From IMG/VR virus record IMGVR_UViG_3300028027_001166, positions 1-26,711 of that record: DNA of 26,711 bases, one strand, 5' to 3'. Numbering within the stretch: the stretch's first letter is position 1; every line of letters begins with the position of its first letter. Source of the stretch: a virus. Of the stretch, positions 1-26,711 are shown one piece after another. Below the pieces are notes generated by a model, which was not told where the DNA came from, did not search any database, and saw only the letters and a program-made list of their open reading frames with translations. Position numbers and translations under genes: made by a program.

Positions 1-199
1 TATCAAGGGAGAGATCATTGAAGTAACAGATGCTGAAGTAGTTCACAAGGGTATTGCAGGTCGTAAGTTCACACGATCATTTGCCCTTGGAGAATATATG
101 GAAGTTACTGGGGCTGATATGAAGGATGGTATGTTACATATTAATGTAGATCGTATTATTCCTGAAGATAAAAAGCCTAAAACTATTAAGATAAAGTAA
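1..199 (+). CDS. Small heat-shock protein (Hsp20/IbpA-like), 3' part
   Basis: The window opens inside a reading frame (codons from position 2) that ends at TAA 197-199 and encodes the last 65 residues of a protein. The segment resembles the end of the alpha-crystallin domain of IbpA-type chaperones: a GIAGRKFTRSF strand, the EYMEVTGADMKDGMLHI block, then IPEDKKPKTIKIK, which carries the C-terminal I-x-I motif that docks between subunits. Hsp20 proteins hold unfolding proteins in an ATP-independent way. They are known from T4-like cyanophages, where help with virion assembly or host stress has been suggested. The N-terminus lies outside the window. A stem-loop follows the stop within 30 bases. 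Confidence 0.82.
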   Translation, partial: IKGEIIEVTDAEVVHKGIAGRKFTRSFALGEYMEVTGADMKDGMLHINVDRIIPEDKKPKTIKIK

Positions 200-223
200 C
201 ATTTAGACCACCGTCTAAAACAA

Positions 224-254
224 CCTGAGCAAGTTGTAAAACTGCTCATCTTTT
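224..254 (+). terminator. Stem-loop after hsp20, copy 1 of a conserved element
   Basis: TGAGCA(A)GTT, loop GTAA, AACTGCTCA forms a 9-bp stem with one bulged A at 226-248. It is followed by TCTTTT, so it can act as an intrinsic terminator for the Hsp20 gene. The same CCTGAGCA...TGCTCA design recurs near the 3' ends of leftward genes at 23542, 24778, 26065 and 26585. Confidence 0.65.
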
Positions 255-262
255 GATATACT
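234..262 (+). promoter_or_regulatory. Promoter of the endolysin operon
   Basis: TTGTAA (234-239), a 17-nt spacer and TATACT (257-262) form a sigma70/SigA-type promoter whose -35 lies in the stem-loop. The predicted start near 269 leaves a short leader with AGGAGG at 278-283, 6 nt before the ATG at 290. Confidence 0.55.
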
Positions 263-289
263 TATAGTACTAAACTTAGGAGGTTTTGT

Positions 290-1066
290 ATGGCTGTTAA
301 AGGCTCAGTAGAAGCAATTATTGAAATTGCAAAGAAAGAAGTTGGGACTATTGAAGGACCAAAGGATAACGAAACAAAGTACGGCGCATGGATGAAGGTT
401 AACTTCCAGCCATGGTGTCAGTCATTCGTTTCTTGGTGTGCACACACTGCAGGAGTAGCAAAGTTCCCAAAGTCTGCATCAACAGTTGCAGCATCAGATG
501 AATTTAAGAAGCAAGGTCGTTGGGCAGATGCTCGTAATGACGATCCAACCCCAGGAGACTGGATCTATTTTGATTTCCCAGATGATGGTGTAAATCGTAT
601 TTCACATGTTGGTCTTTGTATTAAGAATAATGGTGATGGAACAATCCAAGTTATTGAAGGAAATACTTCTGGAACTGCTAAGGGAGATCAGCGCAATGGC
701 GGAATGTGCGTAGAAAAGACTCGTGCCTATGTAAAGAACAAGAAGGGTATCCTTAACGCTGTAGTTGGTTGGGGTCGTCCAGTTTATGCTGGTGAAGAAA
801 ATGCTCCATTGCTATCAAAGGCTGGAGTTGTAACTGAGGCACCTGCAGCAAAGGCTAAGAAGGCTGCTCCTGCAGCGTTTAAGCCACTTAAGAATGGTTC
901 AAAGGGACAGGCAGTTAAGAATGTCCAAACCCTTCTTGGTCTAAAGGCTGATGGTGATTTTGGTTCTGGAACTGAAAAGGCAGTAAAAGCATTTCAGTCA
1001 TCAAACAAACTTGCTCAAACAGGTATTGTAGATGTTATTACATTTAAGGCACTAAAGAGTAAGTAA
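290..1066 (+). CDS. Endolysin: CHAP amidase/peptidase with peptidoglycan-binding domain
   Basis: This 258-residue protein is a two-domain lysin. Residues about 10-165 form a CHAP domain: the catalytic Cys is in PWCQSFVSWC, the His in ISHVGLC, and the acidic partner in VIEGNTSG, giving the Cys-His-Asx/Glu arrangement of NlpC/P60-type hydrolases. An Ala/Lys-rich linker (about 175-195) leads to a PG_binding_1 domain (about 198-258) with the LKNGSKGQAVKNVQ and DGDFGSGTEKAVKAFQ repeats. It should cut the peptide part of host peptidoglycan at lysis. There is no signal peptide, so export would need a holin; a holin-like gene lies at 5861. The start is set by AGGAGG 6 nt upstream. The stop overlaps the next start (TAATG). 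Confidence 0.9.
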   Translation: MAVKGSVEAIIEIAKKEVGTIEGPKDNETKYGAWMKVNFQPWCQSFVSWCAHTAGVAKFPKSASTVAASDEFKKQGRWADARNDDPTPGDWIYFDFPDDGVNRISHVGLCIKNNGDGTIQVIEGNTSGTAKGDQRNGGMCVEKTRAYVKNKKGILNAVVGWGRPVYAGEENAPLLSKAGVVTEAPAAKAKKAAPAAFKPLKNGSKGQAVKNVQTLLGLKADGDFGSGTEKAVKAFQSSNKLAQTGIVDVITFKALKSK

Positions 1067-1251
1067 TGCCAGCATACGAATATCAATGCACTGGTACTTG
1101 TGAAGGTATAGTCATTAAAGTTCGTTCTATAAAAGATAACGATCCAGGGTATGAGTGTGAAACTTGCACTCTACCACTGGCTCGTGTATACTCTACTACA
1201 GAGGTAATTTTTAATGGTTCGGGATTTTATAAAACTGATAACAGAAAGTAG
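1066..1251 (+). CDS. FmdB-type zinc ribbon protein
   Basis: This 61-residue protein matches the FmdB/CxxC_CxxC_SSSS zinc-ribbon family, typically described as a putative regulatory protein. It has an MPAYEYQC start, cysteine pairs C8/C12 and C31/C34, and the characteristic NGSGFYKTD(N)R ending. The first knuckle is C-x3-C rather than the usual C-x2-C. Its function is not established; zinc binding is expected. It is translationally coupled to the endolysin by TAATG. Confidence 0.82.
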   Translation: MPAYEYQCTGTCEGIVIKVRSIKDNDPGYECETCTLPLARVYSTTEVIFNGSGFYKTDNRK

Positions 1252-1254
1252 CGG

Positions 1255-1269
1255 TATACTATGAAGATG
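1255..1269 (+). promoter_or_regulatory. TATACT box six nt before an in-frame ATG
   Basis: TATACT (1255-1260) lies in the short gap after the FmdB gene. An in-frame ATG at 1267 falls exactly where transcription would begin, as in the other leaderless candidates of this window. No convincing -35 is visible, so it may be a weak internal promoter or chance. Confidence 0.3.
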
Positions 1270-1518
1270 ATGATCAAAGAAGAAGAAGCAGTTACGCAAG
1301 AGTGGATTCTTAAAGCAACAGATAGATGTGATTCTTGTGCAGCAGAGGCTTTGGTTAAGGTTAGTGGCATTAGTGGAGACTTAATGTTCTGTGGTCATCA
1401 CTATAATAAGATTATGGATAATCCAGAAACTTATAAAAAAATGATGGCATTTATGCTAACGATCATTGATGAGCGTGAAAAACTTGTTGAGAACAAGGCG
1501 AAAGGTAAAGACTACTAA
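1261..1518 (+). CDS. DUF7455-like zinc protein
   Basis: This 85-residue protein has the core ATDRCDSCAAEALVKV...GDLMFCGHH, which matches the actinobacterial DUF7455 family (DRCDRCGA...LLFCAHH) of unknown function. The CxxC pair and the C-x-H-H group probably bind one zinc. The C-terminal helix (MMAFMLTIIDEREKL) extends beyond the usual family core. No Shine-Dalgarno sequence precedes the ATG at 1261; the ATGs at 1267 and 1270 are alternatives and fit a leaderless transcript from TATACT 1255-1260. The stop overlaps the next start (TAATG). Confidence 0.78.
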   Translation: MKMMIKEEEAVTQEWILKATDRCDSCAAEALVKVSGISGDLMFCGHHYNKIMDNPETYKKMMAFMLTIIDEREKLVENKAKGKDY

Positions 1519-1925
1519 TGTATGAATATTATGTAAGAAAAGTAGAGAATGTAGTAGATGGAGATACCATTGACGTTCTTATTGATTTAGGGTTTGATAT
1601 CCTGTTTGCATCTCGTGTTAGACTGGCTGGTATTGATACCCCTGAGTCCCGCACAAAAGATCTTGCTGAGAAGGCTCTAGGTCTAGAAGCCAAGGAGTAC
1701 TTAAAGAAGTCTCTTAAGGATGCTAAGTCTGTCATTATTAAGACTGAAAAGATGGACTCATCTGAAAAGTATGGTCGCATTTTAGGCTGGGTATATGTAG
1801 ATGGCAATACCGTATCCCTTAACGATATGATGATCAATGATGGTTATGCTTGGGGATACCTTGGAGATACTAAGGTAAAAGATTTTGATGCTCTTGCCAA
1901 GGCTAGAAAGAAGTCTGGCAAGTGA
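1518..1925 (+). CDS. Staphylococcal-type thermonuclease (SNase)
   Basis: This 135-residue protein is a compact SNase-fold nuclease. The metal and catalytic motifs are present: VVDGDTIDV, RVRLAGIDTPES with the Arg, Asp and general-base Glu positions, and EKYGRILGWVYVDG with the second catalytic Arg; the family ending NDMMINDGYAW follows. Such enzymes hydrolyse DNA or RNA with Ca2+. No signal peptide is visible, so it should act inside the infected cell, possibly in degrading host DNA for nucleotide recycling (inference). It starts on TAATG overlap with the preceding gene and ends in a GTGA overlap with thioredoxin. Confidence 0.88.
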   Translation: MYEYYVRKVENVVDGDTIDVLIDLGFDILFASRVRLAGIDTPESRTKDLAEKALGLEAKEYLKKSLKDAKSVIIKTEKMDSSEKYGRILGWVYVDGNTVSLNDMMINDGYAWGYLGDTKVKDFDALAKARKKSGK

Positions 1926-2176
1926 GACACATCCTTTACTTTACTGCAGATTGGTGCCATCCTTGCAAAAAAGTAAAGCCAATAGTTGAAGAACTTAACC
2001 GTGATTCTTCTGTTAAGTTTCAGTTTATTGATGTTGACCAAGAAATAGAAATGGCTAAAAATATGAATGTTAGGTCAGTCCCTACATTTATTGTTATTGA
2101 CAATGGATCTGAAGTAAAAAGAGCAACTGGCGCACAAACAAAAGAACAGTTACAGGAATTAATGTCAGATGGATGA
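1922..2176 (+). CDS. Thioredoxin
   Basis: This 84-residue protein is a short thioredoxin fold starting directly at the first strand. It has the redox motif WCHPC in LYFTADWCHPCKK, the FIDVDQ strand, and the cis-proline motif SVPTF followed by GSEVKRATGAQ. It should shuttle electrons to disulfide substrates such as ribonucleotide reductase. It lacks the usual N-terminal extension (family about 105 residues). It begins with GTG in the GTGA overlap with the nuclease gene, with an AAAGAAG ribosome-binding site. Its end overlaps the next gene by 8 nt. Confidence 0.88.
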   Translation: MRHILYFTADWCHPCKKVKPIVEELNRDSSVKFQFIDVDQEIEMAKNMNVRSVPTFIVIDNGSEVKRATGAQTKEQLQELMSDG

Positions 2177-2498
2177 AGACCACTCTGAAATTTTTGACAT
2201 GCTAATCCTCAATGGAGCAGTTGAGGTTGTGGGTGTTGACCCAGTTAGCGGTGAGTTCCTATACTCAATGACAGAAAAAATGATTGAAATTATGCCAGAG
2301 GTATACCAAGAGCATATGAATCAGGTCAATAATCAGATAATGAATCTTTGGCAGGATGGGTTTTTAAATGTTGATTTAATGGATTCTAACCCACTAGTAA
2401 CCCTTACGGACAAGGCTTTTGATATAAAAGAACTTAGCAAAATGGACACAGAATCACTTGAGTGCCTCAATGAAATCAAAAGGGTACTAGCAAAGTAA
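2169..2498 (+). CDS. Hypothetical phage protein
   Basis: I do not recognise this 109-residue acidic protein. The middle (about 45-85) reads as two helices followed by LWQDGFLNVDLMDSNPLVTLTDKAFDI, a pattern reminiscent of the recognition helix and wing of winged-helix proteins, but no DNA-binding role can be claimed. It overlaps the thioredoxin gene by 8 nt, so translation is probably coupled, and an extended -10 promoter follows its stop. Confidence 0.7.
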   Translation: MDEDHSEIFDMLILNGAVEVVGVDPVSGEFLYSMTEKMIEIMPEVYQEHMNQVNNQIMNLWQDGFLNVDLMDSNPLVTLTDKAFDIKELSKMDTESLECLNEIKRVLAK

Positions 2499-2502
2499 AT
2501 TC

Positions 2503-2511
2503 TGCTATAAT
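2503..2511 (+). promoter_or_regulatory. Extended -10 promoter
   Basis: TGCTATAAT is a perfect extended -10 (TGn plus TATAAT) five bases after the preceding stop and 26 nt before the next start. AGGAGG at 2526-2531 sits 6 nt before the ATG at 2538. The same TGCTATAAT occurs at 11133-11141 on the other strand. Confidence 0.6.
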
Positions 2512-2537
2512 CAGTATATAGGTCTAGGAGGATCATT

Positions 2538-3290
2538 ATGCCATATAAGGTTGGAGCCAAAGGCTCATTTGGGTGCTCTGGCTACCCTGCACTAAAAGAA
2601 GGCACAAATGAAGTAATGGGATGCCACACTTCAAGAGCAGAAGCAGCAGCACAAATTTATGCAATTAATCGTAGTGAGGGTAACATAGGTAAGTCTATGC
2701 CAAACCTAAAAGAAGGCGATTTTGCTATGACTGCACATGGTGGAGATGAAGAGTTTCACATTGGTCAAGTAGTTCATGTAATGCGTGAAGGTATGCTAGG
2801 TATTCCTGGTGGAGAATATACACTTGAAGCAACTCCTGAAAATCCTGCGGTATTGATTCAGTTATTTGAACAAGATGAAAGTGGACTATGGGAAGCAACA
2901 AGAACATACTCTGCTTGCACAATGAATTTGTTTATTCCTATTGATCCACTTCCAGTTGAGCCAGAACTAACTGTTGAAGATATGCCAAATATGAATGCAC
3001 AACCAGATCTTATGGATGCTTATGATGCCTCAATTGGAAAAGCAAAGAAGCCTAACTATGGAGCAATGATTAAGCCACGTACTGGTGGATCTTCTCCTGC
3101 AAACCCAAAACTATATGCAAGAGTAGTTCAAGCAGCAAAAGATAAGTTTGATGTATATCCATCAGCGGTTGCAAACTCTTGGGTAGTTCAAGAATATAAA
3201 CGTCGTGGTGGCACATATAAATTTGATTCAATAGAAGAAACAAAAAGTATTTGGAGTGGAATGTTTGATCCGAAAGGATTTAATAAATAA
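2538..3290 (+). CDS. Multidomain phage protein with Cys-containing N-terminal motif
   Basis: This 250-residue protein has three parts. Residues 1-50 (KGSFGCSGYPALKEG..VMGCHTSRAEAAAQ) match a short motif that I know as an accessory segment of actinobacterial phage proteins. The middle (about 58-135) is a beta-rich domain (GDFAMTAHGGDEEFHIGQV, LEATPENPAVLIQL). The C-terminus (about 185-235) holds NPKLYARVVQAAKDKFDVYPS, then VVQEYKRRGG, typical of a small helical module found in phage proteins. No catalytic motif is visible. It is preceded by its own extended -10 promoter and a strong ribosome-binding site, and linked to the next gene by TAATG. Confidence 0.75.
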   Translation: MPYKVGAKGSFGCSGYPALKEGTNEVMGCHTSRAEAAAQIYAINRSEGNIGKSMPNLKEGDFAMTAHGGDEEFHIGQVVHVMREGMLGIPGGEYTLEATPENPAVLIQLFEQDESGLWEATRTYSACTMNLFIPIDPLPVEPELTVEDMPNMNAQPDLMDAYDASIGKAKKPNYGAMIKPRTGGSSPANPKLYARVVQAAKDKFDVYPSAVANSWVVQEYKRRGGTYKFDSIEETKSIWSGMFDPKGFNK

Positions 3291-3430
3291 TGCCAAAGAA
3301 AAAATCAGGATCCTTTAATGCAACACAAATTAAAGATGGAAAGATTGTTCGTATGAATAAGAATGGAACAGTTAAGTCTATTCTTGGTGATTACTATGTT
3401 AACCATAATAAGGTAAAGAAAAATGGCTGA
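3290..3430 (+). CDS. Small basic protein, 46 aa
   Basis: An ATG overlapping the previous stop (TAATG) opens a 46-codon frame beginning MPKKKSGSFNATQIKDGKIV and ending at TGA 3428-3430, 8 nt into the next gene. The product is rich in Lys and Asn (about a quarter Lys) and could bind nucleic acid. I do not recognise it. The coupling on both sides is the main evidence that it is translated. Confidence 0.62.
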   Translation: MPKKKSGSFNATQIKDGKIVRMNKNGTVKSILGDYYVNHNKVKKNG

Positions 3431-3782
3431 TACATATACTCCTACTTCAGGTATGAAGGCTGCTGCAAGAAGAGCGCTTAAGTGGAAAGAAGAAGGTAAA
3501 GCAACTGGTGCTGGAACCCCTGTAGGTTGGGGTAGAGCAACAGATATTGTTAATGGATCTGCAATGTCTCTTGATACTGTTAAGCGCATGTATTCATTTT
3601 TTTCACGGCATGAAGTAGATAAAAAAGGTAAAGATTTTTATAATACATCTAACCCATCTAATGGTCGTATCATGTGGGATGCTTGGGGCGGAGATGCAGG
3701 GTTTTCCTGGTCAAGAGCAATAGTTAATCGTGAAAAGAACAAGGTTTGGGAAGGTAGCCCTTTTGATTTTAGAAAGGGTTAA
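3423..3782 (+). CDS. Conserved phage protein with WGGDAG motif
   Basis: This 119-residue protein belongs to a type I know from actinobacterial phages, alone or attached to head proteins. It has TPTSGMKAAARRALKWKEEG, a helical DIVNGSAMSLDTVKRMYSFFSRHEVDKKGK segment, and the signature MWDAWGGDAGFSWSRAIVNRE. The alternating helices and SRHEVDKKG block are strongly conserved in such proteins, but their biochemical role is not known to me. It shares an 8-nt overlap with the preceding small gene. Confidence 0.75.
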   Translation: MADTYTPTSGMKAAARRALKWKEEGKATGAGTPVGWGRATDIVNGSAMSLDTVKRMYSFFSRHEVDKKGKDFYNTSNPSNGRIMWDAWGGDAGFSWSRAIVNREKNKVWEGSPFDFRKG

Positions 3783-3784
3783 GC

Positions 3785-4204
3785 ATGGAGTATTTCCTAG
3801 TAGTGGGCTTGACAATCCTTGCCACCTGGTTTATAATTAGAATAGTAACAAAAAGTAAATATAAAAAATCTCATAGAGTTATATATCGCCAAAGTGATAT
3901 GCACAAAATGATGAAAAAGTTTTTTACTTATGAGTTACCACAGCACCAAGATACATCTTCTCAGTTGCAAAAGCGCAGAGAAAAGAGTACAATTAAGGTG
4001 TTAGTTGTAGAAGATCAAGCATATTGGGTGGCTAGTAATATATTTTATGTTGCTAATGTTGAAGATGGTGCACCAGTACCAGAATCAGCAAAGCCAGTAG
4101 ATACAACTAATATGTCAAAAAAAGATGTTGAGAAGATGTTATTCATATTGGATAACTTAAGGAGTGGGAATAGAAATGATAGTGGCAGTACAGGGAACAA
4201 ATGA
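3785..4204 (+). CDS. Membrane-anchored hypothetical protein
   Basis: This 139-residue protein has one N-terminal transmembrane helix (residues 2-21, FLVVGLTILATWFIIRIV) followed by a basic cytoplasmic stop-transfer stretch (TKSKYKKSHR). A soluble domain follows with KVLVVEDQAYWVASNIFYVANVE and a helical end (SKKDVEKMLFILDNL). The VEDQAYWV segment only superficially resembles a receiver motif. I do not recognise the family. AAAGGG lies near the start. The first codons contain a perfect promoter sequence (3809-3837). Confidence 0.68.
   Translation: MEYFLVVGLTILATWFIIRIVTKSKYKKSHRVIYRQSDMHKMMKKFFTYELPQHQDTSSQLQKRREKSTIKVLVVEDQAYWVASNIFYVANVEDGAPVPESAKPVDTTNMSKKDVEKMLFILDNLRSGNRNDSGSTGNK
3809..3837 (+). 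promoter_or_regulatory. Perfect consensus promoter inside a gene
   Basis: TTGACA (3809-3814), exactly 17 nt, then TATAAT (3832-3837), all 12 consensus bases, inside codons 9-18 of the membrane protein gene. It would start RNA near 3844 and drive the downstream genes from 4176, including whiB. A chance match at ideal spacing is unlikely in a window of this size. Confidence 0.6.
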
Positions 4205-4526
4205 TTTTAATGATTATCAAATTTTTCTTCGTGCAATGAGCGTTGCTCTTTCTGGCATGAAAGAAGATGATAATGAGTTTATTATTTATTCAGTAGGCCC
4301 AGCAAAAGTTAACTCTTTTGTTTCAGAGTTCTCAAACTTATCTGAAAGAGGGATGAAGGCTCGTGGCAAGAAGATTAAATTCTTTAAGGCACCTACTTCA
4401 TGGGTTGAAGAAAATATGAGTTACGTAAACTACTTTGCTTTCTTAAGCACACCAAAGCAATCAAATTCAAAACTTGTTGCTCAGGCTGAACTTAACAATG
4501 TTGAAGTTGGAATCTTTAGATACTAA
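4176..4526 (+). CDS. Hypothetical protein, Rossmann-like
   Basis: The start at 4176 is set by AAGGAG (4159-4164) 11 nt upstream; a GTG at 4164 is less likely because it overlaps that site. The 116-residue product begins MIVAVQGTNDFNDYQIFLRA and continues with EFIIYSVGPAKVNSF, RGKKIKFFKAPTSWVEENM and LNNVEVGIFRY. This alternation of strands and helices resembles SLOG/DUF2493-type Rossmann folds, which bind nucleotides, but the defining GGARGAD-type motif is absent. It overlaps the preceding gene by 29 nt. Confidence 0.65.
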   Translation: MIVAVQGTNDFNDYQIFLRAMSVALSGMKEDDNEFIIYSVGPAKVNSFVSEFSNLSERGMKARGKKIKFFKAPTSWVEENMSYVNYFAFLSTPKQSNSKLVAQAELNNVEVGIFRY

Positions 4527-4562
4527 AAGGGGTAAAGATGTATTATAAAAGACTTAGATGCA

Positions 4563-4748
4563 ATGGAAAAAATTGTATCAAAAAATAGCAACCTAAAATG
4601 GGTTGGTTGGGATGTTCTAGAACTCAAGAAAACAAATCTTGGCAGAACAGATGCTAACGGTATTCGCATTAACAATGAATGGTACATTCAAAAAACTTTT
4701 AGTCCTTCTCGTAGTGGCTGGGAGATTCCAGGCAAGTATAAGGAGTAG
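4563..4748 (+). CDS. Hypothetical protein with disturbed start region
   Basis: The open frame from the ATG at 4563 gives 61 residues (VSKNSNLKWVGWDVLELKK ... SPSRSGWEIPGKYKE) of unknown function. This start has no ribosome-binding site. AAGGGG (4527-4532) instead points to an ATG at 4538 in another frame, which stops after 16 codons. Removing one T near 4541 would join that ATG to the main frame and give MIIKDLDAMEKIV, a plausible native N-terminus. So the gene has either a one-base insertion, a sequence error, or a weak internal start. AGGAG at its end serves whiB. Confidence 0.62.
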   Translation: MEKIVSKNSNLKWVGWDVLELKKTNLGRTDANGIRINNEWYIQKTFSPSRSGWEIPGKYKE

Positions 4749-4750
4749 AC

Positions 4751-5035
4751 ATGAAGCAGCATCTATGGAAAGACGATGCTCCATGCAAAGACCTTGATAC
4801 TAATATATTTTTTGATAAATATGAAGATGAATCTGAATCCAGATTTTTAGTTGATGCTTTATGCATGCAGTGTCCACTAGCAAGAAAATGTTTTGCTAAT
4901 GGTGTATCTGGAAAAGAATGGGGAGTTTGGGGTGGTGTATATCTTGAAGATGGTAAAGTATCTAGAGAATTCAACAACCATAAAACCAAGGCAGACTGGG
5001 CAGACACATGGCAAGTTTTAACAATGGATAAATAA
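4751..5035 (+). CDS. WhiB-like Fe-S transcription factor
   Basis: This 94-residue protein has the four cluster-ligand cysteines of Wbl proteins (C12, C38, C41, C47; C-x25-C-x2-C-x5-C, in DAPCKD and LCMQCPLARKCF) and the turn motif GVWGG at 59-63. Wbl proteins occur only in Actinobacteria and their phages; they bind a [4Fe-4S] cluster and the main sigma factor to alter promoter choice. The basic C-terminal DNA-binding tail is short here (REFNNHKTK). A phage copy could block or redirect host Wbl regulons, as TM4 WhiB does. The start has AGGAG 5 nt upstream. Confidence 0.92.
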   Translation: MKQHLWKDDAPCKDLDTNIFFDKYEDESESRFLVDALCMQCPLARKCFANGVSGKEWGVWGGVYLEDGKVSREFNNHKTKADWADTWQVLTMDK

Positions 5036-5036
5036 A

Positions 5037-5267
5037 ATGTATACAGATGCAATGAAGAGAGCGTTTCACGCAGTGCAAGCGCCTAAAGGTTTTTCTGTTC
5101 AACTTATTGACAATGATCACTTTCTTACTATAAAATTAGATGAAAGACATTTTGCTGGACTATTGCATGATCAAAAGATCGCAGCATTACAATATGTTGT
5201 ACAACTTAAGAATGCTTTAGAGATGGAAGGTGCTATTGTGCTAGTTACGAGAGAGGCTCTGAAATGA
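5037..5267 (+). CDS. Hypothetical protein
   Basis: This 76-residue protein (FSVQLIDNDHFLTIKLDE, then HDQKIAALQYVVQLKNALEM) looks like a small alpha/beta domain: two strands, a long helix and a final strand EGAIVLVTRE. The start may be the ATG at 5037 or at 5052; neither has a clear ribosome-binding site. I do not recognise the family. It ends in an ATGA overlap with the next gene. Confidence 0.62.
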   Translation: MYTDAMKRAFHAVQAPKGFSVQLIDNDHFLTIKLDERHFAGLLHDQKIAALQYVVQLKNALEMEGAIVLVTREALK

Positions 5268-5695
5268 TTGAAAACACTATTATAGTTGTATTAGGTTCTG
5301 CAATGGCTTGTTTTGTAGTAGCCTACCTTATAACTTTAAGAAGGCTAATCTCTTCACAAAAACTTGCAGGTAAATTATATGTTGACAACTTTACTTTAGA
5401 AGAATATATAAAGACACTCAAAAATTTAAAAGAAGATAAGTCAGATCAACAGATACATCAAGAGAACTTCCTTAAGTTTCTTGCTGATTCACGAGACTGG
5501 GCATTCAATTATATTGAAGAGGTTCAGTCTGGTCTTAGTAAGTTTGTTAGTGATGTTGAACCAGAAATCAATTACTTTAAAGAGTATGGGGATCTTATAT
5601 CAATGGAACCAAACTACAACTCATTAAAGAAAATATCACAAGCATATGAAGAGTTAAAAAAGTTACTACCTAAAGAGGAAGAAGAAGTAAAGTGA
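5264..5695 (+). CDS. Membrane-anchored coiled-coil protein
   Basis: This 143-residue protein has an N-terminal transmembrane helix (residues 4-25, NTIIVVLGSAMACFVVAYLI) followed by a long, charged, mostly helical region (about 30-140) with heptad-like Leu/Ile spacing and an acidic KEEEEVK end. The family is unknown to me. It is coupled upstream by ATGA and downstream to the XapX gene by GTGA, which places it in a membrane cassette with a XapX and a holin-like protein. Confidence 0.7.
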   Translation: MIENTIIVVLGSAMACFVVAYLITLRRLISSQKLAGKLYVDNFTLEEYIKTLKNLKEDKSDQQIHQENFLKFLADSRDWAFNYIEEVQSGLSKFVSDVEPEINYFKEYGDLISMEPNYNSLKKISQAYEELKKLLPKEEEEVK

Positions 5696-5850
5696 AAGAT
5701 ATTATCTTATCAACACTAACAGGTTTTGGGTGCGGTGTCGTGTTCGCAGCATTCAAATTGCCAGTACCAGCACCACCAGTTTTTGCGGGAGTCGCAGGAA
5801 TTATTGGTCTATGGATTGGCTTTACAGTACTAACACAAATTATATCCTAG
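5692..5850 (+). CDS. XapX domain small membrane protein
   Basis: A GTG overlapping the previous stop (GTGA) opens a 52-residue frame. The product has two hydrophobic helices around FKLPVPAPPVFAGVAGIIGL, which is the hallmark of the XapX domain (small two-helix membrane proteins of about 50 residues). Their function is unknown. Its position just before a holin-like gene suggests a role in the membrane at lysis or infection, which is inference. AGGAGG for the next gene begins within its stop codon. Confidence 0.82.
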   Translation: MKDIILSTLTGFGCGVVFAAFKLPVPAPPVFAGVAGIIGLWIGFTVLTQIIS

Positions 5851-5860
5851 GAGGAATAAA

Positions 5861-6136
5861 ATGAATAAGAAACAACTAGAGGCACTACTAGCATCATATG
5901 GTCGCTCAGTACTTGCATCAGGTCTAGCACTATACATGGCTGGCGTAACAGATCCAAAGGATCTATGGACAGCGCTTGTTGCTGCTATCGCACCAGTTGC
6001 AATCAGAGCAATTAATCCTAACGACAAGGCTTTTGGTGTATTACCAGATGCTAAGGAAGTAGAGAAGGCTCTCAAGGCTGCTAAGGCACCTGTAAAGAAG
6101 AAGGCAGCAGTCAAGAAGGCAGCGCCAAAGAAGTAA
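5861..6136 (+). CDS. Holin-like membrane protein with Lys/Ala-rich tail
   Basis: This 91-residue protein starts 6 nt after AGGAGG (5849-5854). It has hydrophobic segments at about 14-28 (GRSVLASGLALYMAGV) and 34-50 (DLWTALVAAIAPVAIRA), followed by a strongly basic tail of Lys-Ala repeats (KAAKAPVKKKAAVKKAAPKK) resembling histone H1 tails. Two short helices and a basic cytoplasmic tail fit class II holins, which release the endolysin. The tail is longer than usual and could also bind DNA or polyphosphate. No direct holin signature is present, so the call rests on topology and operon context. Confidence 0.6.
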   Translation: MNKKQLEALLASYGRSVLASGLALYMAGVTDPKDLWTALVAAIAPVAIRAINPNDKAFGVLPDAKEVEKALKAAKAPVKKKAAVKKAAPKK

Positions 6137-6151
6137 GTAGTAAAAATAGTT

Positions 6152-6182
6152 AGGGCCAGTCTATATTGGGCTGGCTCTTTCT
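6152..6182 (+). terminator. Terminator of the rightward operon
   Basis: AGGGCCAG, an 11-nt loop, then CTGGCTCT gives an 8-bp stem with one G-T pair (6152-6178), followed by TTTCTAT. It lies 15 nt after the holin-like gene. Confidence 0.65.
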
Positions 6183-6200
6183 ATGTTATCATGGAGATAT

Positions 6201-6887
6201 ATGTCAAAGACAGCGCTAATAATGTGTACGTATATAAGGTTTGAGAACCTAAATACAACTTTGGCCTGCATAAATAATCAAACAGATAAAGACTTTGACT
6301 TTTATATTATAGATAACTCAGGCCAAAATGAAAAACTTTTAAAGTATTTAGATAAGTTTAAAGGCAACCTAAATATTTCTGTACACAACTATGCAAATGA
6401 TTTTAAACAATTTGCTAGATTTTTATTAGCAAAGGATCTTGCCGAAGATGGATACGAAAAAATAATCTTTATTGATGATGATGAGATAATTCCAAATACA
6501 TTTATAGAAGAATGTCACAGACAGTATGATGAGACTTGTGTAAAATCTTTTTGGGCACACAGAGTTAACTTAAAATACAAAAGAAAAATTAAGATTGAAA
6601 AAGAAGAATTAGGAAATTATGCTGGAACAGGTGGACTAATATGTAGCGCCAAACTATTTCTAAACGAAGACTTTTTTGATTGCCCTGAAGAGTATTGGAT
6701 CATTGATGATCTATGGTTATCTTATTATATATTAAAGTTTACAGATTATAAAATCAAAGAACTTAAAACAGATATTAAGTTTATTAAAGATAGGAAGGCT
6801 ACTTTCCTTACGCTTGGAGACTTAAAACAAAAGTTCTCCGAAGAGTTTATCCTTCCAGAATCTGAAGGTATTGATCCTTTAGAATAG
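6201..6887 (+). CDS. Family 2 glycosyltransferase
   Basis: The start at 6201 is chosen because GGAGA (6192-6196) lies just upstream; the in-frame ATG at 6183 has no such site. The 228-residue product is a GT-A enzyme. It has a nucleotide-binding N-terminus (TALIMCTYIRFENLNTTLAC, FDFYIIDNSG), the acidic metal/sugar-nucleotide motif IIFIDDDEIIPNTF, and the acceptor-side block AGTGGLICSAKLF with IIDDLWLSYY. It should transfer a sugar from a nucleotide donor. It stands alone on this strand, and its last 41 bases overlap the convergent GT4 gene. Confidence 0.85.
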   Translation: MSKTALIMCTYIRFENLNTTLACINNQTDKDFDFYIIDNSGQNEKLLKYLDKFKGNLNISVHNYANDFKQFARFLLAKDLAEDGYEKIIFIDDDEIIPNTFIEECHRQYDETCVKSFWAHRVNLKYKRKIKIEKEELGNYAGTGGLICSAKLFLNEDFFDCPEEYWIIDDLWLSYYILKFTDYKIKELKTDIKFIKDRKATFLTLGDLKQKFSEEFILPESEGIDPLE

Positions 6888-7878
6888 ATGGGTCAAAGTT
6901 TTCAAACCCAATTGTCAAAGCCTTTTCCTTTTGCAGCCTCTTATCACTATCAACATAGCGATCAATCTTCTTGGCAAGTTCTCTAACATCTGCTTCATAA
7001 ACATCAAGTTTAACTCTTGTCATAAGAGTGCTAACCTTACTTGATGATACAAGCCAATCGCTTGGAAGTATTTGATTATTGGGAGATATATCAGTCATAA
7101 ATACTGGAAGTCCACTCACAAGAGCCTCATTCATAGGAAGACAAAGACCAGCATATCTTCTTGGCATAACCATTGCGTCAAAGCCATTATACATTTCAGA
7201 ACGGCTATCAATATTGCCTACCTCAACAGTGAGCCTAGAGTCTTTATAATTAATGTTTAGTTCGCTCTGACTTCTAATTACTAATTTGTAATCAGCCTTA
7301 GAGTGACGAAGCATATCAATAACAGTTTGAGTACCGTTTCTATCTTGTGAAGCAGCCTTGCCACCAATATGTAGTATCCGCTTATGATCTTTTGACATAT
7401 TATTTTCTCTAACAGACTTAAAGTCATCAACATAAATTGGTGGCGGGATATGAACAACCTTAGTCTCATTACCAAACTTAGCAATAGTCTCATCTACCTT
7501 CCAATAACTGGGAGAAATCATATAGGTAGGCAATGGCATATCAGGTTTGTTAAGGTGATCAAGGAACTCATAGTTATACTGCATAAGAGTTCTAACCTTA
7601 TGTCTCTGGGCTAAATGAATAAAGTGTGGGTGGTAAAAGGTTTCACAGGTTAGAACAGACTTCAGTCCATCCATAAACATAGCAACCTCTTGTTTTGTTG
7701 GAAAGCCATTAGTCATTGTGACATTGTATCCGTCATACCATTCGGGGTACTGCTTATTATTATTAAACTTAGTAGAGTTAATCAAAAGAATTTTGTCAGG
7801 GTTCAGCATCCTTACTAAGTCTCTTGTTTGATTACCCAAACCAGTATTGTCACACCTTGCAATAATTCCAAATGTCAT
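6847..7878 (-). CDS. GT4-type (GT-B) glycosyltransferase
   Basis: This 343-residue protein is a GT-B enzyme. The N-terminal domain starts MTFGIIARCDNTGLGNQTRD, a glycine loop. The C-terminal donor domain has KRILHIGGKAASQDRNG, a strand with YKLVIRSQ, and the family signature RRYAGLCLPMNEALVSGLPV with the conserved Glu and Gly. It is the last gene of the leftward modification operon and starts in an ATGA overlap with the gene before it. Substrate is unknown. Its 3' end overlaps the convergent GT2 gene by 41 bp. Confidence 0.85.
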   Translation of the reverse strand: MTFGIIARCDNTGLGNQTRDLVRMLNPDKILLINSTKFNNNKQYPEWYDGYNVTMTNGFPTKQEVAMFMDGLKSVLTCETFYHPHFIHLAQRHKVRTLMQYNYEFLDHLNKPDMPLPTYMISPSYWKVDETIAKFGNETKVVHIPPPIYVDDFKSVRENNMSKDHKRILHIGGKAASQDRNGTQTVIDMLRHSKADYKLVIRSQSELNINYKDSRLTVEVGNIDSRSEMYNGFDAMVMPRRYAGLCLPMNEALVSGLPVFMTDISPNNQILPSDWLVSSSKVSTLMTRVKLDVYEADVRELAKKIDRYVDSDKRLQKEKALTIGFENFDPSILKDQYLQILEG

Positions 7879-8606
7879 TCAGTATATCCCCAAGCATCGT
7901 CATCTGATGTGAACTTTCTTGTTCCAGCACGACCATCAAGGTGATAAGATCTTTTTATGTTTCCTTCTGGATGGTATATCCAAAGTTTATGTTTATCCCA
8001 TCCATCATCTTGAACAACCCCATGAAATTTATCTTCAATAAATGTTTTTTCATCACAGGTAGGGAGAACAACCTCTCTATAATATTTAGTAAGACTAAGG
8101 TGTGGCCTCTGACTCCACTGTGTGGTTTTCATAAAGCCATCCTCAAGACCAAACATTAAGTGTTCATGCTCAACAGGAATAGATGCCTCAAAGTGAAAAC
8201 GAATTGTATTTGCCTTCTCATACTCAAGTAGGTCCAAACACTTTTGCCAATCAATTTCAATATCAGGAGTCAATGGGGCATCTCCTTCTACATATATCAT
8301 TGCTGCTGTTTGGACAAGATCAATAGTTTCTTTCATCATATTTGTTTGGTGACTGTGTTGGTCAAATATAACTGGCAAAACATTTTTCCACTGATGCAAA
8401 CACTTCCACAAAATCCTGTTCTTAAACTCATCGTAATCATCTTTACGGTTTAGTCTTTCTTTCCTTAGTCCATCAACCTGAAGAATGATCTCGTTGTCTG
8501 GGAAGTGGCTTCTTATAGAGTCAATTGTTTCATCTAGTATAGATGTGTCTGGATGGCTAGGAATTATAGAAGTTGCTACAATTATAGTTACATTATCTTT
8601 GTTCAT
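7875..8606 (-). CDS. Probable GT-A glycosyltransferase
   Basis: This 243-residue protein has features of a GT-A fold: NVTIIVATSIIPSHPDTSIL with SIRSHFPDNEIILQVDG, and the candidate metal motif MIYVEGDAPLTPDIEIDW, where EGD stands in for DxD. The later part includes FIEDKFHGVV and YHLDGRAGTRKF. It lies within the glycosyltransferase operon, overlapping the neighbours by 14 nt upstream and ATGA downstream. Family assignment is tentative because the DxD is atypical. Confidence 0.65.
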   Translation of the reverse strand: MNKDNVTIIVATSIIPSHPDTSILDETIDSIRSHFPDNEIILQVDGLRKERLNRKDDYDEFKNRILWKCLHQWKNVLPVIFDQHSHQTNMMKETIDLVQTAAMIYVEGDAPLTPDIEIDWQKCLDLLEYEKANTIRFHFEASIPVEHEHLMFGLEDGFMKTTQWSQRPHLSLTKYYREVVLPTCDEKTFIEDKFHGVVQDDGWDKHKLWIYHPEGNIKRSYHLDGRAGTRKFTSDDDAWGYTE

Positions 8607-9453
8607 AAATATCTTTCATAATCTCAATAGAAAAATCTCTCTTGTATTTAATCCACCAACATACAACCTGATGCATATTATTTGGATAATTATTAATAAG
8701 ATTAGGCAGCATTTCTTTTAGTTTGTTCCAGTTATCAACTTTTTCAATTGGAATTCCTGCAGGGTAAACATAGTTAAAATAATCAGTCATCTCACCCTTA
8801 GAATCAACAAGATCCCCAACAGGCAAAGCCAACATCTCAATAGCCTCAAAGAATCTAAAGGTATCTATTACCTGCGCCCCAGCAGGGGCTGGAGCAACCC
8901 TAGCCTTTGATAGGGTACTGTAGTAGTCTTTGGGCTGTTCTCCCTGTGCAAAGCCTGCTGTGGGCTTATAAAGGGCATTTGGGAGACTTGGCATGACCTC
9001 TCCTAACTGCTGCCTACGCTGATGGGTTATTTGACCACCAAAATATACATCATATTCTTTAACAGGATAATCAGGTAAGTTGTTCTTTAAATGCTGAGGA
9101 ACGCCAATAAAAAACTTATTATATTTTTCATGTTTTTTGTGCGGGTATTGAACCCAAATAGAAATATTTGGATGCTTGATCTTATCAACATTAAAGTTAC
9201 CAGACTCATCCCCAGTAATAAATAGAACTACTCTGCCTGCCTTTTGTAGTTGCTTAGAGATATAGTCTTCGCTTCCAGCATTTCCTTGTCCAGGAATAAT
9301 AACAAAACATCTTTCATCGTTAGGTATGCTGGTAACTGTTACTTGCTCAATCTTATTACGCTCAAAGGTAAGCCTAAGTAACTCATAGTCCCACTTACCA
9401 TCAGCAGAATCAAGAGGGTTTGTAGAATATATATATGCTTTAGGCAGGCTCAT
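8593..9453 (-). CDS. Exostosin-like glycosyltransferase
   Basis: The 286-residue product (start 9453; an in-frame ATG at 9471 is possible and neither has a strong ribosome-binding site) resembles the C-terminal part of exostosin/GT47-like enzymes. The key block is APAPAGAQVIDTFRFFEAIE followed by MLALPVGDLVDS, corresponding to the family's CP.G....S.R..EA...G..PV pattern. The N-terminal half holds alternating strands (RCFVIIPGQGNAG, RVVLFITGDESG, YDVYFGGQITHQRR). It overlaps the FkbM gene by 14 nt. Confidence 0.7.
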   Translation of the reverse strand: MSLPKAYIYSTNPLDSADGKWDYELLRLTFERNKIEQVTVTSIPNDERCFVIIPGQGNAGSEDYISKQLQKAGRVVLFITGDESGNFNVDKIKHPNISIWVQYPHKKHEKYNKFFIGVPQHLKNNLPDYPVKEYDVYFGGQITHQRRQQLGEVMPSLPNALYKPTAGFAQGEQPKDYYSTLSKARVAPAPAGAQVIDTFRFFEAIEMLALPVGDLVDSKGEMTDYFNYVYPAGIPIEKVDNWNKLKEMLPNLINNYPNNMHQVVCWWIKYKRDFSIEIMKDIYEQR

Positions 9454-10153
9454 AGTAGAAATGAACCTCATGCTGATAGTCTATTAGATGTTCAATATAT
9501 CCAATACCCTTGATAAACTGTCTAAGATCATATAGGTATTCTTTCCAATACATCATCATGAACTCTGGATGACCAGATAGCCAGATCTTTGGTCTAAACT
9601 CTCTCATAACTTTTTCTGCACCACCAAGAACACGCCATTCACTACCTTCAACATCAAGTGAGATTACTGTAGGTGGCTTCATTCCTTTTTCGTAAACAAG
9701 AGTATCAATCTTTGTTTGTCCATATTTGTCTGCTTCATACTGAAGTTCTTTAAATCCGTGTGCTGCTTCAATTGGAGCGTCTGCTTCTGGTGGAAACTCG
9801 TTGTAATAGATACGAGCAAGTTTGTTATCTTTGTCAGATGCAAAACCAGGAATAGAAGCCAGTGGCATTTCTAGATTATTTGCACTCCATAGCAACGGGA
9901 AGTGTGACCAAACCTTTGGATTGGGTTCAAACAATACTACCTCTGCTCCCCACATTTGACACAAAGCAGGCATCTCTCCTTCTTCTGCACCAATGTAGTA
10001 AACAACATCGCCCTTGCCAATATTCTCATGCATTGATTTTAGTCTAGGCTTTTCCCAACCATGTGGCTGGTACCAGTCTGGTCTATCTGCACGATGCTTT
10101 GGTAGTATAATTTCAAACTCTCCGTTAATAACGGCCTTTACCATTTCTGTCAT
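9440..10153 (-). CDS. FkbM-family methyltransferase
   Basis: The start at 10153 forms an ATGA overlap with the upstream gene and has GAAGGAG 8-9 nt before it. The 237-residue protein shows the SAM-binding pattern of FkbM O-methyltransferases: GKGDVVYYIGAEEGEMPALC (motif I), EVVLFEPNPKVW with the ribose-binding Glu, and PTVISLDVEGSEWRVLGGAEK, the family hallmark (D-x-E-G-x-E). It probably O-methylates a sugar added by the neighbouring transferases (inference from context). Confidence 0.87.
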   Translation of the reverse strand: MTEMVKAVINGEFEIILPKHRADRPDWYQPHGWEKPRLKSMHENIGKGDVVYYIGAEEGEMPALCQMWGAEVVLFEPNPKVWSHFPLLWSANNLEMPLASIPGFASDKDNKLARIYYNEFPPEADAPIEAAHGFKELQYEADKYGQTKIDTLVYEKGMKPPTVISLDVEGSEWRVLGGAEKVMREFRPKIWLSGHPEFMMMYWKEYLYDLRQFIKGIGYIEHLIDYQHEVHFYYEPA

Positions 10154-11106
10154 AGCCCTAACTCCTTCATAATAGTGGCCCACCTATGTACATAAGTGTG
10201 CTGTTGCTTAGTCTTGTTATGACCATTTGATCTAATTACTTCTCTTTCAGAATCATTATCAAGATACTTATCTATCTTAGATTTTAGATCTTCAAGATTA
10301 CCATGTTCATAAAATACAATCTCTTTACCATCTTCAAAGTAATCTTCAAGCCCAACAATGCGAGGGTAGATAGTAAATCCACCACGACCAGTAGACTCAA
10401 ACAACCTATCACTAGTATAGTAAGGGTAGTTAAAGTTAATGTTAAGGCTGTCTCCAACGGCTACCTTGCTTTGTGCGTATATCTTATTTAACTCATCACC
10501 ACGAACAGTTCCAGTATCTCCATCACCACCAACATGAAGGAATCTATCTCCGTATGTTTTTCTTAAAAAGTCTATCAAGTCTGAGCGATACTTGTGTTCA
10601 TGGTGATATCTTTTGCTACCAACAAAAATAACATCATACTTAAATTTATCTGGGTTATATGCTTCATGAATATAACATTCTTTATCATAAACTCCAGCAG
10701 GAATAAAATGTCCTTTTACCTGTGTGTTCTCATTAAACCAGTCAGCCATCAATTTATCTACAGTAAAAAAGTGTCCAATTGTTTTATAAAAGTTATCTTC
10801 TTGAAGATCTTTCTGGCGATCAAGACCAAACCATAGGTCAAGGTGGTAGGTAATTGTCTGCACACCTGCCTGCTTTAGTTGAAGCAAAACATTATCCATC
10901 GTAATCCTGCCAGTTGTTTCCCAGCCATGAGTATGTACCCAGATAAACAGATCTGAGTTAAGCGCTTGGTCAAGAATTACATGACTCTTTGCTTTCTTTT
11001 CTTGCAACTTTACAACGGTATGTCCAAGAGACTCAAGACTATTAACATGATGATTCTCACTACTATAAGAAACCTCAAAGTTTCCTAGAAATACGATCTT
11101 AGCCAA
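10150..11106 (-). CDS. CgeB/YkvP-like glycosyltransferase
   Basis: This 318-residue protein begins with TTG, supported by AAAGGGG 7 nt upstream; no ATG fits. It has a GT-B-like layout. The N-terminal half has KIVFLGNFEVSYSSENHHV and LFIWVHTHGWET. The C-terminal half has YDVIFVGSKRYHHEHKYRS, then SLNINFNYPYYTSDRLFEST and RGGFTIYPRIVGLEDYFEDG, the Glyco_trans_1_2/CgeB pattern (S.R.fE..a.G). It is the first gene of the leftward modification operon and ends in ATGA with the FkbM gene. Confidence 0.82.
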   Translation of the reverse strand: MAKIVFLGNFEVSYSSENHHVNSLESLGHTVVKLQEKKAKSHVILDQALNSDLFIWVHTHGWETTGRITMDNVLLQLKQAGVQTITYHLDLWFGLDRQKDLQEDNFYKTIGHFFTVDKLMADWFNENTQVKGHFIPAGVYDKECYIHEAYNPDKFKYDVIFVGSKRYHHEHKYRSDLIDFLRKTYGDRFLHVGGDGDTGTVRGDELNKIYAQSKVAVGDSLNINFNYPYYTSDRLFESTGRGGFTIYPRIVGLEDYFEDGKEIVFYEHGNLEDLKSKIDKYLDNDSEREVIRSNGHNKTKQQHTYVHRWATIMKELGL

Positions 11107-11132
11107 TGAATTACCCCTTTTAGTTTCATTCT

Positions 11133-11141
11133 ATTATAGCA
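11133..11141 (-). promoter_or_regulatory. Extended -10 promoter of the glycosyltransferase operon
   Basis: TGCTATAAT on the minus strand lies seven bases beyond the 3' end of tRNA-Arg, with RNA start expected near 11126 and AAAGGGG before the TTG start at 11106. Any -35 would lie inside the tRNA acceptor/T-arm and is not consensus (TCCTGC), as usual for extended -10 promoters. Confidence 0.6.
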
Positions 11142-11147
11142 TCATTG

Positions 11148-11220
11148 CGCCCCTGGCAGGAATTGAACCTGCGACACATGGCTTAGAAGTCCATTGTTCT
11201 ATCCACTGAACTACAGAGGC
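11148..11220 (-). tRNA. tRNA-Arg (anticodon TCT)
   Basis: A 73-nt cloverleaf: acceptor GCCTCTG/CAGGGGC (one G-T pair), D-arm GTTC...GAAC, anticodon loop CTTCTAA with TCT at 34-36, T-arm GCAGG-TTCAATT-CCTGC, discriminator G. The anticodon stem has four good pairs and a terminal A-G mismatch next to the loop. No CCA is encoded. It reads AGA, a codon favoured in this AT-rich genome. Confidence 0.88.
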
Positions 11221-11221
11221 G

Positions 11222-11295
11222 TACACCAGGTAGGACTTGAACCTACGATAACCGAATTATGAGTTCGGGGCCTTAACCAACTTGGCTACTGGTGC
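11222..11295 (-). tRNA. tRNA with CAT anticodon (elongator Met or Ile2)
   Basis: A 74-nt cloverleaf: acceptor GCACCAG/CTGGTGT (G1-T72 wobble), D-arm GCC...GGC, anticodon stem CCGAA/TTCGG with loop CTCATAA, T-arm GTAGG-TTCAAGT-CCTAC, discriminator A, no CCA. The stem lacks the three G-C pairs of initiator tRNA. Whether it is elongator Met or lysidine-modified Ile2 cannot be settled by eye. One base separates it from tRNA-Arg. Confidence 0.87.
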
Positions 11296-11300
11296 TAGTT

Positions 11301-11570
11301 TTACTTCTTTAGTTTTGGCTTTGGCATTCTATCTTTTATTAATTCTATTACTGCATCAATGCCTTCAGCATATGCCATTGCATCATCTTTAGCCCACATC
11401 AACTCACCAGTATCTTTGTGAAAAGAAGATCCACGATAAACTAAATAATCATTCTTGGCTTTTTCAAATAACTCAATAAGTTGTTTGCGTTCTGCAGAAA
11501 TGCTTTTTTGGCACCCACTACAAGGGCATAGCCATTCTCCACGGGATGGAGTTTGATTTGGATCAGCCAC
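11301..11570 (-). CDS. Hypothetical protein with Cys cluster
   Basis: This 89-residue protein has a CPCSGCQKS cluster near the N-terminus (residues 15-20), then a helical region (AERKQLIELFEKAKND) and a C-terminal helix (AYAEGIDAVIELIKDR) with a basic end. It starts with GTG, 8 nt inside the preceding small gene, so translation is probably coupled. The Cys residues may bind zinc. I do not recognise the family. Confidence 0.6.
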   Translation of the reverse strand: MADPNQTPSRGEWLCPCSGCQKSISAERKQLIELFEKAKNDYLVYRGSSFHKDTGELMWAKDDAMAYAEGIDAVIELIKDRMPKPKLKK

Positions 11571-11700
11571 TTATAACTACCCCAAACAATACACCTATAA
11601 GAAACATTCCAATACCAATAGTCCAATGATAAGACTTCATAAAATAATCTTTAATAATTTGATCTCTTACCTCATTGGTAACACCATAATTATCTTTCAT
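11563..11700 (-). CDS. Small membrane protein, 45 aa
   Basis: The frame encodes a charged N-terminal helix (MKDNYGVTNEVRDQIIKDYF) and one transmembrane helix (about residues 27-44, WTIGIGMFLIGVLFGVVISG). Its start lies 11 nt inside the preceding gene and its stop overlaps the next start by 8 nt, the usual coupling here. Function unknown. Confidence 0.6.
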   Translation of the reverse strand: MKDNYGVTNEVRDQIIKDYFMKSYHWTIGIGMFLIGVLFGVVISG

Positions 11701-11959
11701 CAGGAACCTCTAACCTTTCGTCTCTCTTCCAATGTATAAAGGATTTAACATAAACAATTCCGTATGCAATAGCAGCAACAATAAATCCATATTGTTTTGT
11801 AGCCAAAGCATAAGCAATCCATAAGCATTCATTAACACATAGAACTACCCAACCCCAAATAGTTTTACGACCTACAAGAAATATTCCTGTAACACCAATG
11901 GCTGCTAATACCCATGACCACATCACTGCACAACCTGTACTGGGATCATAATGTTGCAT
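11690..11959 (-). CDS. Three-helix membrane protein
   Basis: This 89-residue protein has three hydrophobic segments (about 13-29, 33-52 and 58-72), including WVLAAIGVTGIFLVGRKTIW, LCVNECLWIAYALATKQYGF and VAAIAYGIVYVKSFIHWKR. I know similar small membrane proteins from actinobacteriophages; the WIAYALATKQYGF block is typical. The pattern faintly recalls part of PnuC-type transporters but the protein is too short to be one. Role unknown. Confidence 0.68.
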   Translation of the reverse strand: MQHYDPSTGCAVMWSWVLAAIGVTGIFLVGRKTIWGWVVLCVNECLWIAYALATKQYGFIVAAIAYGIVYVKSFIHWKRDERLEVPDER

Positions 11960-12066
11960 CTTTCACAATATCGGTATGTTGCACCAGTATATGGGCAAGA
12001 GCCTGCAGGCACAAGAGTGTGTCCAGAAAACTTACACTTAATAGATTTAATTAGACTGATTAGCAT
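11923..12066 (-). CDS. Zinc-knuckle microprotein, 47 aa (DUF1660-like)
   Basis: The 47-residue frame starts MLISLIKSIKCKFSGHTLVP and carries C11, H16, C24, C34 and C37 (KCKFSGH, GSCPYTG, YCERC), a layout like the prophage DUF1660 type (C...GH...C..C). One zinc ion is expected. It overlaps its neighbours by 20 nt upstream and 37 nt downstream in other frames, which is more than usual here, but the ordered Cys pattern supports it. Confidence 0.6.
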   Translation of the reverse strand: MLISLIKSIKCKFSGHTLVPAGSCPYTGATYRYCERCNIMIPVQVVQ

Positions 12067-12277
12067 CAACTTCGTTTTGTCCTCTCGCAATGGCAGCAGA
12101 AATCTTAAACGCCTTCTGGGTTCTGCGAGATTTGTTTAGTCCTTTTGCAGCCCAAAGATCAGATGTTGCAAGTATGTCAACGGCAATCTGTTCTCTGATT
12201 TCCTTTACTGTAAATACAATAAAGTCCCAAACCTGTTGCTTCTGCTCATCTGTTAGTTCTTCTGTCCAGTTACTCAT
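12047..12277 (-). CDS. Conserved phage hypothetical protein
   Basis: The start at 12277 is supported by GAGG 6 nt upstream; a TTG at 12292 is in frame but lacks support. The 76-residue helical protein (WTEELTDEQKQQVWDFIVF, TSDLWAAKGLNKSRRTQKAF) resembles small conserved proteins of actinobacteriophages. A basic patch (LNKSRRTQKAFKIS) might bind nucleic acid. It overlaps the preceding zinc microprotein by 8 nt. Confidence 0.62.
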   Translation of the reverse strand: MSNWTEELTDEQKQQVWDFIVFTVKEIREQIAVDILATSDLWAAKGLNKSRRTQKAFKISAAIARGQNEVDANQSN

Positions 12278-12374
12278 CTGATTCCTCTTCAAACTCTCTT
12301 AGTGCATTTTTATTTTTAAAGCAGGCATTGCAATCTCCATTAACGAGCCTTGATCCACAATCCCCACAGAACAT
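12270..12374 (-). CDS. Zinc-knuckle microprotein, 34 aa
   Basis: The product MFCGDCGSRLVNGDCNACF... holds two CxxC pairs (C3/C6 and C15/C18), a minimal zinc ribbon, and ends with an acidic tail. The ATG has no ribosome-binding site; it sits exactly 6 nt after TATACT (12381-12386), which has TTGCTA 17 nt further upstream, so a leaderless mRNA is predicted. The stop overlaps the next start by 8 nt. Confidence 0.65.
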   Translation of the reverse strand: MFCGDCGSRLVNGDCNACFKNKNALREFEEESDE

Positions 12375-12380
12375 ATATCC

Positions 12381-12409
12381 AGTATATACTACTTTCAGGT
12401 TATTAGCAA
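12381..12409 (-). promoter_or_regulatory. Leaderless promoter
   Basis: On the minus strand TTGCTA (12409-12404), 17 nt, TATACT (12386-12381), 6 nt, ATG (12374). RNA start is predicted at the A of the ATG. It overlaps the divergent promoter of the gene at 12428. Confidence 0.6.
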
Positions 12410-12415
12410 GTGTGG

Positions 12416-12427
12416 TACTATTGTTAT
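12416..12427 (+). promoter_or_regulatory. Possible leaderless promoter
   Basis: TACTAT (12416-12421) fits the TAnnnT -10 pattern and ends 6 nt before the ATG at 12428. The -35 region (TTTCAG) is poor. It is back-to-back with the leftward promoter at 12381-12409. Confidence 0.4.
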
Positions 12428-12598
12428 ATGTGTCCAAAATGTTTTAATAATGCAGTACCTATTATCTATGGTGCCGTTACAGATGATAATCTATCTAAGC
12501 ATAAATCTGGAGAGATTATTTTAGCGGGGGATAGGTTTAGATACGAATCTACCTATAGCCACTACTGTATGGAATGCCTAGAAGGTTTTAACCTTTAA
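12428..12598 (+). CDS. Zinc-ribbon protein, rightward singleton
   Basis: This is the only rightward gene in the 11-14 kb leftward block. The 56-residue protein MCPKCFNNAVPIIYGAV...HYCMEC has CxxC pairs at both ends around a PIIYG core and a GEIILAG stretch, matching a small zinc protein type seen in phages and bacteria (CP.C...A.PIVYG...GE..LGG). I use the ATG at 12428 rather than the GTG at 12410 because the family starts at MCPKC. It converges with the gene at 12588 with an 11-nt overlap. Confidence 0.7.
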   Translation: MCPKCFNNAVPIIYGAVTDDNLSKHKSGEIILAGDRFRYESTYSHYCMECLEGFNL

Positions 12599-12809
12599 TT
12601 CTTCCAACTAGTCCAGCGATAACTTCTGCAAACTGTTGAGAATTAAGTCCCCACATAAACTCAGAGGGAAGATCAACTGTTACACCAACAAGAGATAGTT
12701 CATTTAATATGTACATTCTCTGGTTTTGTAGGTAAAGTTCTGGAGTTAGGTCTATGCCATGAGCCTTAGCCCAATCCTCAAAATCTTTTTCTTTACTATC
12801 TTGATCCAT
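12588..12809 (-). CDS. Hypothetical protein
   Basis: This 73-residue acidic helical protein (KEKDFEDWAKAHGIDLTPEL, QNQRMYILNELSLVGV, LNSQQFAEVIAGLVGRIKG) is unknown to me. It overlaps the HAD phosphatase gene by 14 nt, so the two are probably co-translated. Confidence 0.65.
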   Translation of the reverse strand: MDQDSKEKDFEDWAKAHGIDLTPELYLQNQRMYILNELSLVGVTVDLPSEFMWGLNSQQFAEVIAGLVGRIKG

Positions 12810-13263
12810 CCCAGTCCCCTATCTTTGTAGTTGGAATACCATTCTTTTCCCATAGTTCAATCACTGATGGGTTATCATCAAAGGCATGCACAACATCCCA
12901 CTGTTTATTAATTCTATAAAGAATGTCATCTTTTACTTCATAATCTTTTCTAAAGTCACCATCTTTACGCATGTACAGGGCATCATGATAGATACCATTC
13001 TTAGCCATCCAGATAGAGGTAACGCCTCTCCACCATTCACGCCTAGAAGTTACTACAACAATATCTAAACCATTTTCCATAGCATCACGAAGGTAGTCAA
13101 CTGCTTCTTGGTTTGGCTCTGCACCAATAGATTCTTCATGAAACTTGTCGTAATTCTTTTTAAACTCTGGATCATTATTTATATTACGTATGTTGTGTAG
13201 GTATGGATCAACATTTGCCAATGTTCCATCTACATCAAATATTACTGCCTTGCGTTTAGCCAT
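12796..13263 (-). CDS. HAD-superfamily phosphatase (PNKP 3'-phosphatase-like)
   Basis: This 155-residue protein has all HAD motifs: I, AVIFDVDGTLANVDPY (nucleophile and acid Asp); II, DIVVVTSR; III, a Lys around MRKDGDFRKDYEVKDD; IV, VVHAFDDNPSVIELW. The arrangement resembles the phosphatase domain of T4-type polynucleotide kinase-phosphatase, which removes 3' phosphates from nucleic acid ends. There is no kinase domain. A role in DNA or RNA end repair is likely but nucleotide monophosphates are possible substrates. Confidence 0.82.
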   Translation of the reverse strand: MAKRKAVIFDVDGTLANVDPYLHNIRNINNDPEFKKNYDKFHEESIGAEPNQEAVDYLRDAMENGLDIVVVTSRREWWRGVTSIWMAKNGIYHDALYMRKDGDFRKDYEVKDDILYRINKQWDVVHAFDDNPSVIELWEKNGIPTTKIGDWDGSR

Positions 13264-13708
13264 TTTTTAATTCCTTAACTATGTTGTGGAACTTGTCAAA
13301 GTCACAAACGTTTCTGCCAAAGTTAGCAAATCTAGTTGTGATAACAATATTCTCTTTTGTATAATCTCCGTTAACATCAATCTTATCTATACTAGGACAC
13401 ATAGGATGCTTTGGCATCCAGTCAGGGTGTGATTTGTATAAAAGGTCTAAATCTAATTGTACCCCAAACCAGTAGCATTTGCCAAATTGCTTATCCCAAA
13501 TCTCTCTTAATTCATCTGGTGTAACATAAATTTTAGCGGGGATCCAAGGTTGCTGTTGTGAACCTGCTATACCACCAACACTAGAGGCTTTACCTTCCAT
13601 TCTACGTTTATTGGTAGATGAATTTATAACTGTCCAATTACCCTCAGAGTCTTGGCGCACACCATTAGATAGGATGGTTGACCAAAGTTTCTTAAAATGA
13701 TCTCTCAT
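13256..13708 (-). CDS. HNH-like nuclease-type protein
   Basis: This 150-residue protein contains FGKCYWFGVQLDLDLLYKSH, then MCPSIDKIDVNGDYTKENIV and ITTRFANFGRN. This matches the core of phage HNH-type endonucleases of the S.DRID...GYT..N....C...N..K type, with one Cys near the start of the fold. The canonical first His of the HNH (DH) is replaced by SIDKID, so activity is uncertain. The basic N-terminus (SSTNKRRMEGKAS) may bind DNA. It follows the stop of the zinc microprotein immediately (TAA then ATG). Confidence 0.62.
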   Translation of the reverse strand: MRDHFKKLWSTILSNGVRQDSEGNWTVINSSTNKRRMEGKASSVGGIAGSQQQPWIPAKIYVTPDELREIWDKQFGKCYWFGVQLDLDLLYKSHPDWMPKHPMCPSIDKIDVNGDYTKENIVITTRFANFGRNVCDFDKFHNIVKELKNG

Positions 13709-13834
13709 TTATTTTGAAGAGTCTAAAGGCATTACCGATTCACAGGGACAGATTATTGACTCTGGCAATTCATGAACCTTGGTATTAATAATAATAGAAG
13801 TTTTGCAGTCAGGACACTTATAAGTATTTTTCAT
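13709..13834 (-). CDS. Zinc-ribbon microprotein, 41 aa
   Basis: The product MKNTYKCPDCKTSIIIN...ICPCESVMP has CxxC (C7/C10) and CPC (C29/C31), a plausible zinc ribbon. The ATG sits exactly 6 nt after TATACT (13841-13846) with no ribosome-binding site, so leaderless translation is predicted. The next gene starts directly after its stop. Confidence 0.62.
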   Translation of the reverse strand: MKNTYKCPDCKTSIIINTKVHELPESIICPCESVMPLDSSK

Positions 13835-13840
13835 ATAATC

Positions 13841-13846
13841 AGTATA
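13841..13846 (-). promoter_or_regulatory. TATACT box of a leaderless gene
   Basis: TATACT on the minus strand starts one base after the stop of the gene before it and ends 6 nt before the ATG at 13834. The -35 position (TCCCAA) is not consensus. Confidence 0.42.
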
Positions 13847-13969
13847 TCAAACTTTCTCTTTGTTTGGGATATCATAAAAAGACTTGTAGCCTTTACTAAC
13901 TATAAGTCTAGCAATTTCAATAGTGCATACTAAGTAACCAGCAAGCATACCAAATAAAAATTTAAGCAC
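13847..13969 (-). CDS. Small membrane protein, 40 aa
   Basis: It starts with GTG 7 nt after AAGGAG and overlaps the preceding gene by 8 nt. The product MLKFLFGMLAGYLVCTIEIA... has one transmembrane helix (about 3-24) and a basic tail (SKGYKSFYDIPNKEK). Function unknown. Confidence 0.6.
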   Translation of the reverse strand: MLKFLFGMLAGYLVCTIEIARLIVSKGYKSFYDIPNKEKV

Positions 13970-14078
13970 GACTGGTCTCCTTGTGATCTTTCTTTAAATG
14001 ATTTGTCAAGGTTGCATGTGCAAACGGTGAGCGTGATTCAATCTGTTTCTTGCATATATAGCAGATTACAATCCTCAT
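13962..14078 (-). CDS. C2H2-like zinc-finger microprotein, 38 aa
   Basis: MRIVICYICKKQIESRSPFA...TLTNHLKKDH carries C6-x2-C9 and H27-x4-H32, the spacing of a single classical C2H2 finger, with a Leu two residues before the first His. It starts in an ATGA overlap with the 24-aa gene. A single finger could bind DNA weakly or mediate protein contact. Confidence 0.62.
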   Translation of the reverse strand: MRIVICYICKKQIESRSPFAHATLTNHLKKDHKETSRA

Positions 14079-14149
14079 GAGTTCCAGATCCAAACCGCTA
14101 GAATTGTACACAAAATGAACGGTATAACCGAAAATATAAACATATCCAT
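14075..14149 (-). CDS. Membrane microprotein, 24 aa
   Basis: A 24-residue frame MDMFIFSVIPFILCTILAVW... is essentially one transmembrane helix. Support is contextual: the leader has AAGGGG 5 nt before the ATG, a strong promoter lies 18 nt further upstream, and its stop forms ATGA with the zinc-finger gene. It may be translated chiefly to couple the operon. Confidence 0.55.
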   Translation of the reverse strand: MDMFIFSVIPFILCTILAVWIWNS

Positions 14150-14166
14150 ATTTACCCCTTTATACA

Positions 14167-14195
14167 AGTATAGCAAATATAGGTTAAGAAGTCAA
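14167..14195 (-). promoter_or_regulatory. Strong promoter of the microprotein operon
   Basis: TTGACT (14195-14190), 17 nt, TATACT (14172-14167), also with TGC just before the -10. RNA start is near 14160, giving a short leader with AAGGGG. It drives the leftward genes from 14149 on. Confidence 0.75.
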
Positions 14196-14197
14196 AC

Positions 14198-15202
14198 TTA
14201 GAATCCTCTCAAAATATAAACTACACCAGGAGAGCCTGCTCCACCTGCTGAATTATTTCCAGATGACGTACCGCCTCCACCTGCTCCATAACCAGTGGCT
14301 GCGTTTCCTGCACCGCTTCCACCTCCGCCACCAGTACCAACTCCAAGTCCACCACCTGCACCTGCTTGAGTGCCTCCGTAATAATTAGAAGTTCCACCAC
14401 CACCGCCACCATTTGTTCCAGTTATATTTGTAAGTGGTGATGGGTTAATATTTGATCCACCAGGAGGACCACCTTGATTGCCACTACCTCCACCGCCAGC
14501 ATTAGCAGAGATTCCTATTAAACCCGTATTTGTTAGATTGCTTGTTCCGTTACCACTAGCACCGCCACCGCCATACACTCCGCCACCGCCACCATTAGCA
14601 ACAAAAAAGTTTCCAAAAGAACTTGCTCCACCAGCATTTCCAGGAACTCTATCTCCAGCAGTTCCAGTCCCAGCCGCACCAATGGTTACTGTAGTCGCTG
14701 TATTTGTATATACAATTCCACCAACCATTGCTCCGCCACCACCACCTCCAGTACCACTCATACCATAACTGTTTGGACCAGATCCCCCAGCCCCTCCTGC
14801 TCCAACAACAAGAACCATTAACTTTCCAGTTTGATTATATGTTCCAGTTGTTGTAATTGTATCAAGTGTTCCACTTAAATTATTATTAATAACAGCAGAT
14901 GCAGTTTTTGTAATTGTTAAAATAGCAGAATCATTTGAATATGATATTGCAATAAAAGACTGTACAGGCGATGCAAGGTTTACTGAAACTACTTGATTTG
15001 TTGGTATTGTGACGGTAGTTATTGATAAACCAGTGTCAAATGATATTGCTCCATTAGTTGCTGCTGGAGAAAATGATAAACTATAGATACCTGATTCTAG
15101 TGACTGAACACCTTTATATTGCACCTTTTGTGAGGGAAGGGTTACTGCATAGGCACTTGAACCTGCACTTGCTACTGGAACTGGAAATACTGCTTGAGCC
15201 AT
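14198..15202 (-). CDS. Glycine-rich tail-fibre-like protein 1
   Basis: This 334-residue protein has two parts. Residues 1-125 are beta-rich (AQAVFPVPVASAGSSAYAVT, TVTIPTNQVVSVNLA, FIAISYSNDSAILTITK). Residues about 130-325 are a Gly-rich domain with runs of Gly and GAGGAGGSG-type repeats, closed by SPGVVYILRGF. Glycine-rich C-terminal domains like this cap phage tail fibres and minor tail proteins, where polyglycine helices form receptor-binding lattices. It is a paralogue of the protein at 16188. AGGAG precedes the ATG by 6-7 nt, and an extended -10 lies at 15230-15238. Confidence 0.75.
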   Translation of the reverse strand: MAQAVFPVPVASAGSSAYAVTLPSQKVQYKGVQSLESGIYSLSFSPAATNGAISFDTGLSITTVTIPTNQVVSVNLASPVQSFIAISYSNDSAILTITKTASAVINNNLSGTLDTITTTGTYNQTGKLMVLVVGAGGAGGSGPNSYGMSGTGGGGGGAMVGGIVYTNTATTVTIGAAGTGTAGDRVPGNAGGASSFGNFFVANGGGGGVYGGGGASGNGTSNLTNTGLIGISANAGGGGSGNQGGPPGGSNINPSPLTNITGTNGGGGGGTSNYYGGTQAGAGGGLGVGTGGGGGSGAGNAATGYGAGGGGTSSGNNSAGGAGSPGVVYILRGF

Positions 15203-15229
15203 TAATTACTCCTAAGTTAGAATATATAC

Positions 15230-15238
15230 ATTATATCA
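15230..15238 (-). promoter_or_regulatory. Extended -10 promoter of glycine-rich gene 1
   Basis: TGATATAAT on the minus strand, at the end of the upstream gene, with RNA start near 15223 and TAGGAG before the ATG at 15202. Confidence 0.55.
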
Positions 15239-15511
15239 TTCTTTATCCCAGGCTTTATTCATTATTTTTGGGTCATCAAGGTCTAACTTATAGACAGTTC
15301 CCCATTTCATATAAGGCTTATACCAAAGGTTTGACATATATGCGTGGTATCTATAAACAAAGCCACGAATATTAAGATCATCACAACGTAAAAATCTTTC
15401 TAGATGATAATGAGCAGGTATCTCACAAAGGTTGGCTATCCACCTCAGAGGAAGGATCTTGGTCCTGTGCTCTTTCGTAAACTTCTCTAGGAACCCATCG
15501 TAATCTTCCAT
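15236..15511 (-). CDS. Hypothetical protein
   Basis: A 91-residue frame (MEDYDGFLEKFTKEHRTKIL, LRWIANLCEIPAHYHLERFL, YMKWGTVYKLDLDDPKIMNK) that I do not recognise. The ATG at 15511 has GAAAGG about 10 nt upstream; an in-frame ATG at 15529 also exists. Its first 89 bases overlap another same-strand frame (15423-15557). It is the last gene of the operon from 16101. Confidence 0.58.
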   Translation of the reverse strand: MEDYDGFLEKFTKEHRTKILPLRWIANLCEIPAHYHLERFLRCDDLNIRGFVYRYHAYMSNLWYKPYMKWGTVYKLDLDDPKIMNKAWDKE

Positions 15512-15557
15512 TTTTATACTGCCTTTCATAACCTAGGGACTTCCAGTCCATCTTCAT
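15423..15557 (-). CDS. Basic small protein overlapping the next gene
   Basis: A 44-residue frame (MKMDWKSLGYERQYKNGRLR, then WVPREVYERAQDQ) with AAAGAG about 9 nt before the ATG; the frame extends to a TTG at 15584. The DWKSLGY...R.RWVP..VYERA pattern looks protein-like. It overlaps the following gene in another frame by about 89 bases, more than is usual here, so one of the two may not be translated. Confidence 0.45.
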   Translation of the reverse strand: MKMDWKSLGYERQYKNGRLRWVPREVYERAQDQDPSSEVDSQPL

Positions 15558-15570
15558 AATCTTTGGCTCT

Positions 15571-15660
15571 TTAATTTTGGTCAACCTTGTAAGTCATTGC
15601 AACATAACATACCACATACCCTGCAAAAAAAGCAGGGATTAGAAATAAAACATTAATCAT
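15571..15660 (-). CDS. Membrane microprotein, 29 aa
   Basis: MINVLFLIPAFFAGYVVCYV... is one transmembrane helix with a short polar tail. It starts in a TAATG overlap and has GAGGAAGG about 9 nt upstream, inside the preceding gene, so translation is well supported for its size. Function unknown. Confidence 0.58.
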   Translation of the reverse strand: MINVLFLIPAFFAGYVVCYVAMTYKVDQN

Positions 15661-15776
15661 TATTTATCCTTCCTCTTAGTACACCATATATGTCCATCAG
15701 ACATGGTTTGATGTGTCTCCCAAAATAGAGGATCTTTCTGAGATTCCTCACACTTTGAACATTCGTTCTTATTCAT
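15660..15776 (-). CDS. Zinc-knuckle microprotein, 38 aa
   Basis: MNKNECSKCEESQKDPLFWE...HIWCTKRK has C6/C9 with H22, H29 and C32 as further possible ligands. It is coupled on both sides by TAATG. Many phages carry short proteins of the C.KC....DPLFWETH type with unknown role. Confidence 0.6.
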   Translation of the reverse strand: MNKNECSKCEESQKDPLFWETHQTMSDGHIWCTKRKDK

Positions 15777-15979
15777 TAATACCCACCCAGACATTCATTC
15801 CTAGTATGGTAAAGCCTAATCTTAACCATGGTTTTCTTATTTGGTGCATACAGTTCTTCCCCACAACAGGCAGTCTTTAGGTACCACTCTTTAGCAAAGA
15901 AGTCATACTGCATTCCTTTAATCTTAGCATACTTCTTGGCTACGAAGGTTTGAAATGGATCGGGGATATCATAAATCAT
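15776..15979 (-). CDS. Hypothetical protein with CC motif
   Basis: The start at 15979 is chosen for its ATGA overlap with the preceding gene; an ATG at 15994 is in frame. The 67-residue product (MIYDIPDPFQTFVAKKYAKI, KTACCGEELYAPNKKTMVKI, HTRNECLGGY) contains a CC pair and a late Cys. I do not recognise it. Confidence 0.6.
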   Translation of the reverse strand: MIYDIPDPFQTFVAKKYAKIKGMQYDFFAKEWYLKTACCGEELYAPNKKTMVKIRLYHTRNECLGGY

Positions 15980-16101
15980 TGTCCTGGTACACATTCCTTG
16001 CAGAAGGCAACACCAGTAGGCGCAACTCTGGCGGTAGCAGGATTAACATAGATAGCCTCAGACTTATCCATATGCCTACGACATACATAACATTTGGTCA
16101 T
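15976..16101 (-). CDS. Zinc-ribbon microprotein, 41 aa
   Basis: MTKCYVCRRHMDKSEAIYVN...VAFCKECVPG has two CxxC pairs (C4/C7 and C34/C37), a complete four-Cys zinc ribbon. It is the first gene of its operon and has no ribosome-binding site; the ATG lies 6 nt after TATACT of a strong promoter, so it should be translated from a leaderless mRNA. It ends in ATGA with the next gene. Confidence 0.7.
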   Translation of the reverse strand: MTKCYVCRRHMDKSEAIYVNPATARVAPTGVAFCKECVPGQ

Positions 16102-16107
16102 ATAACA

Positions 16108-16136
16108 AGTATATAGGGTAGGATGGTTTAAGTCAA
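16108..16136 (-). promoter_or_regulatory. Leaderless promoter (TTGACT-17-TATACT)
   Basis: TTGACT (16136-16131), 17 nt, TATACT (16113-16108), 6 nt, ATG (16101) on the minus strand. Same -35 and -10 as the promoter at 14167-14195. It is divergent from the promoter of glycine-rich gene 2. Confidence 0.75.
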
Positions 16137-16151
16137 GCGGTATGTAATTAA

Positions 16152-16160
16152 TGGTATAAT
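16152..16160 (+). promoter_or_regulatory. Extended -10 promoter of glycine-rich gene 2
   Basis: TGGTATAAT with RNA start near 16167; GGGAG at 16177-16181 lies 6 nt before the TTG start at 16188. Confidence 0.6.
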
Positions 16161-16187
16161 TAAACTAATTAACAACGGGAGATCACC

Positions 16188-17168
16188 TTGGCCATAGCAA
16201 TATATCCAGAAATAACTGGAGCATCAACTTCAACAGCAACCTATGGTGTAGTTGTGCCAGCAGGTGCTACTCAGTACAAACTTGTTGCAGACTTCGCAAG
16301 TGGACAGTACACAGTAACATCTTTGCCAACAGCCAGCGTGGTTACAGTTACCTTTGTCTTGTCAGACAACACTACTTTTTCACTAACAACATCATCTGGA
16401 ACGGTAACTGGTGTTTTGTTGAAAAATGCTGCTTATGCATATGTCAGCATGAATCTGACGGGACAGGCAAATACATCTGTATCTATCCAAAGAACAGCAC
16501 TATTCGTATCATCAACAAGCCTTAGCGGTACAATTGATACACTAACCACTAGCGGAACTTACAATGCTGCAACAGGAATGGTACTTGTTTTAGCAGTTGG
16601 TGGCGGAGGCGGAGGATCTGGTGCAAGAACAGATAGAGTTGATAGAATGGGTGCAGGTGGTGGATACGGAAACCCAACACAAGGTTTTACGTATTTAAAT
16701 GGACCTACTTCATATACAGTTGGCGCACAAGGAAATGGCGGTGCAGCAAATGTTGGCGGTAATGCTGGTGGAACATCAACATTCGGTAACGTTTCAGGTG
16801 TAGGTGGCAATGGTGCAACTTCTGTAAGTGCTAATGGTGGGGTAGGCGGAACTCCTGGTGGTGGAAACTATGGCGATGGAACTGGAACAACTCCAGGATC
16901 TGCAAATACTGTAAACTATAAAGATTTCTTTGCAAACGCTACAACAGGTGGCGGTGGTGGAGGTAACCAGAATACTGGTGGCGGATCCAATGGCGCTGGC
17001 TCAGGTATTGGCACTGGCGGTAAGGGTGGAGGCCAAGGTACAAATGACATTGCTCAAAGCGGTACAGGATACGGTTCTGGTGGTGGAGGCGGGGGCGGAT
17101 ACAATGCAACCATTAAAAGTGGAGGAAATGGCGCACCAGGTGTCATTTACGTTCTAAGAGGTATCTAA
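16188..17168 (+). CDS. Glycine-rich tail-fibre-like protein 2
   Basis: This 326-residue protein begins with TTG, 6 nt after GGGAG. Residues 1-125 are beta-rich (AIAIYPEITGASTSTATYGV, VVTVTFVLSDNTTFSLTT); the remainder is Gly-rich, with GGGGGGSGARTD, GGTSTFGNVSGVGGNG and a final GAPGVIYVLRGI. The ending, the L-SGT-DTLTTSGTYN linker and the overall plan match the protein at 14198-15202, so the two are paralogues. A receptor-binding or tail-fibre tip role is likely from family knowledge but untested. The next gene starts directly after its stop. Confidence 0.75.
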   Translation: MAIAIYPEITGASTSTATYGVVVPAGATQYKLVADFASGQYTVTSLPTASVVTVTFVLSDNTTFSLTTSSGTVTGVLLKNAAYAYVSMNLTGQANTSVSIQRTALFVSSTSLSGTIDTLTTSGTYNAATGMVLVLAVGGGGGGSGARTDRVDRMGAGGGYGNPTQGFTYLNGPTSYTVGAQGNGGAANVGGNAGGTSTFGNVSGVGGNGATSVSANGGVGGTPGGGNYGDGTGTTPGSANTVNYKDFFANATTGGGGGGNQNTGGGSNGAGSGIGTGGKGGGQGTNDIAQSGTGYGSGGGGGGGYNATIKSGGNGAPGVIYVLRGI

Positions 17169-17399
17169 ATGAACAAATGCCTACTTTGTGAAGAAGATAT
17201 TGCTGAGTTAAACAAGATATCTAATAACTTTTGTGCGGGATGTATAGAGTCAAGTCCTACGCTCAAAGATGTAAAGAAAAAGATCACACTTCTTGAAGTG
17301 CTTGAAAAGACTAACAGTTATGCTAAGCAAAATGCAATTAGTGTTGATAAGCGAGATGTAATATTTGTTGATGATTTCATTGCTTTTCTGCAAAAATAA
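17169..17399 (+). CDS. Zinc-knuckle protein, 76 aa
   Basis: MNKCLLCEEDIAELN...NNFCAGCIES carries two CxxC pairs (C4/C7 and C22/C25) followed by a helical, basic C-terminal half (KDVKKKITLLEVLEK). One zinc ion is expected. It follows the glycine-rich gene without a gap and is probably co-transcribed. Confidence 0.65.
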   Translation: MNKCLLCEEDIAELNKISNNFCAGCIESSPTLKDVKKKITLLEVLEKTNSYAKQNAISVDKRDVIFVDDFIAFLQK

Positions 17400-17404
17400 T
17401 ATTT

Positions 17405-17438
17405 AAGTTCGGCGCTGAATAGGTTTAAAAGTTCGGCG
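17405..17438. repeat. Two copies of AAGTTCGGCG
   Basis: AAGTTCGGCG occurs at 17405-17414 and 17429-17438, 24 bp apart, between two convergent genes. It may be an operator or processing site; no function is visible. Confidence 0.5.
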
Positions 17439-17465
17439 AAAATAGAGGATTATCAAACCTCACTA

Positions 17466-17480
17466 TGCACCAAAGGTGCA
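17466..17480. terminator. Hairpin between convergent genes
   Basis: TGCACC, loop AAA, GGTGCA: a perfect 6-bp stem between the ends of the genes at 17399 (+) and 17488 (-). No T-run follows on either strand, so it is a weak or factor-dependent terminator at best. Confidence 0.4.
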
Positions 17481-17487
17481 CTATCGG

Positions 17488-18036
17488 TTACTTTCCCAAG
17501 TAATACTTATACTCTGAAATAAACCTAGCCTTCTTTCGTGAGTTACACGATTTGCACAAGGGCTGTAAATTTCCAATAGAGTGATTGCCCCCTCTAGCGA
17601 CGGGAATTATATGATCAATCGTAATGTTATTAACACTAGCACATAGAGCACAACAAGACCTATAGAGTCTAGTTAACTCTTTATCTAGGATAAGATATGA
17701 CTTACCCCCTGATAGGAACACACGCCTTTTGTTGTGAGATTTTGATACATGAGATCGGAATTTTTCTTTGTTAGCCTGATTCCACTTCTTGGCTCTGGCA
17801 ATACGAACATCTCTGGTTGCTTGAAAATATAAGGTTTTCTTAAGCATATACTCTTTATCTTGTTTCTGTTCTACCCAACGCTTCTTGTTAGATTTCTTGG
17901 TAGACTTCTTAACGCTATCTGGATTAGCCTTAGACCACTCACGAGCATAAGCCTTATGGCAAGGTTTACACTTTGCTGCACCTTTATAGAAGTTGTCCAA
18001 TGGGAAGGTTTGGCTACATTTATTGCAGGTCTTCAT
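17488..18036 (-). CDS. HNH endonuclease with N-terminal zinc ribbon
   Basis: The start at 18036 has AAAGGA 5 nt upstream; a GTG at 18063 is in frame. The 182-residue product begins with a zinc ribbon (MKTCNKCSQTFPLDNFYKGA, CKPC), then a basic middle region (KKSTKKSNKKRWVEQKQ), then a complete HNH domain: CCALCASVNNITIDHIIPVA, RGGNHSIGNLQPLCKSCNSR. The zinc-binding CxxC pairs, DH and N are all present. This looks like a free-standing phage homing endonuclease. Confidence 0.87.
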   Translation of the reverse strand: MKTCNKCSQTFPLDNFYKGAAKCKPCHKAYAREWSKANPDSVKKSTKKSNKKRWVEQKQDKEYMLKKTLYFQATRDVRIARAKKWNQANKEKFRSHVSKSHNKRRVFLSGGKSYLILDKELTRLYRSCCALCASVNNITIDHIIPVARGGNHSIGNLQPLCKSCNSRKKARFISEYKYYLGK

Positions 18037-18115
18037 CCATTTCCTTTTCCCAAATAATTCCACATCTGGTACAGGTAATACCTGCTTCCCTCATATACCA
18101 AGTATGCTTACACAT
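18020..18115 (-). CDS. Zinc-knuckle microprotein, 31 aa
   Basis: MCKHTWYMREAGITCTRCGI... carries C2, H4, C15 and C18, a minimal C-x-H...CxxC knuckle. It starts 8 nt before the end of the upstream gene and ends 17 nt inside the HNH gene, and so may couple the two. Confidence 0.58.
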   Translation of the reverse strand: MCKHTWYMREAGITCTRCGIIWEKEMDEDLQ

Positions 18116-18584
18116 TGTGGGTAGCCCAATAATATAAACACTTGCCACAGCATGGGGTGTTGAATTCTGAATCTTGGGCGGTAGCAAACTTAGCATAAAT
18201 AATAGGATCTTTCCTATATAGATTAACCTTATGGGTAGTCGTAATACGCTTTAGCATGTCTTGGTTTGTCTGCCAAAAAGGAATAGTCTTACCCCACATA
18301 TGGCTAAAGGACTGCTTTAGGGTTTTAAGGTTTGATACATTTTTGTCAGTCTTGATACCACGCCAGTCTGCTTCGTAAACCATCTGGTCTATGTAATCCA
18401 TGAGGTGATGCTCAGAGTCTTTCCACATAAGAACTGCTGGATGGTTACGCCAAGCACCAGACTCAGATGCGCCAGATAAAACCTTCATAATCTGGTAGCC
18501 TTCTAGGATCTGTTTATTTAGGCGCTTATTGTCTAGGGTCTGGGCTGTGTATTCGTAATCTTGAAATGGCATAAAGGTTTGCAT
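18108..18584 (-). CDS. Pyr_excise/MSMEG_6728-like protein
   Basis: This 158-residue protein begins MQTFMPFQDYEYTAQTLDNK RLNKQ and has GAWRNHPAVLMWKDSEHHLM. This is the pattern of the MSMEG_6728 family and the Pyr_excise (T4 DenV-like) group of DNA glycosylases acting on pyrimidine dimers (xDxxRLxKQ...NHPAVxMW). Repair of UV-damaged phage DNA is a reasonable role for a sunlit-water phage, but no experiment is known to me. The C-terminal CCGKC could bind metal. It has no ribosome-binding site; the ATG lies 6 nt after a GATACT -10. Confidence 0.68.
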   Translation of the reverse strand: MQTFMPFQDYEYTAQTLDNKRLNKQILEGYQIMKVLSGASESGAWRNHPAVLMWKDSEHHLMDYIDQMVYEADWRGIKTDKNVSNLKTLKQSFSHMWGKTIPFWQTNQDMLKRITTTHKVNLYRKDPIIYAKFATAQDSEFNTPCCGKCLYYWATHNV

Positions 18585-18590
18585 GTATCT

Positions 18591-18619
18591 AGTATCTCAG
18601 AAAAAGCGGGGGAAGTCAA
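18591..18619 (-). promoter_or_regulatory. Leaderless promoter (TTGACT-17-GATACT)
   Basis: TTGACT (18619-18614), 17 nt, GATACT (18596-18591), 6 nt, ATG (18584) on the minus strand. Only the first base of the -10 departs from the module at 16108. Confidence 0.65.
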
Positions 18620-18692
18620 GAGAGGATCGTAATCCCTAGTATAAGATATAACCCCATATGCCGTATAGCCAGAACACCCCAGAGAAAGTTAT

Positions 18693-18791
18693 TTATCCCC
18701 TGAAAATTTCAAAGATAGCGTAAATGATTGCCAAACCAGATAATCCGATCATGCCGTATATCCAATAAATGTATAGTAATCCTATGTCCAT
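18693..18791 (-). CDS. Membrane microprotein, 32 aa
   Basis: MDIGLLYIYWIYGMIGLSGL...YAIFEIFRG is one long transmembrane helix. The ATG sits exactly 6 nt after TATAAT (18798-18803) and no ribosome-binding site is present, so it is a predicted leaderless gene. The -35 position of its promoter falls on the first DnaA box. A further 13-codon hydrophobic frame follows at 18636-18677, too short to claim. Confidence 0.5.
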   Translation of the reverse strand: MDIGLLYIYWIYGMIGLSGLAIIYAIFEIFRG

Positions 18792-18797
18792 GGTTTG

Positions 18798-18803
18798 ATT
18801 ATA
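18798..18803 (-). promoter_or_regulatory. TATAAT box of a leaderless gene
   Basis: TATAAT then CAAACC then ATG (18791) on the minus strand. With a 17-nt spacer the -35 would be GGATAA, part of the DnaA box at 18821-18829, so DnaA bound there would compete with RNA polymerase. Confidence 0.45.
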
Positions 18804-18820
18804 CTGTGGTTTTATAAGAG

Positions 18821-18841
18821 TTATCCACAGGTTTATCCACA
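18821..18841 (+). other. Two tandem DnaA boxes
   Basis: TTATCCACA at 18821-18829 and again at 18833-18841, both perfect matches to the bacterial DnaA box, 12 bp start to start. A second such pair is at 24740-24759. Confidence 0.72.
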
Positions 18842-18942
18842 GATAAATCTTACTGATATTTTTTAGATATGGTTTACAAGTTATGATGGTTTGTCTATTG
18901 GGTAATGGAGCATTTAGACAGATGCGTTCGTAATGTCTAGGG

Positions 18943-19043
18943 TGTCAAACCTCCTACCACACAAACCTTCATATGTCAAACCTTCATATCCCGATAGCGG
19001 ATTATACCTCACAAACCACTATTTGTCAAACCTTCAAACCTTA
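18943..19043. repeat. Iteron-like TGTCAAACCT repeats
   Basis: TGTCAAACCT occurs at 18943, 18974 and 19024. A 29-bp unit (CACAAACC, 6 variable bases, TGTCAAACCTTCA) is repeated exactly 50 bp apart at 18960 and 19010. On the minus strand each copy reads AGGTTTGACA and so carries a TTGACA -35; only the copy at 19024 has a matching -10. Confidence 0.7.
19001..19029 (-). promoter_or_regulatory. Perfect consensus promoter, leftward
   Basis: TTGACA (19029-19024), 17 nt, TATAAT (19006-19001). RNA would start near 18994 and run about 200 nt through the repeats and DnaA boxes before the first gene at 18791, as origin-linked primer transcripts do. Confidence 0.72.
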
Positions 19044-19301
19044 AAACACCCTATACAAAATGTGAGAAAATGTCCAGTATTTGTAGGAAAAATGAATAAA
19101 AGGTTTGGATAATATCTAAAAACCAGGGAAAAAGGTTTGATATGAAATAAGGCTAAAAGCCATATCGTAATCTTTTATTTGGGTGTAGTTATACTAGGGA
19201 GAATGGGTATGATTTGCTGGATCCCCTGGCTTATATACCGTGGATCGTAATGTCTGATAGGATTGTGGATGATCGCTGGAGCGGGGATCGTAATAAAAGA
19301 C

Positions 19302-19330
19302 TTGACAAACCTTAGTATCTAGAGTATACT
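19302..19330 (+). promoter_or_regulatory. Near-perfect promoter, rightward, with no gene ahead
   Basis: TTGACA (19302-19307), 17 nt, TATACT (19325-19330). RNA would start near 19337. All genes to the right for 7 kb are on the other strand, so the product should be a short noncoding RNA, perhaps ending near the T8 run at 19433, or antisense to the operon ending at 19478. Confidence 0.65.
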
Positions 19331-19371
19331 GTGCCCCGAATATGGGGATATAAGGTTTGGGATCGTAATGT

Positions 19372-19464
19372 CAAAAAAGTCCCATGAATTTTTTGGATCG
19401 GTTCGTAAAGGAGGTTTGGCCAAAGGCCCCGTGATTTTTTTTCGAAGGTTCGTAAAGGAGGTTT
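19372..19464. repeat. 47-bp tandem duplication
   Basis: GGTTCGTAAAGGAGGTTT is exact at 19400-19417 and 19447-19464, and the preceding bases (GTCCCATGAATTTTTT versus GCCCCGTGATTTTTTT) align as well, so the unit is 47 bp. It lies directly beyond the end of the leftward operon. Confidence 0.65.
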
Positions 19465-19477
19465 TTTGAGAGTTCGA

Positions 19478-19747
19478 CTATTTTTGCAAACCTGCTGCGT
19501 CAAACATTTCGTCTAGTGACTCATAAGATACTTTATCATCAATGCCCAACGCCGCTATGAGGAAGTTGAAGGTTTCGTTAATGTATGCCTCACTTGCGGG
19601 GGTAGATATAACAATACTTTCATTAATAAAATAAGCAAGAGGCAAACCTAAATCATTATAAGCAGTAAACTCTTTAAGGTTTTCATCATCTCTATACTCA
19701 GACCAGAACTCAGAGAGTATCTCACACATAGCCTCAAAGTCGGTCAT
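19478..19747 (-). CDS. Acidic hypothetical protein
   Basis: This 89-residue acidic protein (MCEILSEFWSEYRDDENLKE, YNDLGLPLAYFINESIVIST, YINETFNFLIAAL) is of a type found in actinobacterial phages and plasmids, recognised by the NDLGLPLAY block; function unknown. It starts in an ATGA overlap with the gene before it, with GAGG upstream, and is weakly similar in layout to that gene. Confidence 0.68.
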   Translation of the reverse strand: MTDFEAMCEILSEFWSEYRDDENLKEFTAYNDLGLPLAYFINESIVISTPASEAYINETFNFLIAALGIDDKVSYESLDEMFDAAGLQK

Positions 19748-20022
19748 GCGTCTACCTCTTGTGCCTTAAAGAAGGCTTCAATGCTATCAAAGTCTTGGCT
19801 TGGGTCTACCTCTCGCATATCACATAGGATATCATAGGCATACTCTATTGCCTTTGTACCGCTCAAAGTAGGGTTAGCCCATTGGCTTGCTATCAAACCT
19901 GATAATGTTAGTACATCCTCAAACTCATGCCAAAAGTCTACTGGTAAATACTCCACTGCTTCTAGTTCTAGATAATGATCTCCAATATAAGCAAGGATAT
20001 CTGCTTTGGTTTCTATTCTCAT
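19744..20022 (-). CDS. Acidic hypothetical protein
   Basis: This 92-residue helical acidic protein (ADILAYIGDHYLELEAVEYL, SGLIASQWANPTLSGTKAIE, YAYDILCDMREVD) is unknown to me. The central SGLIASQWANPTLSG...AIEYAYDIL segment parallels LGLPLAYFINESIV...YINETFNFL of the following protein, so the two may be diverged duplicates. ATGA overlaps link it on both sides. Confidence 0.66.
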   Translation of the reverse strand: MRIETKADILAYIGDHYLELEAVEYLPVDFWHEFEDVLTLSGLIASQWANPTLSGTKAIEYAYDILCDMREVDPSQDFDSIEAFFKAQEVDA

Positions 20023-20270
20023 TCTTGTTCCATTCTCCAGTTCTTGTAGTCGTGGTGTAACTTAGGTTCGTTCCTTACCTTATCCCGCTCTGCTTCTGCA
20101 CTCTCAAAGACTACCATAAGGCGATTGAAGGTGAGTTCAGGTAAGACTCGTGCTACCATTATACCAACCTGCTCCAAATCAAGGTTTAGGTCAGATACTA
20201 TAACATTAAACTTTTCTGCTAATTTTTCTTCTTTACCGATACCGCCAACTCTGCGTATGCTGTAAGCCAT
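20019..20270 (-). CDS. Hypothetical protein, first gene of the operon
   Basis: This 83-residue protein (MAYSIRRVGGIGKEEKLAEK, LDLEQVGIMVARVLPELTFN, VVFESAEAERDKVR) looks mostly helical; no family is recognised. It is preceded by an extended -10 promoter (20288-20296) and AGGAG 4 nt before the ATG. It leads a three-gene operon joined by ATGA overlaps that ends at the candidate origin. Confidence 0.66.
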   Translation of the reverse strand: MAYSIRRVGGIGKEEKLAEKFNVIVSDLNLDLEQVGIMVARVLPELTFNRLMVVFESAEAERDKVRNEPKLHHDYKNWRMEQE

Positions 20271-20287
20271 AGTACTCCTCTCTATCC

Positions 20288-20296
20288 ATTATACCA
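20288..20296 (-). promoter_or_regulatory. Extended -10 promoter
   Basis: TGGTATAAT on the minus strand, directly after the terminator of the upstream operon, for the gene starting at 20270. Confidence 0.6.
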
Positions 20297-20343
20297 AAAA
20301 GAAGGGGAGGGAGCAAACCCACCACAGATTGCTCCCCCACCCT
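20296..20343 (-). terminator. Strong intrinsic terminator
   Basis: On the minus strand GGGTGGGGGAGCAA, an 11-nt loop, then TTTGCTCCCTCCCC forms a long GC-rich stem, followed by TTCTTTTT. It ends the large leftward operon 15 nt after the gene at 20359. Confidence 0.8.
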
Positions 20344-20358
20344 AGAACTAAGGTGACC

Positions 20359-20721
20359 CTACCCCAGTTCTTGCTCAACTAAAACTGGTAGATATGCATC
20401 CACAAATTTATCAAATGGTACCGATACTCTATCAGTAACAGTCTTAGTAATGAAGTCAACTAGGACCGTGGTCTCACCTAACTCGTAACCGTCATTGTGA
20501 ATTGCGTAGATACCAAAGCCGTGCTCATCTAGAATCTCATGCTGCATTAGATAACTAATGATCATACGTGTTCCATACGATGAGTCATCCCACCTAGGCT
20601 TGGCATGCTGCAGGGCCTGGGCCAGGTCTCGCTGCCATTCAGTCTCTCCCCAGTGGCTGTACAAGACGACCATAGGGCCTGTCTCACTGTCTTTAAATAC
20701 GTAGTTAATGCGTGCTCCCAT
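20359..20721 (-). CDS. Conserved hypothetical protein
   Basis: This 120-residue protein matches a type I know from actinobacteria and their phages: MGARINYVFKDSETGPMVVL YSHWGETEWQRDLAQAL, then KPRWDDSSYGTRMIISYLM and HGFGIYAIHND. The VVLYSHWGET and YGTRMIIS blocks are its signature. No function is established. It is the last gene of a long coupled operon, starts on a TAATG overlap and is followed by a strong terminator. Confidence 0.75.
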   Translation of the reverse strand: MGARINYVFKDSETGPMVVLYSHWGETEWQRDLAQALQHAKPRWDDSSYGTRMIISYLMQHEILDEHGFGIYAIHNDGYELGETTVLVDFITKTVTDRVSVPFDKFVDAYLPVLVEQELG

Positions 20722-20870
20722 TATTCTTCAATCCTTTCTAGCGCTACTACACTTAGGTCATATAATATTTCTTTATATACTTCGTCTTGTTCTTCGGTGT
20801 CGGTGTCTGCTTGAAAGTTCATATACTGGCCTGTAGGCTCGTGTATGACTTCAATATTCCATCTAGGCAT
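20721..20870 (-). CDS. Acidic small protein, 49 aa
   Basis: MPRWNIEVIHEPTGQYMNFQ ... EEQDEVYKEILYDLSV is a strongly acidic small alpha/beta product of unknown role. The ATG has GAGGAG 4 nt upstream and overlaps the preceding gene by 8 nt; the stop forms TAATG with the next gene. Confidence 0.65.
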   Translation of the reverse strand: MPRWNIEVIHEPTGQYMNFQADTDTEEQDEVYKEILYDLSVVALERIEE

Positions 20871-21294
20871 TTTGCTCCTCGTCTTGTAGGGTCTTTAACT
20901 CTTCTAGTGTAGCGCACTTTGGACATTTCTCCAACTCGCTGTATACATCACTAATCTCATAATTCTCATCTTCCCACTCTGTCTGGCAGTTCTCACAGAA
21001 ATACCACGGAATGCTGACTTGAATCTGAATTAGTGTATCCTCTGGACATGGGACCTCAGTAATAAAATAACCAATCCTATTAACAAATCCCCAGCCGCTC
21101 CAGATGTAGGTGCCACCTTCTCCGTCACCGTGCATCCAAATTTTGGCGGGGTCCTGAGATTTAACAAACTCTACTTCCTCACCATATGTCTCAAACATAT
21201 AACCGTCAAAGGAAGCATTGTCGTCTAGATGATTAATGATTGGTTTGTAGGTTTGGACAAAATCATCATAGTCCATTTCAATAAACTTATCCAT
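20863..21294 (-). CDS. Hypothetical protein with C-terminal zinc ribbon
   Basis: This 143-residue protein has an acidic, mixed alpha/beta N-terminal domain (KPIINHLDDNASFDGYMFET, KIWMHGDGEGGTYIWSGW, RIGYFITEVPCPEDT) and a zinc ribbon near the C-terminus (YFCENCQTEWED...LEKCPKCATL; two CxxC pairs). The family is unknown to me, though HGDGEGG.YI.SGW..VNR.GY looks strongly conserved. It overlaps its neighbours by 8 nt each side. Confidence 0.7.
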   Translation of the reverse strand: MDKFIEMDYDDFVQTYKPIINHLDDNASFDGYMFETYGEEVEFVKSQDPAKIWMHGDGEGGTYIWSGWGFVNRIGYFITEVPCPEDTLIQIQVSIPWYFCENCQTEWEDENYEISDVYSELEKCPKCATLEELKTLQDEEQNA

Positions 21295-21439
21295 TTAGTC
21301 TCATCCTAACAATGTCGTAAGCATCAATAGCACCAGCAGTATAGTCAACCATAGAGAAATCATTCTCCTGCTCATACTCATCACGCAACAAGGTAAGTTC
21401 CTCAATGCGCCCTGTAACAAATTCTAATAGGTCATCCAT
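21287..21439 (-). CDS. Small acidic helical protein, 50 aa
   Basis: MDDLLEFVTGRIEELTLLRD ... DYTAGAIDAYDIVRMRLNG looks like two helices. An AGGAGC site lies about 10 nt before the ATG and the gene overlaps both neighbours by 8 nt. Its ending (D...GAIDAYDIV) resembles the end of the next product (AEGLLDAYANVYEL), so they may be related. Confidence 0.63.
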   Translation of the reverse strand: MDDLLEFVTGRIEELTLLRDEYEQENDFSMVDYTAGAIDAYDIVRMRLNG

Positions 21440-21710
21440 TGGCCTTGCTCCTATCTGCAATTGCAAATGCTAGTTGGTATGTTAATTCATAGACGTTGGC
21501 ATATGCGTCCAGCAAACCTTCTGCATACTTGCGTTCCATGGAATCCATTGCGTCTCCATAGTCTGTATCTTCTTCAACCTTCTGCCAGTAGAGCAGTTCT
21601 GTTTCTGCCTCCAGCATAAGGTTCTTAAGTTCTCCGTGAAGGATATCTGTTCCTGATTCGCCTAGGTCTACTAGGTTTTGTAGTCGTGGTGCTAGGGTTA
21701 AGTTGTTCAT
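21432..21710 (-). CDS. Helical hypothetical protein
   Basis: This 92-residue protein (LQNLVDLGESGTDILHGELK, MLEAETELLYWQKVEEDTDY, ERKYAEGLLDAYANVYELTY) is largely helical with likely coiled-coil character. It has no recognised family. TAATG links it to the previous gene. TATGAT happens to end 6 nt before the ATG, as in the leaderless genes, but without a -35. Confidence 0.65.
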   Translation of the reverse strand: MNNLTLAPRLQNLVDLGESGTDILHGELKNLMLEAETELLYWQKVEEDTDYGDAMDSMERKYAEGLLDAYANVYELTYQLAFAIADRSKANG

Positions 21711-21865
21711 TACTCTATCATACCCTCTGCCACTGACAAAAGGTGCTCGGTCGCTGCTATATTACCTAATACAAAATGATAACTTTCATCAGTTGAATGC
21801 AGTTGGTCTAGGTCCTGAATTAAACTAATACGATGTATCTTAATATACTCAATCAGTTTCTTCAT
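21710..21865 (-). CDS. Small helical protein, 51 aa
   Basis: MKKLIEYIKIHRISLIQDLD ... SYHFVLGNIAATEHLLSVAE is a two-helix product. GAGGA sits about 4 nt before the ATG inside the preceding gene, which it overlaps by 17 nt. The stop forms TAATG with the next gene. Confidence 0.63.
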   Translation of the reverse strand: MKKLIEYIKIHRISLIQDLDQLHSTDESYHFVLGNIAATEHLLSVAEGMIE

Positions 21866-22082
21866 CTTCCTCATCCTCTTCCGTAATCAGTTCAGATACG
21901 TCAATGCTATCAATCTCTGCGGTAAAGGAATAATCTGAATAGTCATAAGAAGCAATCTCCTCTGCCTGCTCTGCATTATCAGCCTCTACAATAAAGTAAT
22001 AGGTTACGGCTACTTGGACTTCGTACTGCTTGGTTTCTAGTTCGGACACGGCGGTTTTTTCTCCTTGGTTCTTAATGGTCAT
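21849..22082 (-). CDS. Acidic protein with YEV..TY.Y.VEA motif
   Basis: This 77-residue protein has the strand-helix pattern KQYEVQVAVTYYFIVEADNA EQAEEIASYDY common in small phage proteins, then an acidic end (EEDEEDEETD). The C-terminal domain of the protein at 24856 (EVEVEVTVSYNLTLTV...) shares this pattern, so the two may be paralogous domains. There is no ribosome-binding site; the ATG lies exactly 6 nt after TATAAT of an internal promoter. Confidence 0.68.
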   Translation of the reverse strand: MTIKNQGEKTAVSELETKQYEVQVAVTYYFIVEADNAEQAEEIASYDYSDYSFTAEIDSIDVSELITEEDEEDEETD

Positions 22083-22085
22083 ATA

Positions 22086-22304
22086 TTAATTATAGGGGTT
22101 TGAGTCTATTTTTACAACCTGTGTGGGTGTGATATCGGTCACATCGTAAATGACTGGGGCATTCCCATCTGATACGCCAATACTAATAATCTTATCAGAT
22201 CCACAGGCGCACTGAGGCTCAAAGCAATCAGGCACAGTTTGTTGGGTAGTTATCTCGTAAAGGGCATCGCAATCAGTGCATAGATAATCATACTTAGTCC
22301 ACAC
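22086..22304 (-). CDS. Zinc-ribbon protein, 72 aa
   Basis: The frame is open further upstream, but GGAG 7 nt before a GTG at 22304 and the coding content of the overlapping upstream gene set the start here. The product has a CxxC pair (LCTDCDALYEITTQQ) and a CACG group (PQCACGSDKIIS), a four-Cys zinc ribbon, then a beta-rich tail. Function unknown. It overlaps the zinc microprotein upstream by 11 nt. Confidence 0.66.
   Translation of the reverse strand: MWTKYDYLCTDCDALYEITTQQTVPDCFEPQCACGSDKIISIGVSDGNAPVIYDVTDITPTQVVKIDSNPYN
22089..22117 (-). promoter_or_regulatory. Leaderless internal promoter (TTGTAA-17-TATAAT)
   Basis: TTGTAA (22117-22112), 17 nt, TATAAT (22094-22089), 6 nt, ATG (22082) on the minus strand, inside the last codons of the upstream gene. 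Confidence 0.65.
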
Positions 22305-22395
22305 GTAATGACTCCAGATCTTGTTCTGTATAACATTTCTTACAAACCAGGGTAGACTCAAAGAAGGTAACGGAAGCATTACAACAAGCACTCAT
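22294..22395 (-). CDS. Zinc-knuckle microprotein, 33 aa
   Basis: MSACCNASVTFFESTLVCKKCYTE... has the CCN..VT....TLVCK.CY pattern of a very small zinc protein widespread in actinobacteriophages; C4, C5, C18 and C21 are the likely ligands. It starts in TAATG with the gene before it. This frame, not the longer one in the other phase, is the coding one here. Confidence 0.72.
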   Translation of the reverse strand: MSACCNASVTFFESTLVCKKCYTEQDLESLRVD

Positions 22396-22553
22396 TAGTC
22401 AAAGTACCCTTCTGCTTGTAACCCTGATAGGAACTCCTGTGCAATGTGTAGATTATGATGTAACCATGGGTCGTCATTAGAGTCTACTAATCCCATAACA
22501 GATTGAATAGCAAGTATCATATCGTCATGCTCATTAGGTCTATATCCTAGCAT
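22395..22553 (-). CDS. Small protein, 52 aa
   Basis: MLGYRPNEHDDMILAIQSVM ... DDPWLHHNLHIAQEFLSGL is a helical acidic product of unknown role. TAATG couplings on both sides, plus an AGAGGAG site 8 nt upstream, support translation. Confidence 0.65.
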   Translation of the reverse strand: MLGYRPNEHDDMILAIQSVMGLVDSNDDPWLHHNLHIAQEFLSGLQAEGYFD

Positions 22554-22729
22554 TACTCAGACTCCTCTATAGGCTCAAATACATTATCAATAACATCTAC
22601 ATCATCAGGTTCAGTACCCTGAATTTCTTCAAGGAATAAGTCTTTAGCCTGTTCAATGCTATCAGCCTCAATCTCCCTGTTCCAATAGTTATTTACTCGT
22701 TCATAGTAATCAATGTTATAAATAGGCAT
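22553..22729 (-). CDS. Small acidic protein, 58 aa
   Basis: The start at 22729 (TAATG overlap, GGGGAG upstream) is preferred to an in-frame ATG at 22780. The product MPIYNIDYYERVNNYWNREI EADSIEQAKDLFLEEIQG has a strand, then a helix, and an acidic tail (EEIQGTEPDDVDVIDN). The W....EA.S.EQA pattern is like that of the protein at 21849. Function unknown. Confidence 0.65.
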   Translation of the reverse strand: MPIYNIDYYERVNNYWNREIEADSIEQAKDLFLEEIQGTEPDDVDVIDNVFEPIEESE

Positions 22730-22890
22730 TACTCTCCCCAATACTTTACAATAGTGTTCATGGTAATATGTAGGTGGCAATCACAAGGGTCTCCCCCCAT
22801 GTTTTCCTCAAATTCAAAGTGCGATAGGTTGTCCTCATAAATCTCATTTACGAGTTCTGATATTGTGTATGGTTTGTATGTTGTGGTCAT
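22729..22890 (-). CDS. Small protein with CDCHLH motif, 53 aa
   Basis: MTTTYKPYTISELVNEIYED ... GGDPCDCHLHITMNTIVKYW is of a type I know from actinobacteriophages. The C-x-C-H-x-H cluster may bind a metal. It starts in ATGA with the preceding gene; TATGAT also ends 6 nt before the ATG with TGT in front, a possible internal promoter. The stop forms TAATG. Confidence 0.68.
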   Translation of the reverse strand: MTTTYKPYTISELVNEIYEDNLSHFEFEENMGGDPCDCHLHITMNTIVKYWGE

Positions 22891-23312
22891 GCTTCTATCA
22901 TAACACTAGGGTCTGACATTTTGGACTGCCATAGAGAACAGTTATTATCTAGTCTATCTCCAAAGACACGGATGTAGTCTGCGATATCCTCTGTTTGTTC
23001 TGTTAGACATTCTTTAACTGTGTCTACTGATATAAATACTCTGCCATTCCATAGACCCATTTGGCCAATGTTTGTTGGTACTTCTAAGCATCCGTAAGTG
23101 TCTTGCTCCCAGCCTACTCCTTCTGAACAAACCAGGGCATACTTATTGTCGCCAAATACATTTTTTTCTTCCAGGGTAACGAGTAATAGATTATCTACTG
23201 TACATGGACTAAACTCATTACTATACTGTAGACGATAGATATCATTAGCAATTGTGGCTAACTTCTTACCGTCTACGATTTGACCGATATATCCCTTAGA
23301 TCTATTTCTCAT
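22887..23312 (-). CDS. Hypothetical protein, first gene of the operon
   Basis: The frame extends into tRNA-Asp, which cannot be coding, so I place the start at 23312, where AAGGA lies 5 nt upstream. The 141-residue product (MRNRSKGYIGQIVDGKKLAT, TVDNLLLVTLEEKNVFGDNK, YALVCSEGVGWEQDTYG, GLWNGRVFISVDTVKECL) appears beta-rich; no family is recognised. A candidate promoter lies at 23344-23372 with repeats upstream of it. Confidence 0.68.
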   Translation of the reverse strand: MRNRSKGYIGQIVDGKKLATIANDIYRLQYSNEFSPCTVDNLLLVTLEEKNVFGDNKYALVCSEGVGWEQDTYGCLEVPTNIGQMGLWNGRVFISVDTVKECLTEQTEDIADYIRVFGDRLDNNCSLWQSKMSDPSVMIEA

Positions 23313-23343
23313 TATGTTCCTTACTGTTGGTGGTTTATATTTA

Positions 23344-23372
23344 ATTTTACCGTAATGTGGTTCATAAAGCAA
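23344..23372 (-). promoter_or_regulatory. Promoter of the 23.3-20.4 kb operon
   Basis: TTGCTT (23372-23367), 17 nt, TAAAAT (23349-23344) on the minus strand; the RNA start would be near 23337, 25 nt before the ATG at 23312. Confidence 0.5.
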
Positions 23373-23375
23373 GTC

Positions 23376-23436
23376 TACGTAATCGTAAAATGTCCGATTT
23401 GTGAGGTTTGGTACGTAATCGTAAATGTGAGGTTTG
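23376..23436. repeat. Two-fold repeat of paired motifs upstream of the promoter
   Basis: TACGTAATCGTAAA at 23376-23389 and 23412-23425, each followed by GTGAGGTTTG (23401-23410 and 23427-23436). The copies lie directly upstream of the -35, as activator or repressor sites would. The TCGTAA and GGTTTG parts are those repeated in the hub at 18.8-19.5 kb. Confidence 0.65.
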
Positions 23437-23458
23437 TCACACCGTTCGAAAAATCTTG

Positions 23459-23532
23459 CGAAGCGTACGGGACTTGAACCCGTGATCTCTACCGTGACAG
23501 GGTAGCGCATTAACCAACTATGCTAACGCTCC
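23459..23532 (-). tRNA. tRNA-Asp (anticodon GTC)
   Basis: A 74-nt cloverleaf: acceptor GGAGCGT/ACGCTTC (one G-T pair), anticodon stem CTACC/GGTAG with loop CTGTCAC (GTC at 34-36), T-arm ACGGG-TTCAAGT-CCCGT, discriminator G, no encoded CCA. It lies between the DUF932 gene and the next leftward operon. Confidence 0.9.
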
Positions 23533-23541
23533 AATTATGGA

Positions 23542-23565
23542 GAGCAGTTTTATTTCATGCTCAGG
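23542..23565 (-). terminator. Conserved 3' stem-loop, copy 2
   Basis: On the minus strand CCTGAGCA, an 11-nt loop ending AAAAC, then TGCTC: a 5-bp stem just after the DUF932 stop and 9 nt before tRNA-Asp. No T-run, so it may be a processing signal that frees the tRNA rather than a terminator. Confidence 0.5.
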
Positions 23566-23573
23566 AAAATTTG

Positions 23574-24596
23574 TTATGCGATAGACATTACATTCTGCAC
23601 AACTTTTAGTAAGCGATTTTTTTCTGCGTTGATAGCAGGGTCAAATCCGCTTGCGCTTGCAAGGATTGACTCATTAGAGCCACCACGAGCAGAACGGTAC
23701 CAATCAAGGCGTTCGGTGAGAGCATTGAAAGCACCCCACGCATTACCAGCAATCATGCCATTGAATTCACCAGTGTAAATATCGTTGATAACATCAACTT
23801 TATTTTCCCACTTCTTGTTGCTACCCTTAGCATCTTTTTCTGGCTTAGGATATGCAGCGAGAATGATTTTGTTGAAATCAAGAGCAGAGACTTCCTTCTC
23901 AATCATCGCCTTAGCCATGATATCAAATTCATCCATGTATGCATTAGCAAGACCGAGAGTCTCACGAGCAATTTGCACTTTACCGTTAGCGGTCTGAGTG
24001 TGGCGAATTTTGAAAGATTGCTTGATACCCTTCTTGTTCTTGCGACCTACGCCACCAAGAGCAAGATTGAGAGTGTTAGCGCACACAACACGAACGGGTG
24101 TTATGCTTGCTTGAATAGCGATAGAGCCATCGTGTGATGTGTTGATGAGGAGATAAGTCTTTACCTTATCTGCAACACCGTTAGGGTCTAGAACTGTCTC
24201 ACGCTCAAGAGCAAGAGCGCCGAATACTACACGCCCACCCTTGATAGAGCCAGCGGTTTCCCAACGACCGCCACCGTCTAGAATGTTATCACCGAATGAA
24301 AATAAATCCTCATTCTGTAAAACATGGTAACGCTCACCAACTACGCCAAGAACATCTGTCTGAGCATTGTCGGTAGGATTTGTACGCACGACATATTGGT
24401 ATTCCTTGTCGCTTGTTAGGTGTGCAGGGATTGGCATATCCTCAAGACGAACATTCCAACCATTTAGATTTGCTGCTTCCAGCATTTCTAGAGTTGTTTT
24501 TTCCTCTGTGAATACGGTACCCAATCCATGCCATGCAGGTTCACGGAAAGATGCAAAAGATGTTTTTCCGTTTTGTGTTTCTAGGTCATGTGCCAT
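23574..24596 (-). CDS. DUF932 phage/plasmid-like protein
   Basis: The start at 24596 (MAHDLETQNGKTSFASFREP) is that of the family; the frame runs 21 codons further up without support. The 340-residue protein matches DUF932 / TIGR03299: AWHGLGTVF near residue 21, VLGVVGERYHVLQNEDLFSF, GGRVVFGALALERE, SHDGSIAIQASITPVRVVCA NTL, and WGAFNALTERLDWYR. Such proteins are common on phages and plasmids, often beside replication or recombination genes, but their activity is unknown. It lies next to a DnaA-box pair and a tRNA gene. Confidence 0.88.
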   Translation of the reverse strand: MAHDLETQNGKTSFASFREPAWHGLGTVFTEEKTTLEMLEAANLNGWNVRLEDMPIPAHLTSDKEYQYVVRTNPTDNAQTDVLGVVGERYHVLQNEDLFSFGDNILDGGGRWETAGSIKGGRVVFGALALERETVLDPNGVADKVKTYLLINTSHDGSIAIQASITPVRVVCANTLNLALGGVGRKNKKGIKQSFKIRHTQTANGKVQIARETLGLANAYMDEFDIMAKAMIEKEVSALDFNKIILAAYPKPEKDAKGSNKKWENKVDVINDIYTGEFNGMIAGNAWGAFNALTERLDWYRSARGGSNESILASASGFDPAINAEKNRLLKVVQNVMSIA

Positions 24597-24630
24597 GAGT
24601 TTTTCTCTTTTCTGTTTGTTGATATATCTA

Positions 24631-24659
24631 ATCATACACGACCCCACCGACATATGCAA
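24631..24659 (-). promoter_or_regulatory. Possible promoter of the DUF932 gene
   Basis: TTGCAT (24659-24654), 17 nt, TATGAT (24636-24631) on the minus strand. The -35 is weak. RNA start would be near 24624. Confidence 0.4.
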
Positions 24660-24700
24660 ATCAGGCTAGTTAGATATGGGGCAAATCGGACATTCCTTAA

Positions 24701-24716
24701 TGTGATTAAATTCACA
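24701..24716. promoter_or_regulatory. CRP-type palindrome
   Basis: TGTGA-TTAAAT-TCACA is a perfect match to the CRP/GlxR family operator (TGTGA-N6-TCACA), flanked by A and T so that the arms are 6 bp. It is centred about 84 bp upstream of the predicted DUF932 start site. Host cAMP-receptor control of a phage gene is possible. Confidence 0.55.
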
Positions 24717-24739
24717 TGATCGTATGGGCGTGTCGTAAG

Positions 24740-24759
24740 TTATCCACAAGTTATCCACA
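24740..24759 (+). other. Two tandem DnaA boxes (second pair)
   Basis: TTATCCACA at 24740-24748 and 24751-24759, both perfect, 11 bp start to start, about one helical turn, so DnaA would bind the same face. It lies between the CRP-type site and a conserved stem-loop, upstream of the DUF932 gene. Confidence 0.7.
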
Positions 24760-24777
24760 GGCGGATCGAAAAATTTA

Positions 24778-24805
24778 GTGAGCAGTTTACATGGACTTGC
24801 TCAGG
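24778..24805 (-). terminator. Conserved 3' stem-loop, copy 3
   Basis: On the minus strand CCTGAGCA, loop, AAACTGCTCAC, followed by TAAATTTTT. Together with the T-run it can end transcription of the gene at 24856. Confidence 0.6.
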
Positions 24806-24839
24806 TCCCTTACCCAGTTTCAAGGCATGTGGCAGGCCA

Positions 24840-24861
24840 TTTTAGTAGCCCCCTACTAAAA
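24840..24861 (-). terminator. Hairpin at the stop codon
   Basis: TTTTAGTAG, loop GGGG, CTACTAAAA on the minus strand: a perfect 9-bp stem that contains the TAG stop of the gene ending at 24856. It may slow ribosomes or protect the 3' end; no T-run follows. Confidence 0.5.
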
Positions 24862-25263
24862 ATCAATCCTGTCAACTGAGGCGCTAAGCCAAGTTATGTT
24901 ATCAGAATTATAAGACACTGATTCAAAGTCAATATCATTTACAATTGACTCAACGTCTTCATCGTGTGGAACGGTTAGAGTTAGGTTGTAACTTACGGTA
25001 ACCTCAACTTCAACTTCCTTGGTAAGTTCAAAACCACAAATCTCTGCAATTTCATTTGCTTGTGATTCTGTGATTCCGTTATTCTCTAACTCATTCAGTG
25101 TCCATGTCTGCATTGCTTCGTTGACACGATTAATCTCTGCAGCCTGTGCATAGTCACGTTGAGTGACACGCTGAATGTGTTCATCTTTACTTTTTAGTGA
25201 TTGCTGTAGAGCCGCAATCTGTGTGTTTAGGAATTCATTTGTTGCATTTACTACTGACTCCAT
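24856..25263 (-). CDS. Coiled-coil protein with YEV-like C-terminal domain
   Basis: This 135-residue protein has a helical coiled-coil N-terminal half (NTQIAALQQSLKSKDEHIQR, QAAEINRVNEAMQTWTLNEL) and a beta/alpha C-terminal half (EVEVEVTVSYNLTLTVPHDE, DIDFESVSYNSDNIT). The second half resembles the protein at 21849. The family is unknown but I know the layout from actinobacteriophages. GAGG lies 6 nt before the ATG in a leader (CAGAAAGAGGCCCCCAATGG) nearly repeated before the gene at 25827. Confidence 0.7.
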   Translation of the reverse strand: MESVVNATNEFLNTQIAALQQSLKSKDEHIQRVTQRDYAQAAEINRVNEAMQTWTLNELENNGITESQANEIAEICGFELTKEVEVEVTVSYNLTLTVPHDEDVESIVNDIDFESVSYNSDNITWLSASVDRIDF

Positions 25264-25299
25264 TGGGGGCCTCTTTCTGTTAGGTTGTTTATATCTTCA

Positions 25300-25329
25300 A
25301 TTGTACTACTGGCGACTGACATTTGTCAA
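25300..25329 (-). promoter_or_regulatory. Promoter of the coiled-coil gene
   Basis: TTGACA (25329-25324), 18 nt, TACAAT (25305-25300) on the minus strand. The -35 overlaps the palindrome TGACATTTGTCA (25317-25328), a possible operator. Confidence 0.62.
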
Positions 25330-25827
25330 CTACCAAGATGATGAGTAATAGAATGATAACTTATCAACTTCGGCTAGAGCAAAGATACGCTCTAACTGAC
25401 TGATAGTATCATTTAGGCTGTGCCAATACCACTCATCAATATCTGTGTTGCCAAAGAAAAATCCTGCTTGTGGTGGCAGTAGGCTAGGGTCTTTGTTTTC
25501 TAATGCGTGCTTGCATAGTGCTAGCAATTCTATTAGTTTTTCCTGTGGAACATAGTAGTCGCCACAGTCATCATCTCCATCTTGGACTTCTCTTACAAAC
25601 CAAGAATGTATCCAATTAGCCTTGCGCCAGTAAGCACAGGTTACAGATACTTCTGCTCCATAGATATCTGTAGCAACATCGGATAGTTGTGTCAATTCCA
25701 TTAGGTCATTGAATTTTGGATAGACTGCTTCAGGAGATGAATAAGATAATTCATTATCATTCTGCAAGGCTTTCCAATTGATTTTTTCTAAGTGCTTCTT
25801 AGCGCTGAGATACATATCTAATCCCAT
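25330..25827 (-). CDS. Conserved phage/bacterial protein of unknown function
   Basis: This 165-residue protein belongs to a widespread uncharacterised family recognised by its start MGLDMYL, the block YWRKANWIHSWFVREVQDGDDDCG, YYVPQEKLIELLALCKHAL, and QAGFFFGNTDIDEWYWHSL. All of these are present and the length is typical. The conserved Trp, His, Asp and Cys suggest an enzyme or binding protein, but no activity is known to me. AAGGAAG precedes the ATG, with its own promoter upstream. Confidence 0.8.
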   Translation of the reverse strand: MGLDMYLSAKKHLEKINWKALQNDNELSYSSPEAVYPKFNDLMELTQLSDVATDIYGAEVSVTCAYWRKANWIHSWFVREVQDGDDDCGDYYVPQEKLIELLALCKHALENKDPSLLPPQAGFFFGNTDIDEWYWHSLNDTISQLERIFALAEVDKLSFYYSSSW

Positions 25828-25857
25828 TGGGGGCTTCCTTCTTTCTGTTTTGATATT

Positions 25858-25886
25858 AATATAAGTCTAGCAGGTGGGTCTGACAA
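25858..25886 (-). promoter_or_regulatory. Promoter TTGTCA-17-TATATT
   Basis: TTGTCA (25886-25881), 17 nt, TATATT (25863-25858) on the minus strand for the gene starting at 25827. Confidence 0.6.
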
Positions 25887-26064
25887 GTACCAATCGTAAG
25901 CGCCATAATCTTAAATAATGAGACGTAAAGGATGTGAGAAAAATCACACGGTTCGAAAAATTTTTGCACGCAGCAAAATAAAAAATGATTGGGAACGAGT
26001 TTTTATTGTGCACCTTTCAACTCTTTTCAGCAGCGGGATCCGCATCTGCCCAATCAAACTTAGT

Positions 26065-26091
26065 GTGAGCAGTTTTGCTTCATGCTCAGGA
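26065..26091 (-). terminator. Conserved 3' stem-loop, copy 4
   Basis: On the minus strand TCCTGAGCATG, AAGC loop, AAAACTGCTCAC, 21 nt after the stop of the gene at 26113. A second small hairpin (TTCCC-GTAGT-GGGAA, 26098-26112) touches the stop codon. No T-run follows. The 180 bases to its left are noncoding as far as I can see. Confidence 0.5.
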
Positions 26092-26112
26092 AGTTATTTC
26101 CCGTAGTGGGAA

Positions 26113-26538
26113 TTATAGGTAGCGAGCCACCGCATTATATGTAGAAGTATTTACAACTTCCTCGTCGGTCATCTTTAGAATACGAATTGCATTAGACAAC
26201 TCATCTTTCTGTTCCTTATACTGGTGCGAGTGCATCTGCTCAAAATCACGCTCAGGTGATACTGGCAACTCTGACTCTGTAACTGTTAGGTCAAAGTCAA
26301 TGTTCAGGTTGTTATTCCATGAACGATAGTTGGTGCGGAAGTTTTCTGCCTTCTTGATGTTGGCGATAGCATAGTCCTGCATTTGCTTTTTCCACTTCTC
26401 ATAAGACTTCTGATACTTTGCCTCATTAGTTGCTTGTGATGCGTAGTCTGACTCTAGTTTAGCGAGTGCGCCTTCTAGTGCCTTGATTACCTTTGGTGTT
26501 GAGATTTTTACGCTAATTGCTTTTCCTCTTGTTGCCAT
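26113..26538 (-). CDS. Conserved phage hypothetical protein
   Basis: This 141-residue protein has a basic N-terminus (MATRGKAISVKISTPKVIKA), a long helical middle (ALEGALAKLESDYASQATNE, YQKSYEKWKKQMQDY) and a helical end (KDELSNAIRILKMTDEEVV). I know similar proteins from actinobacteriophages; function unknown. The leader has AAGAAAAGAG, similar to that of the DUF932 gene. No clear -10 is visible. Confidence 0.7.
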   Translation of the reverse strand: MATRGKAISVKISTPKVIKALEGALAKLESDYASQATNEAKYQKSYEKWKKQMQDYAIANIKKAENFRTNYRSWNNNLNIDFDLTVTESELPVSPERDFEQMHSHQYKEQKDELSNAIRILKMTDEEVVNTSTYNAVARYL

Positions 26539-26584
26539 TGTGTTTTCTCTTTTCTTTGGTGGTTGATTTTGTTAGGGGGATTTG

Positions 26585-26611
26585 GTGAGCCTTTTAGTAT
26601 CTTGCTCAGGA
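26585..26611 (-). terminator. Conserved 3' stem-loop, copy 5
   Basis: On the minus strand TCCTGAGCAAG, loop, AAAAGGCTCAC; the stem is GAGC/GCTC. It lies 49 nt after the stop of the gene that enters from the right edge and 47 nt before the next start. Confidence 0.45.
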
Positions 26612-26653
26612 TAGTTCCTGCCACTTATTTATAGTCGCTGTACATTGGCGACT

Positions 26654-26675
26654 TTGGACTTACTTAGAAGTCCAA
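26654..26675 (-). terminator. Hairpin at the stop codon of the edge gene
   Basis: TTGGACTT, 6-nt loop, AAGTCCAA on the minus strand, a perfect 8-bp stem; the TAA stop lies partly in its loop. A second hairpin (AGTCGC...GCGACT, 26633-26653) follows directly. Confidence 0.5.
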
Positions 26676-26711
26676 GTAGTGTAGCGAGTGTTACCCTCTA
26701 CATCTAACTTT
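26660..26711 (-). CDS. 3' end of a leftward gene
   Basis: An open frame enters from the right edge and ends KLDVEGNTRYTTWTSK at TAA 26662-26660. Only 16 residues are visible; no function can be given. Confidence 0.45.
   Translation of the reverse strand, partial: KLDVEGNTRYTTWTSK

Follow-up and report, generated by a model that had tools for sequence, protein, structure and literature searches.

The linear IMG/VR record IMGVR_UViG_3300028027_001166 (26.7 kb; its whole stretch of 26,711 nucleotides is called the window here) contains a minus-strand gene for a DUF932 protein (PF06067, E 4e-46). Upstream of this gene lies, as the original prediction had it, a tandem pair of exact DnaA boxes next to a CRP-type palindrome. 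The two copies of TTATCCACA at 24740-24748 and 24751-24759 (plus strand) have a start-to-start distance of 11 bp, and a gap of 23 bp separates the first box from the palindrome TGTGATTAAATTCACA at 24701-24716. That the window has no exact boxes besides two such pairs also held, the sole others being at 18821 and 18833. The palindrome TGTGA-N6-TCACA is not unique in the window, exact copies being present also at 22128, 23426 and 25933. The features are as follows:

18821-18841, plus strand: second DnaA-box pair, 12 bp phase, in a noncoding region with AAGGTTTGA repeats; candidate replication origin
22128-22143, no strand: fourth exact palindrome, within an open reading frame, no assigned promoter
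23426-23441, no strand: CRP-type palindrome TGTGAGGTTTGTCACA just after tRNA-Asp, about 92 bp upstream of a minus-strand TTGCTT-N17-TAAAAT
23574-24596, minus strand: DUF932 gene, 340 amino acids, PF06067, phrog_1221
24631-24636, minus strand: −10 element TATGAT after a 17-bp spacer, in TGTATGAT context (from sequence)
24654-24659, minus strand: −35 element TTGCAT of the DUF932 promoter (from sequence)
24701-24716, no strand: CRP-type palindrome TGTGATTAAATTCACA, its minus-strand 5' end 80 bp upstream of the −10
24727-24735, plus strand: GGCGTGTCG, located between the palindrome and the box pair, the top over-represented 9-mer in the phage family
24740-24748, plus strand: DnaA box TTATCCACA, first of the pair, exact match
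24751-24759, plus strand: DnaA box TTATCCACA, second of the pair, 11 bp phase, exact match
24779-24809, minus strand: H-type pseudoknot GGGACCTGAGCAAGTCCATGTAAACTGCTCA, in the preceding gene's 3' untranslated region
24856-25263, minus strand: preceding early gene, 135 amino acids, function unknown
25933-25948, no strand: CRP-type palindrome TGTGAGAAAAATCACA, 79 bp upstream of the −10 TAGACT (25870-25865, minus strand) of the gene at 25330-25827

Read on the minus strand, the DUF932 promoter is TTGCAT-N17-TATGAT, and the boxes are located farther upstream than the palindrome. The TTGCTT-N17-TAAAAT promoter near the palindrome at 23426 was identified by eye. The listed open reading frame 22887-23510 begins inside tRNA-Asp (23458-23532); its real start is probably 23312, downstream of this promoter. 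The second box pair is located in a noncoding stretch (18585-19477) that is rich in AAGGTTTGA repeats and is a candidate origin or genome terminus.

Boxes and palindromes in the phage family

The DUF932 protein of the window has 404 relatives on viral contigs, of which 80 with 89-99% identity were fetched. The family set used below comprises 64 dereplicated related loci (1.16 Mb), which are distant relatives of the Stanwilliamsviridae. A search for close DNA relatives among isolated phages found none. Among isolated phages, the closest are those of Streptomyces in the Stanwilliamsviridae, whose DUF932 is about 53% identical; in phage NootNoot and others the early block is on the minus strand, as here, but the block of NootNoot contains neither TTATCCACA/TTGTCCACA boxes nor the palindrome. 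From synteny with these phages, in which DUF932 is located in the terminal repeat, the minus-strand genes around DUF932 in the window are probably an early, terminal block.

In the 1.16 Mb, GGCGTGTCG ranks first among over-represented 9-mers (191 copies versus 1.0 expected) and TGTGGATAA second (356 versus 15.1). GGCGTGTCG/CGACACGCC are confined to the span from about 9 kb upstream of DUF932 up to the DUF932 start. TGTGA-N6-TCACA is present in 279 copies, whereas spacers of 2-5 and 7-12 give 0-6, which is the strict spacer of a CRP/GlxR site. Tandem box pairs number 49 across 37 records and are found in 26 of these; the reversed control pattern gave 0. Box partners in the family are 11 or 12 bp away, in direct orientation.

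The original prediction would have failed with many boxes scattered elsewhere, a pattern that did not appear. Counted genome-wide, the exact boxes gather in the early region: 11 large records hold 86 of them, and about 70 fall within about 17 kb around DUF932, a tally in which some boxes are near DUF932 only by wrapping round contig ends, and the remaining 16 are near the chance level for about 1 Mb. In one relative (G009, 119 kb) all six palindromes and eight of the nine boxes are located at 65.8-79.5 kb. In another (G010) a doubled box pair (101157, 101198 and position 1) at the far end of the contig sits at the expected distance upstream of DUF932 if the contig ends are joined, which suggests that this genome is circularly permuted or terminally repeated.

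With a regular expression modelled on the DUF932 promoter, 273 non-redundant promoters were predicted (rather than mapped). Of these predicted promoters, 116 have an exact palindrome upstream, versus 0.08 after shuffling; for upstream boxes the figures are 94 and 0.86. The palindromes start at −60, −70 and −79 to −81 from the predicted −10, whole helical turns apart, in front of about a dozen gene families; the palindromes of the window at 24701 (−80) and 25933 (−79) fit this phasing. When each combination of downstream gene family and position counted once (33 votes), a 10.5-bp helical periodicity gave a Rayleigh p of about 0.001. The palindromes are thus helically phased upstream of the predicted −35, and they share with CRP class I promoters and actinobacterial GlxR/Crp sites both TGTGA-N6-TCACA and the whole-turn spacing; they differ in being combined with DnaA boxes and phage-specific words and in that the protein reading them is putative. 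If measured from the −10, their phase is about 3 bp off the lac geometry of E. coli.

In 40 of 331 boxes TCACA is found exactly at +18 from the box start, the box being fused to a CRP half-site (TTATCCACATGA-N6-TCACA; TTATCCACATGACCTACATCACA). Some phages have the fused element at their DUF932 promoter; others have it at a different early promoter, in two copies spaced by 41-42 bp. IMG/VR holds at least 120 stretches with the fused element, and among the matches listed 117 of 120 belong to this phage family, 115 of them assigned by alignment and two by shared promoter architecture.

The cassette upstream of DUF932 is modular across the relatives. Of the 64 loci, 23 contain proximal boxes, in either orientation (two boxes in 16, one in 7, none in 41). 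Since 41 loci lack them and both orientations occur, DnaA is not essential at the DUF932 promoter. On the DUF932 tree the three box states need at least 11 changes, versus 21 in shuffles. The distal pair, matching 18821-18841 of the window, is kept in 39 of 54 loci.

It had been proposed that the two pairs, 6 kb apart, might loop together. The pairs are 4.8 to 6.4 kb apart, depending on the locus; of the 15 loci whose proximal pair is complete, 14 have the distal pair, yet so have 22 of 34 without a proximal box. With at least 11 switches of state in the proximal cassette, the comparison does not support a conserved 6-kb loop. By the family-level comparisons, boxes and palindrome form a conserved, promoter-associated regulatory arrangement, and the site upstream of DUF932 is a real, family-wide early-promoter control module.

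Candidate host and putative reader proteins

DnaA_C and Crp-HTH domains were sought in 18 phage records and none was found; a phage-encoded DnaA or Crp was dropped as a candidate for these records. A clue to the host, albeit a weak one, is an actinobacterial metagenome-assembled genome (G038, L114) that carries a contig of such a phage, the assignment being one phage contig in one bin. When the phage DUF932 gene was compared with 296 genomes of the order, only the same bin was found, plus a distant homologue at 35% identity.

In the dnaA region of the candidate host (TTATCCACATGGTTATCCACA) a pair of TTATCCACA with 12-bp phase is located beside dnaA, and the boxes of the window match TTATCCACA as used by this candidate host, weak as its assignment is. 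The pairs at this actinobacterial oriC are, like those of the phages, exact direct tandems; they differ in that the phage pairs are upstream of early promoters, have a phase of 11-12 bp, occur in either orientation and vary in presence among close relatives. In the collection of papers searched, none describing DnaA boxes in actinophages was found.

The candidate-host genus also has a Crp-type regulator with the helix GASRETVNKALADF, which is known from mycobacterial Crp. In 21 genomes of this genus (the host call being one bin) the exact palindrome was found at 3 sites and its reversed control at 10; when one mismatch was allowed, the summed counts were 235 for the palindrome and 263 for the control. 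This absence of enrichment indicates either the wrong host, a tiny Crp regulon, a different Crp site or another reader protein.

Possible functions of boxes and palindromes

As far as can be judged from DNA sequences, the arrangement suggests that the phage ties its first genes to the replication-initiator and cAMP-receptor-type proteins of its host, an effect on DUF932 expression that was among the original proposals. The best explanation, which in our judgement has an even chance of being right, is that host factors control the promoter and that the distal pair serves replication separately. At the phased −60/−70/−80 positions the palindrome would be bound by a dimeric CRP/GlxR-type regulator, probably that of the host; the phase would put this regulator on the face of the DNA that allows contact with RNA polymerase. 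Host DnaA would bind the helically phased pair upstream of the palindrome and modulate the promoter; in the fused version its binding would overlap the palindrome. We infer here both the identity of the proteins and the sign of the regulation. Early transcription would thereby be linked to host factors already there at injection. The distal pair, about 5-6 kb downstream, combines initiator boxes with repeats in noncoding DNA as replication origins do; it would more likely serve replication initiation, its origin activity being predicted.

If host DnaA and a Crp-type regulator indeed read the sites, common lake phages would time the start of infection to the replication and nutrition of their host, and the phased modular promoters would offer a regulatory code open to testing in phages whose host bacteria are difficult to culture. 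A bolder version, which we regard as doubtful, is that the fused DnaA-box/CRP-site element and the phased palindromes gate the whole early region of this common freshwater actinophage family by DnaA-ATP (replication competence) and cAMP (energy state).

Possible, if rather unlikely, is that the boxes mainly titrate DnaA, as had also been considered, or recruit it for phage replication, so that their proximity to promoters is incidental. With 1 to 13 boxes per large record (one record of 111 kb has a single box) the number is low for titration, and promoters repeatedly carry boxes, some of which are joined to a CRP half-site at a single offset. Recruitment for replication would be in line with the commoner distal pair in its noncoding, repeat-rich, origin-like region, with the gain, loss and flipping of the proximal boxes, and with the gene content of G009, where phage genes for a DnaB helicase, a primase-like protein and RecA are among the matches listed (25 of 54 families) and a domain search found no DnaA.

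We consider it unlikely that a phage-encoded regulator, instead of host Crp or DnaA, uses the palindrome as its operator, and perhaps the TTATCCACA-like sites too. Such a regulator could be hidden among the early proteins, most of which are without a known domain, and it would agree with a palindrome that is very common in the phages and unenriched in the candidate-host genus, as well as with the enrichment of the phage-specific words GGCGTGTCG, ATGTCCGATT and TTACGA beside the palindrome. The 18 phage records, however, lack a Crp-HTH protein, the palindrome fits the CRP/GlxR consensus, the Crp-type protein of the candidate-host genus has the SRETVNKAL helix, and a tandem of TTATCCACA at 12 bp adjoins the dnaA gene of the candidate host.

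Quite improbable is a function of the boxes as marks of a terminal-repeat or staged-injection region like that of T5, a phage with DnaA boxes in its injection stop signal (PMC13250531). In both cases a large tailed phage carries DnaA boxes together with repeats and palindromes in the early region that enters first (PMC13250531), but the phages belong to different groups, and the boxes described here are distributed over many promoters rather than placed in one end block. In NootNoot the DUF932 gene is located 1.4 kb from the genome end and has two matches within the record, which places it within the terminal repeat, and the box-rich region is the corresponding early block; against this, the matching stretch of NootNoot is without such boxes, and two-step injection would be conjectural for these phages. 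Chance or simple composition has next to no probability: single 9-mers do arise randomly and, with one mismatch to the box allowed, the window has 15 matches versus 9.8 expected, yet the reversed-pattern, 9-mer, shuffle, box-offset and spacer controls at the family level all rejected it.

A recurrent pseudoknot and other observations

The H-type pseudoknot between the DUF932 site and the preceding gene recurs in the window (24779-24809, 23537-23567 and 26062-26092, all on the minus strand). Its pattern is NNNNC-CU-GAGCA-N-GNNNN-loop-AAAC-UGCUC, and it is mostly found 0-20 nt past the stop codons of early genes. An Rfam search of the window gave no match to the intergenic pseudoknot. In the family, 88 copies were gathered by sequence anchor alone; three base pairs of the first stem are in register in all 88, with compensatory changes, and the covariation score is 0.328 versus 0.078 in shuffles. 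The pseudoknot is possibly an RNA 3'-end or processing element.

The word TCGTAA is strongly strand-biased in the window (28 copies on the plus strand versus 3 on the minus strand); TTACGA-type words are present in promoters too. The G009 genome (L272-L277) encodes a cytochrome P450, a carbamoyltransferase, a B12-dependent ribonucleotide reductase and five proteins with 2OG-Fe(II) oxygenase domains.
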